This document shows positions 1-64,000 of a stretch of 64,000 nucleotides of DNA, in pieces. This stretch comes from Gammaproteobacteria bacterium (GTDB lineage Bacteria > Pseudomonadota > Gammaproteobacteria > S012-40), in contig JAOUMY010000001.1 in the NCBI GenBank assembly GCA_029881255.1, positions 62,001 to 126,000 on the forward strand, given 5' to 3'. A program made the position numbers and the translations under genes. How positions within the stretch are numbered: position 1 is the first letter of the stretch; each line of letters begins with the position of its first letter. A model generated the notes under the pieces. That model ran no database searches and was not told the origin of the DNA. It worked only from the letters and a program-made list of their open reading frames with translations.

Positions 1-693
1 TTTCTTGCCAATGTCAGTCACGAGTTAAGAACACCGCTAAATGCCATCATAGGCTATAGTGAAATTCTGATAGAAGATGCCGTGGATACCCATGCGCAAC
101 AGAATCTCAAAGACTTGGATCGGATTAAAAATTCCGCCAAATACCTCAATTCCTTGATCGACGACATGCTTGATTTGTCAAAAATTGAGGCTGGCAAACT
201 GGAACTGACACCACATTTGATCGATGTTTCGTGGCTGGTAAAGGAAGTCGGCGCCTCGATAACGCCTCTAGTGGAAAAAAATCACAATGCCTTAACTATC
301 AACATCGCCACGGGAACTGAAAAGGTATACGCGGATCCCTTGCGCCTGAAGCAGGTCTTGTTTAATTTGCTCAGCAACTCAGCGAAGTTTACCAAAGATG
401 GCAATATACAAATCCATGTAGAGCCCGTTGCAAATAGTGTTCGATTCGCGGTTAGCGATACCGGTATAGGCATGAACGACGAACAGCTGAATAAAGTTTT
501 CGACGCCTTTACTCAGGCCGACGCGAAGATCGCGCAAAAATACGGAGGAACCGGTCTGGGCCTGGCCATATCAAGACGACTGTGCGAAATGATGGGAGGC
601 AGTCTCAACGCAACGAGCACGCCAGGATTGGGATCGACTTTTGTGGTTATGATGCCGGCAGTTGAGCCATCGCAACAACAGGCTACAGCTTAA
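1..693 (+). CDS. Sensor histidine kinase, C-terminal part (5' end outside window)
   Basis: The open frame runs from the first base, so the gene begins upstream of the window; 230 residues are visible. The first residues contain the phosphoacceptor H-box ([14 protein letters not shown], His at residue 7 of the visible part), followed by a [12 protein letters not shown] linker. An ATP-binding HATPase_c domain comes next, with an N-box ([10 protein letters not shown]), a G1 box (DTGIGM) and a G2 box ([13 protein letters not shown]). It would autophosphorylate the His and pass phosphate to a response regulator; no receiver domain follows. The H-box and linker closely resemble those of the kinases at 4953 and 7968, suggesting paralogues. 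The sensor region and partner cannot be seen. Confidence 0.93.
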
Positions 694-715
694 TAAAAAA
701 TCACACGTCACACGG

Positions 716-1780
716 TTACTTTCTCAATTGCTGTAGCGTGTCTTCCAACGATTTATTTCTAAGCCGCAGATAATCCAGCTTGTAACTGTCTCCCTGTTTC
801 ACAACCAATACCGCATCTCCTGAGGACACGGGGAGGATTTCTCTGTCGAATAAATAAATACGTCGATGTCCTTCGTCAATTTTTGCAATAACTTTTGCCT
901 GCGCAATTTGCATCTGTATATGCGACCATTGTTTGTCTGATTGAATCAAGTCACCCACTACGGCTTGCGCAAACTTGGACCACAGCCACAACCAGTCTTC
1001 CCTACGCTTGCTACTTCGTTCAATAAAGGCACTCAAAAGCTCTCTTTCGTCGCCAACAGGCAGACCCGCTACGAGTTGAGCGAAATCGAGTGGCGGCGCA
1101 TAGGTTCTGGGTAATATTCTGGCGGGTTTTTGTATCATTCGCGCACGCGGCGCTGCCGGTGTGGCTGCCGACGCAGGTGCCGCGTCTGATTCCGCCGTCG
1201 ATCGCTGCCCAAACGATGCTATCTCTTCCATACGTTCTGGCATCGCTTCACTTTCAAGCGATAAGCCAGACGCTGCCATAGACGGCTCTGACATTTCTGA
1301 TGCAGCCTCAAGCTCTATTGCCTTGGGCTTGTTTGAAACAGGCGCAGAAAGGCTTTTTTCAAGGGGAGCAGCTGGTGGCGCTTGCTTCACGTGCGCAGGA
1401 ACTTCTGCTTTTGACTCAGCACCACCCGAGGAGTTGCGCTCAAACGGTGCCTGCACATCTGATGCTTGCCTTTTGTTAATTGGCGCACGTTCTTCCAGTG
1501 CGATCTCAGTTTCACCAAGACGTATCTCCTTAGGGGCCTCCCGTTGTAAAACCAATACAACACTGACGCTTAAAACAATGGTTGCCGCCAGCGATAAACT
1601 CGCTATACGACTTGAGGAAATTCGATGCGTATGCGCTAAGGGAGCCGTTGCCTCAGCTTTTTCGCGAGCGATTTGCATAATCGCCGCGTCCAGGTTTTTA
1701 CCCGGTTCGGACTTGTTAGACGCATGATAGGCGTCGACAACAGCCTTTTCGCGGGTTTCAAATGTTTGCTCCTGGCTCAT
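716..1780 (-). CDS. Single-pass membrane protein, putative anti-sigma factor
   Basis: 354 residues. The N-terminal 55 residues are soluble, then comes one strong membrane segment (about residues 58-79, rich in S, L, A, V). A long low-complexity region rich in Ala, Pro, Glu and Ser follows (about 90-220), then a more ordered C-terminal domain (about 225-354). It starts one base after the stop of the ECF sigma factor gene, the usual place for a cognate anti-sigma factor. The topology (cytoplasmic N-terminus, one helix, periplasmic C-terminus) also fits that role. No zinc-binding HxxxCxxC motif is visible, so it is not a standard ZAS-type anti-sigma. The function is inferred from position and topology only. 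Confidence 0.72.
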   Translation of the reverse strand: MSQEQTFETREKAVVDAYHASNKSEPGKNLDAAIMQIAREKAEATAPLAHTHRISSSRIASLSLAATIVLSVSVVLVLQREAPKEIRLGETEIALEERAPINKRQASDVQAPFERNSSGGAESKAEVPAHVKQAPPAAPLEKSLSAPVSNKPKAIELEAASEMSEPSMAASGLSLESEAMPERMEEIASFGQRSTAESDAAPASAATPAAPRARMIQKPARILPRTYAPPLDFAQLVAGLPVGDERELLSAFIERSSKRREDWLWLWSKFAQAVVGDLIQSDKQWSHIQMQIAQAKVIAKIDEGHRRIYLFDREILPVSSGDAVLVVKQGDSYKLDYLRLRNKSLEDTLQQLRK

Positions 1781-1781
1781 A

Positions 1782-2327
1782 TCAATCTTCCAGTAACTGA
1801 GAAAGTTTGTTCACTGCATAACGGTAGCGACTTTTAATCGTATCCAGATTTTCGCCACACACCTGGGCAATTTCCTGCAAACTTAGCCCGGATTCCACTT
1901 TCAACAAAAAGACATCAAGCTGACGTGGCGGTAGCTGCTCCACGAGACGTTGAAAGGCCTTGCTCTCCTGCTTGTGCGCCAATTGGATATCGGGACTTTC
2001 AGTATCAACCATCTCACTAACATCTTCGACGCTGGCCAATCCGATCCGATTTTTGCGGTAGTAATCATATAGACGATTTCGGGCCACCGTATAAAACCAG
2101 GTTCGAAAACTGGCGTTTCCGGTATGCGTAAATTGGCCGTGAATAATACTTGTCCATATATCCTGGAACAGTTCATCCGTGTCATCTGTATTAGACAAAC
2201 GATTGTTGAGATAACGGTATAAGGGTGAGCGATAGCGCTGGTAGAGCATCTCAAAGGCCTCCATATTGCGGCCTTCATGAAACGCCTTGATTAGCGCCTC
2301 GTCCGTCTCTTGGCCTGCCCTTATCAA
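1782..2327 (-). CDS. ECF-type RNA polymerase sigma factor
   Basis: 181 residues with the two expected domains. Region 2 lies at about residues 20-90 (YQRYRSPLYRYLNNRL, DELFQDIWTSI, FRTWFYTVARNRLYDYYRK) and region 4 at about 125-178 (LPPRQLDVFLLKVESGLSLQ, then a DTIKSRYRYA recognition helix). It would redirect RNA polymerase to a small regulon in response to an envelope signal held by the downstream membrane protein. The start is TTG (2327) a few bases after a clear GGAGG. It lies 60 bp downstream of the vWA lipoprotein gene and one base before the putative anti-sigma gene, all on the same strand. Confidence 0.93.
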   Translation of the reverse strand: MIRAGQETDEALIKAFHEGRNMEAFEMLYQRYRSPLYRYLNNRLSNTDDTDELFQDIWTSIIHGQFTHTGNASFRTWFYTVARNRLYDYYRKNRIGLASVEDVSEMVDTESPDIQLAHKQESKAFQRLVEQLPPRQLDVFLLKVESGLSLQEIAQVCGENLDTIKSRYRYAVNKLSQLLED

Positions 2328-2345
2328 TATTCCTCCTGAACAATC

Positions 2346-2371
2346 GTTGGGCCGCCGAAGGACGGCCCAAC
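2346..2371 (-). promoter_or_regulatory. GC-rich hairpin between vWA gene and sigma factor gene
   Basis: A 9-bp perfect stem (GTTGGGCCG with CGGCCCAAC) encloses an 8-base loop in the 60-bp gap. No U tract follows in the minus direction; instead the sigma factor Shine-Dalgarno comes next. It therefore looks like an attenuation or mRNA-processing hairpin within one operon rather than a full terminator. Its role is inferred. Confidence 0.6.
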
Positions 2372-2387
2372 AACTTCCATTAGCGGT

Positions 2388-4232
2388 TTATTCCACTCGT
2401 GCATGTCTTGACGGGACGTCAAGCGCCTGCGCAAGACTGATTAGCTGTATAAATTCGCCACGATGACCATTGTCATCACGACCCTTACCGCCACGGGCCA
2501 GCGCAGCAATATCTTCCCAGCCGAAATCCTGCAAATATTTTCCGCCACGCAGTTTTTGTCCAAAGGCTGCGACACTGGCACTAAACATAAGCCGATGCGA
2601 GGGTTCGGCACTGAGACTTTCCGTCATTACAGGTACAGTGATCAATTCGCTTTGATCCGCATCGGGTTGTTTAAAACGCAATTTCACAAACGCCAATTCC
2701 CTAAGTTCCGCTTCTTCGCGTAACCCAGCCTGTGGTTGATAACGTAACGCATCAATCAAGGTATGCGATTGTCCGGCCAGTTCAAGTTCATACAGCGCGG
2801 TCACCGTATGTCCCGCGCCAATATCACCCGCATCCACTTTGTCATTATTAAAATCCTCGCGTGCCAGTTTGCGATTAACATAACCAATCAAGCGATAACT
2901 GACTACTTTGGACGGATTAAACTCGATCTGTATTTTCACATCCTTGGCAATCGTCATTAACGATGCGCTTAGCTGCTGACCCAAAACCTTTTGTGCTTCT
3001 TTTAGGCTGTCGATATAACTGTAACTTCCATTTCCCTTATCCGCCAGTTGTTCCGCCAGATGATCGTTTAGATTTCCCTGACCGAAACCAAACGTCGATA
3101 AAGCAACGCCGGATTTGCGATTTTGTTCAACCATATCCATTAGCGCATTGAAGTTGACCGTACCAACATTAAAATCACCATCGGTGCACAACAATACCCG
3201 ATTGATACCTCCTTTGACAAAAGCAGCGTTTGCTACCTCATACGCCAGCTTGATACCTGAGGCGCCATTAGTGGAACCACCAGCTTGTAGATTCTCCAGG
3301 GCTGAGAGTATCTTGTGCTTATCTGCACCTGAGGTAGGTTCCAATACCGTACCGGATGCCCCTGCATAGACGACGATACTGATACGATCCTGCTCACGCA
3401 TACGTGACACCAATAAACGCAATGACTGTTTTAGCAGCGGCAGCTTGTTTTGGGCGTTCATCGAACCTGAGACATCAATCAGAAACACAAGATTTGCCGG
3501 TGGCAATTGTTCAAGCTTTTGCTCATACCCTTTCAGACCTATCTGCAACAGAACGGAATTTTTGTTCCAGGGTGTTTTCGCCAATTCCGTCGTAACGGAA
3601 AACGGCTGCTTACGCGAACGAGGCGTGGGATAGTCATAATCAAAGTAGTTGATCAGTTCCTCGATACGCACAGCATCCCCACGCGGAACCTGACCCTGGT
3701 TCAACATCCGTCGCACATTCGCGTAACTGCCGGTATCCACATCAATGGAAAAAGTTGAAACCGGCGCTTCTGCCACCAGACGTATCCCGTTATCTTCGAA
3801 GTGCTGATAATTCTCTCTGTCTACGGTGACTGGCGCCTGGTAGGGAATAGGATGATGCGGCTTGATCACCCGTTCACGTCGAAACATATCACCCGATTTT
3901 GTCGGCGTTTTCGGCATGCGCTCGGTTCGAGTCGTACTCGTTACGATTTCTTCCTGGTGAATAAGCTCCTTTGCAGGGAGGCCGCCAGCCATATCCATAT
4001 GCGTGCTGTCCCAGTCTTTTTCCGGGGCAATCGCAGCCAGAGATTCATCTGGCGTTTTCTTCTCAGGGATCGCTCGCTGAGCCTCACTGTCGTGACTGAT
4101 TTCCTGCTCCTGCGTCACCACTGGTGCCGCCAAACGCGCCCCAGTTTCGCTTACAGGGCTTTGTGTCGTACAGGCGCCGAGCGCGGCCCCTGCAACTAGA
4201 CTGAACAAAATAGACGATGTACATAATTTCAT
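2388..4232 (-). CDS. vWA-domain lipoprotein (YfbK-like)
   Basis: 614 residues. A lipoprotein signal ends in the lipobox LGAC (Cys about residue 20). After a linker there is the N-terminal region typical of YfbK-type proteins (TFSIDVDTGSYANVRRMLN, about 160-180). A von Willebrand A domain follows (about 220-410) with the MIDAS motif DVSGSMN and a distal TDGDFNVG, then a C-terminal domain of the DUF3520 kind ending near HRGEFIQLISLAQAL. vWA domains bind protein partners through a metal ion. It is the first gene of an operon with an ECF sigma factor and a putative anti-sigma protein, so it may sense or regulate envelope state. The exact function of this family is not established. Confidence 0.88.
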   Translation of the reverse strand: MKLCTSSILFSLVAGAALGACTTQSPVSETGARLAAPVVTQEQEISHDSEAQRAIPEKKTPDESLAAIAPEKDWDSTHMDMAGGLPAKELIHQEEIVTSTTRTERMPKTPTKSGDMFRRERVIKPHHPIPYQAPVTVDRENYQHFEDNGIRLVAEAPVSTFSIDVDTGSYANVRRMLNQGQVPRGDAVRIEELINYFDYDYPTPRSRKQPFSVTTELAKTPWNKNSVLLQIGLKGYEQKLEQLPPANLVFLIDVSGSMNAQNKLPLLKQSLRLLVSRMREQDRISIVVYAGASGTVLEPTSGADKHKILSALENLQAGGSTNGASGIKLAYEVANAAFVKGGINRVLLCTDGDFNVGTVNFNALMDMVEQNRKSGVALSTFGFGQGNLNDHLAEQLADKGNGSYSYIDSLKEAQKVLGQQLSASLMTIAKDVKIQIEFNPSKVVSYRLIGYVNRKLAREDFNNDKVDAGDIGAGHTVTALYELELAGQSHTLIDALRYQPQAGLREEAELRELAFVKLRFKQPDADQSELITVPVMTESLSAEPSHRLMFSASVAAFGQKLRGGKYLQDFGWEDIAALARGGKGRDDNGHRGEFIQLISLAQALDVPSRHARVE

Positions 4233-4561
4233 AATATCTCTCCTTACTCTGCGTTATTCAGGAGAGGTAAACGCGCAAAGAGAGGTTTTGGGTTTAAATT
4301 GCGGAAATTTTTTTTGCCCCTAGAATCAGCAGGATAGTTACTACCCATAGATAGCTGGGATTTTTTCCGTCAAGAATGGGGGTTAATTCGTAACTCCACT
4401 CGACCTAAAAATCACGATATCCACCTCGATCTGCCTATACGCCTATGCAAGCATGAGTTGGAATGAATTTAAAGTATTTCGTCCCATACATCGTAATAGT
4501 ACTGGACGCGGTAAATCCTATAGTGCAATCCATCACCCGAACGTTTTCATGGATTTTTACA
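4233..4561. other. Intergenic region, divergent vWA and small-protein genes
   Basis: 329 bases between the vWA lipoprotein start and the first credible ATG of the small protein. It should hold the promoter for the vWA-sigma-anti-sigma operon. An AT-rich stretch lies near 4300-4370. I see no convincing promoter, RNA gene or repeat. Confidence 0.4.
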
Positions 4562-4900
4562 ATGGAATCATTTATTAAACAGCTCCCGGAGAATCGCAAA
4601 CTCAACGTCATATACCGACTCGAAGCCGGTTGCCTCGGACCGAATGGGGCGGATCTGATTGATGACTTTTGCCAGCATGTTCAGAACGAGCTTAATAAGA
4701 TGATTTCAGAATTTGTGAAATGGAATATAGAACCGCGAGACCAACGCAAGCTAGATGAATTGGAATTTAATATTGGTAATAAGCGCCTGAGTAGAGAACA
4801 AGCGAGCCAGATTTTTTCTCATTTTGGGAAAGAATTGAATCGCGTAGAAGAATCTTTTCTCGAACTGGTTTCACAGCTTATTAAGTCTTATACCATTTGA
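4562..4900 (+). CDS. Hypothetical small soluble protein
   Basis: 112 residues from the ATG at 4562. The frame stays open up to 4463, but those first 33 codons look non-coding, and the segment starting MESFIKQLPENRKLN has normal protein composition. It is charged, predicted mostly helical, and has no signal peptide or membrane segment. A distinctive stretch is YRLEAGCLGPNGADLIDDFC (about 15-34). No family is recognised. It stands alone between a divergent vWA operon and a convergent histidine kinase. The coding call rests on composition and a continuous frame. Confidence 0.6.
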   Translation: MESFIKQLPENRKLNVIYRLEAGCLGPNGADLIDDFCQHVQNELNKMISEFVKWNIEPRDQRKLDELEFNIGNKRLSREQASQIFSHFGKELNRVEESFLELVSQLIKSYTI

Positions 4901-4952
4901 TACCACTGGGTGATCCATACTCTCGAGTAATTTACCACTCACTATCGCAATA

Positions 4953-6272
4953 TCAGCTTACATTAAACCACAGCCTGAACTGTGCCCCTTTCCCCAGAGC
5001 ACTACTAACACTGACGTCACCGCCAAGAAGGTGCGCAAGTCTTTGGGTAATGGCAAGACCAAGCCCTGTGCCACCATAGCGCGATGCGATTGAGCTGTCA
5101 GCCTGTGTGAACTCGGCGAAAATTGTCGCCTGCTGTTCTGCAGACATTCCAATACCGTTGTCTCTGACAGTAAACACCAAACGATTCTTGTGTCCGTGCT
5201 GTTCGTCACCCACATTAATGACAATTTTTCCGTCATTGGTAAACTTGGCGGCGTTGCTGATCAGGTTGAGTAAACATTGCTTGAGTTTGACATAGTCAGA
5301 ATGTATGGACGTGATTCGTGATTCGTTGACAATCTCCAGTTGGTTATGATTCTTCTCTGCTAAAGGTCTTGTGGATGCATCCACATCTTCCAGTAAATCT
5401 TTTAGAGACACGTCACTCATTTCCAGTTCGAGTTTTCCTGCTTCAATCTTCGACAAATCCAGAAGGTTGTTAATTAATCCTAAAAGGTGTACTGCCGAAT
5501 GGTTAATGCGCTCCAGATCCACGACTGCATAATCAGGGTGTGATTCTCTGAGTTCCTCTTTTGCCAGTTCCGAATAGCCAATAATGGCATTCAATGGCGT
5601 TCTCAATTCGTGACTCATGCTGGCCAAAAAAGCGGACTTCGCTTTATTGGCAACCATAGCCTGATCTCGCGCCTCGATAAGTTCTGATTCCGTCTTTTTG
5701 CGTTTCTCCACCTCAGTTTCGAGATCCTGCCGAATTCTCAACTCACGATCACGCAACCTGATATAGGAAAAGTGCCCAATGGAAGTGACGACCATAACCG
5801 CCATCGCGAAGAAAACATAAACATAGATAAGGTTCGAAGTTTTTACGCTCCAATAACTAAACTCGACCGCGACATATGGCATATAAATCCATAGCAGCGC
5901 ATAGAAGAAATAACGCCTGGACCACGGGATAAACGACAGTGCCGCAATCGCAACCAGATTCAAACTGATCGAATAATGTGAGGCGCCCCCCAACATGGCA
6001 ATCATAGTCGTCAAGGCCAGGCCACTTGCCGCAGTCAACACCAGCGCTGCGCGTTCGATCGACCTCTGTGTACGGGCGCGTTTTACCCACGCCACTATCA
6101 GCAACGCGAGGGGAATAAATAACAAGCGTATCGCGAGGAAATGCCAAACCAGGTGAGGTGCGTGTACCCAGTCTAAGAGCCAGAACAATAAAAACAACGG
6201 CATCGCCACCCAAATCGCCATGGTTCGAGTGATATTGCGTAGCTCTTCCAGTTTTTCGCTTTGAATGTCCAC
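4953..6272 (-). CDS. Membrane-bound sensor histidine kinase
   Basis: 439 residues from a GTG start. The N-terminal half (about 15-175) holds five or six hydrophobic segments with very short loops, so sensing is probably within or near the membrane. A coiled-coil linker (about 175-210) leads to HisKA with the H-box [16 protein letters not shown] and [13 protein letters not shown] HATPase_c domain follows with [16 protein letters not shown] and [10 protein letters not shown]. There is no receiver or PAS domain. The catalytic part resembles the partial kinase at 1-693 and the kinase at 7968. No response regulator gene is adjacent. Confidence 0.93.
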
Positions 6273-6370
6273 CAGTGACTTGAATTCGTTACTTTTTCCC
6301 GTACCTGTATCGACATCCAGCGGAGATATTTTGAGCTTTTATCAATCTTCCGTTAATTGCTTGTTTTTGT

Positions 6371-6733
6371 TTAACATAGAGCGCCCATTTTACGCGCGTG
6401 TTCGATAAGCATTTCGCGGGAGTTTTGCGCATACCCCTTTTGTTGACAATGTTGTTGCCAGCACTCGAACAGGTGGGCTAGCTGTGGCTCGCTACCGTGG
6501 CAACCCAGTACATGCAGGACATGGTCTCCGACCTTCCACGGCCCCTCACCTTTAATCTCCCCGCGGATCACATGCGCAGCGAACTCGATCCCCTGCTCTT
6601 GAGCGACCACGTCCCAGTACAGTTCGAAATACAATATGCCTTCCGGGTGGGGATAAAGCGCGGCTGCAACCCGCTTATCTCCATTGGGCGAACGTATCGT
6701 CAGGGGCGCGGTGACGGTAAACAGCTTGGCCAT
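6371..6733 (-). CDS. Conserved-looking hypothetical protein
   Basis: 120 residues, soluble, no signal peptide. It begins MAKLFTVTAPLTIRSPNGD and has beta-rich character in the first 80 residues, with a more helical C-terminus (HLFECWQQHCQQ). Codon use and composition look genuine. No domain is recognised. It lies just upstream of the histidine kinase at 4953 on the same strand (98 bp gap), so co-transcription is possible. Confidence 0.72.
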   Translation of the reverse strand: MAKLFTVTAPLTIRSPNGDKRVAAALYPHPEGILYFELYWDVVAQEQGIEFAAHVIRGEIKGEGPWKVGDHVLHVLGCHGSEPQLAHLFECWQQHCQQKGYAQNSREMLIEHARKMGALC

Positions 6734-7335
6734 AAAGTCTTTTCATCGATATCAAAAACGACAGCATAACATGTACTGCATCTACACAGAATTAGAGCCA
6801 ATGTAAGTCGGTGTAGATTTCTATCATTAAGTGGATTCGCGCATTGCCAGCAGTCACTGGTCACATTTAAAACTTCTTCTACATACACTCAGTTTTCACA
6901 ATGGTATAAACCAGTATCATGCGCTGTTTTCGATATAAGCATTTATTTGAATTCCTTTTCGAAGGCATAGATTCAATCATGCAAAAGAATGCACAATTAG
7001 AACGCCTATAGTGTTTTTTTCTAACAAGGCTTACCGCATTTTTTGCGTTTTCGATGAGACACTTTTCAATAATTATTTTAAAGTCGTGTTATTTCGTATA
7101 GCGCTTCTCACATTCAATACAACACCCCCCCAGACCCTTTGATCGCATCGGCAAGTTCGGGTAATAATTCCCCAGCTGGATGAAGTGACTCAAATTGAAT
7201 TCTGTCTAACAAGACTTCGTTTGTTTTGAGATCTACTTCGACGTCTCTTGAAGAGTTTTCATATATGTTAACTAAGCAAGTCGTACCAGCACTCATTACA
7301 TGAGTCTTATAAATTAAACGATAGAGAGAGTTGTT
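6734..7335. other. AT-rich intergenic region
   Basis: 602 bases, clearly richer in A and T than the flanking genes, between divergent genes. It should contain the promoters of the dsrE-like gene and of the hypothetical gene at 6371. Apart from a doubtful 60-codon minus-strand frame (7114-7296) I see no gene, RNA or strong repeat. Confidence 0.4.
7114..7296 (-). CDS. Possible small protein (doubtful)
   Basis: A 60-codon frame with an ATG start. Its composition is unusually protein-like for an AT-rich intergenic region (acidic, with a VDLKTNEVLLDRIQF stretch). There is no Shine-Dalgarno upstream of the ATG, no recognisable family and no operon partner. It could be a real small gene divergent from the dsrE-like gene, or chance. 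Confidence 0.3.
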   Translation of the reverse strand: MSAGTTCLVNIYENSSRDVEVDLKTNEVLLDRIQFESLHPAGELLPELADAIKGSGGVLY

Positions 7336-7890
7336 ATGAAGAAGCTTTATTCATCAGCAGTATTGATCTTGAGTATGTTTGTGGCACCAGCGGCGTTTGC
7401 AGACAAGAGTGGTGGACACACAGAATGTTCTGACGAAGCGAAATGGGCGATTGATGCCGAATTCGGTGCTGGCTCAGGAGATCTTACACGTTGTCTTTCT
7501 AAAAAGAGCCATGTGAAAGTCGTTTATCAAATCAACACGAAATGTAAAGATGCTACTTGTACCGCTCCTTATGCGGTAGGCAACATCGGTAACGCAATCA
7601 AGGATTACGAAAACCTACACGGAATGGTTCGTGGTCGCGATTACGAACTTGTTGCTGTTATCCACAGCGCTGGTTGGTCTTTGGTTCTAGACGATCCAGC
7701 TAAAAATCCTTTCCGCAATGCAGTTGCGGGCTTGCTGGATAAAGGCGTAAAAGTTCTGTTTTGTCAGAATACTGCTCGCTCCAAGCACATCGGTCTTTAT
7801 GACATGATTCCTGGAATCGGGTTTACTACTTCTGGCGTGACTGCTCTTGCTGATCTTCAGATGAGAGGTTACGCAATGGTTCAGCCATAA
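7336..7890 (+). CDS. Periplasmic DsrE-family protein
   Basis: 184 residues with a Sec signal peptide (about 1-22, cleavage after AFA). The mature part looks like the DsrE/DsrF fold: VKVVYQINT near the start, a helix AVGNIGNAIKDYEN, then ELVAVIHSAGWSLVL, VKVLFCQNTA and a C-terminal GVTALADLQMRGYAMVQP. Cysteines are at 31, 53, 70, 75 and 143. Cys143 is where the active cysteine of this family usually sits. Members take part in sulfur relay or thiol chemistry, but exported single-domain versions are mostly uncharacterised. It is monocistronic, with a strong terminator directly after it. It starts at an ATG preceded by GAGAGAG. Confidence 0.85.
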   Translation: MKKLYSSAVLILSMFVAPAAFADKSGGHTECSDEAKWAIDAEFGAGSGDLTRCLSKKSHVKVVYQINTKCKDATCTAPYAVGNIGNAIKDYENLHGMVRGRDYELVAVIHSAGWSLVLDDPAKNPFRNAVAGLLDKGVKVLFCQNTARSKHIGLYDMIPGIGFTTSGVTALADLQMRGYAMVQP

Positions 7891-7906
7891 TCTGAATCTT
7901 CGAACG

Positions 7907-7941
7907 AATCAGCCCCTGCTTTGCAGGGGCTGATTTTTTTT
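7907..7941 (+). terminator. Rho-independent terminator after dsrE-like gene
   Basis: A 13-bp perfect stem (AATCAGCCCCTGC with GCAGGGGCTGATT), a three-base TTT loop and a run of Ts. It lies 17 bases after the stop codon. Confidence 0.95.
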
Positions 7942-7967
7942 GTAAGATCTGTAGGCACACTCAGTGA

Positions 7968-10394
7968 TTAATGATTAACAGCAGCCCGGCTTTCATCTCC
8001 ATTCTCTGCCACACCATCATCAAAATCTCTTGGCAATGTTATAGTAAATACCGACCCTTTATTTAACTCACTTGTTAATTCAACATCACCGCCCATAAGC
8101 CGACAAAACTTCTTACTTATTGCCAAACCTAAGCCCGTACCTGCATGATCCTGAAACTGGGCTTTTTCCACCTGAGTGAATTCATCAAAGAGGCTTTTTG
8201 CATCCTCCTCTGATATACCCACGCCAGAATCACTAACGGAAATCACAACAAGAGACTCGCCCTTTTCTTTTATTGCAGAAAAGTTGATGCCTATTGTACC
8301 TTCATGCGTGAACTTGCAGGCATTGCTCAATAGATTCAGCAGTATTTGTCTTAGCTTTACCCTGTCGGCATACATCAGAATTTTTTTATCGGGCGCATTC
8401 ACTTCCAAACGATTGCGATTCCTAAGCACCATAGGTCTCACCGTGGACACCACTTCGCCAATCAAATCGTCTAGATTGAAGTCTTCCGCTGAAACTGTCA
8501 TTTTTCCTGCTTCTATCTTAGACAAGTCAAGCACCGCATTTATTAGACTGAGCAAATTTTTTCCTGAATTACAAATCCGGTCCACATCCCCGCGAAGCTG
8601 CGCTTCTCCTGCAGGAAGCTCATCCAGTATCATTTCGCTGTAGCCAATAATCGCATTTAACGGTGTTCTCAACTCGTGACTCATATTTGCAAGAAACGCA
8701 CTCTTGGCATGATTCGCAATTTCCGCATCTTCCTTGGCGTTTTGAAGCTCTAGTTCCGCTTGCTTTCTTTCGAGAGCGACACTTACCCATTGCGCCATCA
8801 GTCCCAACAAATCTTTATCTGTTTCCTTTAGTTTTTTGTTTGGCCTGAAAGAGGCAAAATTGATTGTCCCAAATTTTTGGTCATTTACACGCAGTGGCGT
8901 GCCCATGTATGCACCCAATCGTGTCGCCAGATACCCTGGATGACTGGCGAAGTCGGTTTTTGATACATCCTTTAACAACAGCGCATCATTTTGTTCGAAC
9001 GTCAGGCCACACATCGTCTGAGAGAGTTTTAATTTTTGATTCTTTTCTAAAGACACACCTTCTGGTGCAATCACATTAACAATGGTGTTTTCGTTTTTTT
9101 CGGTATCAACCTGGCAAACTCTGCCAATTTCCAGACCAAACAACCGACAACCCAATTTCAATAGTTCATCTATTTGCTCGTCAAACGTTAGGCCTGATTT
9201 TGTCGCAACCTCATGCAAGGCTCGCATTTGTTCTGCCTGTCGGTGTTCCGATTCTTCCGCACGTTTTCGCTCAATGACTTCATTTTCCAGTTCCGACTTG
9301 GACAGTTCCAATGAGTGTCTTGAGTGTTCAATTTTATGGTTCAAACGATAAATATAGAAAACGAAAATCGCCATACCTCCCAGAAGAAGAATATCGACGA
9401 TGATCCATGCCGCATATTTTTTAAACACATCACTAAAACTGAATTTTCCGAGATCTTTATAGGGGCCTACGCGTAATTCCTTCATCAATTCGTGTACAGG
9501 CTGATAGTCCAGAGGCACTGTCCAGCCTGCGCTGTCTGCAGCACGCACTGCTTCATGATTTTGGGGGAGTCGCAATAGCGCAATGGCCACCTGCTGCGCC
9601 AGGGCCTCCAGTGTATGCTTGGTCGTAGCGAACGCCCATTCTGGATACAACTCGGTGCTGTGCGCGAAAGGAAACCCAGGGGTATTTTGAGCGTTAATTA
9701 TAAAGAAATCATTGAGATTTATTCGGCCTTCTTTCGCCATACGCTCTATGATATCTGTTCTCACAGTCCCCGCGTCTACTTTACCTTTTAAAACAGCGAG
9801 AACGATATTGTCCTGTGGAAGTCCGTTAAAAATTATCTCCGAAAACTCATCTTCTGGACGAATGTCATGGCTATAAAATGTCTTCAACGCCATCCACCAG
9901 CCGCCAAAGGCAGAGGGATGAACGGCCATAAAGGATTTCCCCTTTATATCATCCAGCGACCGTATGTCTTCACGGTCCGCGCGAGTGAAGATAAGTGCAC
10001 CGAACTTTGTATACGTACCACCCATGCGCTTGTTTCTCAGGGTGACGATTCTGGAAATGCCATGAGTCGCTTCGAGCGAAGCATAGGAGGCCGGGTTAGA
10101 CAAAACAAAGTCTACTTCTTTCTTCAGCACCGCCTCGGCTAATGTATCGTTATTCAAAGGCAGGATTTCGAAGTGGAAGCCAGGAATCATTTCGGAGAGG
10201 TATTCAGCCGTCGGTCCCCACATGCGCAAGGTTCGCTCCTCGCCACGGAGCGCAAGTACACCAACTTTTATGTGCTCAAAAATCGCCTCGCCAGCAGAGA
10301 CGGTATCCATGCCCGTTGTCAAAAGCAAAGCGGCAAGACTAAGCCATGCTTGTCTTTGGCAATTTCGTAGCAGCCTAAAAACAGGTGTTTTCAC
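7968..10394 (-). CDS. Histidine kinase with PhnD-like periplasmic sensor and GAF domain
   Basis: 808 residues from a GTG start. A signal segment (about 15-35) is followed by a phosphate/phosphonate-binding-like (PhnD family) domain (about 40-310) with [26 protein letters not shown] and [12 protein letters not shown]. One membrane helix follows (about 330-350), then a coiled coil and a GAF domain (about 395-540). HisKA has [16 protein letters not shown] and HATPase_c has [16 protein letters not shown] and [12 protein letters not shown]. The binding-protein module probably senses a small periplasmic ligand, possibly an anion, and signals across the membrane. No receiver domain or adjacent regulator is present. 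The gene is monocistronic. Confidence 0.92.
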
Positions 10395-10719
10395 CCTATT
10401 CTTTCCTATTTTCTATATATACGTCAGACTTCCTTGGTCATATTGATACGTCTTCCATGAATGGCTCGAGCAAAAGAGCACCAATTTATCCGGACCACTG
10501 GTGCGAAGTGTATACAAACAGGCTTATTTTGCTCGCCAGATGATTTAAACGGAGGATATCCGGCTTAACTCGCAAGACTTATCGGCACAAAGTGTGAAAA
10601 TGTTTACACTTAATGTGCTTTAGAAGAAAGCTGAGTTAAACGTCGTCCAGATACTTAGAATTAGACCGGATCGAAACCACATGAGTGGGGAGAGATAAAT
10701 TTTTTGAGAGGGCATACGC
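10395..10719. other. Intergenic region upstream of the PhnD-like kinase
   Basis: 325 bases between two minus-strand genes. It should carry the promoter for the kinase at 7968. It contains a dyad at 10590-10611 and part of a hairpin at the end of the LolA-like gene. Nothing else is evident. Confidence 0.4.
10590..10611. promoter_or_regulatory. Dyad AAGTGT-N10-ACACTT, possible operator
   Basis: Two perfect 6-bp inverted half-sites with centre spacing 10, in the gap about 200 bp upstream of the PhnD-like kinase start. A further CACA/TGTG pair flanks it with a 2-base offset. Regulator-binding is inferred from symmetry alone. Confidence 0.3.
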
Positions 10720-10732
10720 TCATCGTATGCCC
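10710..10732 (-). terminator. Hairpin spanning the stop of the LolA-like gene
   Basis: A 9-bp perfect stem (GGGCATACG with CGTATGCCC) and a 5-base loop; the stop codon lies in the loop/stem. No U tract follows, so it may protect the mRNA 3' end rather than act as an intrinsic terminator. Confidence 0.45.
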
Positions 10733-11556
10733 AAGCGTAGACGTCTTTCTGAGAACATATCGTCGTCTATTCCCTGGTCAATTTTCACATGATCGATTTC
10801 AAACAACGATTGCTGCATAGTCTGGGCGTTTTTTACCGACACTTCTTTCCACATCCAGGCATTGTTTATTCTCTGCCAGGATAAGGTCTGTTTTTTTAAC
10901 GGTGCGCCTTTCCTGTCGTAGTAGTCAATTCGCGTCTTTACGCATTCCTTCGGGTCCGCAGTTTTCTTATACCAGGACTCCTTGCGACTGTAGATACTGT
11001 CTGTCTCGATAGGTATGCTTTCAACAAGGTAAAATTCGTCTCCGTCTTTATCCTTTACTATCCGAAGCAATTCATGTTTGTCCTGTTCTGGCAGACGGGG
11101 GGTAATGTCACCATAGGTCAGATCGGAGCCAAGAAAACTCTCACCGAGATCGCGTACGGACACTCGTCTCAAAGAGCGCAGGTTCGGTAGGTACACCCAC
11201 TGTTGTGCATTTTTCTCCTGGTTGTGGTCATAGCCCCAGCGCATAAACCCAGTCCCCTCTGAGTCAGGTGGATACAGTGTAAACAACACCATTTTATCCA
11301 GCAAACCCTGATCGCCTTTCATATCGCGCCATAGACGCAGATAGGTGGTGGTTCTTTTCTGACCGTTTTTTGCAGTAATCGTAATACTCATGCGAGACTG
11401 CTGATCCGATCCAGGATTTTTATTGTCACAACGACTGACGATTTCTAAGACATCCGGTTTCTCTTTAACATTAACAGCTGCCAGGGCAGATTGCGTTTCG
11501 AGGCATAGAAACGTAAACACGCCATATATAGTCAAACCACAAATAGTTTTTTTCAT
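10720..11556 (-). CDS. Outer membrane lipoprotein-sorting (LolA-like) protein
   Basis: 278 residues from the ATG at 11556, which has AAGGGA nine bases upstream; the frame is open further upstream. A signal peptide (MKKTICGLTIYGVFTFLCLE) precedes a LolA/LolB-like beta domain. Typical family features are TYLRLWRDMKGDQG, FTLYPPDSEGTGFMRW, QQWVYLPNLRSLRRVS and GESFLGSDLTYGDI. These periplasmic proteins bind lipid or hydrophobic ligands and often sit with exporters. Here the nearest neighbours are a TSUP permease and a TRAP transporter upstream on the same strand (110 bp gap), so the link is uncertain. Confidence 0.85.
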   Translation of the reverse strand: MKKTICGLTIYGVFTFLCLETQSALAAVNVKEKPDVLEIVSRCDNKNPGSDQQSRMSITITAKNGQKRTTTYLRLWRDMKGDQGLLDKMVLFTLYPPDSEGTGFMRWGYDHNQEKNAQQWVYLPNLRSLRRVSVRDLGESFLGSDLTYGDITPRLPEQDKHELLRIVKDKDGDEFYLVESIPIETDSIYSRKESWYKKTADPKECVKTRIDYYDRKGAPLKKQTLSWQRINNAWMWKEVSVKNAQTMQQSLFEIDHVKIDQGIDDDMFSERRLRLGIR

Positions 11557-11666
11557 TATTGCCATTCCCTTATACGACTTGACATTCAACAATCGGCTAT
11601 ATCAACTACACCATACGGGTGTCTATAGCATATAGACGCAAAAACAGTAAAAAGTTCCCTTCGCAC

Positions 11667-12404
11667 TTAATACATTCGTAGCAGACCTATGAGGCTTATT
11701 AACACGAGTGTCGCACCGATTACCTGCTTAAATAGCTTGTCTTTTTCTATAATGTAATCGTGTGCTTTTAACCCGAGCCAATGTCCAACAGCCACAACCG
11801 GGAGTAACATTAAGGCGGTATCCAATTGTAGCTCAACGTCAAGAGAAATAAACGTAGCTATTTTGATGCTTACCACGACAAACCAAAGCACCAAAAGTGT
11901 ATTTCTCATTTGTTGCGCAACGACGTTGCGCGAGAATACAGCAACGATAAGTGGTGCTCCGGTTAGTGAAGCCCCCGTAATATAGGCGCCAGTTCCGAGC
12001 AGAAATCGATCAAGCCATTTATTGCTACTTTTTATCACCAGTCCGGTCATCCAAGTAAACGCATAGAACAGAGTAACCGAATAGATAAAGATAAGCATTA
12101 CCCTGTTTGGCAGGCTAATCAAGCCAAATACACCCGCGATAGCCGCAGGAACAATAATAGGCAGGGTGCGAATCATATATGACCAGGCTACGTTGCGAAA
12201 ACGCGTAAGCAGTGTAAGCGCAGAAAATATCAGCAAGTGCAGGCCAATGATAGGTAACCAGAATATGGGTTGATCGTATATCAGCAACATCAGCGGTAGT
12301 GCCAGAGCCGCACCGCCAAAACCAAGCCCACTGCGCACAAAACCGGACCAGACAAAGATCAGCAGCGTCAGCAAAATTTGTGAAGTCGAAAACTCCAACA
12401 ACAT
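11667..12404 (-). CDS. TSUP-family (TauE/SafE) membrane permease
   Basis: 245 residues, with seven or eight hydrophobic segments across the whole length. It has the N-terminal family signature SGFVRSGLGFGGAALALPLM and the internal repeat-like TGAYITGASLTGAPLIVAVF. TSUP permeases move sulfite, sulfonates or organic acids across the inner membrane. It starts 29 bp after the dctM stop on the same strand, so it is probably the last gene of the TRAP operon. That would make it a helper exporter or importer for the same substrate or a breakdown product. The substrate cannot be read from sequence. Confidence 0.88.
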   Translation of the reverse strand: MLLEFSTSQILLTLLIFVWSGFVRSGLGFGGAALALPLMLLIYDQPIFWLPIIGLHLLIFSALTLLTRFRNVAWSYMIRTLPIIVPAAIAGVFGLISLPNRVMLIFIYSVTLFYAFTWMTGLVIKSSNKWLDRFLLGTGAYITGASLTGAPLIVAVFSRNVVAQQMRNTLLVLWFVVVSIKIATFISLDVELQLDTALMLLPVVAVGHWLGLKAHDYIIEKDKLFKQVIGATLVLISLIGLLRMY

Positions 12405-12433
12405 GTGGTTTACCAGAATTTGCTAGTGGGAAA

Positions 12434-13711
12434 TTAAAAGAGCATTTCAACCAGAATCAGGCTGATCCATGGCACGTAAGTAATAATCATCAGCGCCACT
12501 ATCAACACCAACATCCACGGCAAGGCGGCGCGAGTGACCTGCCCCAAAGACATTCCAGTTAGACCTGCGGCGACATAGAGATTCAGCCCTACAGGCGGCG
12601 TTATCATTCCAACCTCCATATTTGTTGTCATGATGATTCCGAGATGTATGGGATCAATACCCAAACTAACCGCAATAGGATGAAAGAGAGGCGCGAGAAT
12701 CAACAGTATCGACGATGGTTCCATAAAATCGCCAGCAAACCAAAGGATGACATTGACAAGCAATAAAAAAACGCCTGGGTTTAAGTCCTGCTCGATTACC
12801 GCTTTGGACAATTCTTGTGGGACTTGTTCTTCCGTTAAGACGTGCGCAAACAACATCGCACAGGCGATAATGAACATAATAACAGCGGTCATTTTTGCCG
12901 AATCGAGCATTACCCTGGGTACGTCTTTAAAGCCCATGTCTTTGTGAACGAATAAGGCAATAAACGCGGAATAAACAGCGGCAACTGCAGCTGCCTCAGT
13001 GGGCGTGAATACACCGCCATAAATTCCACCAACCACGACAAAAATCAAAAAAAGACCCGAAAACGCGTTACGAAAACTGATCGCAATATGTTTAAAACCT
13101 TGCCATTCATCGCGTGGCATTTTCAGCCGTCGCGCAGTTACCCAGGTTGCCAGCAGCAACAGAACCCCCACCAGAATGCCGGGTAAAATTCCTGCAATAA
13201 ACATCTTACCTACAGATTCTTCGACAGCATCGGCATAGACTATCATCGGAATAGAGGGCGGGATCAGAATCCCCATGCTGCCAGCCGTGGCGATGACCCC
13301 AACAGCGAAGCGTTTGTCATACCCGGCCTGTATCATGCCAGGAATCAGAATCGAGCCTATGGCTACCACCGTAGCGGGTGATGAACCGGAAATCGCGGCA
13401 AACAGCATACAGGCAATAACGCCGGCCATTGCTAGTCCACCGTCCATCCAACCCACCAGGGATTTGGCGAACTCTACCAGGCGCTTCGATACACCGCCGC
13501 TAGTCAAAAAATGCGAAGAAAGAATAAAGAATGGAATTGCCAGCAGCGTGGTGTGTTCCATCGTACTAAACAGTTTTTGCGCTATGATCGTCGGCGATTC
13601 TTCAGAGCCGAACATAACAAAAGACAAGGAACTCAAACCGAGACTGATAGCGATGGGAACGCCTATCAATAGCAGTATCAGTAAACCGATAAATAATCCG
13701 GCTACCGCCAT
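12434..13711 (-). CDS. dctM: TRAP transporter large permease (DctM)
   Basis: 425 residues. The open frame extends back to 13855, but the start is placed at the ATG whose A overlaps the dctQ stop (TGATG), giving the typical N-terminus MAVAGLFIGLLILLLIGVP. About twelve membrane segments are visible. Family motifs include ISGSSPATVVAIGSILIP, GSMGILIPPSIPMIVYA, GVFTPTEAAAVAAVY and GMITPPVGLNLYVAAGLTG. It is the translocating subunit that uses an ion gradient to import ligand delivered by DctP. It is coupled to dctQ and followed by a TSUP permease gene. Confidence 0.95.
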   Translation of the reverse strand: MAVAGLFIGLLILLLIGVPIAISLGLSSLSFVMFGSEESPTIIAQKLFSTMEHTTLLAIPFFILSSHFLTSGGVSKRLVEFAKSLVGWMDGGLAMAGVIACMLFAAISGSSPATVVAIGSILIPGMIQAGYDKRFAVGVIATAGSMGILIPPSIPMIVYADAVEESVGKMFIAGILPGILVGVLLLLATWVTARRLKMPRDEWQGFKHIAISFRNAFSGLFLIFVVVGGIYGGVFTPTEAAAVAAVYSAFIALFVHKDMGFKDVPRVMLDSAKMTAVIMFIIACAMLFAHVLTEEQVPQELSKAVIEQDLNPGVFLLLVNVILWFAGDFMEPSSILLILAPLFHPIAVSLGIDPIHLGIIMTTNMEVGMITPPVGLNLYVAAGLTGMSLGQVTRAALPWMLVLIVALMIITYVPWISLILVEMLF

Positions 13712-14250
13712 CAGGAGCGCTCCGTCTTTTCGATGACATGCGCTTCGTGAACGTGTAGCGCATTGCGTTTTCCGGTGATAATTTCCCAGCCCAGGAAAAG
13801 AAAATGATATAGCATCAAAGACAATCCAACCGGAATAGACACATAAGGTATCCATTGAGGAATTTGCAGATCTTCTGTCAGATCACCCCATTCATAGATT
13901 CGATAGGTATACACAAAGGAATGATAATCTACGATTGCAACAAATACGATACAACAAAGCACCGCAAGGATTAGAACAACACGACGCCAGTGATCAGAAA
14001 GACGTTCGAGTAGTATATCAATGCCGAGATGGATTCCGACCTTAACACCATGAGCGGCACCAACCAACACTACCCAGGCAAATAGATACTGTACTAACTC
14101 CAGAACCCAGATTAATCCGGTATCAAAAAGATAGCGCAATACAACATTCGTAAACAACAACATGGTTGCCGCAGCGAAAAATATGGTTATGCTAAATTTC
14201 TCGAATAAATCGATAGATCGATTAAGTAAATACATAAAACATCTTGTCAT
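13711..14250 (-). CDS. dctQ: TRAP transporter small permease (DctQ)
   Basis: About 179 residues from the ATG at 14250. An alternative ATG lies at 14235, and the frame is open to a TTG at 14286. No strong Shine-Dalgarno decides between them. Four membrane segments are visible with the DctQ hallmark FTNVVLRYLFDTGLIWVLEL and the loop HLGIDILLERL. It is the membrane partner of DctM. Its stop overlaps the dctM start by one base. A hairpin with a U-rich tail separates it from dctP. Confidence 0.88.
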   Translation of the reverse strand: MTRCFMYLLNRSIDLFEKFSITIFFAAATMLLFTNVVLRYLFDTGLIWVLELVQYLFAWVVLVGAAHGVKVGIHLGIDILLERLSDHWRRVVLILAVLCCIVFVAIVDYHSFVYTYRIYEWGDLTEDLQIPQWIPYVSIPVGLSLMLYHFLFLGWEIITGKRNALHVHEAHVIEKTERS

Positions 14251-14253
14251 TGT

Positions 14254-14279
14254 AAAAGGAGACTGCGCTCGCAGCCTCC
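14254..14279 (-). terminator. Attenuator hairpin between dctP and dctQ
   Basis: A nine-position stem with one mismatch (14258-14266 with 14271-14279) and a 4-base loop. It is followed in the minus direction by CTTTT, after the 5' neighbour dctP. It probably causes partial termination so that the binding protein is made in excess over the permeases, a common TRAP operon arrangement. Confidence 0.65.
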
Positions 14280-14291
14280 CTTTCAAATGGA

Positions 14292-15299
14292 TTATCGGCC
14301 GAGTAGCTTATTGATGTCATCTATCAAATCACCGCCTATCTCGTCACGAAACTCGCTCCACACTGGCTCGTTAGCCTTACGCCATGCGGCCTTTTCTGCT
14401 TTGCTCAATTCTACGACCTTGGCAAAGCCTTCCTCTTCGATTTTCTTGCGATCACCTACATCGGCCTCCGCTGCATATTTACGATTTGCATCGGTTGCCT
14501 CAGTCAACGCCTTTGTGACTTGCTTGCGAATGTCATCCGGCAGATTTTTCCAGAATTCATCACTGACCACAACGAGATATCCTAAATAAGAGTGATCGGA
14601 TACGCTGATGTAGTCCTGAACCTCATGAAATTTCTTTGAGTAGATATTTGACCAGGCATTTTCCTGTCCATCCACTACACCTTGACCCAAAGCGGTGTAC
14701 ACTTCTTTAAATGGCAGTTTTTGCGGCGTTCCACCGAGATGACTAATCATAGAAGCGGCAATATTAGAAGACTGGATGCGAAATTTTTTGCCTGTAAAAT
14801 CGGCTGGAACAGCACGCAGGGGCTTATCACCTTTGGTAGAGAACACCTTCATGCCATTGTCCCATACCGTCAACGCATGCAAGCCTTTTTTATCTAGGCC
14901 AGTGGTCAGACGATCCATTAACGGAGAGTCCACTAATTTATGGACATCGGCGATATCGCCAAACAGATAAGGCAGATCGAATGCCTGAAGCGTTTGGGAA
15001 AACTTTACAAATTTTGACAAACTGGGCGCAGCCATAATCCCCGTCGTTTTGCTGGAACTGAGTCGCATTGCCTCCAGAACTTTGTTGTCATCATACAACT
15101 GCGAATTGGGAAACACCTCTACCTTAACGCGACCATTGGTGTGCTTGTTTACAAGTTCAGCAAATAGATCGGCAGCTCTCCCCTTAGGCGTTCCGGGAGC
15201 TACCACATGAGAATACTTGATTGTATAATCCGCAGCGTAGACCTGCATTCCCAACAACGATAGAACCACTAGTAAAAACAGGCGATAGAACACTTTCAT
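14292..15299 (-). CDS. dctP: TRAP transporter substrate-binding protein (DctP)
   Basis: 335 residues from the ATG at 15299, which has AAGGAG six bases upstream; an in-frame upstream ATG at 15314 is less likely. A signal peptide (about 1-22) precedes a DctP fold: YTIKYSHVVAPGTPKGRAAD, EVFPNSQLYDD, GKKFRIQSSNIAASMISHLG, LGQGVVDGQENAWSNIY. The conserved Arg of the family (KFRIQ, about residue 165) usually binds a carboxylate, so an organic acid is the likely ligand. It is the first gene of dctP-dctQ-dctM-TSUP. Confidence 0.95.
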   Translation of the reverse strand: MKVFYRLFLLVVLSLLGMQVYAADYTIKYSHVVAPGTPKGRAADLFAELVNKHTNGRVKVEVFPNSQLYDDNKVLEAMRLSSSKTTGIMAAPSLSKFVKFSQTLQAFDLPYLFGDIADVHKLVDSPLMDRLTTGLDKKGLHALTVWDNGMKVFSTKGDKPLRAVPADFTGKKFRIQSSNIAASMISHLGGTPQKLPFKEVYTALGQGVVDGQENAWSNIYSKKFHEVQDYISVSDHSYLGYLVVVSDEFWKNLPDDIRKQVTKALTEATDANRKYAAEADVGDRKKIEEEGFAKVVELSKAEKAAWRKANEPVWSEFRDEIGGDLIDDINKLLGR

Positions 15300-15473
15300 T
15301 CCGTTCTCCTTCATAACATTCAGATGTAGGCTCAGTTTCGGACATGATCCTTATCGTTATGTTTTTCCAAAACATTGAATCAACATTAGCAGGGAATATA
15401 CAAATTACCAGAGGAATACTTCCACACTATTTGCGATATAGAAGTTGCACCATAGTTTAGTTAATTTTCGCAT

Positions 15474-16226
15474 TCACTCTGATGAAGGCATTACGAGTTT
15501 GCCATTGAGGATGAGGTCTTGATAGTGCGCCAGGTCATTTTCATTGTCTACTTCTCCCCAGCCTGGATCAGTAGGTACTGCGTATATTCTTTCACCGCGC
15601 GCAATCAATTGTGACAATAGCCCCGTCATATCGAGGCGATTAAACTCCTCGTGGCTCAATTCTGAAGCATATGTCTTCACAGATTGCCAGGCTTGAGGTG
15701 TTAGTTTTAGCAAGCCCATATATTGCCCCTCAATTTGAGACAAATTGTCAGGCTTGTTTCCAATTTCAATCAGCCTGCCGGTGTCGTCTTGACGAAAGGT
15801 CTCGGCATCCGACAGAGGATCACTAAACCGTCCCTGCCACAAACTCAGCCAGTCTGGATCATAGGAAATCAGAAATTTGTGAGTGTTTTCGATCAATCTC
15901 TTTACGGTCGCAGCGGGATAAAATATGTCCGCATACGATACGATACACGGTGACCGACTCAGCCAGTCATCGGCCGCGAACAAAGATGCAACCATATTGG
16001 TTTCTGACCATTGGGAATTGTGAAAACATTTCAGGCCTTGGTCTTCTATCATTTCACTTTTATAGCCAGTAACAACGGCTATTTCATCAATTCCCGCCAT
16101 GCGCAATGCCGACGTTTGCCATTGGAGCAAGCTTCTTCCGGCCAATTCGACTAGACATTTCGGGCGGTCTGACGTTGCCGACTTCATTCGACTTCCTCTA
16201 CCCGCCGCAAGAATTATTGCCCTCAA
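15474..16226 (-). CDS. MobA-like nucleotidyltransferase, Cj1416-type (glutamine phosphate cytidylyltransferase candidate)
   Basis: 250 residues. The N-terminus MRAIILAAGRGSRMKSATSD is the NTP-binding signature of sugar-phosphate nucleotidyltransferases, followed by PKCLVELAGRSLLQWQ, a VSYADIFY metal-site strand and a C-terminal GWGEVDNENDLAHYQ. It starts at a TTG overlapping the stop of the glutamine amidotransferase gene. It is the last gene of a five-gene operon whose set matches C. jejuni Cj1415-Cj1419. There the homologue Cj1416 joins CTP to L-glutamine phosphate in methyl-phosphoramidate synthesis. The assignment to that reaction rests on gene context. On its own the sequence would only support a nucleotidyltransferase. 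Confidence 0.85.
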   Translation of the reverse strand: MRAIILAAGRGSRMKSATSDRPKCLVELAGRSLLQWQTSALRMAGIDEIAVVTGYKSEMIEDQGLKCFHNSQWSETNMVASLFAADDWLSRSPCIVSYADIFYPAATVKRLIENTHKFLISYDPDWLSLWQGRFSDPLSDAETFRQDDTGRLIEIGNKPDNLSQIEGQYMGLLKLTPQAWQSVKTYASELSHEEFNRLDMTGLLSQLIARGERIYAVPTDPGWGEVDNENDLAHYQDLILNGKLVMPSSE

Positions 16227-16831
16227 TTCTTCACTCCATCAAACCACTTTCTAAATAGCAGAACATCTTTTTGATCGGTCGGTAATTGACGTTCTGGATG
16301 CCACATAATTCCCATGATGGGCAATGTTTCGTGTTGGACTGCTTCAATAACACCATCTTCTGCCTGCGCCACAATTTTCAATGGCGAAACGGAATGCCGG
16401 GCCGCTAATCGATGATAGCTATTTACTGAATGACGCGCCTCATCACCCGAAACTCTGTGGCTTTCATTGATATGTCCCGTGACTGACACAAGCGAAACAC
16501 CGAAATAGTGTTGTATTGCCTGCATGCCTCGGCATACACCCATCATTGGCTTTTTATTGTTAATGCAGTATTCAATCAGGTATGTTTCGAGGTCGTCACG
16601 CTCAGGCGTTTCACCGCCATATGTTACGAGATCATTTCCGCCTGATAACAAAACACCTACTGGGTTAACTTTCTTGAACAACCCTTCCACTGCAAACCTG
16701 CTGTTAGGCAAAACCAGTGGAAGATAACCAATGCTTTGTAGAAACATCGTCCACCGCTGGTCTAAGCAATCGCGTCTCTCCTCATAATCGTTTTCGTTGG
16801 CGACGCGTTGGGTTATTGCAAGCAGTTTCAC
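16223..16831 (-). CDS. Class I glutamine amidotransferase-like hydrolase, Cj1417-type
   Basis: 202 residues, GTG start overlapping the stop of the kinase gene (GTGA). It is a class I amidotransferase/peptidase C26 fold: LLSGGNDLVTYGG, the nucleophile elbow MMGVCRGMQAIQ (Cys100), and the His-Glu pair in GIMWHPERQ (His178, Glu180). The complete triad suggests an active enzyme. In C. jejuni the same-size Cj1417 cleaves glutamate from the CDP-linked glutamine phosphoramidate to free cytidine diphosphoramidate; context here supports that role. The main alternative is a gamma-glutamyl polyamine or GABA hydrolase (PuuD-like), which also belongs to this fold. Confidence 0.86.
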   Translation of the reverse strand: MKLLAITQRVANENDYEERRDCLDQRWTMFLQSIGYLPLVLPNSRFAVEGLFKKVNPVGVLLSGGNDLVTYGGETPERDDLETYLIEYCINNKKPMMGVCRGMQAIQHYFGVSLVSVTGHINESHRVSGDEARHSVNSYHRLAARHSVSPLKIVAQAEDGVIEAVQHETLPIMGIMWHPERQLPTDQKDVLLFRKWFDGVKN

Positions 16832-19197
16832 TTCAGTACGATCACCTTTCGATTCGCGCAGTCAAGCTGGAGAAGTGTAGCCTCAGCCCAGGTTCTAAAC
16901 TGCATTTCACCCGCACCTATGACGGCAGGGACACCCAACTCTCCTGCACGAATTGCCATATGGGAGTTAACGCCGCCATACATCGTTACCAGCCCCGCAA
17001 TACCAGTTGCAAACAGCCAGTCATAGCCAGGATCGGCGCTAGCGATAAAAACAATACTTCCTCGCAGGCCTTGACGATTGTCAAGATTGCTCGTGACCTT
17101 TCCTTCGACTGACTTGAGCGTAATAAAATTGGGCTCGTCTCGCGGCAACTTAAACCACCAGATCTGAGAGGGATCGGTTATTACCGGGGGAAGTACCAGA
17201 GAGCGGGTTTCTTCATAAACCGCCTTTCCCTTGCGGATACTTTCTTCAAGAATATTGCGCGGCTCTTCCCAGGAACCATAAAGATATTTCACTACGCCAA
17301 TATCCACATACGACATATCCTCGCGATCGAATCCCTGCTCTTCACCATACGATTGGAGCAATTGCATGGCATTGCTCAGGCTGCGCGTAAAGACGAATTT
17401 GGAATACTCACGTCCCTCGATAGCGGATTTTATAAAATTCAAAACACTCAATCCACTATGGTTCAACTCATGCTGTGCCATCAGTTCTTCCAGCATATTC
17501 ATCTTTTCCAGAGACATGCGGAATTCACGTCGCTCATGGTTACGCCCAAGTGTTCCTTGCGTGGACCAGTCGAAATACTTTTCCGGCGCTTCGTCATAAC
17601 GAAGAGAACAAATATCATAAGTCCCGGGGCGCAAATGTCCGTAGCGTTGTAAGAATGCGTCACGACTGAGTAACTCAAAATCTGTGCTAATTTGCGAGCC
17701 CACTGTATTCAATGAACTCATAAATCGTTCATAGTCATCCTCACTAAGAACGCCGACATTGATTAGCGACTTCAACATCTGTACAGCAATAAAGCCTGCT
17801 CTGGCCAATCCTGCAAATGGCAATGTACCGTAACGCTTGCAGTCTTCCAAAAGCCAATAGATTTTTTCCAGGATATCCAGATCCGAATCAAGTATTTTTT
17901 GTTGTCGCTGTTCCAGTTCAGCAATTTTCTCTATATCTACCTTCCACAGACCCGATTCTGGATCAACAATACGGTTGGTTAGTCGCCGCAAACTATTGAC
18001 AAGCGCATTGCGCTCACCTTGTGCAAAACCGTGACGCTCCAGTTTTTCTATTCGATTTTTAATATCAAGGGTATAACAGGAGTAAATAATCTCAAACTCC
18101 ACCTTGTCATGATTGTGTGGATTCTCTCGCAGCTGATCCAGATAGTGGTCAACCAGTCGCCCTGCGAGTCCAGGCTCGATATCGGAAGGAATGAAAGAAT
18201 TAAAGCTTACCCTGACATCAATATAGGGAAATCCGCCGAAACTTTTTAGTAAGGGAAAACTCCGTAGGTTTCGGTAGCCGTAATTGGCACGCTGATAGGC
18301 CCAAATCGCATCGGTAATCAGTTCTTTGTAAAGTGATAATGTCAAAGGCCGCGGACGTATTCCGATGATTTCCGCTGGGTTCCAATCTGGCATCACGCCG
18401 AATACGGCCTGAGATCCCAGCAAATACGGATGCGGCTGCATTGCCATCGCCAGTTTTTTTTCTATTTGCGACAGCAACCGGGTTTGTTGCTCGCAACTAA
18501 GATGTGTCGAATTGGGTAATACTAAAGGCCGAACTTGCAACAAGTACAGATCGTCGTTTTCCGTGACGGCAAACTCAATATCAATAGCATCGTTGTCAAA
18601 TAGCGAACTAAGTTCGTCAAGCAAATCTGCAAGTCGTTGAAGCCAGGCGGTATTCGGTCTGTTTCTTTTAGACTTTATGCCTATCACAACCTTTACATCA
18701 TTAGATGTCCCGGCGGTAATCGTGTCTGTACTGCCACTGCCCTCATCATAATTCACTACATAATAGTGTCCACCAGAATTCGGATCTCGGCTAAACGCGA
18801 CGCCAGCGCGTACCACATTTGTCAACATGGGTTGAATCAATACCTGATCTTTATCATTGATTCGGCCGAATGAAGCGATAACGGCATCTATAGCGTTGGA
18901 AACCTGCTCTTTGCCTCTAATATCCAGCAACGATTTGAAGTGTCCTGCCATAGTACTATGCTGAGTATCTTCTAGAAGGCAGCTACTACGGACGATGAGA
19001 CTCTTGTCAAACCACCCTGACGACTCTATTTGCGAAAGCACGTTTTCCTTCGCCTTTCGCCACTGACCAACCTCTACGAGAATAAGTGGCAGCAGGTTTC
19101 CGGTTACGAGCTTTCCCGACAATGTGGCGAGATTTTCCGCTTTCGTACCGAACGCTACCTGAGACATATGCGCTATATTCTGCTTCGCGCCGTCCAT
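16828..19197 (-). CDS. PEP-synthase-like dikinase, Cj1418-type (L-glutamine kinase candidate)
   Basis: 789 residues, close in length to C. jejuni Cj1418. The N-terminal ATP-grasp region (about 1-230) resembles pyruvate phosphate dikinase/PEP synthase (SLIVRSSCLLEDTQHSTMAG, VLIQPMLTNVVRAGVAFSRD, IDIEFAVTENDDLYLLQVRP). A long helical middle domain (about 260-650) is unlike PEP synthase. The C-terminal swivelling domain carries the phosphohistidine motif GGVNSHMAIRAGELGVPAV (His746). The standard PEP/pyruvate TIM-barrel domain is absent, so the acceptor is not pyruvate. In the C. jejuni pathway the homologue phosphorylates the amide nitrogen of L-glutamine. It overlaps the methyltransferase gene by 25 bp and the amidotransferase gene by 4 bp. 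Confidence 0.87.
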   Translation of the reverse strand: MDGAKQNIAHMSQVAFGTKAENLATLSGKLVTGNLLPLILVEVGQWRKAKENVLSQIESSGWFDKSLIVRSSCLLEDTQHSTMAGHFKSLLDIRGKEQVSNAIDAVIASFGRINDKDQVLIQPMLTNVVRAGVAFSRDPNSGGHYYVVNYDEGSGSTDTITAGTSNDVKVVIGIKSKRNRPNTAWLQRLADLLDELSSLFDNDAIDIEFAVTENDDLYLLQVRPLVLPNSTHLSCEQQTRLLSQIEKKLAMAMQPHPYLLGSQAVFGVMPDWNPAEIIGIRPRPLTLSLYKELITDAIWAYQRANYGYRNLRSFPLLKSFGGFPYIDVRVSFNSFIPSDIEPGLAGRLVDHYLDQLRENPHNHDKVEFEIIYSCYTLDIKNRIEKLERHGFAQGERNALVNSLRRLTNRIVDPESGLWKVDIEKIAELEQRQQKILDSDLDILEKIYWLLEDCKRYGTLPFAGLARAGFIAVQMLKSLINVGVLSEDDYERFMSSLNTVGSQISTDFELLSRDAFLQRYGHLRPGTYDICSLRYDEAPEKYFDWSTQGTLGRNHERREFRMSLEKMNMLEELMAQHELNHSGLSVLNFIKSAIEGREYSKFVFTRSLSNAMQLLQSYGEEQGFDREDMSYVDIGVVKYLYGSWEEPRNILEESIRKGKAVYEETRSLVLPPVITDPSQIWWFKLPRDEPNFITLKSVEGKVTSNLDNRQGLRGSIVFIASADPGYDWLFATGIAGLVTMYGGVNSHMAIRAGELGVPAVIGAGEMQFRTWAEATLLQLDCANRKVIVLK

Positions 19198-19958
19198 AGA
19201 CGCGTCAGATACGTTGTTTCAATCACGTCCAGTCCACTCACTTTCTTTTCGACATAGTTCATGAATTGAGCGAAGGATTCTTCTCCTGCTTGTGCCCGGA
19301 TATCGTTAACTGACCACCATACCCCTAGATATGTCTCTGGTGATTGCTGTACCGTATGTCGGCCTTCGATATACAAGACATCCTCGAATAGAGAACTGGT
19401 ATTTAGACGATCAGAAAGTTGTTCAGTAACGCCAGACCGTCCCGAGGATACACGTTTAATATTGGGTGCGATCTTGTAAAGCGCCTGTTCGATTTCAACT
19501 AGTAAAGGATTTGCCTCAATGTAGCGCGGATTCCACAATACGGCCATCTGTCCGCCCGGACGCAATACGCGATGAAATTCCGATATCCCTTTGTCAAAGT
19601 CTACCCAATGAAAAGAAGATGCCATCGTGAGCAGGTCGACGCTATTATTGGCTAGTCCAGTGTTTTCACCACTGCCTTTCTTCCATGTAATCGCTAAATT
19701 GCCACTATCGGCTTTTCCCTGCTCGCGCATATCGTCATTTGGCTCTATGGCAATCGCCGAGGCACAACCACGTTCGGCCACCATTCGGGTCCAGATGCCG
19801 GTTCCAGCACCTACATCAACAAAATCTATTTCATCGATGGTATGTCGAACCTGGCTCAACAAGGCCGTTAGTGCCGCTTCTGCATAGCCAGGACGAAACT
19901 TGGAATAGTTTGTAGCCAGCCCGGTAAAATCACCTGGCGCCAGTTTTTCTGCTCTCAC
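19173..19958 (-). CDS. SAM-dependent methyltransferase, Cj1419-type
   Basis: 261 residues, GTG start overlapping the cysC-like stop (GTGA). It is a class I Rossmann methyltransferase: motif I IDFVDVGAGTGIWTRMVAE, acidic strand end AIAIEPNDDM, motif IV SVDLLTMASSFHWVDFD, then LRPGGQMAVLWNPRY. Small-molecule methyltransferases of this type include Cj1419 and Cj1420, which are assigned to O-methylation in phosphoramidate synthesis. Only one methyltransferase is present here, against two in C. jejuni. The substrate is inferred from the operon only. Confidence 0.88.
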   Translation of the reverse strand: MRAEKLAPGDFTGLATNYSKFRPGYAEAALTALLSQVRHTIDEIDFVDVGAGTGIWTRMVAERGCASAIAIEPNDDMREQGKADSGNLAITWKKGSGENTGLANNSVDLLTMASSFHWVDFDKGISEFHRVLRPGGQMAVLWNPRYIEANPLLVEIEQALYKIAPNIKRVSSGRSGVTEQLSDRLNTSSLFEDVLYIEGRHTVQQSPETYLGVWWSVNDIRAQAGEESFAQFMNYVEKKVSGLDVIETTYLTRLWTARSRI

Positions 19959-20494
19959 GATTTTTCCTCAAGGTGAAAGTGATCCACGATATGTTGCACA
20001 ATTTGCAACGGCGATAGAGCGCCATCATTCAACAACTCGAGATCTGGACATTTTGGTTCTTCCACAGGAATATCGATGCCCATTACATTCGATACCTGTC
20101 CAGCGATTGCTCGACTGTATAGCGCTTTCTGGTCACGCTGCACCAATACGTCGATGGGTACTTTCAAATAAATTTCATGGTAGTGACGAATTTCTTGCCT
20201 ATTCCAGGCACGAACATCATCGAACATCGAAATCGTTGCACAGACGACATCAATTCCTTGAGTCGCAAGCATATGGCACATTTTTCCGTACTGTGAAGCC
20301 AGCTGTCGCCGTTGTTCCAGGCTATGTGATTGTGTATGCCCAAAAACTTCGCGTAGCACGTCTCCGTCCAGGTATACCGATGCCTGACCTATGCTCTGTA
20401 AATGCGTATGCAGCAAACGTCCAATTGTCGTTTTTCCCGCTCCAGCCAGACCAGTAATCCAGTACACATGACCCGGTGCAATCGTCGTAGTCAC
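19955..20494 (-). CDS. APS kinase-like (CysC-like) nucleotide kinase, Cj1415-type
   Basis: 179 residues, GTG start with GGAG upstream. P-loop GLAGAGKTTIGRLL (about 15-28), the APS kinase-like ASVYLDGDVLREVFGH and a lid region QRDQKALYSRAIAG. It could be a true adenylylsulfate kinase making PAPS. The operon partners instead match the Cj1415-Cj1419 set, in which the CysC-like protein phosphorylates the 3'-OH of cytidine diphosphoramidate. No ATP sulfurylase genes are nearby, which favours the second view. It is the first gene of the operon. A divergent sulfotransferase-like gene starts 196 bp away, and such a protein could use either kind of 3'-phosphonucleotide donor. Confidence 0.85.
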   Translation of the reverse strand: MTTTIAPGHVYWITGLAGAGKTTIGRLLHTHLQSIGQASVYLDGDVLREVFGHTQSHSLEQRRQLASQYGKMCHMLATQGIDVVCATISMFDDVRAWNRQEIRHYHEIYLKVPIDVLVQRDQKALYSRAIAGQVSNVMGIDIPVEEPKCPDLELLNDGALSPLQIVQHIVDHFHLEEKS

Positions 20495-20690
20495 ATCAAT
20501 TTTCTCCGGCCAGACTGATGGTCAAACTAGAAATGGTACCCTGCATAAATGTGACGTGAGCAACAATCACGCCAGTCAAAATACGCTTGATTCGGCCTGG
20601 AGCCTATTTTGCATTTCATCGCGTTGAGCAAGGGCGACGGCTAGGCAGTCTTCCAAAAGGCAATTACTCAAAGACTCCAGGTAAAGAGTA

Positions 20691-21668
20691 TTGAACAAAA
20701 TAATTTTTTCTGTCGGCAGCGTTGGCACTATTGCAATGTGTAATCTGCTATCCCGCTATGAAGGCGTCTTTCTTCCGCACTGGAACGAGGCCAATCTCTT
20801 TCTACGTATCCATGAGCAAGTTTACCCTTCAACGATCTTCATTGTTCATAAACATCGGGAACTCGATCTTTGGTCGCAATACATACAGCAAACACCTACG
20901 GTAAAATCCTTACATATGGTGCGCAACCCCTCGGCACTGGCAATGTCTCTCGCCAATATGTGGTTATTCCGCGATATTATTGCGGGAATGCCCCTACCCG
21001 CGGATGTCACTGACTGGCTCATTTCGAAAAGCGCTCTATCGGATTTTATTTGCTTTGATCGTATCGAACAGATCTGTAGAGAAACGGACGACACACTGGT
21101 GATAGATACCAGTGAGCTGTCAGATGCAGAAATCGATGGAACAGATCTCAGAATTAGAGAACATTTCCAGCTGAATTCTTCACCAGGCGAAATAGAAAAA
21201 GGGGTCAAGAACTCTCTATTCGATCGTTTTTTGCACCATAGTCCTGTTTTTATCGCTTGGCAGGGCATTCAATTCAAAATTTATTTTTCTGCCTGGGGAA
21301 AACTGACGTTATCACCGCAAACACACGAAATTTTCAATTTCAAGTCTGATGCGATCTGGCCTCACGTTTATGATGCTCCGAAGACGATACGCGTATTGAT
21401 CGACACTAAGAATTTTCATAACATGTTTTTTGAAGATACGAGAAAGTTAATCTTACCGAGACTCGCTGAATATCTTCACAAATCGCTACCCGGTATTGGT
21501 CAACACTTATTGCAGCGGTATGAGTCAGCACTAGAACAGTTTGAAGCCATTCAATTGCACGAGCTACCAACAAGAGCCTCGGAATATTATGGGCAAATTC
21601 TCAACTCAAAAATCAATTCCTTTGTCGAGCGGCATCCCCATCTACAGTCTCGTTGGAACCTGTTTTAG
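20691..21668 (+). CDS. Sulfotransferase-like protein, candidate group transferase
   Basis: 325 residues from a TTG start with AGGTAAAGAG upstream. The N-terminus NKIIFSVGSVGTIAMCNLLS resembles the 5'-phosphate loop of sulfotransferases (beta strand, glycine-rich loop, helix). KSLHMVRNPSALAMSLANMW (about 73-92) resembles the 3'-phosphate-binding RNP...S motif. The rest is not recognised. It faces away from the CysC-like gene, so both could share a control region. The donor might be PAPS or a 3'-phosphonucleotide phosphoramidate made by the operon. The same frame continues as protein-like sequence beyond the TAG stop (see 21669-21897). Confidence 0.65.
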   Translation: MNKIIFSVGSVGTIAMCNLLSRYEGVFLPHWNEANLFLRIHEQVYPSTIFIVHKHRELDLWSQYIQQTPTVKSLHMVRNPSALAMSLANMWLFRDIIAGMPLPADVTDWLISKSALSDFICFDRIEQICRETDDTLVIDTSELSDAEIDGTDLRIREHFQLNSSPGEIEKGVKNSLFDRFLHHSPVFIAWQGIQFKIYFSAWGKLTLSPQTHEIFNFKSDAIWPHVYDAPKTIRVLIDTKNFHNMFFEDTRKLILPRLAEYLHKSLPGIGQHLLQRYESALEQFEAIQLHELPTRASEYYGQILNSKINSFVERHPHLQSRWNLF

Positions 21669-21897
21669 CTATCCAGAGAAGAGGTTTTGCAAAACGAAGT
21701 ATTGGCCCGTTTTCGATCCGCTTCTTCGCCGATGGGCATTCAATACCGAGGCAAACCCAATGGTGATAGCCAAGCCATCGACACTTTTAGTATTGCCGGC
21801 AACGTCTTTTAGATTCACTCCGAGCACCTTGTTGCCCTGGTTCATTTTTTCATCAGCCAGCTACCCGATGGATCGCCTCATTCTACATTTGAATAGC
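21669..21897 (+). pseudogene. Possible remnant: coding-like extension after the sulfotransferase-like stop
   Basis: After the TAG at 21666 the same reading frame continues with protein-like sequence. It includes LSREEVLQNEVLARFRSASS, a second in-frame TAG near 21810, then SEHLVALVHFFISQLPDGSP and a third TAG at 21895. This could be the decayed C-terminal part of a once longer protein, or chance. An overlapping 192-codon frame in another register (21541-22119) shows no recognisable domain. Confidence 0.25.
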
Positions 21898-22183
21898 ACT
21901 ACTGCGCTTCAAACCACTGAAGACACTCTACGTAAAACACGCGGTAGTCCACGCTTAGATCGATCAAGCCTCGCTGACACCCGGAATTTCAGACTCAAAC
22001 AGCCTTGGACAAAAGATAAGCTTATGTTTTTAAAAGATAACACCGGCACTAATGTCTGGACTGGATTCAATCGTTTTAGTAAGCTAGAAAACAGGTGTCT
22101 CGACAGACAATTTTCATAGATGTCTAATGTCGACATAAGCACAATTGCGCATACTAACAATTCAAAAAAACGGGGATATCGAC
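21898..22183. other. Intergenic region before lipoprotein gene
   Basis: Together with the possible remnant just upstream this makes a 515-base stretch without an intact gene. No promoter, RNA or repeat was recognised. A Shine-Dalgarno-like CGGGGA lies just before the GTG at 22184. Confidence 0.35.
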
Positions 22184-24139
22184 GTGGGGACGATACATAT
22201 CACTCGACAACAGCTTGGGGTTGGCGGCAAACATTTGGCCATACTGGCAGGTCTAGGGCTGCTCGCATCCTGTGGCCAGGGTTTGGACAAAAACCCTGAT
22301 ACAACAGATGGGCCTCGTTTTTCAGATATACCGCTAAGCTATCTCCCCTTCGCCAATTCATTCAAAGACCAGCCACCTTCGTCAATCGGCCTGTTAAACA
22401 GCGAAGACTTCAACGATAGTATTCGTGGCGACATCGTCAGCAATTCGGGAAAACCCGATTTTTTATTCGATACCGCGTTTGACTACCGTAGTGACAAAAC
22501 AACCGCTTTACCGCCCGTGCGCGACCGCGACTACAATGCGACACTCATATTCGACGGCCAGTATGACACTTCGACGCGTCATGTAACGAATTTTCACACC
22601 GACAGTTTCCTGTTTACCAAAAACAGTCGCCTATATCGACAACCTATCTGGCAGACACGCTCTAGCGCGGCGCAAGTCATTTCGAGTGGTGCACGTTTCA
22701 ACGTAGGCAATTTGTGCCAGCTCAATGGCAAAGGTGACAACAAAGGCAAGTTTCTTCTGGTAGGTCAGGATTATCAAAATGTCGATAACTCCATTATTGT
22801 CTACAAGGAAGCCATGCTGTCACAGAACGACAAGAATCAACGCGTGAAACTCTGTGACGCAAACTCAGCCACATGGCGATTTGTCGCCTTGAATGCTAGC
22901 GAATCCATGCTACCACTGGAAATTCCACACAAGCTTGCAGGCACCATATTTCAACCGGTACATGACGTGAATAGCGGCGTACTCACCGGTTGGGTCGTCA
23001 ATGATGCGACAGGTAGTTTGCGCCATTACACGCGAGATTTTAACAGTTACACGTCGATACCTGTTCCTACCACTAACGGAGATGCGGATACCAGCAATGA
23101 CTGGATAGTGTGGTTGGGCGAGGAAGAAAACGGAAGTTCAATTTGGTTCGCCACCCACGGTGTTCACTTACACCGTTATAACACCCAAAGTAAAACGCTT
23201 GTGACACCACCAGGCGGCAACATGCCATCCTTTTCAGCCGTACCAGACAGCAACCATGCACTTCAGGTATTTGGCGCATTTAAACATAACCAGTACCCCT
23301 TGTTTGCATTTGACTCCAACTATCTCTATTTCGTCATCAGAAACACGCAAGTTGCTACGACAGGAACAGACGGAACGCCGCTGTATCATTTTATTGTCAG
23401 ACGAATTCCGGCCGCAGGAACCAGCAGTATGCCGGAGACGCTTGCGCAATTTCTCGCTCATGATTTAGGTAAAATGTTGTTAACTGACAATAAGCTGGTG
23501 CTTTCCGTCAGCGACCAGGAGGACACCAGCGAAGGCAGCCGTTTTGTACTCATTGATAAAAACAGCACTTCGTTGGAACCGATGCATGTGACACCGATTA
23601 CCGGACATAAATGCCTGTTCAATCTGATTGCCAGTGGCACACGGGTATTTGGTAACTCCCTCGCCCTGGAGAGTTGCCGCAAACCCACCACGCAAGATAC
23701 ACACGTACATTTTTTTCAATTTGATGAGTCCGGCCAAGGAAGTTATATCGACAATAAACAGAGCCGAATACTGGCAGCGGAATATACCTCGGAATACAGC
23801 CCGTTTGCGCGCAGTCAAACTATTAAGACACTGGTCGTGAAACGTAATATGGTTTCTGCAGGCACAAACTGGACGGATAGTTTCCGTGTCTTCAATCCTG
23901 CACTGGCCCAGGACACAGCTATACTCGGCGAGATTTCGGGTAAGAACGAGGCCATGTCGGCACGTGTAACCCTCATGCCTGGTTTTACTGTCGGTATGGT
24001 GGAGACACAGCTATCAGTTGAGCGCCAAAAGCTATTCGCCTATTCTTTGCTGCAAGATAACTCTCTAAAAGAGATTTCTCCCGGCTTCTCGTCTGAGGCA
24101 TCTCATCGCTGGGTTTCCCCGTTTACCTTACCGCCTTAA
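22184..24139 (+). CDS. Hypothetical outer-surface or periplasmic lipoprotein
   Basis: 651 residues from the GTG at 22184, chosen because CGGGGA lies seven bases upstream. The resulting N-terminus is a lipoprotein signal ending in the lipobox LLASC; the frame is open upstream to 22145. The mature protein is long, beta-rich and has no recognised domain. Recurrent short motifs (LYFVIRN, LIFDGQYD, WIVWLGEEENGSSIWFATHG) suggest a beta-propeller-like sensor or binding protein. It has no clear operon partner. It is divided from the GT4 gene by 222 bp. Confidence 0.75.
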   Translation: MGTIHITRQQLGVGGKHLAILAGLGLLASCGQGLDKNPDTTDGPRFSDIPLSYLPFANSFKDQPPSSIGLLNSEDFNDSIRGDIVSNSGKPDFLFDTAFDYRSDKTTALPPVRDRDYNATLIFDGQYDTSTRHVTNFHTDSFLFTKNSRLYRQPIWQTRSSAAQVISSGARFNVGNLCQLNGKGDNKGKFLLVGQDYQNVDNSIIVYKEAMLSQNDKNQRVKLCDANSATWRFVALNASESMLPLEIPHKLAGTIFQPVHDVNSGVLTGWVVNDATGSLRHYTRDFNSYTSIPVPTTNGDADTSNDWIVWLGEEENGSSIWFATHGVHLHRYNTQSKTLVTPPGGNMPSFSAVPDSNHALQVFGAFKHNQYPLFAFDSNYLYFVIRNTQVATTGTDGTPLYHFIVRRIPAAGTSSMPETLAQFLAHDLGKMLLTDNKLVLSVSDQEDTSEGSRFVLIDKNSTSLEPMHVTPITGHKCLFNLIASGTRVFGNSLALESCRKPTTQDTHVHFFQFDESGQGSYIDNKQSRILAAEYTSEYSPFARSQTIKTLVVKRNMVSAGTNWTDSFRVFNPALAQDTAILGEISGKNEAMSARVTLMPGFTVGMVETQLSVERQKLFAYSLLQDNSLKEISPGFSSEASHRWVSPFTLPP

Positions 24140-24225
24140 ACGGTGCAACAGGGATGTCGCTGTTCACGTTATAGCGTTCCAAAAAATATTTAGACCGATA
24201 TCCTAGTACTCATTCACGCACTTAC

Positions 24226-24241
24226 TGGCACATTATTCGCT
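24226..24241 (+). promoter_or_regulatory. Candidate sigma-54 (-24/-12) promoter upstream of GT4 gene
   Basis: TGGCAC followed by a GC dinucleotide (in TCGCT), with exactly 10 bases between the GG and GC pairs, as in sigma-54 promoters. The -12 element reads TCGC instead of TTGC. It lies about 120 bp upstream of the GT4 start. A sigma-54-type activator gene lies 4 kb downstream. This is a single motif match. Confidence 0.3.
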
Positions 24242-24361
24242 ACAGCCTTTTCTTTAGACGTATGATTTTCACAACCGTTTACTGAACTGCTCAGTCACTA
24301 TCTATCCAGATAAACAGGGAATGTCTCAAAATAGTCATCGTAACAAAAAGGCGTGTCATTT

Positions 24362-25495
24362 ATGAGTAAACCACTCAAGGTGACTATCGTATTCTCCGAC
24401 ATGACGAAAGCGCCTGCATATGAGTGGTTTGTCGACGAGGTCGATCGAACAAATATCGCTTTCACATTTGTATTCCTAAATGCCCAAACATCAGACACAG
24501 CCGAGTATATACGCGCAAAAGGTCTACCCGTTCACTACATAAGCTATCGCGGAAAGAAAGACCTGCCTTTAGCCACTTTACGCCTGATCGGGCTTTTTCT
24601 TCGCACTCGACCCGACATCGTGCACACACACTTATTTGGCGCCTCTCTGGCAGGGCTCACGGCTGCGTGGATAACTCGGATAAAAAATCGAATACATACG
24701 CGTCATCATTCCAGCTTTCATCATGACTATCACCCACATGCGGTGAAATATGATCGGTACATCAATCGGCTGTCAACGCACATAGTCGCCACCGATAAAC
24801 TGGTACACGACATACTAGTAAATCAGGAGGCTGTACCCGAGAAAAAAATCAGCATCATTTACCTCGGATTCAAACTGGACTATTTTCGTCACGTCGAGGC
24901 TTCGAGAATACAGTTCATCCGGGAACGCTATGGTATACCCGACAATGGTATCGTCTATGGCATGGTCAGTCGTCTGATGACATTAAAGGGAGTCGATTAC
25001 GCCTTGCGTGCTCTGGAAAGACTGTTAAACGAGGAACCCACATCTGTCGCCGTCATCGCGAACGCGAAAGGCAGCCAACGACAAGAAGTCGAGAACATGA
25101 TCGCCCGTATGGATTGCGGCGCTCGTATTATTTTGATTGAATTTGAAACCGAAATGAATGCCTTATACAAGGCCATGCATTATTTTATACACGTGCCGAT
25201 AAATCATCGTATCGAGGCGTTTGGCCAGGTATATATCGAAGCAATGGCAGCAGGCATACCTTGCGTGGTCACCATCTCGGGCATTGCGAATGAAGTAATC
25301 AAACACGAGCACAATGCATTAGTCGTCGACTACTGTAATAGTGATGAAATCTATTTTTCACTAAAGAAACTTCAACAAGATACACAGCTAAAAGACAAGA
25401 TAGTTCAAAACGCTGTTGTCGACTCCAGTCACTTTGAATTCAGTCCAACTGTCGCTCAGTTGGAAAACCTCTATTTAGCCGGAATAACTTCTTAA
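24362..25495 (+). CDS. GT4-family glycosyltransferase
   Basis: 377 residues from the ATG at 24362; a GTG three codons earlier is too close to the AAAAAGG ribosome site. It has a GT-B fold: the N-terminal domain has RPDIVHTHLFGASLAGLTA, the linker NQEAVPEKKISIIYLGF, then YGMVSRLMTLKGVDYALRAL at the C-terminal domain. The donor-site motif is EAFGQVYIEAMAAGIPCVVT, containing the E-x7-E of family 4. It would transfer a sugar from a nucleotide donor to a surface glycan or lipid. It stands alone but is near the phosphoramidate-type operon, so a shared surface polysaccharide is possible. Confidence 0.92.
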   Translation: MSKPLKVTIVFSDMTKAPAYEWFVDEVDRTNIAFTFVFLNAQTSDTAEYIRAKGLPVHYISYRGKKDLPLATLRLIGLFLRTRPDIVHTHLFGASLAGLTAAWITRIKNRIHTRHHSSFHHDYHPHAVKYDRYINRLSTHIVATDKLVHDILVNQEAVPEKKISIIYLGFKLDYFRHVEASRIQFIRERYGIPDNGIVYGMVSRLMTLKGVDYALRALERLLNEEPTSVAVIANAKGSQRQEVENMIARMDCGARIILIEFETEMNALYKAMHYFIHVPINHRIEAFGQVYIEAMAAGIPCVVTISGIANEVIKHEHNALVVDYCNSDEIYFSLKKLQQDTQLKDKIVQNAVVDSSHFEFSPTVAQLENLYLAGITS

Positions 25496-25553
25496 AGCAC
25501 CCGATTATTACCTGCCCGTCCAGTTCGAGTATGACCACGCTATGAGCTGATCA

Positions 25554-26714
25554 CTAAGGCGCCTCCGGCGAAACAATAATAAGCGTAATAAGAAAAACGC
25601 TTTCACCGTCGATATCGACGAAAACGCCTTCAAGTTTCATCTTTTTTCCGATTGTCAGGCTCTCGACCGTGAGAGGTGCTCCGGCACGGGAAAATATCCT
25701 GGCATTTGGCTGTAGGCGCCCGCGTAATATTTCGCCTTCAGACGTTTCCAGCATCATATCACCTGGCAACTCTGCCGACTCAGCCTGTAAATTGGCATAA
25801 AGGCGGTGATAACTTCCGATAGGGGCAATCTGTACAAGCGCAACCTCTACAATAGGCATCCCGTTAACGCCATTTTGAGCCTCTCGAACATGACCAATAA
25901 CGGTTACATATTTTCCAACATCGGAATTCGTCAGCTCAACCATCTCCGCTAACTCGTCAAAGATGCTCGCCGATGTGATATCTGCCTGCATACAGCTAGA
26001 AGAATCTTCAGCTTTGCGACACACAATAATATTCTCGCCGTCTACGCTAATCTCAGTCAGCTCGCCGGATTGCCGTACGAGTTTAGTCTGTATTGCTCCT
26101 GAGACAGCTTCGATGAATACAACCGGACGAAACCGATAGGCGCCGTTACCTGTTTGAATAATATGCAGTGATTTACCAGCATCAATATCAATCTGAATGG
26201 AAAGATTTTCTCCTGGCCTCACTTCAAGACCCTTGCGTGCCAGTAAATCTATTTTTCTATTCCCAGTCAGCGATGGAAACACCCGCTCTATTACATTACC
26301 TTCATCGTCTTTACGCACCAACTCTAGACCGTTTTGTTTTAATATCATCCTTAGCTTTCGATACATCCCGGTTGGCACATCGCTTCGCATAGCAAACAAC
26401 TCTGCATGGTCGCGCAAGGCCAACAAATCAATCGTCTTTTCGCCGGAAAATATTGTAATGCGATTATTTTTCTCAGCGTCTTGCGTGTCGTTTTCATCTT
26501 CGACACTTTTCTCCGAACCGCCCAAGAGTGATATTTCACTTATCGTGACATACACAGAATCAAAATCGTCACTTGGTGCATCGGTAATGAAAAGGGAAAC
26601 CGATCCTGTATTTGAGTCGTTAGATTTACCTGTCTCCCCCCGGCCACAGGAAAGAAATAGGAATAGTGAGAATAGAGACAAACCGAAGATTAATCTGTGC
26701 GCAAAACACGACAT
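25554..26714 (-). CDS. DUF4382-type lipoprotein
   Basis: 386 residues from the ATG at 26714, which has AAAGGTAG upstream; the frame is open further back. A lipoprotein signal ends with LFLSC. The first domain (about 35-195) begins GSVSLFITDAPSDDFDSVYV, the hallmark of DUF4382 domains, and includes TIDLLALRDHAELFA and SIQIDIDAGKSLHI. The remainder (about 200-386) is beta-rich and ends in a segment resembling a small OB-like or DUF5666-like domain (LTIGKKMKLEGVFVDIDG). DUF4382 proteins are exported and of unknown role. Monocistronic. Confidence 0.82.
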   Translation of the reverse strand: MSCFAHRLIFGLSLFSLFLFLSCGRGETGKSNDSNTGSVSLFITDAPSDDFDSVYVTISEISLLGGSEKSVEDENDTQDAEKNNRITIFSGEKTIDLLALRDHAELFAMRSDVPTGMYRKLRMILKQNGLELVRKDDEGNVIERVFPSLTGNRKIDLLARKGLEVRPGENLSIQIDIDAGKSLHIIQTGNGAYRFRPVVFIEAVSGAIQTKLVRQSGELTEISVDGENIIVCRKAEDSSSCMQADITSASIFDELAEMVELTNSDVGKYVTVIGHVREAQNGVNGMPIVEVALVQIAPIGSYHRLYANLQAESAELPGDMMLETSEGEILRGRLQPNARIFSRAGAPLTVESLTIGKKMKLEGVFVDIDGESVFLITLIIVSPEAP

Positions 26715-26886
26715 ATATCTACCTTTATGAGAACCTTGCTTGGACGTAATCTCGAACTGTTTAATACACGAATTCATTTGGAAAAAAGTTCCCCGCCCAC
26801 CAACGCTCAAGCTTTGTATTTATTCCCGCGTAATAGTCAGTGTATAATTCATTTCGCCTGTATAGATTTGATAATAACAACTGACT

Positions 26887-28254
26887 ATGTTTTCACGTCA
26901 CCGTCGAATTTTCGATCAACGCTTTGATATCGTGCGCTGGTTTTCTGTAACCGGGTTTGTCGCTATACTCATACTGAGTCTTGTAAGCGCTTGGTATTTT
27001 TCACAAATATTTACCCGCAACATACTTGAACATGACGCACATGTAATGACAGAGTTTGTCAACAGCATAATTCGACAAAGCAGTGAATCTGATATCTCTC
27101 TGACAACAACAAATCCCAGCCCCCTGACCGTATTTTTCGAACAATTGAGTCAGGTACCCGGTATCATTCGCGCAAATGTATATTCAACCGAACACAAAAT
27201 TCTCTGGTCCAGTCATGCAAAATTAGTCGATCAACATTTTTCCGAAAACGACGAGTTGGATACCGCCCTGAGTGGAACACCTGTTGCCAACCTTGAAGAT
27301 CACCATGAACTCAGCAAAGCTGAGCATATATTGCTTCCATCTGACGTGGACACTTTCGTTGAATATTATCTTCCAATATGGAAAGCAAAAGACAAAAATG
27401 GCGACATAATAGCCGTAGCGGAGGTCTATCGTGTACCACTCGGATTATCAGACCAACTGGTCAGTATCAAAAGATCCGTCTGGACAGCCATAGTCACTGG
27501 CGGTCTATTTTTATTTCTCAGTCTGTTCTGGACGGTACGTAGAGCATCGCGCGTTATCAAGTCTCAGGATCTACAGATTGCAGAATCCAGTCGCTTGGTC
27601 ACCATAGGCGAGATGGCTTCAACCGTCGCGCATGGACTACGGAATCCACTGGCAAGCATACGTTCTTCGGCCGAGCTTGCCATGGAGAATAATAATGAAA
27701 GCGAAACTGACAGACTTCTCGAATTAATCATTGAGGAGTCGGATACGATGGAGGCGTGGGTAAGACAGTACCTCAGTGAAATGAAAGTTCAAGAGGGTGT
27801 AACCGAAACATGTTTGCTTCACTCTGTGATCGAACAATCATTACAAACATTGGCACATCACCCTGGTTTTGCCCGCAATCATTTTGTTCGGGAAATCGCA
27901 AACGAACAGGTAGACGTCAGCTTTAACTGTATGTTACTTACTCAGATCATCGTTGGATTACTGTCCAACGCCATTGAGGCACAACCGCAGGACAATATCA
28001 TTCGACTCGAAGTATGCCCTGGGCGTCGTATCGACGAAGTCATTCTTAACATTAGCGAACATGGCATAGGAATAAGCCAGGAACAGCAACAAATCGTCTT
28101 TGAGCCATTTTATTCCACCAAACGTAATGGACTAGGCGTTGGTCTTTCATTAACTCGGCAGATATTGAAGCGTCATCATGGCGCAATCGATATCGCCTCC
28201 GCGCCGGGTAAAGGCACTACCGTGTGCGTCTATTTGAGGATTGCGAAATCGTGA
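26887..28254 (+). CDS. NtrB/ZraS-type sensor histidine kinase
   Basis: 455 residues. Two membrane segments (about 20-40 and 198-217) enclose a periplasmic sensor of some 155 residues with a Cache/PAS-like look (IRANVYSTEHKILWSSH). HisKA follows with TIGEMASTVAHGLRNPLASI (His249), then HATPase_c with GLLSNAIEAQ, EHGIGISQEQQ and GLGVGLSLTRQIL. The HGLRNPL H-box is that of kinases paired with sigma-54 activators. The downstream response regulator overlaps its stop (GTGA), so the two form one operon. Confidence 0.94.
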   Translation: MFSRHRRIFDQRFDIVRWFSVTGFVAILILSLVSAWYFSQIFTRNILEHDAHVMTEFVNSIIRQSSESDISLTTTNPSPLTVFFEQLSQVPGIIRANVYSTEHKILWSSHAKLVDQHFSENDELDTALSGTPVANLEDHHELSKAEHILLPSDVDTFVEYYLPIWKAKDKNGDIIAVAEVYRVPLGLSDQLVSIKRSVWTAIVTGGLFLFLSLFWTVRRASRVIKSQDLQIAESSRLVTIGEMASTVAHGLRNPLASIRSSAELAMENNNESETDRLLELIIEESDTMEAWVRQYLSEMKVQEGVTETCLLHSVIEQSLQTLAHHPGFARNHFVREIANEQVDVSFNCMLLTQIIVGLLSNAIEAQPQDNIIRLEVCPGRRIDEVILNISEHGIGISQEQQQIVFEPFYSTKRNGLGVGLSLTRQILKRHHGAIDIASAPGKGTTVCVYLRIAKS

Positions 28255-29636
28255 CACCGCTGCGCGTTCTAATCATAGAAGACGAAAGAACATTTGCCAA
28301 TAACATCGCCACCTATCTGACGAAGTCCGGATTTTCCTGCCGTAATGCCTATAGTGGCAACGAGGGCATACGGATATTTAGGGAATTTTCACCGCAACTG
28401 GTATTGCTCGACATCAGCCTGGGGGATATGAGCGGCATAGAGGTTTTGAAGACTATCCGCGCGAGCAATGCAAACTGTCCGGTCATTATGATGACGGCAT
28501 ACGGCAGTATTGATATTGCAGTAGAAGCAATGAAGTCCGGCGCAAACGAATTTCTAACCAAACCTGTTTCGCTCAAATCCGTCCGTCAATTGATAGTAGA
28601 TATACTCACAGGAATAGACGCTGCATCGCTCGACAAAAACACAAAGGAAGCACAGGGGTATCTATCACGCATTGTTGGCCAAAGCAAAGTCATTAAGAAA
28701 TTGAAACAGGAGATACGCGCTTTGCTCAAAACCGAAGGTGGCGCAGATCATAGCTACGCCCCTCCGGTTTTGATAGTGGGAGAAACCGGCACGGGTAAGG
28801 AACTTATTGCCCAGGCATTACACTACGAAGGCAAACGAAGTAAAGGACCATTCGTCGAAATAAATTGCACAACCTTGCCAGAGTCACTGGTTGAGTCTGA
28901 GCTTTTTGGTCATGAAAAGGGGGCCTTTACCGGCGCCATCAGCAAGAAACAAGGCTTGTTCGAAGCCGCCCACGGCGGAACCTTGTTTCTCGACGAAATC
29001 GGTGACATGCCGATGCAGGTGCAACTTAAATTACTGAAGGTACTGGAGGACAAAGAGGTTCGCCCCTTAGGTTCCTTGCAGAGCCGCAAAGTCGATGTAC
29101 GTATCGTCGCTGCAAGCAATCGTCCGCTCGACAAATTGGTGGACGAGGGTAGTTTTCGCGCCGACCTGTACTTTCGTCTTTCCATTATCCAGATAGAATC
29201 ACCGCCCTTGCGTGAGCGCGGTGGAGACATAACTCTATTGGCCAGACATTTTCTACAGATCTTGTCAAACGTCTACCAACGGCCAGTGCCTGTACTGACT
29301 GATGGCGCTATCGACGCCATCCAGCAGCATACATGGCCAGGAAATGTCCGAGAATTGCGCAACCTGATGGAAAAGCAGATAGTGACCTCAGTCCATGATC
29401 GCCTACTTGCCGAACATCTGAAATTTTCTGATGTTCGAAAAGCCTTCAATACCGACAACTTCCCGGAACCTTCTAGCGAACTCAATCTGCACGACACTGA
29501 AAAACAATTACTTCTCCGCGCGCTAGATAAAACTGCCTGGAACGTCAGTGCTGCTGCCAAAATACTCGGCGTAACACGCGATACCTTACGCTACAGAATG
29601 AAGCGCTATGGATTGCAACGTAAACGCGATTCGTAA
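28251..29636 (+). CDS. NtrC-family sigma-54-dependent response regulator
   Basis: 461 residues from the GTG overlapping the kinase stop; the frame is open 27 bases further upstream. The receiver domain (about 1-120) has phosphoacceptor Asp54 in LVLLDISLGDM and the lysine in FLTKPVSL. The AAA+ domain (about 145-375) has Walker A GETGTGKEL, the sigma-54 contact loop GAFTGA, Walker B GGTLFLDEIGD and the arginine-finger region SFRADLYFRL. The C-terminal Fis-type HTH reads NVSAAAKILGVTRDTLRYRM. It activates sigma-54 promoters when phosphorylated by the adjacent kinase. Targets are unknown; a candidate -24/-12 site is at 24226. Confidence 0.96.
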   Translation: MTPLRVLIIEDERTFANNIATYLTKSGFSCRNAYSGNEGIRIFREFSPQLVLLDISLGDMSGIEVLKTIRASNANCPVIMMTAYGSIDIAVEAMKSGANEFLTKPVSLKSVRQLIVDILTGIDAASLDKNTKEAQGYLSRIVGQSKVIKKLKQEIRALLKTEGGADHSYAPPVLIVGETGTGKELIAQALHYEGKRSKGPFVEINCTTLPESLVESELFGHEKGAFTGAISKKQGLFEAAHGGTLFLDEIGDMPMQVQLKLLKVLEDKEVRPLGSLQSRKVDVRIVAASNRPLDKLVDEGSFRADLYFRLSIIQIESPPLRERGGDITLLARHFLQILSNVYQRPVPVLTDGAIDAIQQHTWPGNVRELRNLMEKQIVTSVHDRLLAEHLKFSDVRKAFNTDNFPEPSSELNLHDTEKQLLLRALDKTAWNVSAAAKILGVTRDTLRYRMKRYGLQRKRDS

Positions 29637-29642
29637 ACAGCC

Positions 29643-31049
29643 TTATATCTCTAACGCAACGCTGACTTCGTCTTCACTAGCAGCACCTGTCTCTGGTCTG
29701 AGCCGTTCAGTAAAAATCAGTGGCATTCCATGGGCAGGTCTCAAACTTATGGCTAACTGAGGTTTAGGCACCTCCTCGCGATGATATTTGACCCTGAACT
29801 GTTGAATAATCTGCGAGAGTAACAACACCGCCTCAATCATGGCGAAGTGGTTTCCAATACAAACCCGATGCCCTATGCCAAAAGGATAGAATGGTTTGCC
29901 CTTGCTCTGATTTTCTTTACCGAGAAAACGCTCCGGCAAAAATTTTTCCGGCTCATCCCATATTTGGGGATCGTGATTCAGATTATAGAGATTAACAATG
30001 GTGTAAGCGTCTTTTTCGAATGCGACGTCGTCTATCTCGACATTCTGGTCGACACGCCGCAGCAACAATACGATGGGAGGATACAATCTCATGCTTTCTT
30101 CAATAACGGCTCGCGTCAAAGGCATCGCTTCCAGATCCTCGTAACGCGGCCTGTTTTCACCTAAAGCTTGTTGAATCTCCTCGGCCACCTGCTGCTGTAT
30201 ATCCTGATGTGTCGCCAGAAGATATAAGGTCCAGATCAAGGCCGCCGCCGTCGTTTCATGTCCGGCACTATACATGGTAATGGCCTCATCAACGATTTGT
30301 TGTGAGCTCATGGCTTGGCCGGTTTCATCATCGCGGCTGTCGAGCAATAGTTGCAACAAGTCGTCGGCCGACGTGATGGATTCCGCACGTTGCTCAATAA
30401 TGTAACTAATAGTAGAGCTCAAAAACTTCATCGCGCGATCAAAGCGTCGGTTACCTTTCGTCGGGATATAACGAGGCATTGGAAATGGGTGGAAAAAATT
30501 TAGCATTGCGTACTTTAATGCCACGGCCAGTTCCTCCGGAAGTCGATCTCCAAATTCCGTCGCATTTTTCCCAAACATAGTGCGTGAGATCACTTCCAGA
30601 GTCAGCGATGAAATCGGACCAGAAACGTCGATCTCAGCACCTGTGGTTTGCCGCAGACTGGCAACAAATGCCTCTCCTTGCGCGCTGATCGTATTTACCA
30701 TCGTGGCAATATTGCTCTTGTGAAATATAGGCTGCATCATTTTGCGCTGCCGTTTCCACAAATCCCCCTGACTGGTGACCAGCCCCTTGCCCAAGACCAA
30801 CGCCAGACCTCGAGGCTTGTTCAGGTCGTAGGGTTTAACAAAGATATCTTTGTGGCGAATCATGACTTTCTCTATCATGTCCGGCTCACCAATCAAATAA
30901 ACAGCCTTCTTCCCCAGAAAGAACTTGGCCAACCTGCCACGCGTCTCGAACAACCTGAACATAAACGCCAGAAAATCCTTTTTTACGTCTTTAATACTCC
31001 CTAGCAGGAATTGTCCTCGTTCGATAGCAACGCGTTCGTGATCCGTCAT
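29643..31049 (-). CDS. Cytochrome P450
   Basis: 468 residues with an AGGAGG five bases upstream of the ATG. It has the I-helix AGHETTAAAL, the ExxR motif in EESMRLYP, and the heme loop FGIGHRVCIGNHFAMIEA with the thiolate Cys397. The length and the absence of an N-terminal anchor fit a soluble bacterial class I P450 resembling fatty-acid-oxidising types (QGDLWKRQRKMMQPIFHKS). It would hydroxylate a lipid-like substrate using an external ferredoxin and reductase; none are encoded nearby. It converges on the NtrC-like gene with only 6 bp between stops. Confidence 0.96.
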   Translation of the reverse strand: MTDHERVAIERGQFLLGSIKDVKKDFLAFMFRLFETRGRLAKFFLGKKAVYLIGEPDMIEKVMIRHKDIFVKPYDLNKPRGLALVLGKGLVTSQGDLWKRQRKMMQPIFHKSNIATMVNTISAQGEAFVASLRQTTGAEIDVSGPISSLTLEVISRTMFGKNATEFGDRLPEELAVALKYAMLNFFHPFPMPRYIPTKGNRRFDRAMKFLSSTISYIIEQRAESITSADDLLQLLLDSRDDETGQAMSSQQIVDEAITMYSAGHETTAAALIWTLYLLATHQDIQQQVAEEIQQALGENRPRYEDLEAMPLTRAVIEESMRLYPPIVLLLRRVDQNVEIDDVAFEKDAYTIVNLYNLNHDPQIWDEPEKFLPERFLGKENQSKGKPFYPFGIGHRVCIGNHFAMIEAVLLLSQIIQQFRVKYHREEVPKPQLAISLRPAHGMPLIFTERLRPETGAASEDEVSVALEI

Positions 31050-31334
31050 TTTTCCTCCTGTTAATCTGGCCTATTATTTACATCAATAGAAAAGTAGTGA
31101 GTATTTACTTGTACATCTTCAGTCCCGGAAACGCAGGCTCATTTCTCATGCACTTAATCCGGCTCGCATGCAGTTACACTGATTAAACTGAGTTTACTGT
31201 GCGACATGCTACAACAGCTCAGTTTATTTCACTACAGGCGCGAGGAACCGGTTAATCCATAATCACACATTACCTGTTGTTTAAATTTTTCATCAGAACT
31301 ATCCTTGACCTATGTCACACACAGGGAAACGATT

Positions 31335-32816
31335 GTGAAAACAGTATCAGACAAGCATCTTGCCAGGCCGCTGATATGTGGCTTACTCACACTACTACTT
31401 GCATCGCCAGTAGTAGAGGCTGAAAGTGAATTCGAAAAGTGGAAAAGACAACAGCTGAATGATTTTTCGGAATACAAGTCGAAACTGGATCGCGAGTTTG
31501 CCGATCACTTAAAGGCAAGTTGGATTGAAATAAAAGGCCGCAAGGAAAAACCGCTTTTTGACGAGGAAAAGGTTATCACCCCGCCGAAGGCCCCCGAACC
31601 TCCGCCATCAAAGACCTTGGTAGAGCCGCTAATGGTTACGCTACCAGAGCGTAAGCCACCGCCTAAACCAGTTCCACCTCCTCCTGCGCCAAAACCGGTT
31701 GTACATGGCGTCCAGGTAAAATTCGATTTTTTCGGTAATGAACTGGCGTTTCCTTACGACAGAAAAATCCAACAACGCATGAGTGGCGTGATTGATAAAG
31801 AAACCCTCAGTGAACGCTGGTCTTTATTGGCCAAATCAGAATTTGAGCCTTTGCTCAAGCAACTGCAAACCTCGCAAAGGGATTTGCAACTAAATGACTG
31901 GGCGTATGCCATACTTGTTGACCGCGTTGCGAGAGATGTTTATCCAAGACAGACTAATGAACAGGTTTTGTTTTCCTGGTTCTTGCTCATCAAAAGCGGC
32001 TATCGCGCACGTCTGGCATATCAGGACAGGCAGGTGTTTCTGCTACTGCCTGTAAAGCAGCAGATCTATTCCTCTCAATCGCTTAGCTATAACAATCAGA
32101 AGTACTATATTCTCGATTTTGATGGCGGAAAACAGCCACGAGTCAAATCCGTCTTCACATACGATAGCGAATACGATAAGAACAACAAACTTTTTGATTT
32201 ACAGTTGAATTCTTTACCCATTACTGGTGATAAGACCGTAAAGAGAAAGCTCGAATTTTCGTATACAAATAATAAATACGCATTTGAAACAACCAACAAT
32301 CAGTATATCGTTGAATTCATGAAAACCTATCCGCAGGTACACTGGGACGTTTACTTCAACGCAAATCCGGTTAGCTCCCCTCGTCAGCAATTGGCCGATC
32401 AGCTGCGCCCTGTACTTCAGGGCTTGACTGAATTAGACGCCATTAATCTATTGTTGCGTTTTTCCCAAACCTCATTCAAATACGATACTGACGATAAGCA
32501 ATTCGGGTTTGAGAAGCCGTTATTTCCAGAGGAAACTCTTTTTTATCCTGCGTCGGACTGTGAGGATCGTTCTTTTATTTTTGCCTGGCTGGTAAATGAA
32601 TTGCTGGGGCTAGACGTGGTTGGGCTCTTATATCCCGGCCACATGGCAACCGCCGTACGTTTGAATACGGCAATTGATGGCGACACCATCACCCACAAAG
32701 GCAAGACCTTTTATATTACTGATCCCACCTATATCAATGCCAACATCGGCATGGCTATGCCTAAGTTTAAAAAACAAAAACCGGAAGTTTTAAAAATTGA
32801 AAAATTAAGTATTTAA
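31335..32816 (+). CDS. Secreted transglutaminase-like protein with proline-rich linker
   Basis: 493 residues from the GTG at 31335, which has AGGGAA seven bases upstream and gives a good signal peptide (cleavage after VVEA); the frame is open to 31305. A charged coiled-coil-like segment is followed by a proline-rich linker (about 80-125), then a long folded region. The C-terminal part shows the Cys-His-Asp triad order of transglutaminase-like proteases: SDCEDRS (Cys409), YPGHMATAV (His436), ITDPTY (Asp463). It is presumably periplasmic. The substrate is unknown. Monocistronic between convergent and divergent genes. Confidence 0.72.
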   Translation: MKTVSDKHLARPLICGLLTLLLASPVVEAESEFEKWKRQQLNDFSEYKSKLDREFADHLKASWIEIKGRKEKPLFDEEKVITPPKAPEPPPSKTLVEPLMVTLPERKPPPKPVPPPPAPKPVVHGVQVKFDFFGNELAFPYDRKIQQRMSGVIDKETLSERWSLLAKSEFEPLLKQLQTSQRDLQLNDWAYAILVDRVARDVYPRQTNEQVLFSWFLLIKSGYRARLAYQDRQVFLLLPVKQQIYSSQSLSYNNQKYYILDFDGGKQPRVKSVFTYDSEYDKNNKLFDLQLNSLPITGDKTVKRKLEFSYTNNKYAFETTNNQYIVEFMKTYPQVHWDVYFNANPVSSPRQQLADQLRPVLQGLTELDAINLLLRFSQTSFKYDTDDKQFGFEKPLFPEETLFYPASDCEDRSFIFAWLVNELLGLDVVGLLYPGHMATAVRLNTAIDGDTITHKGKTFYITDPTYINANIGMAMPKFKKQKPEVLKIEKLSI

Positions 32817-32871
32817 CACGATCGCAAGAGAACACAGTAATATACTTTATTCGATCGTTCTAGCGACGCAA

Positions 32872-34698
32872 CTATTCACCAGACGACTTGAGCAAAGGGA
32901 TAATGGAGGTATTTGATTGTTGGGCCAAAGGCCCAACAACTGCGTAACGAGGAGGTTTGTCGGCTTTGCTATCGGCGCCATATTCAGGCAAGATAAAAAA
33001 GAACGTACTTCCGTTTCCTCGCACCGAAAAATAGTCTATTTCGCCATCGTGTGCCCGAACAACACTTTTGCAGATGTAGAGTCCTAAACCTGTCCCGCTA
33101 CGACTACGTGAATCAGACGAATCCGCCTGAGAGAATCGCTGAAATATACGCTTGCGGTACTCTACCGGCACGCCTACGCCGTTGTCACTCACTGAGACCT
33201 TGATGCGGTTCTTCTCGTGTGTACGTGCGTCGATAATAACAACGCCACCCTCAGAAGAAAATTTCACCGCATTACTGATCAGATTGGAAATGACTTGGAT
33301 GAGACGCTCTTTATCGCCCTTCACCCACAAAGCCTTACTTCCCAACACCACATCCAGTGAAATATTGCTTGCACCAGCCATACTCTCGTTTAACAGCGCG
33401 GCCTCTTTTACCAGTTCACGCAGGTCAAGCCTTGTGAAATTTAAGCTCACGCCACCGGCTTCCATTTTTTGAATATCCAGTAAATCGTTTATGAGAACTT
33501 GCAGGCGGTCTGCATTCCGTTGGGCAACGGATACCATATCGACGACTTCGGAATTTAGCGTTTCACCAAACACGCCATGAATGATTGACAACGATCCGAC
33601 AATAGAGGTCAAAGGTGTGCGTAACTCATGGTTCAGAGTGGAAATAAATTCGTCCTTTTGTTTTTCGATCATTTTTTTCTGTGAAATATCTTTCAAAATC
33701 AGCGTATACATACGCTTTCCCGAAATTGAAAACTCCGTCAATGCGATTTCCGCCGGAAAAACTCTTTCACCACTGCGTACGGCATCACCATCAAAAGCGG
33801 CAAACCGGTTACTAGGCGCACCGACCCAACCGAGATCGCCACCTGTTTCCATTTGCAAGGCGCCAGGCGTCAGCCTTGGGACAATGCTTTCAATCGGACA
33901 ATTGGAAAACTCTTTGCTGTTATATCCCAACACAAGTTCTGCCGCTGGGTTCCAGAATTCAATTACGCCTTTCTCGTTAAAACTGATTACAACATCTGCC
34001 ACACTATTCATAATCAGCTGCAGATAGTCTCGATTCCGTATCAGCTCATCGAATTGATCGTTGATCGTGTGTTTCATATCATCGAAGGATTTTACCAGCG
34101 TCTGAAATTCTTCATATGGATCGCTGACGACGGGCTTGGTATCTCCATGTATGGAGAAAGAAGACGCCATATCTGTTAACCATTGAAATGGTTTCTGCAA
34201 TACGAAGCGCATGAACACCACGGAGAATAAAACCGTCACCGCTATCATCAAAGAATTGGAGACCAGATATGGCCACAGATATTTATAAACCAGCTTATCA
34301 CGATACGCTTCGTCGGCTTGTAGCGTCACGCGTCCAATAAATCGTTCTTTGAAATATATATCTCGAGACATGACATAAGGACCACTCAACTGATCCCCTG
34401 CACTATTGTATATCCTATTGTCATTGTGATCGGTAACCACGATCGCGCGAATAAACTCATTTTTAACATAGGCATCGCAGACCAGCGAAATGGCGTTTTC
34501 GTCGAAATTCCACAAAGGCGTGGCCAAAACCTGTGTCAACGCCTGAACGATATCGGTAGAGTGATTGGCAATATCTTGCTCAGCATCTTTAGCTGAAAAA
34601 TAGAGACTAACACTGGCGATGAGTATAACTGCCGCCAACAACAGCAGGAATAAGCTCAATACATAGGTTCGGATTATAGAACGGCGTCCAGATTTCAT
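32872..34698 (-). CDS. Sensor histidine kinase with PAS domain
   Basis: 608 residues from the ATG at 34698; a TTG four codons upstream is possible. Two membrane segments (about 12-35 and 148-172) enclose a periplasmic domain of about 110 residues. A HAMP-like linker is followed by a PAS domain (about 225-350, MNSVADVVISFNEKGVIEFW). HisKA has TLNHELRTPLTSIVGSLSII and HATPase_c has SNLISNAVKF, DNGVGVP and GTGLGLYICKSV. The PAS domain may sense a second, cytoplasmic signal. It starts 52 bp after the stop of a solute-binding protein gene on the same strand, suggesting that protein delivers its periplasmic signal. Confidence 0.92.
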   Translation of the reverse strand: MKSGRRSIIRTYVLSLFLLLLAAVILIASVSLYFSAKDAEQDIANHSTDIVQALTQVLATPLWNFDENAISLVCDAYVKNEFIRAIVVTDHNDNRIYNSAGDQLSGPYVMSRDIYFKERFIGRVTLQADEAYRDKLVYKYLWPYLVSNSLMIAVTVLFSVVFMRFVLQKPFQWLTDMASSFSIHGDTKPVVSDPYEEFQTLVKSFDDMKHTINDQFDELIRNRDYLQLIMNSVADVVISFNEKGVIEFWNPAAELVLGYNSKEFSNCPIESIVPRLTPGALQMETGGDLGWVGAPSNRFAAFDGDAVRSGERVFPAEIALTEFSISGKRMYTLILKDISQKKMIEKQKDEFISTLNHELRTPLTSIVGSLSIIHGVFGETLNSEVVDMVSVAQRNADRLQVLINDLLDIQKMEAGGVSLNFTRLDLRELVKEAALLNESMAGASNISLDVVLGSKALWVKGDKERLIQVISNLISNAVKFSSEGGVVIIDARTHEKNRIKVSVSDNGVGVPVEYRKRIFQRFSQADSSDSRSRSGTGLGLYICKSVVRAHDGEIDYFSVRGNGSTFFFILPEYGADSKADKPPRYAVVGPLAQQSNTSIIPLLKSSGE

Positions 34699-34750
34699 AT
34701 AGGTTCTCAAATACGCAGAAAGCCATTCTGTCTTTTATATTTGCGCTAAA

Positions 34751-35530
34751 TCAATTGATTGATGCGGTTATCCTGTCCAATGTACCGTCATCACGCATTT
34801 TCGTCAGAACGCGATCCACTTCGTCCTTCATTTTTATCGCTCGCCCTTTTTTCGACAATGCGATAAAAAACTCCCCTGTTGCTATCGGCTTAACAGCATG
34901 ACTTATTTTGCCCCTAAATTCCGGGTATTGATCTTCCAAATATATGGCTGTACTACGATTCAGTATCACCAGATCGACCCTGCCAGCTAAAAGCTTTTTC
35001 ACATTAAGGATATCATCTGCGGTCACTTCAAAAGTGATTTCGTGTTGTTTCGCTGCCTCATTGAATTCGCCATAGTTGAAACCGCGAACACCGGCCACGG
35101 TATAGTCTTTTAAATCCTGCCACTGGTTCCAGTCTATGAGTTTGAATCTGTCTTTAGCGTAATAAAGGAGCTGAGGATCACTCAGTGAAATACTGGAATA
35201 TGCCATATAGGCTTCACGCTCCGGCGTTTTTTTCACCATTAACAGCACATCACTCTCACCGGATTCCATCTGACGCAAACATCGTTCATAGGGATAGATT
35301 GCATATTCAGCAGACACAGCCATGCGCTGAAATAGTTCTTTAGCCACATCAAATGCCCATCCACCACCTGGCGCTTCTCCCTCTTTGCCTATCGTCCAGG
35401 GCACCCAGGGATCGGCGGATACGCGCACTGTCTCAGATTCAGCGTGACACACGCTATGGGCAAACATGAAAAATAGTAAGGAATAAATCCGATTTAAAGA
35501 GGTGGCCGTGCGTGATATGTCGTTTTTCAT
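34751..35530 (-). CDS. Family 3 extracellular solute-binding protein
   Basis: 259 residues from the ATG at 35530. A signal peptide ends near SVCHA, then a type II periplasmic binding fold: VRVSADPWVPWTIG, GGGWAFDVAKELFQRM, YAIYPYERCLRQMESGESDV, VDLVILNRSTAIY and a C-terminal MRDDGTLDRI. Such proteins bind amino acids or similar small molecules. No ABC permease genes are present. The next gene is a membrane histidine kinase, so it more likely works in sensing than in uptake. Confidence 0.87.
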   Translation of the reverse strand: MKNDISRTATSLNRIYSLLFFMFAHSVCHAESETVRVSADPWVPWTIGKEGEAPGGGWAFDVAKELFQRMAVSAEYAIYPYERCLRQMESGESDVLLMVKKTPEREAYMAYSSISLSDPQLLYYAKDRFKLIDWNQWQDLKDYTVAGVRGFNYGEFNEAAKQHEITFEVTADDILNVKKLLAGRVDLVILNRSTAIYLEDQYPEFRGKISHAVKPIATGEFFIALSKKGRAIKMKDEVDRVLTKMRDDGTLDRITASIN

Positions 35531-35987
35531 TTCGACGTTATCCTGTGGAAGCGAACCCGTATATTTCACCGCTTTGAATGGTAAAATATTGTCGAGTCAA
35601 GTATTTCAGGCTGCGATACCTTGGTCAAGACCTATACAGGGGCAGACTCTGCGGAAAATTTCATACCAAGACGTATGATGCGCTAATCGGCACACTTGGA
35701 TTGCTGATATTCCAATGTTTGCGGTCAGACAAACACTCACCACAAATGCGGCGTGGATAATCAGCCATTGTTATTTCACTCAGCAGCGACTCGCCCTTTT
35801 CCATACAAAATGCGATTTTTCTCCACGCCCGCGCAAGCAATTGATATTGTTGTGTAGTCCGCTAACGCTCCTTTTCAGGCAATATTTTTCTTTGAAAGCT
35901 GTTTATATATACAGTACCATTTCTACCCGGCAATCATACAGGCAGCAGCTGGTCCGGGCATCCGATTTCTACACAAGCAGCCGAACT
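35531..35987. other. Intergenic region upstream of dnaE2
   Basis: 457 bases between divergent genes. An in-frame extension of dnaE2 runs back to 35715, but it lacks polymerase-like sequence and spans the LexA box, so it is treated as non-coding. Apart from the LexA box at 35899 nothing was recognised. Confidence 0.5.
35899..35914 (+). promoter_or_regulatory. LexA (SOS) box upstream of dnaE2
   Basis: CTGTTTATATATACAG matches the gammaproteobacterial LexA consensus CTGT-N8-ACAG exactly in both half-sites, with the typical alternating AT core. It lies 73 bp before the dnaE2 ATG, where a repressor would block transcription until DNA damage. Confidence 0.9.
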
Positions 35988-38900
35988 ATGCCCTCACTTT
36001 ACGCAGAACTCCATTGCCTGAGTAATTTCACCTTTTTGCGCGGCGCCTCGCATCCACACGAGCTGGTACAACAGGCGGCGGAACTGGGATATCACGCGAT
36101 TGCCATCACTGACGAGTGTTCTTTCGCCGGGATCGTACGTGCACACGAGGCAGCCAAACAACACCACATCAAACTAATCATTGGTAGTGAAATAAAAGTC
36201 GAAAACGGACCGCGCATCATTTTGCTTGCCCGTAATCACGACGGCTACACACAATTGTGCCAACTCATCACCCGTGGCCGACGTGCCGCAGCGAAAGGTG
36301 AATACCGACTTACTCGGAAAGATTTTCGTACAGATCTTTCTCAATGCTTGGCGATTTACCTTCCCGGTAAACGTTTCTTGCAGCGACAGGCGTTATGGCT
36401 TCGACAACACTTCCCACAGACTTGCTGGATAGGCGTGGCCTTACTGGGAGAACAACAGGACCGACAACGACTGGCGCGGTTGCAACAATTTTCAAACGAA
36501 CACAACATACCATTGGTTGCCTGCGGTGATGTCCATATGCATACGGCACAGCGGCGACTGCTACAGGATACATTAACCGCCATACGTCTCAACAGACCAC
36601 TACACCAGCTCGGACAACAGCTATACATGAATGGCGAGCGTCATTTGCGGCCTTTATCGCGTCTGCAAAAAATATATCCGGCTGCACTGTTACAAGAGAC
36701 AGTTAAGATCGCGGAACGCTGCCAGTTCAGCCTCGACGAGATTCGCTATCACTATCCACGTGAAGTCGTTCCCGAAAACGAAACTCCTGCCGCGTATTTG
36801 CGTCGCCTCACCTACGAGGGCATGCAACAACGTTGGCCACAAGGCGCAAACAAAAAAGTCATCGACATTATCGAAAAAGAATTGGCGCTGATTAGCGAAC
36901 TGGTTTACGAACCTTATTTCCTCACGGTATACGACATCGTTCGCTACGCACGCAGCAAGGAAATCCTGTGTCAGGGTCGCGGTTCCGCGGCTAACTCCGC
37001 GGTGTGCTATTGCCTGGGTATAACCGAAGTAGACCCATCGCGCATGGAAGTCTTGTTCGAACGTTTTATTTCTAAGGAACGTGATGAACCACCCGACATC
37101 GATGTGGACTTCGAACATCAACGCCGCGAAGAAGTCATCCAATATATTTATGAAAAATACGGCCGCCATCGCGCCGCACTTGCAGCAACGGTAATTACTT
37201 ACCGACCACGCAGTGCCTTTCGTGATGTAGGAAAAGCCTTGGGCCTGGATTTAGTGCAGGTAGACAGGCTCGCCCAATCCGCCAGTTGGTGGGACGGCAA
37301 GGCAGTAAAAGCAGAACGCATACGCGAAGCCGGCTTCGATCCGGACACGCCATTGATCGCGCGGGTGATGGAGCTAGTGAATACCATCGTCGGTTTTCCG
37401 CGGCATTTGTCGCAACACGTGGGCGGTTTCGTGATCTCCGATTCCGATCTCGCTGCACTAGTGCCGGTAGAGAACGCCAGCATGCCCGATCGCACCGTCA
37501 TTCAATGGGACAAAGACGATCTTGAAGCATTAGGCCTGCTCAAAGTCGACGTGCTGGCGCTAGGCATGTTAAGCGCGATACGCCGCGCCTTACAGTTAAT
37601 TAGCGATTACTACGGCAAGCCTATGCGCATGCAGGACATCCCTGCGGAAGATCCCCGTGTATATGAAATGATACAGAAGGCCGACACCCTCGGCGTGTTT
37701 CAAATTGAATCGCGCGCGCAAATGGCGATGTTGCCGCGACTGCGTCCAAAAAACTTTTATGATCTGGTGGTAGAGATTTCACTGGTCCGACCAGGGCCGA
37801 TACAGGGCAATATGGTGCACCCTTATTTGCGCCGGCGTAACGGTGAAGAAGCGATTACTTACCCTAACCTCGCGGTACGCGACGTACTCAAGCGCACGCT
37901 AGGCGTACCTATTTTTCAGGAGCAGGTGATTAAACTGGCCATGGTCGCCGCCGGTTTTTCCGGCGGTGAGGCCGATCAACTACGTCGCGCCATGGCTGCC
38001 TGGCGTCGTCGCGGATCACTGGAACCGTTTGAAGAAAAATTGCGCGATGGCATGGTCAGTCGTGGCTATAGCGAGCAGTTCGCGCGTCAGGTGTTTGAGC
38101 AGATCAAGGGTTTTGGTGAATACGGTTTTCCAGAATCACACGCGGCGAGTTTCGCTTTATTGGTTTATGTTTCGGCCTGGCTCAAACATTATGAACCCGC
38201 AGCGTTTACCTGCGCTTTGCTCAACAGTCTGCCTATGGGTTTTTACGGTCCGGCGCAACTCGTTGGCGATGCGCGTCGACACGGCGTAGAGGTGTGCGAA
38301 GTCGACGTCATGTTAAGCGAATGGGATTGCGTCCTCGAAGGCGAGGCGCAACAAAAACCCCGTCTACGTCTTGGGCTACGCATGATTAAAGGTCTGTCGC
38401 AATCTGGTGCCGAACGCCTGTTGCAAGCGCGCGCGCTGCGTCGATTTAGCAGTGTGCAAGATATGACACAACGGGCCGACCTGGACAAACGCGATACCCA
38501 GGCACTGGCCAGTGCCGGCGCACTAAAGGCCTTGGCGGGACATCGTTACCGCGCGCGCTGGGAAGTTTTAGGCACAGAAAAACCCTTGCCCATGATACGC
38601 GAACCGATACAAGAGGCCTTGCCCTTGTTACCGCCGCCGAGCGAAGGCCAGAACATCGTCGCCGATTACCAGTCGAAAAACCTCAGCCTCGAACGTCATC
38701 CATTGGCCTTATTGCGCGAACAACTCACGCGCAAACGCATACGCAGCGCGGCGCAGGCACGTGATTTTGCGCACGACCGATTTATTCGGGTCGCCGGCAT
38801 CGTCACCGCGCGACAACGACCGGGAACCGCCAGCGGCGTTACCTTTGTCACACTGGAAGACGAAAGCGGCATGCTCAATATCATCGTCTGGCGTGACATC

Positions 38901-39059
38901 GCTGAACGACAACGACGTGAATTACTACGCGCGCGGCTACTAGTCGTCTATGGAAAAACCCAAAGAGAAGGCGATGTATTACACATTATCGCCATGCGCC
39001 TGGAAGACTATAGTCACCTGCTGGGACAACTGAATACACAGTCTCGGGATTTTCATTGA
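35988..39059 (+). CDS. dnaE2: Error-prone DNA polymerase III alpha subunit DnaE2
   Basis: 1023 residues from the ATG at 35988, which gives the typical N-terminus MPSLYAELHCLSNFTFLRGA; the open frame extends upstream without polymerase similarity. The order is a PHP domain, the polymerase core with the catalytic PPDIDVDF strand and GRGSAANSAVCYCLGITEVD, the FPRHLSQHVGGFVIS fingers region, helix-hairpin-helix sequence and a C-terminal OB fold (FIRVAGIVTARQRPGTASG). DnaE2 replaces the replicative alpha subunit at lesions and drives SOS mutagenesis together with ImuA and ImuB. Neither partner is encoded nearby, which is unusual. It is controlled by a LexA box just upstream. Confidence 0.96.
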   Translation: MPSLYAELHCLSNFTFLRGASHPHELVQQAAELGYHAIAITDECSFAGIVRAHEAAKQHHIKLIIGSEIKVENGPRIILLARNHDGYTQLCQLITRGRRAAAKGEYRLTRKDFRTDLSQCLAIYLPGKRFLQRQALWLRQHFPQTCWIGVALLGEQQDRQRLARLQQFSNEHNIPLVACGDVHMHTAQRRLLQDTLTAIRLNRPLHQLGQQLYMNGERHLRPLSRLQKIYPAALLQETVKIAERCQFSLDEIRYHYPREVVPENETPAAYLRRLTYEGMQQRWPQGANKKVIDIIEKELALISELVYEPYFLTVYDIVRYARSKEILCQGRGSAANSAVCYCLGITEVDPSRMEVLFERFISKERDEPPDIDVDFEHQRREEVIQYIYEKYGRHRAALAATVITYRPRSAFRDVGKALGLDLVQVDRLAQSASWWDGKAVKAERIREAGFDPDTPLIARVMELVNTIVGFPRHLSQHVGGFVISDSDLAALVPVENASMPDRTVIQWDKDDLEALGLLKVDVLALGMLSAIRRALQLISDYYGKPMRMQDIPAEDPRVYEMIQKADTLGVFQIESRAQMAMLPRLRPKNFYDLVVEISLVRPGPIQGNMVHPYLRRRNGEEAITYPNLAVRDVLKRTLGVPIFQEQVIKLAMVAAGFSGGEADQLRRAMAAWRRRGSLEPFEEKLRDGMVSRGYSEQFARQVFEQIKGFGEYGFPESHAASFALLVYVSAWLKHYEPAAFTCALLNSLPMGFYGPAQLVGDARRHGVEVCEVDVMLSEWDCVLEGEAQQKPRLRLGLRMIKGLSQSGAERLLQARALRRFSSVQDMTQRADLDKRDTQALASAGALKALAGHRYRARWEVLGTEKPLPMIREPIQEALPLLPPPSEGQNIVADYQSKNLSLERHPLALLREQLTRKRIRSAAQARDFAHDRFIRVAGIVTARQRPGTASGVTFVTLEDESGMLNIIVWRDIAERQRRELLRARLLVVYGKTQREGDVLHIIAMRLEDYSHLLGQLNTQSRDFH

Positions 39060-39121
39060 TACGTGTTTGCAATATTTCGGCGATCGAAAACGCCACTATC
39101 AGGACACATAGCGATAACAAA

Positions 39122-39157
39122 GCCTTGAGTGGAAAATTCGACATTCCCACTCAAGGC
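39122..39157. terminator. Inverted repeat between convergent genes
   Basis: An 11-bp perfect stem (GCCTTGAGTGG with CCACTCAAGGC) and a 14-base loop between dnaE2 and the convergent lipoprotein gene. The T runs on either side are short. It is probably a bidirectional terminator. Confidence 0.6.
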
Positions 39158-39177
39158 ATTTCGTCATAAAAGCGCTG

Positions 39178-41163
39178 TTATGGCTGCACAACAAACGCGT
39201 CACCCATGCCATGCGGCATCATGCCACTCATCGAACCATGCACATAACCCGTCGCATACATAGTTCCTGACCCGGAGATCACCATGTCGCGTACACTGGC
39301 ATGCATCTCTGCATCCAGGTTTTTAAAGACCGAAAATCCGCTATCCGTCAGACTCATGATTTCAGTCATACCATGCATCTGCGCACCGCTACCGTTATTC
39401 ATTTGATGAAAACGCGTCGTAGCAACATAAACGCCCGATGTATTGCTGTAAATACCAGTCGCGACTTCATCCTGATCCGGCGTATTGTCACCGTGCGCCA
39501 GATAAGTCGGCGTGCCGCCACTTTCATCGAAACGCAATGCATAAGTGCTAATGCCATTATTGTTGTGTTGCGTTCCGATCACATACACGCGACTGTTAAA
39601 TGTCGTAACACCTGTCACCATACGGTCATGCGCCTGGCCTGGGTTGGCGGTTTGGCTACTGGTGTCAAAAGTTTCGGTAGCAACACTGCCGTCAGCAGCA
39701 TTGAGTTTTAGCAAGAATGGATTCAGCCCTACATGCTCACTCGCCGGCGTAGCAAAGTTGCCCAATGTATCACCAGCGATGTAAACGCCATTCAAACCGA
39801 CAGCGATACCACGACCAAAATCCCGCGCCGCCGTACCATATTGTTTTGACCATGCCAGTGACAAGTCTGCACTATATTTAGCGACGACGACATCTTCCTG
39901 GCCCTTGCCGACTTCGCCATTCAATGCGCCTGTGACTGTACCTATGACGTATACTGACTGGGTGTTGGCGTCACTGGTAATTGCGTAGCCTTCCATGTCT
40001 CCTGATCCACGCAATATCTGTGGCGTACCCATAGGTGTAAGCGACGCACCATTCCACTGATAGCGTGCAACAAATAATGCCCGTTGTCCGGACGAAAAAT
40101 CCGACGTCGACAGATTTCCGCGTGTAAATCCGGTGACATAAATATCACTACCAATCATCGTCATGTCATAAACCGGGTCGGCAATATCCAGATTTTCGTT
40201 GCTATCGGCGCCGGAACCAAATTGAACCAGATCCTTCACTTCACCCGAAAAGGCATCTATCGCTGCGATAAAACCATCGCCGTCATAGTGACTCACGGTA
40301 TCGGTCAAGGCGCCCCAGGTTTCTCCCGCAATAATAATCGTGCCGTCACTAGAGACGGCTATCGCGTCGGCGTATTCATCCCAGTCGGTGGCAATAAAAT
40401 TGGTAAACGGCGTAGCGCCTGCCGTTGTAAAGCTGGTACTGCGATCTGTACCAAAAAAAGGCGCGCTCGAACCATTTAACACTGTCGACAAGACAGTATA
40501 GGTATATTGTGTTTGCGGTTTGAGTCCCTGGCCGAAGTTGTATGTATCCGCGACGTAAAGTATTGCCGTCTGTGAATCCTCATCGACGCCAAGCTCTATA
40601 TCCACATTTTGCCCGGTTTGTGTTTCTTTCAAAGTGACGGAGAATGAACTGACCGTAGACATCTCCACGCCATCGCCAAACTGGACGCGAATAGTCGAAC
40701 GCGGACTGACATTGGTCGCATTATCCTGTGGATTAAAGACGGATTCGCTTGGACTGGTTTGGGTATGAAAATTGATATTGTGAACATTGCTGAGATGTGC
40801 GCCAGAACTACTACGCACCATAGTACTCACCATTACGTGCACAGGCGTGTCATAAGGTAATGGCATATACGGCTGAAAGCTGACGGTTGTGCTCCCTTCC
40901 TGATAGTGCACCTTTCCCTCTATCAATGACATGCCTTCCGATTCCATCACCTGAAAGGTATAGGCATTCAGCGAAGTCTTGTCCAGGGCCTGACTGAAGT
41001 TGACCTGTATCGTCTGTGATGGCGATACCTCATCGCTACCACTGGAGGGTGTAGAGGAATTGACCGAAAAATTACCGTTATCCCCAGGTGCTGCCACACC
41101 ACACGAATTCAAAAATAATACCGCGAACGAAACCGTTGCGGCGATTAACCACATCCTTCTCAT
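39178..41163 (-). CDS. Lipoprotein with two bacterial Ig-like domains and beta-propeller-like repeats
   Basis: 661 residues, preceded by GGGGAGAAG. A lipoprotein signal ends in LFLNSC. Two Big_5-type Ig-like domains follow (about 35-130 and 135-250), each opening with the family pattern (SSGSDEVSPSQTIQVNFSQA; NATNVSPRSTIRVQF). The remaining 400 residues hold repeats such as AIAVSSDGTIIIAGETWG, YDMTMIGSDIYVTGFTRG and GIAVGLNGVYIAGDTLG, the SBBP-like beta-propeller pattern. It is probably an exported surface or adhesion protein. Monocistronic, with its own likely terminator. Confidence 0.83.
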   Translation of the reverse strand: MRRMWLIAATVSFAVLFLNSCGVAAPGDNGNFSVNSSTPSSGSDEVSPSQTIQVNFSQALDKTSLNAYTFQVMESEGMSLIEGKVHYQEGSTTVSFQPYMPLPYDTPVHVMVSTMVRSSSGAHLSNVHNINFHTQTSPSESVFNPQDNATNVSPRSTIRVQFGDGVEMSTVSSFSVTLKETQTGQNVDIELGVDEDSQTAILYVADTYNFGQGLKPQTQYTYTVLSTVLNGSSAPFFGTDRSTSFTTAGATPFTNFIATDWDEYADAIAVSSDGTIIIAGETWGALTDTVSHYDGDGFIAAIDAFSGEVKDLVQFGSGADSNENLDIADPVYDMTMIGSDIYVTGFTRGNLSTSDFSSGQRALFVARYQWNGASLTPMGTPQILRGSGDMEGYAITSDANTQSVYVIGTVTGALNGEVGKGQEDVVVAKYSADLSLAWSKQYGTAARDFGRGIAVGLNGVYIAGDTLGNFATPASEHVGLNPFLLKLNAADGSVATETFDTSSQTANPGQAHDRMVTGVTTFNSRVYVIGTQHNNNGISTYALRFDESGGTPTYLAHGDNTPDQDEVATGIYSNTSGVYVATTRFHQMNNGSGAQMHGMTEIMSLTDSGFSVFKNLDAEMHASVRDMVISGSGTMYATGYVHGSMSGMMPHGMGDAFVVQP

Positions 41164-41421
41164 ATTTTACTTCTCCCCATACGTTTGGTGTGCGCATATT
41201 CTTTTCGTTCTATGCAATCATTCAAAATGTCACGGCAATAGAAACTCCTGTGCGTTACGCATTGCATGCACTTCAGCGCATAAATATTTTTTAGCTCGTC
41301 TATACCCTGAGCAACCCACTAGAAAATGACAAAACCTAGGCCCTCGCTACCCGACCTAAACAAACGCGCATGCGCTCTTATACAAGGGCTGTGAACTGTA
41401 AAATGACATAGTCATCAGCAT

Positions 41422-42852
41422 CTAATCGAGATTCTTTCCTCGCGTGGATTCCAGATAGGCGCCTAACTCCCAGTCCTGAAAGTGTTTGGAAATATCCGCC
41501 TCTGCCTGTATCTTACCTGCATTAGCCAGAGCAATTCTTTGCGTCAATCTCGCCTGCTTACTCAGTCCACGTAGACTTTCAAACACTTCGCCTGACATAT
41601 AGTTCAGCCGATGCTCGATAGCGCGATTGCGTATAGCTTCGTCTATTTCAGCTGCGGCAATCTGATCAAAGTCCAGCGCATCACTGGCGATGGTAAAACG
41701 CCACTTACTCCAGAATGAAGGCACAAACGCAGCATATGAACACACGTGTTCAAAACTCAAAGACAGTTCCCGGTGTACATGCCAGTCGTCATTGAGGTCC
41801 ACGTCATTCAATTCCATGCTCTGCACAACAACAATGCCACCAGGATTTAGATTGTGCGTCTTGAGAAAGGTATAAAACTCCTGCGTATATAAGGCCTGCG
41901 CCGGACCCTCCTCTATTGCGTCTACGACATCAATAACGATGATATCGAATTTTTCATCGGTATTTTTCAGATACTTGTAGCCATCTTCAAACCTTAGTTC
42001 GACTTTAGGGTGATCAAACGCACCACGATGATGGGTATACAGATGAGATTTACAGAGTTGTATCAGCTCTTCGTCAAGATCGATTAACACCACTCGCTCG
42101 ACGCTCGGATGATAAAGAATCTCCCGCGCACTGGCCCCTTCTCCCGCGCCAATCACCAACACACTTTTAGGCTGGGCGTGAGATAGCATTGCCGGTTGTA
42201 TCAAACTTTCGTGATAGATATGTTCATCTTTTTGCGCGGATTGAACGAAACCGTCAAGGAATAATACTTTACCATACGCATAGGTATCCAGGATGGCGTA
42301 ACTCTGAAATGAGGTTTCTCCCGCTGCAATAACTTCTTTTATCTTGAAGTGATGACGTTCACCGGCGTTATCGTATTCATATACCCAATCCGGATGATTT
42401 CTGCCGGGAATCAATGGAAACTCTGATAAATTTCGGGCAACAACTCGCTCATCTGCTTTGGAATCTTCATCTGCGCAGGCTTCAATGTATTCATGCCTGC
42501 CAGCCCGGAAAGAATGACTAAGCCTGTCGACAAAATGCCGTATTTTGTCGTCTGCTCCTAGAAGAATAAAACTGACATTCACCTGTTGCGTGTCAGGCAT
42601 TATCATCACGCTGATCTGCCCTTCTTCCAGAGTGATAACGCCAGAAATAATATTGTTTAATTCATTTGACTCAAGATGAATATCAACGCAATTCAGATCT
42701 GATGCCGTCGCAGCGCTAACAAACACTGTTGGTAGCTGTTGGCGATTTGTATAAAACGGGTAGTCACATTGAAAAAGCGCTAAAAATGACTGACTTGCCG
42801 TTAACTGCAAACCGGATTTCTGATAAATGGATAAGCTTTGAGTAATGTGCAT
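41422..42852 (-). CDS. Aminopropyltransferase (spermidine synthase-like) fused to degenerate AdoMetDC-like domain
   Basis: 476 residues with GGAGGGAAC just before the ATG. The C-terminal two thirds (about 155-440) form a polyamine aminopropyltransferase: LDGFVQSAQKDEHIYHESLI, the nucleotide loop VLVIGAGEGASAREIL and the catalytic-loop Asp in IDVVDAIEEGPAQALYTQEF. It would transfer an aminopropyl group from decarboxylated AdoMet to an amine. Residues 1-135 resemble short bacterial AdoMet decarboxylases (SpeD), but the pyruvoyl-forming Ser, the catalytic His and the catalytic Cys positions hold Gly78, Met83 and Leu98. It faces divergently from the amine oxidase and exporter genes. Confidence 0.87.
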   Translation of the reverse strand: MHITQSLSIYQKSGLQLTASQSFLALFQCDYPFYTNRQQLPTVFVSAATASDLNCVDIHLESNELNNIISGVITLEEGQISVMIMPDTQQVNVSFILLGADDKIRHFVDRLSHSFRAGRHEYIEACADEDSKADERVVARNLSEFPLIPGRNHPDWVYEYDNAGERHHFKIKEVIAAGETSFQSYAILDTYAYGKVLFLDGFVQSAQKDEHIYHESLIQPAMLSHAQPKSVLVIGAGEGASAREILYHPSVERVVLIDLDEELIQLCKSHLYTHHRGAFDHPKVELRFEDGYKYLKNTDEKFDIIVIDVVDAIEEGPAQALYTQEFYTFLKTHNLNPGGIVVVQSMELNDVDLNDDWHVHRELSLSFEHVCSYAAFVPSFWSKWRFTIASDALDFDQIAAAEIDEAIRNRAIEHRLNYMSGEVFESLRGLSKQARLTQRIALANAGKIQAEADISKHFQDWELGAYLESTRGKNLD

Positions 42853-43181
42853 TGTTCCCTCCGTTCGATTCAGACCGAATGTCGTGGAGAGTATTTAGAG
42901 TAGCGATATGACAAGCCGCCTGATCTGGCGACAAAACGCTGTTAACAGCAGAGCTAGCCTAATTGATCGATTAAAATTGCTGAATCAGAATCATAAGAAA
43001 AGGATGCATTACTTCCCTGCATGTTGTTTCTATTCCCCACATTTCGACTTATTTGCTAAATAATTGTTGTGATTTTCTTTTAGCGTAATCTATGTTCTAC
43101 TAGAAACCAATAACAAGTCAATAGAACTTTTTTATTCTGGCTAATATAAAAACAATATAACTCAATCGGCAGAGGCCTGAA
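42853..43181. other. Divergent control region of the polyamine-type cluster
   Basis: 329 AT-rich bases between the aminopropyltransferase (minus) and the amine oxidase (plus). Both promoters should lie here. No element stood out clearly enough to name. Confidence 0.4.
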
Positions 43182-44468
43182 GTGAATATCATTGTTGTGG
43201 GAGCGGGAATAAGCGGATTGTATGCATCATTTTTATTACAGCAATCCGGCCATCAAGTCACCGTATTGGAAGCCGCTACGCGTAGTGGCGGACGTATTTT
43301 GTCTATTCACGATCGTGACGGCGGACGTATCGAACTCGGTGCGGAACTCGCTTATGCACCCGAATCCCGTTATATGCAGATGCTATCCCATCTCGGCGTC
43401 GGCGTTCGTCAACAAAGTGGCGACAGCTATTTTATTCTGGATGGTGAATTACATAAACGAGGCTTGAAACAGGACAACACGCTAAATCATTTGCTAGACA
43501 CACTGGACTCGATAGAAGAGACCGCGCCTACTTCATTCAACGATATCTCTGTAAAAACCTTTTTTCAGCGACTGCAGTTCTATCCACTCTATCCTCGCGT
43601 TATCGAGGCATTTTGTTGTGAGTATGGCGCCAGCGCGGCACATCTTGGAATACGCCAACTGGCGGAGGAAGAAGGCGCATGGAAAGGTGGCGATGAGGAA
43701 TTTTTCTGTGATCAGCCTATGATACGTATTGTGGAATTTCTGGAACAACAACTACTCGCACCAATACAATTTTCAAAACAGGTGAAGCACATTGAATATG
43801 AAAGTGGAGTGAAGATATACACTACGGAAGGCGAATGCTATGACGCCGACATCGCCTTGATTTCAGTCGGACTCGGCATATTGAAATCCGACACACTCAG
43901 TTTCTCACCACCACTACCACAAGAAACTCGGAATGCTATCGCATGCATGGGCATACAGCCGGGCATCAAAGTCATACTGAATTTCAAACACCCCTGGTGG
44001 CCACAGCATTTACTGACGATTGAGGGTGGAACCATGTGCTATGAATACCTGGCCTCCGCATATACCAGAAAGCCCACATTGACCGCATTTATTATGGACG
44101 AACAGGCACGCGCAGTTTCCCATCTAACACAAGAGCAACTCATTGAATGCTTGCTGGGTGAATTGAAAAATATTGGCTCTCCTGTGAGCAGACCAGAGGA
44201 TCTTGATAGCTATTGCGTCAAAGACTGGGGGCGCGATCCCCTGCACCTGGGCGCCTATTCCTATCCAGCAGTGGGCAGTAGTGGCGCAAGAACCACACTC
44301 AGTAAACCCGTTAATAAACAGATCTACTTTATCGGAGAGGCATGCAACCAAAACGGCCATGCAGCAACCATACATGGCGCGATGGAGACCGCAGAATTTG
44401 CGGTGAACCATATCAACGCGCTCAATAACAATTCATCGACAACAAGAAAAGATACGCTAACGGTTTAA
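43182..44468 (+). CDS. FAD-dependent amine oxidase
   Basis: 428 residues from a GTG start with GAGG upstream. The N-terminal FAD-binding fold reads MNIIVVGAGISGLYASFLLQ followed by VTVLEAATRSGGRI. The C-terminal FAD motif is YFIGEACNQNGHAATIHGAM, typical of flavin monoamine/polyamine oxidases. It lies two bases before an ABC exporter gene and next to two aminopropyltransferase genes, so an aminopropylated amine is a likely substrate. It has no signal peptide, so it is cytoplasmic. Confidence 0.92.
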   Translation: MNIIVVGAGISGLYASFLLQQSGHQVTVLEAATRSGGRILSIHDRDGGRIELGAELAYAPESRYMQMLSHLGVGVRQQSGDSYFILDGELHKRGLKQDNTLNHLLDTLDSIEETAPTSFNDISVKTFFQRLQFYPLYPRVIEAFCCEYGASAAHLGIRQLAEEEGAWKGGDEEFFCDQPMIRIVEFLEQQLLAPIQFSKQVKHIEYESGVKIYTTEGECYDADIALISVGLGILKSDTLSFSPPLPQETRNAIACMGIQPGIKVILNFKHPWWPQHLLTIEGGTMCYEYLASAYTRKPTLTAFIMDEQARAVSHLTQEQLIECLLGELKNIGSPVSRPEDLDSYCVKDWGRDPLHLGAYSYPAVGSSGARTTLSKPVNKQIYFIGEACNQNGHAATIHGAMETAEFAVNHINALNNNSSTTRKDTLTV

Positions 44469-44470
44469 TC

Positions 44471-46300
44471 ATGGCCAGACGGTCCGGCAATATACTCTTT
44501 CTCTGGATATTCAAGAACTCCTTCGGATTTCTCGGACCGCTACTGCTCGCGGCAACCGTCGTCACTATTTGCGAATTATCGATACCGTGGATATTGGAAC
44601 AAGTCATTGATGAAGCCATTTCCGATGACGTCGACATGAGCATAGTCAACCTGTTTGGTCTGTTGATGCTAGGCATAATTGTGCTGTTATACCTAGTCCA
44701 CCATGTTTATTTACGTTATGAAATAAAATTGGTATGTAATACCAGCTTTCAAATCTATCGCCAGTTCTATTCTCACATCCTGGCGCAACCGCTGTCTTAC
44801 TTCAAACGCAAGCGTAGTGGCGAGATATTGCACCGTGTGATGAATGACACCGCCGAGTTTGAACAAAATGCCCGCTATCTCTTATCAGATCTTCCCTATG
44901 AAATTATGATTGTTGTCGGGACTTTGATCATGATGATTTTTCTCGATCCGTGGCTGGCCTTTTTCGTATTCATATTTCTGGTCGCCACCTCGATCGTTTC
45001 CACCAAAATCGGACGCCCCTTGCCCGTACTGGAACGTCGGGTGCAAATGCTTGGCGCACGTTTTAGTAACCGTTTACAGGAAATCATTAACGGTATACGC
45101 ACCGTAAAGACCTTCGGTAACGAAATGTTCGAGCAGCAGACCCTCGACGCGGCAAATCGCAAACGTGCCGACATACAACAAACCTCAGGAAAAATTGAAG
45201 CCTGGTTGCTACCACTCTTCGAACTCATGGAAACACTCGGCGTAATCCTCGTGGTGTGGTATGGGGCCCATTTAATTTTTCAGGACAAACTCACTCCCGG
45301 CGGACTAGTCGCATTTATTGCCTATATGGAAATACTAGCAGTCCCCGTCAGTCGCGCAGGTAAATACTATCGACACTGGCTTGAGGCCAGCGCCATGGCC
45401 GATCGTATTGTCGACTTTTTGCGCGATACCGATGACAAGGAAAACCTGTCGTCAATTAGTTGGGAGCATCCCAATCAACACATGATTAAAACAATACAAT
45501 TCGACAATGTCAGCTTTACCTATCCGCGAACCGAAGGCCCTGTATTACACGATATACAGTTTTCCGTACAACAAGGGGAAATTGTATCGCTGGTGGGTCG
45601 AAACGGCTCCGGTAAAAGCACGACCATGGATTTGCTACAGGGATTCTATTTACCTGATACAGGCAAAATTCTCGCCGACGGTCAGAATATACATGACATG
45701 GAAATCAGTCTGTGGCGGCAGCGGGTAGGGGTGATGTCTCAAGAGGTATTTTTATTCAATACCAGTATCCGCGACAATATTCTGTATGGCGTCAAGAACG
45801 CAAGCGAGGCGCAATTAATGCTGGCCTGCCATCACGCCGGTCTGACGTCGTTAATTCAATCCTTGCCCAAAGGATTGAATACACGCGTCGGAGAAAAGGG
45901 CGGACGCTTTTCAGGCGGACAGCGGCAACGCATCGCCCTGGCCAGGCTCTATCTGATCAATCCGGCTGTCATCATTTACGATGAACCAACAGCCGCGCTA
46001 GATGGCGAAGCGGCAAAAGATGTTGCCCTGCGTATCCGTCGATTTGGTCGTGACCGCATATCCATTGTAATCGCCCACCAGGCGGAAATGGTTGCCGTCG
46101 CCGATCGCATTATTCTGCTGGATAAAGGACGAATTCATGCTCAAGGTAGTCACGACGAACTTTTTCAAAATGAACTGCTCTATCGCCGGCTATTCGCGTC
46201 CATTGAACACCGAGAGGAATTTGAACAACTCAGTCGTGAGTTTTCCTCATCCGGAATCTTCACCCAATCACATTTGAAAAATCTCACTGAGACCAGCTAG
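44471..46300 (+). CDS. ABC exporter (fused permease and ATPase)
   Basis: 609 residues. The membrane domain (about 10-320) has six hydrophobic segments and the exporter-type coupling sequence FSNRLQEIINGIRTVKTFGN. The nucleotide-binding domain (about 345-585) has Walker A LVGRNGSGKSTTMDLL, Q-loop QEVFLFNTSIRDNI, signature FSGGQRQRIALARLYL, Walker B AVIIYDEPTAALDG and the H-loop VIAHQAEM. Half-size exporters of this type act as dimers and expel lipids, peptides or small natural products. It is coupled to the amine oxidase gene (two-base gap), so its cargo may be a polyamine-derived product. Confidence 0.95.
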   Translation: MARRSGNILFLWIFKNSFGFLGPLLLAATVVTICELSIPWILEQVIDEAISDDVDMSIVNLFGLLMLGIIVLLYLVHHVYLRYEIKLVCNTSFQIYRQFYSHILAQPLSYFKRKRSGEILHRVMNDTAEFEQNARYLLSDLPYEIMIVVGTLIMMIFLDPWLAFFVFIFLVATSIVSTKIGRPLPVLERRVQMLGARFSNRLQEIINGIRTVKTFGNEMFEQQTLDAANRKRADIQQTSGKIEAWLLPLFELMETLGVILVVWYGAHLIFQDKLTPGGLVAFIAYMEILAVPVSRAGKYYRHWLEASAMADRIVDFLRDTDDKENLSSISWEHPNQHMIKTIQFDNVSFTYPRTEGPVLHDIQFSVQQGEIVSLVGRNGSGKSTTMDLLQGFYLPDTGKILADGQNIHDMEISLWRQRVGVMSQEVFLFNTSIRDNILYGVKNASEAQLMLACHHAGLTSLIQSLPKGLNTRVGEKGGRFSGGQRQRIALARLYLINPAVIIYDEPTAALDGEAAKDVALRIRRFGRDRISIVIAHQAEMVAVADRIILLDKGRIHAQGSHDELFQNELLYRRLFASIEHREEFEQLSREFSSSGIFTQSHLKNLTETS

Positions 46301-47247
46301 ACCGAACAACCTACGCCTTCAAGCAATTGATGCACGCCCTGAGAAAAGAAACGGTCTTCAATCGACTTCACCTCATCGTCTTCTATTGCCATGCGCACGT
46401 CGCGCGGCAAAGACATCATATGGCGAAAAGTCATGCCATCGAAGAAACGAAGGCGCTCTTTCAATTTTCTTGCCTCCAAAACATTGTCGATGACCTCTTC
46501 ACTGATTAATTTACAATGACTGACATCGCTGGCGGCCACAAATCCCCACTGTGCCGCAAAAGAAGGTATGAAACTGGTGTAGGCATTCGCGTAGGTAAAG
46601 ACCTTATTCAAACCGTGCAGCACGGTTGCCAAGTCCGTCGTATCCCCCGGCGTCGCACTCATCGCCTGATAAGCCACGATTCCTTTTAATTCAAGAATAC
46701 GTTTTAATGCTGTGAAAAATCGTTTTTGAAAAAATTCAATACTTCGAGATGTCTTGTTGATTCCGTCGCAGACATCCAGAATGATGACATCAAATATTTC
46801 TGTACTGTCGTATACGTAATCCAGGCCATTCTGTACGATGAGTTCCAATCGGGTATCGGAAAACGCCCCATCATGCCACTCGCTCAAATAGCGTTCACAC
46901 AATTCAATTAGCAAGCCGTCGATATCGACCATCACGACTTTTTCTACGCAGGAATGCTTTAATACCTCTCTTGCCGTAGCACCCTCACCACCACCAATGA
47001 TGAGGACATTCCTGGGATTCGCATGGGCGCACATCGCAGGATGAACCAGTGACTCGTGATAGCGATACTCATCAGACTCCACTGACTGAATCAACCCGTC
47101 AAGCAAGAGCATTTTGCCGTATTGCCGAGTCTCGTAAATAGAAACTTGTTGAAAAGGCGTTTTGCCATCATAAAGGCATTTTTTTATCCTGATTTTTTGC
47201 AAAACATCATCTGAACCCGACTCGTAATGAAATGACACAGAATCCAT
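46297..47247 (-). CDS. Second aminopropyltransferase-like (spermidine synthase-like) protein
   Basis: 316 residues from the ATG at 47247 with GGGGAGA upstream; the frame extends further back. The spermidine synthase fold is clear: LLDGLIQSVESDEYRYHESL, VLIIGGGEGATAREVLKH, the nucleotide-binding acidic end VVMVDIDGLLIELCERYL and a catalytic-loop Asp in IILDVCDGIN. The GPA..L segment usual after that Asp is replaced by KTSRS, which may change acceptor choice. It converges on the ABC exporter gene (overlapping stops) and is the second such enzyme in the cluster. It lacks the N-terminal domain found on the enzyme at 41422. Confidence 0.88.
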   Translation of the reverse strand: MDSVSFHYESGSDDVLQKIRIKKCLYDGKTPFQQVSIYETRQYGKMLLLDGLIQSVESDEYRYHESLVHPAMCAHANPRNVLIIGGGEGATAREVLKHSCVEKVVMVDIDGLLIELCERYLSEWHDGAFSDTRLELIVQNGLDYVYDSTEIFDVIILDVCDGINKTSRSIEFFQKRFFTALKRILELKGIVAYQAMSATPGDTTDLATVLHGLNKVFTYANAYTSFIPSFAAQWGFVAASDVSHCKLISEEVIDNVLEARKLKERLRFFDGMTFRHMMSLPRDVRMAIEDDEVKSIEDRFFSQGVHQLLEGVGCSV

Positions 47248-47606
47248 TGTATTTCTCCCCACTATACGTTTCCATGTTATTGTTAGCTTCAATTATTATG
47301 TTAGGAAGGATATCTTATACCAAGTGCGCGACTCAAATAATGAACAAATTGGAGACGAAGCAAGTTTCAGTATAGCCAGACTTACACTTCGACTCCAGCT
47401 GATACAGGCATAGTTACTGCACAGCCCCAAAGATAAGGATGTAATTATTGTACCTGGTTATCTTTCGCTCGAAGAGCTCAGTCAAAATACTTTTTAAATA
47501 CCGTATTGTCTCTACCTATATTGAAGAAACTAATAGTAAAATGGTTTAATCTCTCATAAGTAGCTTATTTGAGACTATCATCTATCCAACGTAAACGATC
47601 ACCTTG
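47248..47606. other. Intergenic region, divergent promoters
   Basis: 359 AT-rich bases between the second aminopropyltransferase and the hybrid kinase. No confident promoter, RNA or repeat was seen. Confidence 0.35.
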
Positions 47607-49763
47607 ATGACGGCGGCTATAGACAACAACAGCGAAAGTAACCTGCAGGCAAGGATAGAGCAGGAGCAGGTCAAAGCGCTCTATGACAACCTGAACCTGA
47701 CCGCCATCATTTCCGTCATCAATGCGGCGATATTGGCCTTTGTCGTTTGGGAGGAAACCGATCGTCAAACATTGCTGATATGGTTAAGCGTAACCCAGGG
47801 CTTAAGCGTTTTACGCCTTGCAGATCTATACCTCTACCGCTCGAAACAGATTAGACAGATTTCTCCTGCCTGGCGATTCAATCTGGGAACACTTTTTTCT
47901 GGCGTGTCGTGGGGGAGTAGCGCACTCTTGATCATCCCCAATGTTGCCATCGAATATCAATTATTCATCGCCCTGATTCTCGCTGGTAACTGTGCGGGTG
48001 CAGCCTCCACGTTTTCACATACCCGTACTGCCTTGTATGCCTTTATTGTGCCTATTACCGTTCCTTTTGTATTTCAATTCTTGCGAGGGGATACACAGAT
48101 TGAAATCGCCGTGGGAATATTGGGCGCTATATTTTTTGGCGCTATCAGTGCGGCTGGATTACGTAACTTTAGGAACACCAAACAGAATATTGAGCTCAAA
48201 CTCCAGGCGAACAGCCGGGAAAAATTGCTGGCCGCCAGCGAAGCCCGCTATCGCAGCCTGCTCAATAGCGCAGCTGACACCTTTCTGTTGCATGACAAAG
48301 AAGGCAGGATTTTAGACGTCAATAAAAGCGCCATCACCTCGCTTGGGTATAGTCGCGAAGAATTGCTGAACATGCGAATCAACGATATCGAGATCGGCAT
48401 TCAAAATGACATTTTACCTTCGACTTGGGCGACGCTTACGCAAGGTGACGCGGTAACCGTTTCAGGCCTGCATCGTAGAAAAGATGGAAGCACGCTTCCC
48501 GTCGAACTTAAGCTGACGCTAATTACTGAACAGGAAAAGCCTTTAATACTAGCACTTTCTCGCGATGTTACTGAGCGCAAACGTTACGAAGATGCCTTGA
48601 AGCAAGCACATGACGAAGCACAACAGGCGAGTCGCGCCAAGAGCGAATTCCTTTCACGCATGAGCCACGAGTTGAGAACCCCAATGAACATCATACTAGG
48701 GTTTGCGCAACTTCTGGAGTTGGAGGAACTTACCCATGAACAAAAGGAAAACATTCACGAAATCTTGAGGGCCGGCAATCACCTACTTGAACTAATCAAT
48801 GAAATTCTCGATTTGAGCCGTGTAGAGGCCGGCAAACTGTCTATATCGATAGAACCCGTATCGCTTAGCCTGACGATAGAAGATATCTTGCAAGCACTGG
48901 CGCCTCTGGTGGGTAACCAACTTATTACTCTGTCCCGCACCATTGACGGGGTTAAAACTCACTCTTTTATCGAATCGCAGGAAATTTACGTGTTGGCGGA
49001 CAAAACGCGGCTGCGCCAGGTAATATTTAATCTGCTTTCCAACGCCATCAAATACAACCAGGAAAACGGTCAAATCATCATTGACGTTACGTCATCCGAT
49101 ACCAGAGTGTGCATTTCAATCAGCGATTCAGGAAACGGTATTGCAAAACAAGATCTGCCCTCATTGTTCAAACCCTTCAACAGACTGAATGCGGAACATT
49201 CAAATATTGAAGGAACGGGTATCGGTTTAGTAATAACAAAAAGGTTGATTGAATTAATGCAGGGCGAGATTGGCGTCGAGAGTGAGGAAGGTAAGGGATC
49301 AACGTTCTGGTTTGAACTGCCACGATCAGATGCCGCCGAGGCGCATACCGATCAAACTAGCCGGAACTCCACATTCAATTCAAAGACACTACAGGGACGA
49401 ATACTTTACATCGATGACAACTCCCTCAATATATTTCTGGTCAGAAAATATCTAACGAAATTCTCCGACTTGGAGGTATTGTCTGCTGAGAACGCGCTGG
49501 AGGGTATAGAAAAGGCGACCAATAATAAACCGGATTTAATTCTGCTCGATATCAATCTACCGGAAATTAGTGGCTTCGAGGTTTTCAAACGCCTCAGGAA
49601 TATACCCGAAACGAAAGATATCCCCATCATCGCGCTCAGTGCCAATGCACTCCCGTCGCAAATTCAGAAAGCCATGGATTGCGGGTTCGATGACTATTTG
49701 ACCAAGCCCGTCGATCTCCTTTTGCTTGAAAAAACTTTAGAAAGAAAACTTCGTCACATGTAA
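47607..49763 (+). CDS. Hybrid sensor histidine kinase with receiver domain
   Basis: 718 residues from the ATG at 47607. The N-terminal 190 residues form six or seven hydrophobic segments, a MASE-like membrane sensor. A PAS domain follows (about 210-325, ILDVNKSAITSLGYSREELL). HisKA has [20 protein letters not shown] and HATPase_c has FNLLSNAIKYN, DSGNGI and EGTGIGLVITKRL. A C-terminal receiver (about 595-718) has the Asp in LILLDINLPEISG and the lysine in YLTKPVDL. The receiver suggests a phosphorelay to a separate Hpt protein. No partner is adjacent. Confidence 0.95.
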   Translation: MTAAIDNNSESNLQARIEQEQVKALYDNLNLTAIISVINAAILAFVVWEETDRQTLLIWLSVTQGLSVLRLADLYLYRSKQIRQISPAWRFNLGTLFSGVSWGSSALLIIPNVAIEYQLFIALILAGNCAGAASTFSHTRTALYAFIVPITVPFVFQFLRGDTQIEIAVGILGAIFFGAISAAGLRNFRNTKQNIELKLQANSREKLLAASEARYRSLLNSAADTFLLHDKEGRILDVNKSAITSLGYSREELLNMRINDIEIGIQNDILPSTWATLTQGDAVTVSGLHRRKDGSTLPVELKLTLITEQEKPLILALSRDVTERKRYEDALKQAHDEAQQASRAKSEFLSRMSHELRTPMNIILGFAQLLELEELTHEQKENIHEILRAGNHLLELINEILDLSRVEAGKLSISIEPVSLSLTIEDILQALAPLVGNQLITLSRTIDGVKTHSFIESQEIYVLADKTRLRQVIFNLLSNAIKYNQENGQIIIDVTSSDTRVCISISDSGNGIAKQDLPSLFKPFNRLNAEHSNIEGTGIGLVITKRLIELMQGEIGVESEEGKGSTFWFELPRSDAAEAHTDQTSRNSTFNSKTLQGRILYIDDNSLNIFLVRKYLTKFSDLEVLSAENALEGIEKATNNKPDLILLDINLPEISGFEVFKRLRNIPETKDIPIIALSANALPSQIQKAMDCGFDDYLTKPVDLLLLEKTLERKLRHM

Positions 49764-49802
49764 AGTAAGCCATGCAGGTTTCCATTACACAAAAGAGTCA
49801 AA

Positions 49803-50420
49803 ATGCACATTTTAGCCGTACTATGCCTTTTAATTGGTTTTTCTACTGCGCTTACCGCTGCGCCAACTCCCCAATCTGTGGCGCTTAGCGAAAAACAAAT
49901 GCAATCTTTGAGACAAGGCAAGCTGGAGATTCGTGAAATCGCGGAAAACAACAAGGGACGCAGGTTTGAAGTCTATGCCATCATCAACGCTCAACCGCAA
50001 AAAGTCCTGGACGCGCTGCTCGACTATGAACACTATCCCGAATTTATGCCCAATGTGAAGCGCGTCGATATAGTAGAACAGACTGCCGATCACAACATTA
50101 TCAATCAGACACTGGGCCTGCCTTTGGGGAAGATCAAACGTTATCGTCTGGAGAACCACATTACACGCAACGCCGATAGCATAGGTCTCGCCTGGCGCAT
50201 GCTACCATGGCCCGAGTTACCCGCAGACGAGCGCATTGGCGACACGTCCGGGTATTGGATATTGCAAGCTCAGGATGAAAACCATACCTTAGTCGTCTAC
50301 CATATCTATACTGATCCGGGTGATGTGCCTTTCGGTCTTGGCTGGATCGTGGACCTACTATCGACTAAAAGCGTACCCGATGTGGTGGAGAACACCCGCA
50401 ACTATGTTCAAAGGAAGTGA
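49803..50420 (+). CDS. Exported START/SRPBCC-like lipid-binding protein
   Basis: 205 residues with a signal peptide (about 1-19, ending LTAA). The mature region resembles the START/polyketide cyclase fold: FEVYAIINAQPQKVLDALLD, YEHYPEFMPNVKRVDIVEQ, NQTLGLPLGKIKRYRLEN and a C-terminal helix VVENTRNYVQRK. Such folds bind hydrophobic ligands in a cavity. It overlaps no neighbour, and the next gene starts one base after its stop, so the two are probably co-expressed. Confidence 0.85.
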   Translation: MHILAVLCLLIGFSTALTAAPTPQSVALSEKQMQSLRQGKLEIREIAENNKGRRFEVYAIINAQPQKVLDALLDYEHYPEFMPNVKRVDIVEQTADHNIINQTLGLPLGKIKRYRLENHITRNADSIGLAWRMLPWPELPADERIGDTSGYWILQAQDENHTLVVYHIYTDPGDVPFGLGWIVDLLSTKSVPDVVENTRNYVQRK

Positions 50421-50421
50421 T

Positions 50422-50823
50422 ATGACAAATCCCAGCATTCGCATCGGTTTACCATTGATAGGCTACTTGGTGTTCATACAGATATTGTTGCCTGCATACG
50501 CAGGCAGTGACACGGGAAACGAACTGAAACAGGAAATGCACACAAGCAAAATACAAATCGAGAAAATCATTGGCGATGCGATTTGTCAAACCGATGAACA
50601 ATGTAAATCGGTCGCGATGGGTAATAAGGCTTGCGGGGGGCCCGCATTTTATCTCACCTATTCTCAACTGAATACCGACGAGAAAAAACTCACGTCGCTG
50701 GCTCAGCATCATCAGGAGCTGGCCCGCCAATACAATCAAATTACCGGGATGATGTCGGACTGCATGGTAGTAATGCCACCGCCGCTAAAGTGTGTTGAAC
50801 AGCGCTGTCAAACAGCTCGCTAA
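50422..50823 (+). CDS. Hypothetical secreted protein
   Basis: 133 residues from the ATG at 50422, which follows AAGGAAG and sits one base after the upstream stop. A signal peptide ends near LLPAYA. Four cysteines in the mature part (in ICQTDEQC, KACGGP, CMVV and CVEQRC contexts) suggest disulfides. It has helical character and no recognised family. It is coupled to the START-like gene. Its stop overlaps that of the convergent acylphosphatase gene. Confidence 0.75.
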   Translation: MTNPSIRIGLPLIGYLVFIQILLPAYAGSDTGNELKQEMHTSKIQIEKIIGDAICQTDEQCKSVAMGNKACGGPAFYLTYSQLNTDEKKLTSLAQHHQELARQYNQITGMMSDCMVVMPPPLKCVEQRCQTAR

Positions 50824-51092
50824 TAGTCCACCTGGAAATCGGAATATTCAACGGCGTTGATAGCCTGACAATCAATGTTCTTGACTTGCGCGGTAACAGG
50901 CCCCTGTCTCAACCAGTTCTGAAGTTTTTCGATATCTTCCTTCTCGCCACAGGCAATCACTTCCACATCACCATTGACAAGATTTTTAACCCTGCCGGTG
51001 ATCCCAAATGCCTGCGCTATACGCACGGTGGATTGCCGAAAAAACACGCCCTGCACTTTGCCTGACACGACGCATCGCACACACAGAATCAT
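50820..51092 (-). CDS. acyP: Acylphosphatase
   Basis: 90 residues, the normal size. The active-site signature SGKVQGVFFRQSTVRIAQ contains the phosphate-binding Arg, and GRVKNLVNGDVEVIACG contains the catalytic Asn. It hydrolyses acyl phosphates in the cytoplasm. The start codon overlaps the stop of the membrane-fusion protein gene (ATGA), making it the last gene of a five-gene operon. Confidence 0.95.
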   Translation of the reverse strand: MILCVRCVVSGKVQGVFFRQSTVRIAQAFGITGRVKNLVNGDVEVIACGEKEDIEKLQNWLRQGPVTAQVKNIDCQAINAVEYSDFQVDY

Positions 51093-51835
51093 GGCATGAC
51101 GATCTCCGCCTGCTCGCCTTGTCTCACCAGCGGCTGCTCATGTTCAAACTCAACACGCAGACGATAACGACCATCTTTATCAGGCTCAACATCTGTTGCT
51201 ATAGCCCTTGCTTTGTACATTTTTCCGTGAAACCTGACGGACACCTCAGAGACAGCTGGCACCACCTTCAAATCATCCAGAGACATGCGTTTTTCTGCAT
51301 AGGCAGGATTGAATTTCGCCAACACAAGCAACGGTGTCGCCTGCAATTCGCTAATCACTACCTGTCCTGGCGCCGCGCTTACACTGACGACAACGCCATC
51401 AAAAGGCGCACGCAATTCACTATACTGTACGGCAAGTTTTGCCTGCTCCAGTTCCGCATGCGCCGCTTCCAGTTTTGCGCGTGCACGCGCGGCAGCTGCC
51501 CGTGCCAGTTCGAGTTCATGATCAGACAACACGGTTCGATCATAGAGCTCTTGCGCGCGTCCCAGTTCTTTGTCGCCCTCCTGCTTGTCCAGCTGAGCAC
51601 TGTCGCGCAAGGCCTGCGCATGTTTTAAGGCGGTCTGAAATGTCTCGGGTTGCAGTCTTAGCAGTAAATCTCCTTTTTTCACCAGCGCGCCCGGTTTGCT
51701 CATTACGTCTGCCACGGCGCCGGAAACCAAGGGACTCAGCGTCACGCGTTCAGACCAGTTAATAGTGGCGGTGAACTCTTTCGCCAGACCAGGCACCGAT
51801 AGCAGCAATCCTAGCAAAGCCACGAATGTTTTCAC
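51089..51835 (-). CDS. Short efflux periplasmic adaptor (membrane-fusion protein)
   Basis: 248 residues, GTG start overlapping the TolC-like stop. A signal peptide (ending near GLAK) is followed by a lipoyl-like half (SGAVADVMSKPGALVKKGDL), an alpha hairpin (about 75-130, rich in Ala, Glu, Arg), the second lipoyl half ELRAPFDGVVVSVSAAPGQV and a beta barrel. It is shorter than RND adaptors and lacks the membrane-proximal domain. It would link an inner-membrane pump to the TolC-like protein, but no pump gene is present nearby. Confidence 0.9.
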   Translation of the reverse strand: MKTFVALLGLLLSVPGLAKEFTATINWSERVTLSPLVSGAVADVMSKPGALVKKGDLLLRLQPETFQTALKHAQALRDSAQLDKQEGDKELGRAQELYDRTVLSDHELELARAAAARARAKLEAAHAELEQAKLAVQYSELRAPFDGVVVSVSAAPGQVVISELQATPLLVLAKFNPAYAEKRMSLDDLKVVPAVSEVSVRFHGKMYKARAIATDVEPDKDGRYRLRVEFEHEQPLVRQGEQAEIVMP

Positions 51836-53115
51836 TTTACGACCTCCTCAACGGCACCACCTGTCAAAATGCGCAACTGTTCCCAGGCCAACGCCTGTCC
51901 ATAAATTGCTTTTGCGTATTCCCACTTGGCGTTAGTCAACTCAACCATCGCATCACCCAGATCTGTCTTGACTTCCATTTCGTATATTGCGCGAGCCCGG
52001 TCCAGATATAATTCACGATAATTCTCTTTGACGGATTTTTCTTTTTTTTCGTTTTCCAGATCTTTGAAACGCGACCACGTTTCCAACACCTGTTGATCCA
52101 GTAAACGCTCCATACGCAGAACCGAGGCTTCCAGACGAGCAATACTCGCCAGTTGCGCGGATTTTTTCGCACCGACTATTCCTCGCTTGTATATTGGCAC
52201 ATCCAATACCAAGCCCGCCCGCCAACGATCGTTGGAACCCATCTGTCGCTGATAGGCCCCCGCTGCCAGTTCGGCATTTATTTGAGGAAAGTATTCGGCA
52301 TTAATCGCGGCAAGCTTTGCCTTGGCCGATGCCAGTTCTGCTTTAAGTGCCCGTAATTGTAGATTACCGTCACGCGCCTGTTTTTGCAGGGTTTCGACTT
52401 CCGGTAACTTATGTCCCTTAAAGCCGATGGTCGGTGGTACTAGTTGCGATGGGATAGAATCGGGACGATTGAGTATCGACGCCAGTCGCGTACGCGTGAT
52501 ACGTTGCCGCATTTCGCTTTCCATGCGACTCCGAAATATGACTTGATATTCGCTCTCCGCTTTCAGCACATCTATTTCAGAATGCTGTCCCAGTTCCTGA
52601 CGCATGCGTAAACGGTCAAAGCGTATAAAACCGGTTGCCATATCTTCATTGTCACGCGCATATCGCAAGTCAGACAATATGACATCAAAGTATGCGGCCA
52701 TGATGTCGTGTCGACGTTGCAGCTGTGCGTGCTGCAAATACAATTGCTGCGCTTCCACAGACTGTGCGGCGGCGTCTACACGTCTGGCCGTTTTGCCAAA
52801 ATCATAAAGTGGCTTGTTCGCCTGCACCACCAATCGATGATCATCTCGGCCGAGACTCAACAGCGACTCCGGTGGCTCAACCCAACGCACATGTCCCTGG
52901 GCGGAAATATCAAGACCACTGCTCGAAGCCGCGAGACTCTCTTCCGCCTGCGCCTGTTCAACGGCAGCCTGCAACATCGCCATATCAGGGTGTAACTCCT
53001 GAGCAAAACTCAGTGCCTGGCTTAAGGTTAAAGGCTGCGGCAGATCCGATTCAGCATGCGCCGCGAAACTGGCTAACATCGTTAGCGCAGGAAATAATTT
53101 CATGATTGCAGACAA
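51832..53115 (-). CDS. TolC-family outer membrane efflux protein
   Basis: 427 residues from a TTG at 53115 with AAGGG upstream; an ATG at 53103 is also possible and gives the signal peptide MKLFPALTMLASFAAHAESD. Two long alpha-helical repeats typical of the family are visible (SQALSFAQELHPDMAMLQAA and LQKQARDGNLQLRALKAELA), with strand segments between. It would form the outer-membrane duct for the adaptor encoded next. It starts two bases after the stop of a thioredoxin-like gene. Confidence 0.9.
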   Translation of the reverse strand: MSAIMKLFPALTMLASFAAHAESDLPQPLTLSQALSFAQELHPDMAMLQAAVEQAQAEESLAASSSGLDISAQGHVRWVEPPESLLSLGRDDHRLVVQANKPLYDFGKTARRVDAAAQSVEAQQLYLQHAQLQRRHDIMAAYFDVILSDLRYARDNEDMATGFIRFDRLRMRQELGQHSEIDVLKAESEYQVIFRSRMESEMRQRITRTRLASILNRPDSIPSQLVPPTIGFKGHKLPEVETLQKQARDGNLQLRALKAELASAKAKLAAINAEYFPQINAELAAGAYQRQMGSNDRWRAGLVLDVPIYKRGIVGAKKSAQLASIARLEASVLRMERLLDQQVLETWSRFKDLENEKKEKSVKENYRELYLDRARAIYEMEVKTDLGDAMVELTNAKWEYAKAIYGQALAWEQLRILTGGAVEEVVK

Positions 53116-53117
53116 GG

Positions 53118-53687
53118 CTAGCCCTTACCCTCGCTTTGTTCTTTTTTCATGCGCTTGAATTTCAGAAAAGGCATTGTCTTGTAATGTGCTTCTGCTACGT
53201 ATTCCCCCAGCCACATGAATTCTTCAACGCCGGAAGTTTTACCGATGAAGCGCGACATGCGATTCCCTTCAAGATCAAAAAAACCAAATACTGGTGTCGC
53301 CCGCACCCGGTTATCAATAGCGGCAAAGGTTTTCTGCGTCTTGGCTATGCCCGCGAAATCGACTATTTCCAGATCGCCTTCCACATCAACAGAAAAATTC
53401 AAAAAGTGCTTGCGAAAATAGGCCTGGACCGAGGGTTGGTTGAGCACGTTCTCTTTCATATAGTGACAGAACGGACACTCATCCATTTCAAAAAATATCA
53501 ACACGCCCTTCTTGCCCTGCGCCTTGGCCGCGGCCAACTCCTCTTTAAAATCACCAAAGGTTTCACTGAAAAAATACTGATAGGGGTCTCTCGGCGCCTC
53601 CGCCGACCAGGCGTAGGAACATGGCACCAACAGCACCAAAACAAACACCAGGGATTTCATAAGGGTCGCAAAAAGGAAGTTATTCAT
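53118..53687 (-). CDS. Exported thioredoxin-like protein (CPFC)
   Basis: 189 residues; an ATG nine codons downstream (53660) gives a slightly better signal peptide and is also possible. It has a signal peptide and a thioredoxin fold with redox motif FFEMDECPFCHYMKENVLNQ and cis-Pro segment VRATPVFGFFDLEGN. It acts in periplasmic thiol exchange or reduction, like SoxW-type proteins. It lies in one operon with a TlpA-like protein upstream and TolC/adaptor genes downstream. Confidence 0.9.
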   Translation of the reverse strand: MNNFLFATLMKSLVFVLVLLVPCSYAWSAEAPRDPYQYFFSETFGDFKEELAAAKAQGKKGVLIFFEMDECPFCHYMKENVLNQPSVQAYFRKHFLNFSVDVEGDLEIVDFAGIAKTQKTFAAIDNRVRATPVFGFFDLEGNRMSRFIGKTSGVEEFMWLGEYVAEAHYKTMPFLKFKRMKKEQSEGKG

Positions 53688-53750
53688 ACGCGTTCAATGC
53701 CTCGTAAAGACATGACTATTGTAAAGACTATTGGACATCGCAAAACTGTG

Positions 53751-54242
53751 CTAATGCGCAAACTTTTTTATTTGGTTTTCAAGATAGGTTTGATCCACCC
53801 GTCCAATCTTGCGGTGAACTACTCTACCTTGTGGGTCAACCAGAAACGTGGTCGGTAGACCGGGAATCGCGCCCAGAGGACCTTCCTCCGCAGGTTCGGC
53901 CAATAAAATAGGGTAGGTAATCAGGTGTTCATCGACAAATTGGCGGACTTTTTCATCGTCGACGTCTTCAAGATTGATGCCCAGCACGACGGCATCCTTG
54001 TCTTTATGCTTATCATGAAAGAACACCAACTCAGGCATCTCCTCTACACACGGTGGACACCAGGTCGCCCAGTAATTGACCACTACCCACTTTCCGCGAT
54101 AGTCAGATAGCTTGTGATTCTTGTTATCAAGATCACTCAAAACAAAATCCACGGGCGCAGAGACCGCATGTTTGTCTTGGGCATAGACAGAACTGAATAT
54201 GCTGGTAAACACAAACAGCGCAACAACAAAAATTCGCTTCAT
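53751..54242 (-). CDS. TlpA-like thiol:disulfide oxidoreductase
   Basis: 163 residues with a signal peptide (ending SVYA). It has an AhpC/TSA-thioredoxin fold with the redox motif VVNYWATWCPPCVEEMPELV and cis-Pro segment IPGLPTTFLVDPQGRVVHRK. It keeps a periplasmic target reduced, or reduces a partner such as the neighbouring CPFC protein. It is the first gene of the minus-strand operon ending with acylphosphatase. Confidence 0.92.
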   Translation of the reverse strand: MKRIFVVALFVFTSIFSSVYAQDKHAVSAPVDFVLSDLDNKNHKLSDYRGKWVVVNYWATWCPPCVEEMPELVFFHDKHKDKDAVVLGINLEDVDDEKVRQFVDEHLITYPILLAEPAEEGPLGAIPGLPTTFLVDPQGRVVHRKIGRVDQTYLENQIKKFAH

Positions 54243-54391
54243 TTCAACCTGCTTTGTAACATGTCATACCTATTCTATATCGGCCTGACCGATAAAAATA
54301 CCAGCCTGCCATACATCGCACCGGTTTTTCTGGCCCGTGACTGGCATTACACTATCCACTTTATCGCCGTAAACTGGAACTGGAAGCCGAA

Positions 54392-55906
54392 ATGACCATT
54401 ATCAGACAAGACGACTTTATCGCCAGCGTAGCCGACGCCTTGCAATATATTTCCTATTATCATCCTGTGGACTTTATACAGGCGATGGGAGCAGCTTATC
54501 AGCGGGAGCAATCCGCCGCCGCAAAAGACGCCATTGGCCAAATTCTTGTTAATTCGCGCATGTCTGCACTTGGACATCGCCCGGTCTGTCAGGACACCGG
54601 TATTGTCGTCGCCTTTGTTGAAGTCGGAATGAATGTGCAATGGGCAAGCTCTATGACAGTGGAGGACATGGTCAACGAAGGTGTTCGTATCGCTTACACC
54701 AATCCCGACAATCCGCTTCGTGCCTCGGTGGTAGCAGAGCCAGCCGGTCGACGCAAGAATACCGGCGACAACAGCCCTGCTGTTGTACACATCGAACTGG
54801 TTCCCGGTGATACCGTTAAGGTCACGGTCGCCGCCAAAGGTGGTGGTTCAGAAAACAAATCCAAGCTCGCTATGCTCAATCCCTCCGATGACATCGTCAA
54901 ATGGATCACCGACGTCGTGCCAACCCTGGGCGCAGGCTGGTGTCCACCCGGCGTACTCGGCATCGGTATTGGCGGTACCGCAGAAAAAGCGGTGTTACTG
55001 GCGAAGAAATCATTAATGGCCCATATCGATATGCATGAATTGCTACAGAGCGGGCCAAAGTCTGCACTGGACGAATTACGTCTGGAAATCTACGAAGCAG
55101 TGAATAATCTCGGCATAGGCGCGCAAGGTCTCGGTGGACTGACGACGGTGCTCGACGTGAAGATTCTGGACTATCCTACTCACGCCGCATCAAAACCCGT
55201 GGCGCTGATTCCAAATTGCGCCGCTACTCGCCATGTCCATTTCGAATTAAAAGGCGAAGGCGCAGCGGAACTGAAACCACCCAGTCTTGATGACTGGCCG
55301 GAGATTAGTTGGGCGCCCGGCAGCGATGCCCGCAAAGTCAATCTTGATACCTTGAGTGCTGACGATGTACAGGCCTGGAAACCCGGCGAAACGGTTTTAC
55401 TCAACGGCAAGCTGCTAACCGGAAGAGATGCCGCGCACAAGCGGCTGGTGGATATGATCGCCAAGGGGGAAACCCTGCCTGTGGACTTCAGGAACCGCTT
55501 TATCTATTACGTAGGGCCTGTCGATGCGGTACGCGATGAAGTCATAGGCCCCGCCGGTCCGACGACAGCGACACGTATGGACAAATTTACCGAGACCATA
55601 CTCGCCAGCACCGGTTTGATCGGCATGGTAGGCAAAGCGGAACGTGGACCAACCGCGATTGAGGCGATCAAGAAACACAAGGCCGTGTATTTGATTGCTA
55701 CTGGTGGTGCAGCCTATCTTGTCGCCAAGGCCATCAAATCCGCACGCGTGCTCGCCTTCGAGGATTTGGGCATGGAAGCGATATATGAATTTGACGTCGA
55801 GAATATGCCGGTGACAGTGGCCGTCGACTATCAGGGCAATTCCGTACACAAGACCGGTCCAGAGGAATGGCGAGTCAAGATCGCCAAGGGCATACCAAAG
55901 GCGTAA
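54392..55906 (+). CDS. fumA: Class I (iron-sulfur) fumarate hydratase
   Basis: 504 residues. The N-terminal domain has GHRPVCQDTGIVVAFVEVG and the central NPDNPLRASVVAEPAGRRKN. Cluster-binding cysteines are in PVCQDTG, GAGWCPPG and LIPNCAATRH. The C-terminal fumarase domain has GPAGPTTATRMDKFTE and KAVYLIATGGAAYLVAK. It converts fumarate to malate in the TCA cycle using a labile 4Fe-4S cluster. It is slightly shorter than E. coli FumA but full length across both domains. It is transcribed alone, divergent from the thiol-oxidoreductase/efflux operon. Confidence 0.95.
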   Translation: MTIIRQDDFIASVADALQYISYYHPVDFIQAMGAAYQREQSAAAKDAIGQILVNSRMSALGHRPVCQDTGIVVAFVEVGMNVQWASSMTVEDMVNEGVRIAYTNPDNPLRASVVAEPAGRRKNTGDNSPAVVHIELVPGDTVKVTVAAKGGGSENKSKLAMLNPSDDIVKWITDVVPTLGAGWCPPGVLGIGIGGTAEKAVLLAKKSLMAHIDMHELLQSGPKSALDELRLEIYEAVNNLGIGAQGLGGLTTVLDVKILDYPTHAASKPVALIPNCAATRHVHFELKGEGAAELKPPSLDDWPEISWAPGSDARKVNLDTLSADDVQAWKPGETVLLNGKLLTGRDAAHKRLVDMIAKGETLPVDFRNRFIYYVGPVDAVRDEVIGPAGPTTATRMDKFTETILASTGLIGMVGKAERGPTAIEAIKKHKAVYLIATGGAAYLVAKAIKSARVLAFEDLGMEAIYEFDVENMPVTVAVDYQGNSVHKTGPEEWRVKIAKGIPKA

Positions 55907-55969
55907 ACATCTTGCTGTAACAATCTCTACCGCTATGGATCTCTACTGTGTTCACAGTGGAGTATCCCC

Positions 55970-57217
55970 ATGCGTCAATTGCTACTGCTCACCTGCCTGT
56001 GCATGTCGTCTGCATGGGCAGACGGAGAATTCAAATCGAATTCGGCTTTACTTGACCAGATTCAGATCGAAGGTCTGCGGCGGACCGCGGAATCTGTCGT
56101 TTTACAGGAATTACTGGTAGAACCTGGCAAGACTATTTCAGAAAAACAACTCGACGAAAGTCTGCGGCGCCTGCGCAATCTGCGCATCTTTTCACGGGTC
56201 GAGCCGGAAGTTACCAACACCGGTGACAATAACGTCACACTGATTACTCGCGTTGAGGAAAAGTGGACGACGGTTCCAATTTTGCGTGCGTCTAGCGGCG
56301 GTGGTGCCAATTACTTTGTCGTCGGTGCATACGACATCAATACCTTCGGCAAATATAAAGAGCTAGGCGGGCAATACGAAAACTATAATGGTGAGCATTC
56401 CGCCGTAGTCTGGTATCGCAACCCACGTTTTATGCGACAACGTCTGCGTTTTGGCCTGGACATCTGGTCGGTGTCGAGACCGTATGTGCAATACGACAAG
56501 CTGGCGCAGCCGCAACTTTCCTTTCTGCTAAATCGAAAAAAACTGAACACCTTTTTTGATTGGGAATTACGTTCATGGCTGAGGCTAGGCCTTGGACTGG
56601 AATTAAACCGTGACACCCTCAAAAATATCGCAGACGGCCAAGACATCTATAAGAGTGACGCCAATATAGCCCGGCTAAGCGCTACGCTGGGACAAATCGA
56701 CTATGACAATTATTTGTTACAGGGAATGCAGGCTACCGTCACTATCGAAAATGCATTGGCCTATTCTGCCAGTCAGGAAAAATTCCTGCGCATAATTTCT
56801 GAAAACCAACTCTATTTCATACTCCCATGGCGTTCCAATCTGGCCATGAATCTTCGCCTCGGCTATACCGATAGTGAAGCACTGCAACATGTATTTTATC
56901 TCGGTGGACTGGAGAATATACGCGCCTACTACGACACGCAATTTCAGACACAGGCGTTCTGGCAGTACAATACTGAATACCGCATTCCGAGTTTTCGCAA
57001 TAGCTGGCTGGTATTGCAACATACATTTTTTGTCGATGCCTTGCAGATCATGCAAGGATACACCCACAGCAATCCCTCGCCGATCTACGCCAGCGCCGGC
57101 ATGGGCATACGCCTGATATCACCAAAGGTTTATCGTTTAACACTGCGTCTGGATATCGCCTTACCATCCCATCAGGGAGGAAGTGTGTTTTCTATGGGCG
57201 CGCAGCAATTTTTCTAA
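55970..57217 (+). CDS. Omp85/TamA-like outer membrane protein with a single POTRA-like domain
   Basis: 415 residues with a signal peptide ending near MSSAWA. A POTRA-like segment follows (about 27-100): LLDQIQIEGLRRTAESVVLQ and LDESLRRLRNLRIFSRVEPE. The rest shows alternating hydrophobic strands of a beta-barrel (about 110-415) ending in phenylalanine, as needed for BAM-dependent insertion. With only one POTRA it is smaller than BamA or TamA and resembles short FhaC/TamA-like proteins. Its role in protein or lipid export is unknown. Its stop overlaps that of the convergent gene. Confidence 0.86.
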   Translation: MRQLLLLTCLCMSSAWADGEFKSNSALLDQIQIEGLRRTAESVVLQELLVEPGKTISEKQLDESLRRLRNLRIFSRVEPEVTNTGDNNVTLITRVEEKWTTVPILRASSGGGANYFVVGAYDINTFGKYKELGGQYENYNGEHSAVVWYRNPRFMRQRLRFGLDIWSVSRPYVQYDKLAQPQLSFLLNRKKLNTFFDWELRSWLRLGLGLELNRDTLKNIADGQDIYKSDANIARLSATLGQIDYDNYLLQGMQATVTIENALAYSASQEKFLRIISENQLYFILPWRSNLAMNLRLGYTDSEALQHVFYLGGLENIRAYYDTQFQTQAFWQYNTEYRIPSFRNSWLVLQHTFFVDALQIMQGYTHSNPSPIYASAGMGIRLISPKVYRLTLRLDIALPSHQGGSVFSMGAQQFF

Positions 57218-58383
57218 GCTGGCGTATCTCGAACGGCAAAGGACAGCGCCTCACCGGGAAAGTCATCCAGACAAAATACCGTATGCCAGCAACACGCCTC
57301 AAGTGAAGCCTGTGGCAGCAAAATCACATCGCCCGCGTGAAGTATGTATGCATGCCCTTGCGCCACCAGTCGCGCGAAAAACGCGGGGATATGATTTAAC
57401 AGAATCTCCACTGTACCGTCTTCTCTGTCGTCAAATCGTTCCGACCAATACTGGCGCTCACCACGGTTTTGCAGAATATCGGAGATCTCAGAGGATTCAA
57501 AATACGAAGACAACGTCGTTTCGATATTTTCCGTATCCAGAAACGCCAGAAAATTATCCAGCAAATCCGATTTGGACAAAGCCAGCCACGCCGTGGAACC
57601 AAACAGTTGAGCATAGACCACGCCATCATGTCCGCGCTCAACATCGTGATGAAACAAGGCGCCACCATTGGGTGCATTAAAATAATAAATTCTCTCCACG
57701 AAGGCGGTTTTCTTTATCCCTGTCACCTGGCGCAATGTCTGACCGAGTGCGGCATTTGATGTAATGGCCGAGGATTCAGGAAATATCGCCTCTGCCAACA
57801 TCGCTGTCAGCTGTTCCTTGTGAAAATTACTGGCGACATCTTCATGTCCCTCTCGTCCATACGAAAAACGAAAGCGCAATGAAGCATCGTCATCTTCGAA
57901 GGACAACCACGACGCCTTCATCCAGATGCTTACGCCGTCCTGATCTTCGCCCTCCGCAGTTTCAAACTCCAACTGCTCGATACCCTGTCGATCGCTTTCA
58001 TCGCTAAATCCGCCAGCAAACTGAAACTCGTTTTCGATTCGATCGAAGTAGCCCAGCTCGTTCATCATGGACATAACCGATTCGCCATCGAGTACACCTT
58101 CCACCAAGGCATAGGTTTGTTCCATATCTGGTTCGACGGCCGCGAGTCGGTCGCTCACGATCGCACGCAAATGCAGTGGACGGGCGCTGCGCCAGATACT
58201 CTCCATATCCTGGACCGGCTTCTCCGCGGAAGCATCTCGCACACCCAGCCAGCCCAGCTCTACGCCACGGCGATAGATAAAATGCTGCTCACTACAGCGA
58301 TTTTTTTGCGCTTCCACTGCCGCAGCATCTGCGCCCATATCAGGCCCGCCAAGAAACACTGTCGTCGATTTATTCACCTGCAT
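57214..58383 (-). CDS. Hypothetical protein, possible cupin/JmjC-like fold
   Basis: 389 residues from the ATG at 58383; the frame is open to 58422. It is acidic with no signal peptide. The C-terminal half has ALFHHDVERGHDGVVYAQLF (an HxD-type pair near residues 252-254), then HAGDVILLPQASLEACCWHT, the order of strands seen in cupin/JmjC-like proteins. The N-terminal half (about 30-240) is unrecognised. The identity is weak. It converges on the Omp85-like gene, overlapping its stop. Confidence 0.65.
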   Translation of the reverse strand: MQVNKSTTVFLGGPDMGADAAAVEAQKNRCSEQHFIYRRGVELGWLGVRDASAEKPVQDMESIWRSARPLHLRAIVSDRLAAVEPDMEQTYALVEGVLDGESVMSMMNELGYFDRIENEFQFAGGFSDESDRQGIEQLEFETAEGEDQDGVSIWMKASWLSFEDDDASLRFRFSYGREGHEDVASNFHKEQLTAMLAEAIFPESSAITSNAALGQTLRQVTGIKKTAFVERIYYFNAPNGGALFHHDVERGHDGVVYAQLFGSTAWLALSKSDLLDNFLAFLDTENIETTLSSYFESSEISDILQNRGERQYWSERFDDREDGTVEILLNHIPAFFARLVAQGHAYILHAGDVILLPQASLEACCWHTVFCLDDFPGEALSFAVRDTPA

Positions 58384-58705
58384 ACTCCCATGCCGAATGC
58401 ATGACGATGGTAGCTGATACACCGTCTTTTCGCCACATCAGTGCAACTCCCGCAGCCACTGTACAAAAAGTCAGATGTGACACAGCTCACATTTTTCCAA
58501 TCGGCCAATGTGTGAAGCAATTGGCGCTTTATCACTTGACAGCAAATCCTCCGGAAATCAACAGCGTGAAAGTCTTCACAGTTCCTGTTTTCCCACGCTT
58601 GCGCTGTGACCAGGTTTGCATTGTTGGCCCTCGAAAATACCACGCTACAGACGCAAACAGAGGCAGTTCTTGAGTTGCCCATTTACAAAAACAAGGAACT
58701 GTATA

Positions 58706-59119
58706 ATGAAAAAACTGCTTGCCCTTAAGTTATTTTTGTTGCTAATCGTCAGTTCATCATCGGCATTAGCTTGGAGTCCGGAAGCATCAAAAGCTTCCCC
58801 GAATAAAAACGAATGGACGCATTGGGACAGTGCAATGGAAGTTGCCTATTTCATGACGCATGTTGCTGACTGGGGACAGACACGTAGCATTAGCGGCCAG
58901 TGTAAAACCGGCGCTTACCGTGAAATGAATCCTATACTGGGAGAGTGTCCGTCACTCATTTCGGTGAATGCCTATTTTATTGGCACCGCATTGCTGCACG
59001 CAGGCGTGGCTTACGCACTTCCGCCTAAGTATCGTCGATTATTTCAGTCGACAACAATCGTGACGCAAATCGGCGTTGTTTCCAGCAATGCCAGTATCGG
59101 ACTGGATATCAGTTTCTAA
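58706..59119 (+). CDS. Hypothetical exported protein
   Basis: 137 residues from the ATG at 58706, which has AAGGA eight bases upstream; the frame is open further back. It has a clear signal peptide (ending ALAW) and a mature part that opens WSPEASKASPNKNEW. Possible short hydrophobic helices occur at about residues 92-108 and 118-134. Two cysteines (SGQCKTG and LGECPSL) could pair. No family is recognised. A strong terminator follows 36 bases after the stop. Confidence 0.7.
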   Translation: MKKLLALKLFLLLIVSSSSALAWSPEASKASPNKNEWTHWDSAMEVAYFMTHVADWGQTRSISGQCKTGAYREMNPILGECPSLISVNAYFIGTALLHAGVAYALPPKYRRLFQSTTIVTQIGVVSSNASIGLDISF

Positions 59120-59155
59120 CAAACGAATTCAAGGTTAGGGCAACAGGGAAGATGT

Positions 59156-59183
59156 AGCCCGGGGTTATCCCCGGGCTTTTTTA
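59156..59183 (+). terminator. Rho-independent terminator after the 58706 gene
   Basis: A 9-bp GC-rich stem (AGCCCGGGG with CCCCGGGCT), a TTAT loop and a run of Ts. Confidence 0.95.
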
Positions 59184-59261
59184 TTTCTCGAAATTTTTCA
59201 CTACCCATTTATCTTTGTTAGACTACCCCTCAACTATCAAACCGCTATACGAGGACTATTC

Positions 59262-59654
59262 ATGCGTCTTTTGCATACCATGTTACGCGTCGGGAGTCTG
59301 GAGAAGTCCATCGAGTTCTATACACAAGTGCTCGGGATGCGTTTATTACGTCAGAAAGACTATCCCGATGGCGAATTTACACTGGCCTTCATAGGCTATG
59401 GAGAGGAGTCAGAACAAACCGTCATCGAACTCACCTACAATTGGGGCGTGGAGAATTACGACCTGGGCAGTGGTTATGGCCACATTGCCATTGAAGTGGA
59501 TGACGTCTATGCCGCCACAGAAGCCATACGCGAACGTGGTGGAAAGATAATGCGTGATGCAGGACCGATGAATGCTGGCACAACAATTATTGCATTCGTT
59601 GCTGATCCTGACGGTTACCCGATTGAATTGATAGGGAAGAAATCCCAGGCCTGA
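59262..59654 (+). CDS. gloA: Lactoylglutathione lyase (glyoxalase I)
   Basis: 130 residues, the normal size, with GAGG before the ATG. Metal ligands are recognisable in order: His5 (RLLHTMLRV), a Glu in TVIELTYN, His in GYGHIAIEV and Glu in YPIELIGK. It turns the glutathione adduct of methylglyoxal into lactoylglutathione. Monocistronic. Confidence 0.97.
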
Positions 59655-59679
59655 TCTGCGCAATAGTACGACCAGTGGC

Positions 59680-60378
59680 TTATAAGCGCTCTTCAACCAG
59701 GCTCAGCATATCCACAAGGTCGAAGGGCTTGAATATACAGCCGGTGATCTGGAATGTATTAAACGGGTCTCTCAAGCTATTTCCATCTGTATGGCGAATG
59801 GCAATCACCGGCCCCTCGAAGCCCCGGTCTTTCACAAAGCGCAGATGCGCTAACACCGCCGAAAAGTAATCCTCGACCAAATAGACCAAACCTGCACAGT
59901 CCTGATAAGCGACATCGTCATAGTCACATCGTTCGATCAGACAATATCCGTTAGCTTTAACGCTATGCGCAAGCTCGTCGCGGGATATCTGAGTTTCAGT
60001 AGCGATAAAGTGGATACTACGACTACTACGCTCCTGCTCAAACATCGCAAGAATTTTTTGCGTATCTGAGAGAAGCTGATGGGTAAATTCATCATTCGGA
60101 AACGCTTCAAGCGCCACCTGTGGCCAGCGAAATCCGGTCATAAACAACACTGGCATCTGGTGGTGTTGCGCACGTATCTTCGATAAAACGGTTATACCGT
60201 CTATGTCGGGTAGATTGACGTCAAACAGACACAAATCGACAGGATTCGATTGAACATGCTGCAAGGCCTCCACCCCGGATTCGGTAGATAACACATTGAC
60301 CTTGAGTACATCCCCGAGAACTTCTCTGAGACCCTCAGCGAGATCGCTATTGTCCTCGAGAATTAAAATATTTTTCAT
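59680..60378 (-). CDS. Response regulator with a receiver and a second receiver-like half
   Basis: 232 residues. The first receiver has the acidic pocket ILILEDN, phosphoacceptor Asp53 in LCLFDVNLPDIDG and VLFMTGF. It is followed by LEAFPNDEFTHQLLSDTQKI and a segment of about 110 residues (125-232) that again looks receiver-like (AGLVYLVEDYFSAVLAHLRF, GPVIAIRHTDG, GCIFKPFDLVDMLSLVEE). That segment has no clear acceptor Asp, although FKPFD carries the conserved Lys-Pro. There is no DNA-binding domain. It may act by protein contact. No kinase is adjacent. Confidence 0.88.
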   Translation of the reverse strand: MKNILILEDNSDLAEGLREVLGDVLKVNVLSTESGVEALQHVQSNPVDLCLFDVNLPDIDGITVLSKIRAQHHQMPVLFMTGFRWPQVALEAFPNDEFTHQLLSDTQKILAMFEQERSSRSIHFIATETQISRDELAHSVKANGYCLIERCDYDDVAYQDCAGLVYLVEDYFSAVLAHLRFVKDRGFEGPVIAIRHTDGNSLRDPFNTFQITGCIFKPFDLVDMLSLVEERL

Positions 60379-60773
60379 AAAGGTCCGTTGTTACACCACT
60401 ATGTTCAAATTAGCAAAATTTGTTCTAATAATACATAGCGCAAGAACGTCACATTTCGTCGAAGTATGCAATACCGCATAGTTGCGGAACAATTTCGAAA
60501 TAGTTGAGTGAATCAGTGTAAACAATCTTTTCGAACCCTTGCGAATCTCGATGGATATCACTCACCACGACAAACCACTCGTTAGTTTTTTCTATGCATG
60601 ACACGCACGCGCGCATACTTCTTTTCACGCTTTACGTACAGGACGTTACGTTTATTTACACACTTTCGCAGTTTTGTGAATCACATAACAGACTAATGAA
60701 TTCGACATTGAAAACTGTCGCCAAAGGCCGTTTAATGAGTCAAGTACACGCTCTTACTGTGAGGAGGCTGAAA
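60379..60773. other. Intergenic region upstream of a 73-residue gene
   Basis: 395 bases between the response regulator and the small gene at 60774. A frame is open from 60594 but lacks protein-like composition before 60774. No strong promoter or repeat was recognised. Confidence 0.35.
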
Positions 60774-60995
60774 ATGAAGATCGACGGTGGTACCTTCGCC
60801 AACATGCAACAGATCCAGAAAACGGTTTCTCAGATTGAGGGAACTAAGCGCACCTCTACGGACAAGACCATTAAGCATCTGGAAGTGGTCGATGCCAAAG
60901 CAAGTCGTTCAACGGAAAAGGTTGTCGACTCTGCGATTGATACCCAGCATGCTGTCATACAGGCCAAAGGTAATTTCATAGATACCTTGGCATAA
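60774..60995 (+). CDS. Hypothetical small protein
   Basis: 73 residues from the ATG at 60774, which has GAGG six bases upstream. It is polar, helical and coiled-coil-like (MQQIQKTVSQIEGTK, TDKTIKHLEVVDAKASRSTE), with no cysteine, signal or membrane segment. No family is recognised. A terminator follows 18 bases after the stop, supporting a real transcription unit. Confidence 0.6.
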   Translation: MKIDGGTFANMQQIQKTVSQIEGTKRTSTDKTIKHLEVVDAKASRSTEKVVDSAIDTQHAVIQAKGNFIDTLA

Positions 60996-61013
60996 GATCT
61001 CCTCAGATAACGA

Positions 61014-61045
61014 CAAAGGGCGTCTCTTAGGCGCCCTTTGCATTT
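61014..61045 (+). terminator. Rho-independent terminator after the 60774 gene
   Basis: A 9-bp stem (CAAAGGGCG with CGCCCTTTG), a 9-base loop and a short T run after it. Confidence 0.85.
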
Positions 61046-61109
61046 TAGGCCCACAATCGCGCTGTATTGCAGTATGATGAACAACCTTCTTCATGTATGA
61101 CATATTGCA

Positions 61110-62102
61110 ATGCCGGAACAACAACCCCAATACGCCGACCTTACACCTGACGTGATTCTTTCTGCCGTTGAGACACAAGGCTTTCAATGCAGTGGCGCGA
61201 TGCTCGCGCTAAACAGTTATGAGAATCGTGTCTATCAGTTAGGCATGGAAGAGGGGCCGCCATTAATTACCAAGTTCTATCGCCCCGGTCGCTGGCGCAA
61301 TGAACAGATACTTGAAGAGCATCAATATAGCCAGGAGTTAGTAGAGCGTGAAATTCCCGTGATCGCGCCACTGCTCAACGCACAAAATAAAAGTTTGTTT
61401 GAATATCAGGGCTACCGCTTTGCATTGTTTCCGCGACGCAGTGGACAATGGCCGGAACTCGATAACGCGGAAAACCTGCTTTGGCTTGGTCGATTTCTTG
61501 GGCGCATACACGCCGTCGGTGCCATCCGTCGTTTTGAGCACAGACAGCGACTAAACGTGCAAAACATGGGTTATGACTCTGTCGCCTTCCTGGACGAACA
61601 CGGATTCCTGCCGGATTATCTTCGCCAAAACTATCTCACCGCCGCCACGCAACTTCTCGATGAAATCAGCCAGATTTTCGAATCCTTTGGCCCGTATCGC
61701 ATATTGCGCCTGCATGGCGACTGTCATCCGGGGAATATCTTGTGGACAGAAAACGGTCCGTATTTCGTAGATCTCGATGATTGCCAAAGTGGGCCAGCAA
61801 TACAGGATCTCTGGATGTTGCTTTCCGGTGATCGACAGGTTCAGGAATGGCAGTTACAACAGATTATTCGCGGTTATAACGATTTTTTTGAATTTGATCC
61901 CTATGAATTGAGCCTGGTCGAATCGCTACGCACCTTGCGTATGATTCATTATTCCGCATGGCTCGCGCGACGCTGGGATGACAGCGCCTTCCCCCTTGCA
62001 TTCACCTGGTTTAATACCCCCCGTTATTGGGAGGAGCAGCTAAACCAGCTGCGCGAACAGCAGGACAAGCTACGCGAGCCACCGCTCAAGCTCAACCTGT
62101 AA
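61110..62102 (+). CDS. srkA: Stress response serine/threonine kinase SrkA (YihE)
   Basis: 330 residues, matching SrkA size. It has an aminoglycoside phosphotransferase/eukaryotic-like kinase fold: ENRVYQLGMEEGPPLITKFY (ATP loop and Lys), RWRNEQILEEHQYSQEL, the catalytic loop ILRLHGDCHPGNILWTENG with the base Asp, and the metal motif YFVDLDDCQSGPAIQDLW. E. coli SrkA limits stress-induced death by phosphorylating proteins. Its stop overlaps that of a convergent gene. Confidence 0.95.
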   Translation: MPEQQPQYADLTPDVILSAVETQGFQCSGAMLALNSYENRVYQLGMEEGPPLITKFYRPGRWRNEQILEEHQYSQELVEREIPVIAPLLNAQNKSLFEYQGYRFALFPRRSGQWPELDNAENLLWLGRFLGRIHAVGAIRRFEHRQRLNVQNMGYDSVAFLDEHGFLPDYLRQNYLTAATQLLDEISQIFESFGPYRILRLHGDCHPGNILWTENGPYFVDLDDCQSGPAIQDLWMLLSGDRQVQEWQLQQIIRGYNDFFEFDPYELSLVESLRTLRMIHYSAWLARRWDDSAFPLAFTWFNTPRYWEEQLNQLREQQDKLREPPLKLNL

Positions 62103-62703
62103 CTCGCTTTAGATTGCGCGCAATCGCCTCGCTGATTTGCGGGCCGATGGTTTGCCCACCTATATAGGAATCGGTGAAAGCATATTCATACTTCAGATCC
62201 GTCAGCGCGATTGCCCCAATCACCCTATTTTCCCAGGAGTAATCATCGCTATGTTCACTGAGCGTTGGTAGTCCCGCGTCGTCCATATCCAATGCAGCGC
62301 CAAAAAAGATTGTTGCCGGAATATTGCGCAACCTCAACGCACAATTCCCCCGCGTACGCCCTGACATGGGGAGAAAATCGATTGTCCGTGAAAGACGGGT
62401 TTTGTTATCTATGATGACATCCACATGCCCGCTTATTGACGTTTGCTCAGCAGCAGAAGCAATAGCTTTAGCATTTAAATACTTACGCCAGTCATCGAGA
62501 TCAAACACGGCGAGATGACTCGTCAGAAAAATGTAAGCAACTCCCTTGTCACGCAGCTTTGCCGCCAGTTCAGGGTCGAATTTAGGCGTATTTACCAGAA
62601 TACCGCCACATTCCTTGTCATGAATCAGATACACCGCCGGCGACAGCCTTCCATCCTGTACTAAAGTAATTTCGCGCCCTGCTAGTTTGCATATGGTTTT
62701 CAA
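62092..62703 (-). CDS. Metallo-beta-lactamase-fold protein with degenerate metal site
   Basis: 203 residues from a TTG start. Strand order and spacing resemble the MBL fold: GGILVNTPKFDPELAAKLRD, VAYIFLTSHLAVFDLDDW where the usual HxHxDH would lie, then FLPMSGRTRGNCALRL and TIFFGAALDMDD. The first motif keeps one His and the Asp residues but not the full ligand set, so catalysis by the usual mechanism is doubtful. No function is assigned. Convergent overlap with srkA. Confidence 0.65.
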   Translation of the reverse strand: MKTICKLAGREITLVQDGRLSPAVYLIHDKECGGILVNTPKFDPELAAKLRDKGVAYIFLTSHLAVFDLDDWRKYLNAKAIASAAEQTSISGHVDVIIDNKTRLSRTIDFLPMSGRTRGNCALRLRNIPATIFFGAALDMDDAGLPTLSEHSDDYSWENRVIGAIALTDLKYEYAFTDSYIGGQTIGPQISEAIARNLKRVTG

Positions 62704-62803
62704 ATGGTTACTAACCTCTCTTTACAGCGTACATGGCATACAATTTGAAACAATTTATGTGACCGTAGACGAATTCCCCTTTGCGCCAATCATACTGAAC
62801 GGC

Positions 62804-62830
62804 TAAAGGAAAATTCCAACCACCCGATAA
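62804..62830 (+). promoter_or_regulatory. Sigma-28 (FliA) type flagellar promoter
   Basis: TAAAGGAA, an 11-base spacer, then CCCGATAA. The consensus is TAAAGTTT-N11-GCCGATAA, so both elements and the spacing agree well. Transcription would start near 62838, just before the mini-receiver gene at 62869, and could run into motA and motB. Confidence 0.85.
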
Positions 62831-62868
62831 TTAGAAACCTTATCCAGAGGGGTAAAAAGGAGAAAACC

Positions 62869-63093
62869 ATGATACATAAAGTCCTGGTGGTAGATGATGG
62901 AAACGAACGCATAACGGCACTTATAACGGGGTTAAGTGATGCAGGATACGAAGTTATTGTAGTACAAAATTCAAACTTGCCTGCGTTGCAGGAACACATT
63001 CGAACACACCAACCCGATTTTCTGATGTTGGATGAAGACAATGTTATCGATCTTTCCAACAAAGAATTCGATATCACCAACATCGCCGCATAA
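62869..63093 (+). CDS. Truncated receiver-domain (mini-receiver) protein
   Basis: 74 residues, ATG shortly after AAAAGGAG. It matches the first half of a response regulator receiver: MIHKVLVVDDGNERITALIT (acidic pair Asp9, Asp10), a helix, YEVIVVQ strand, a helix LPALQEHIRTHQPD and the third strand FLMLDEDN with the acceptor-position Asp55. It then stops, missing the later strands with the conserved Thr/Ser and Lys. The N-terminus resembles NasT-like receivers. It sits between a sigma-28 promoter and motA, so it may help control the motor. Frame and composition are clean, so this is not obviously a pseudogene. Confidence 0.78.
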   Translation: MIHKVLVVDDGNERITALITGLSDAGYEVIVVQNSNLPALQEHIRTHQPDFLMLDEDNVIDLSNKEFDITNIAA

Positions 63094-63112
63094 CCCCTCA
63101 CTTCAGGAATAG

Positions 63113-63152
63113 TTTTTGCTCTCGTTTAGTATCGCCTAAACGAGAGCAAAAA
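63113..63152 (+). promoter_or_regulatory. 17-bp perfect inverted repeat just upstream of motA
   Basis: The left arm TTTTTGCTCTCGTTTAG, a 6-base loop TATCGC and the right arm CTAAACGAGAGCAAAAA pair perfectly. T precedes and A follows the stem, the reverse of an intrinsic terminator. It ends 7 bases before the motA ATG, which has no strong Shine-Dalgarno. It is probably an RNA structure controlling motA translation or separating it from the mini-receiver. Confidence 0.7.
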
Positions 63153-63159
63153 CATTCCC

Positions 63160-63966
63160 ATGGACTTCGCCACCCTCGCTGGATTGGTTTCCGGCATCGT
63201 CATTATCACGCTGGCGGTTGCTACGGGATCCAACTTCTCGGTATTTATCAACCTGCCTGGTTTTCTCATTGTACTTGGCGGCACGGCGGCAGCGGTATTG
63301 ATCAAGTTTCCGCTCAAAACCTGTCTTGAAAGTTTTATCGAAGGCTTGAAGACGGCGTTTGTCGATCGCTCAGAACGTCCTCTGGATCTCATACACATCG
63401 CGACTCATTTAGCGGACAAAGTGAGAAGACACGGGCGTCTTGTGTTGGAAGACATTCACATTAAGAATGCTTTTTTCAGAAAAGGCTCAATGCTAATCGC
63501 CGATGGCCGTAGCGAAGAATTTATCCGCAAGGTTATGACGATGGATATGGATCAGACTATCGAAAGACACTTGGTCGGTGAACGCGTATTTCGTGCCATC
63601 GGTGAATCCGCACCCGCATTCGGTATGATCGGCACCCTGGTCGGTCTGGTGCAAATGCTGTCAAATATGGAAGACCCGAAGGCCATTGGCATGGGTATGG
63701 CCGTCGCTTTGTTAACAACGCTATATGGCTCATTGATTGCCAATCTTGTGGCGCTGCCCATTGCAGATAAACTGCAAATGCGCGCTTATGCCGAACACAC
63801 CAACAAGGCATTGATAATAGAAAGCCTCGTCAGCATCGAGAAAGGGGTTAACCCGAAAATTATGGAAGAAGTTCTGCTTACCTATCTGCCAAGCCGGGAA
63901 CGTGAAGCAGCAGCAAGCGGTGAAACAAGTCATAGCGTTCCCGATGAGTTAAAAGGCCCGCGCTAG
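63160..63966 (+). CDS. motA: Flagellar motor stator protein MotA/PomA
   Basis: 268 residues. Four membrane segments are visible: about 4-22 (MDFATLAGLVSGIVIITLAV), 29-49 (INLPGFLIVLGGTAAAVLI), 150-170 and 183-203. The proton/sodium channel region has ESAPAFGMIGTLVGLVQMLS and AVALLTTLYGSLIANLVALP, typical of PomA and MotA. A cytoplasmic loop lies between segments 2 and 3. It forms the ion channel that drives the flagellum with the protein encoded next. It is likely part of the sigma-28 transcript that begins at 62804. Confidence 0.96.
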   Translation: MDFATLAGLVSGIVIITLAVATGSNFSVFINLPGFLIVLGGTAAAVLIKFPLKTCLESFIEGLKTAFVDRSERPLDLIHIATHLADKVRRHGRLVLEDIHIKNAFFRKGSMLIADGRSEEFIRKVMTMDMDQTIERHLVGERVFRAIGESAPAFGMIGTLVGLVQMLSNMEDPKAIGMGMAVALLTTLYGSLIANLVALPIADKLQMRAYAEHTNKALIIESLVSIEKGVNPKIMEEVLLTYLPSREREAAASGETSHSVPDELKGPR

Positions 63967-63968
63967 AC

Positions 63969-64000
63969 ATGGGATACGATGTCAAATACCAGCGACGCAA
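63969..64000 (+). CDS. Start of motB/pomB-like stator gene (truncated by window end)
   Basis: An ATG two bases after the motA stop opens a frame (MGYDVKYQRR) to the window end. The position directly after motA and the basic N-terminus fit MotB/PomB. Only ten codons are visible, so the call rests on synteny. Confidence 0.6.
   Translation, partial: MGYDVKYQRR

Follow-up and report, generated by a model that had tools for sequence, protein, structure and literature searches.

A stretch of 64,000 nucleotides from a gammaproteobacterium (GCA_029881255.1, contig JAOUMY010000001.1, positions 62,001 to 126,000; hereafter the window) carries four adjacent genes, A to D, which on balance we take to form a locus dedicated to making and exporting a polyamine, derived from an ancestral speD-APT-ABC operon (APT, aminopropyltransferase). 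A bolder form of this reading, which we put forward tentatively, is that the exporter belongs to an undescribed half-size ABC family that is co-inherited with thermospermine-type APTs across phyla and secretes an unusual polyamine, and that the synthase has here been triplicated and has gained an inactive AdoMetDC domain like that of human spermine synthase, with an oxidase trimming the product prior to export. The preliminary description of this DNA had proposed a compound that is aminopropylated, then oxidised and exported; the comparative evidence set out below sustains the coupling of synthesis with export, but neither oxidation before export nor a special end product. The features of the locus are as follows, in window coordinates.

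41422..42402, minus strand: A, APT domain (PF01564; best PDB match 1uir)
42403..42852, minus strand: A, N-terminal domain (aa 1-150), AdoMetDC class 1b fold with the catalytic residues gone
42853..43181: A-B intergenic region, divergent, 329 bp (no RNA element found with Rfam)
43182..44468, plus strand: B, FAD polyamine-oxidase-type amine oxidase, GTG start (PF01593)
44471..46300, plus strand: C, half-size ABC exporter (PF00664 and PF00005)
46297..47247, minus strand: D, stand-alone APT with a rewritten acceptor loop, 162-178 (PF01564)
47604..49763, plus strand: hybrid PAS-histidine kinase-receiver, adjoining D and divergent from it

The four ORFs originally described were all recovered within 41422-47247, and B and C are indeed two bases apart, the stop of B ending at 44468 and the start of C lying at 44471. 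A is read on the minus strand divergently from B-C on the plus strand, while D, also on the minus strand, converges on C; the two meet tail to tail with an overlap of 4 bases, C ending at 46300 and D reaching to 46297. By layout the genes thus fall into three transcription units, A, B-C and D, and given these orientations only B-C is plausible as an operon; B and C are probably co-transcribed. It is uncertain whether the kinase gene at 47604-49763 is part of the module. Elsewhere in the window, genes for an HlyD-type membrane fusion protein and an outer membrane efflux protein with overlapping ends lie at 51089-53115 (minus strand), with no adjacent inner-membrane pump among the ORFs listed, and an apparent periplasmic amino-acid-type binding protein gene followed by a histidine kinase gene at 32872-35569 (minus strand) may encode a sensing pair.

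The ordinary polyamine genes of this genome are located elsewhere. A canonical SpeE at C1:295.7k gave the top score (193.6 bits) of ten PF01564 matches in the genome, and a SpeD of class-1a length was found at C1:722.7k; the APTs of A and D are therefore extra, and a primary polyamine operon was ruled out, in keeping with the initial view that the locus does not serve primary polyamine metabolism. Against the NCBIfam model for polyamine aminopropyltransferase (PRK00811), A scored 234 and D 249 bits, below the cut-off of 260 bits, and by that rule neither is an ordinary SpeE. Besides SpeE and SpeD, the genome holds a third odd APT at C11:123.7k.

The principal evidence for a make-and-export locus came from a scan of genome contigs from 84,980 species, one genome each, in which the query was an APT alignment alone. 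The scan returned 80 loci, 77 of them with 2.5 kb or more of flanking sequence on one side, and a complete half-exporter was present at two of the 80 (L067 and L070), in both cases from the clade of C. Because only the APT served as query, the match of the ABC protein constitutes independent evidence of linkage. The top locus, L067, from a groundwater gammaproteobacterium, has the order speD (ESH intact), APT, ABC, response regulator and kinase, with the ends of the APT and ABC genes overlapping. Its APT is 47% identical to A, which no APT in the scan matched better, and its ABC protein shares 45% identity with C across 541 aa (491 bits), making it the closest known relative of C. At L070 (Elusimicrobia) and at L054 (a gammaproteobacterium, genome G337, found apart from the 80-locus scan) the order is speD, APT, two GNAT-like ORFs, ABC and a divergent SpeE-like protein; among these GNAT-like ORFs, Pfam confirmed the second of L054 alone. 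A separate canonical SpeE is also present in G756 and G337.

When the four APT-linked ABC proteins (C and those of L067, L070 and L054) were placed in a tree with 15 further half-exporters taken from these and related genomes, they formed one clade with an SH-aLRT of 100. The tie between APT and exporter that had been suggested from this one locus is thus recurrent and co-inherited, ABC proteins of the C clade adjoining APTs in four genomes and two phyla, the three loci other than that of the window all being from draft or metagenome assemblies. The APT and the C-type ABC protein are a functional pair passed on together. None of the other genomes searched contained the full set of four neighbouring genes. 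It had also been envisaged that the four genes might lie scattered in relatives, with ordinary functions. This was not what we observed: same-family genomes held no close relative of B, C-like ABC proteins were absent from several hundred sampled genomes, and a close relative of C, where present, adjoins an APT. An APT-ABC exporter operon was not described in the searchable literature, which included few subscription journals.

A sensor kinase, with or without a response regulator, lies beside all four APT-ABC loci (window 47604-49763; L067:12607-14639; L070:36-935; L054:5649-8200). The kinases are of differing types, and their candidacy as orthologous regulators was rejected, as they are unrelated beyond the general family. 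The divergent SpeE-like protein that ends each GNAT-type locus (L054:13276-14145 and L070:5526-6365) has the Asp pair of DxxD replaced (NDIEVM and NDIETA, respectively).

A encodes a protein of 476 aa with a Spermine_synth domain at 210-391 (PF01564, E 2e-38), a tetramerisation domain and, at 26-124, a weak match to AdoMet_dc, which reached 22.5 bits against Pfam and 25 bits in a second search. The first 150 residues, a dead AdoMetDC domain that the preliminary description did not contain, matched a profile built from SpeDs, most of which adjoin related APTs. Folding of this domain alone by AlphaFold2, using an alignment with 29 SpeDs, gave a model with a mean pLDDT of 82, and above 90 over most of the core, whose best Foldseek match was Thermotoga AdoMetDC (1tlu; E 5e-8, TM 0.63/0.79), a result that depends in part on the homology call as the alignment rows were themselves SpeDs. 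Residues 1-150 thus have the fold of a class 1b AdoMetDC but not its catalytic residues. Relative to active-type SpeDs, ESH has become EGQ (77-79), HTWPE has become MIMPD and TCG has become LLG, with replacement of the pyruvoyl-forming Ser by Gly and of the catalytic His and Cys by Gln/Met and Leu, respectively. By the established chemistry of AdoMetDC, a domain of this sequence cannot form the pyruvoyl cofactor, and A as an active bifunctional SpeD-SpeE was ruled out on the missing catalytic residues.

The APT domain of A retains motif 2 as GAGEG (Glu238), Asp308 and Asp311 and, in comparison with 98 APTs, a canonical acceptor loop, GPAQALYTQEFY; its best match in the PDB was the Thermus thermophilus aminopropyltransferase 1uir. 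The domain order of A is that of known AdoMetDC-APT fusions, which in Candidatus Pelagibacter are active and bifunctional (PMC11107197), and in human spermine synthase include an AdoMetDC domain that is inactive but essential, being needed for dimerisation (PMC12803844). The N-terminal domain of the human enzyme has lost its decarboxylase residues, as has that of A; since A groups with stand-alone APTs, the loss in A looks independent of that in human spermine synthase. A bacterial SpeD-APT fusion with ESH intact was seen at L055. A further apparent fusion at L101 was discarded, its upstream part being a wrong-frame artefact.

A and D had been called divergent, and they are only 37% identical, yet they fall in one clade with the C11 paralogue (L052:9563-10507; G000:C11:123.6-124.5 kb), which is sister to D. 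In a quick maximum-likelihood tree of 99 rows, support was 85 for A, D and the C11 paralogue, 90 for D with the C11 paralogue and 84 for the L067 APT as sister, so that support for the A/D clade is moderate (84-90, quick tree). Both A and D lie within a larger clade that includes T. thermophilus SpeE and a plant enzyme, and are nearest to Thermus-type and proteobacterial APTs, not to plant thermospermine synthase. Near-identical APTs of the wider clade occur in several rhizobia (Phyllobacterium and Rhizobium; L049, L082, L088 and L093), one of them plasmid-borne, with an AMP-binding protein upstream; in the annotated plasmid copy, the gene after the APT is hypothetical and its start overlaps.

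Thermospermine synthases are usually marked by Glu in motif 2, whereas for bacterial spermine synthases the rule is an Asp in this motif and a Gly at the second residue after it (PMC11107197). The marks of thermospermine synthases, Glu in motif 2 and the DxxD pair, are both present in A and D, and A departs from the spermine synthase rule in having Glu238 followed by Gly239-Ala240. In contrast to the characterised bacterial spermine synthases, with their motif 2 Asp, A is a bacterial protein with Glu. The motif 2 Glu also occurs in the T. thermophilus APT, an enzyme known to act as N1-aminopropylagmatine synthase, so the mark is not exclusive and the product cannot be read from the sequence. 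With such thermospermine and N1-aminopropylagmatine synthases (1uir, 6bq2 and Pseudomonas aeruginosa SpeD2-SpeE2) the locus shares the APT domain, DxxD and the motif 2 Glu, and in its relatives a speD adjoining the APT; it differs from them in the dead AdoMetDC domain of A, the changed loop of D and the linked ABC exporter. Neighbouring APT pairs, with Glu in one motif 2 and Asp in the other, were seen on single contigs at five loci from several phyla (L084, L117, L122, L133 and L139) and may serve two-step tetraamine synthesis.

B encodes a protein of 428 aa with an Amino_oxidase domain (PF01593, E 1e-44), which provides a Rossmann FAD domain, and the motif WGxxPxxxGAYSY. Its best PDB match was spermine oxidase (7oxl), followed by LSD1B and maize PAO (1b37), and its Lys263 aligns with the flavin-proximal Lys of spermine oxidase and LSD1B, a residue strictly conserved in polyamine oxidases (PMC7576179). 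B thus has both the FAD domain and the conserved Lys of an FAD polyamine oxidase. Relatives of B, about 30% identical, were found in eight other genomes of 369 sampled from the same class, and a close relative was absent from same-family genomes; no APT lay beside the three relatives whose wider surroundings were read. Oxidation as a step of a conserved pathway, as first proposed, was not borne out: no match to B was found in the genomes of the three other APT-ABC carriers (L067, L070 and L054), and a PAO-like gene adjoined none of the 80 nearest APT loci. Among the genomes searched, B is paired with an APT and ABC protein in the source genome only, and a role in the module is assigned to it by its position only. 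Another adjacency of amine oxidase and exporter was seen at L059:9869-14432 (G085), where a PAO-like oxidase lies directly 3' of an apparent RND efflux pump gene.

In a further reading, that of the preliminary description, the locus makes a polyamine-derived natural product, with A and D building the aminopropylated backbone, B converting it to an aldehyde or cyclic imine and C exporting the finished compound. All four catalytic and transport functions are found together with B directly upstream of C, the acceptor loop of D is changed, and the two related loci of L070 and L054 have GNATs and a divergent SpeE-like protein in place of B. However, the stretch examined showed no NRPS/PKS, ligase or other gene for a scaffold, and conservation of the APT-ABC pair does not extend to the oxidase; we consider this reading rather unlikely.

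D, of 316 aa from an ATG at 47247 (PF01564, E 1e-42), has motif 2 as GGGEG (Glu88) and retains Asp158 and Asp161. An altered segment following the catalytic-loop Asp had been noticed earlier, and alignment with 98 other APTs confirmed it after the conserved D158. Within it, P168R, L172F and Y178F replace residues conserved in 91%, 100% and 92% of these proteins, and upstream D140N replaces an Asp conserved in 99%; the acceptor loop of D was unique among the APT rows compared. The C11 paralogue, the gene for which is convergent to that of a GGDEF-EAL protein, has motif 2 as GGADG (Asp), the loop DSGDRLVRRDFGRHLIS and Tyr in place of the invariant His of YHE (YYE). D and the C11 paralogue could be envisaged as regulatory partners of A that have themselves lost catalysis, after the model of the prozyme of trypanosome AdoMetDC. 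The loss from D of loop and position-140 residues conserved in 91-100% of 98 APTs would fit such a role, as would the loss of the YHE His from the C11 copy. Neither protein, however, has lost the conserved Asp (D158 in D) or the second Asp of DxxD, and D keeps GGGEG; dead partners appear improbable.

C is a protein of 609 aa with a single ABC_membrane domain and, after it, a single ABC_tran domain, and is thus a half-size ABC exporter, with a predicted type IV fold by homology. It shares the TMD-NBD half-transporter architecture of MsbA, Sav1866, BmrA and TAP/ABCB10, and differs from them in belonging to its own APT-linked clade and in four acidic membrane residues. These residues, E35, D140, E144 and E254, map to predicted membrane helices or their edges, and each position has an acid in every one of the four APT-linked ABC proteins, while 20 background exporters had at most two of the four and none had an acid at 254. 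They hint at a polycation substrate, and could also reflect common descent rather than selection for cations. In samples of 369, 398 and 96 genomes, the first two partly overlapping, the only C-like ABC proteins below E 1e-105 or 1e-95 were C and that of L067. The best half-exporter in 72,556 plasmids scored about 266 bits against C, compared with 491 bits for the L067 protein; plasmid APTs reached 47% identity, none with a C-type ABC, and no viral relatives of C or D were found.

A role in homeostasis or detoxification, in which B degrades and C expels excess polyamine with A and D as accessory spermidine or thermospermine synthases, would draw on the oxidase adjoining the exporter and probably being co-transcribed with it, and on the L054 and L070 GNATs, whose acetylation of polyamines could prepare them for excretion. 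Such a set would however have no need of two or three extra synthases, and the exporter is inherited with the synthase and not with the oxidase, leaving this role quite improbable. A general role of C in exporting drugs or lipids, with its place near an APT due to accident, is highly improbable, since even if Pfam and NCBIfam assign it to general half-exporter families only (MsbA-related and TAP-like), ABC proteins of the same clade adjoin APTs in four genomes of two phyla found with the APT as sole query.

The favoured reading, a dedicated make-and-export locus, would run as follows; homology of its parts, loss of the AdoMetDC catalytic residues from A, duplication of the APT and the evolutionary tie between the APT and ABC clades are established by the comparisons above, and the chemistry and transport are inferred. 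An ancestral speD-APT-ABC operon would have made a polyamine and then exported it; in this lineage the APT would have been triplicated, one copy becoming fused to a dead SpeD and D acquiring a new acceptor pocket, and the oxidase gene would have been inserted ahead of that of the exporter. Because the decarboxylase domain of A cannot form the pyruvoyl group, dcAdoMet would be supplied by the separate SpeD of the genome, and the dead domain would probably have a part in dimerisation or in regulation, like its counterpart in human spermine synthase. A and D would aminopropylate a diamine or triamine, with the motif 2 Glu favouring thermospermine-type chemistry and the changed loop of D pointing to a different acceptor. 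Should B act on this product, it would trim it oxidatively, for example from thermospermine to norspermidine, and a homodimer of C with an acid-lined cavity would export the polycation. The product is probably of the thermospermine/norspermidine type. Thermospermine or, after B, norspermidine is plausible by analogy, because a two-step route of thermospermine synthase and polyamine oxidase yields norspermidine when reconstituted in E. coli (PMC11531321). That hybrid pathway combines a thermospermine-type APT with an FAD oxidase, for which A or D and B would be a candidate pair; its genes came from an alga and a plant, whereas here the candidate genes are neighbours in one bacterium, together with an exporter.

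Polyamines are usually regarded as intracellular, and a synthase and exporter that travel together would give a genetic handle on polyamine secretion in bacteria. A thermospermine oxidase outside plants is still awaiting identification (PMC11531321), and an MsbA/TAP-type ABC exporter dedicated to polyamines was not found in the literature searched; the loci described here provide candidates for both, in the former case a bacterial one. The dead AdoMetDC domain of A, in turn, offers a bacterial parallel to the corresponding domain of human spermine synthase.
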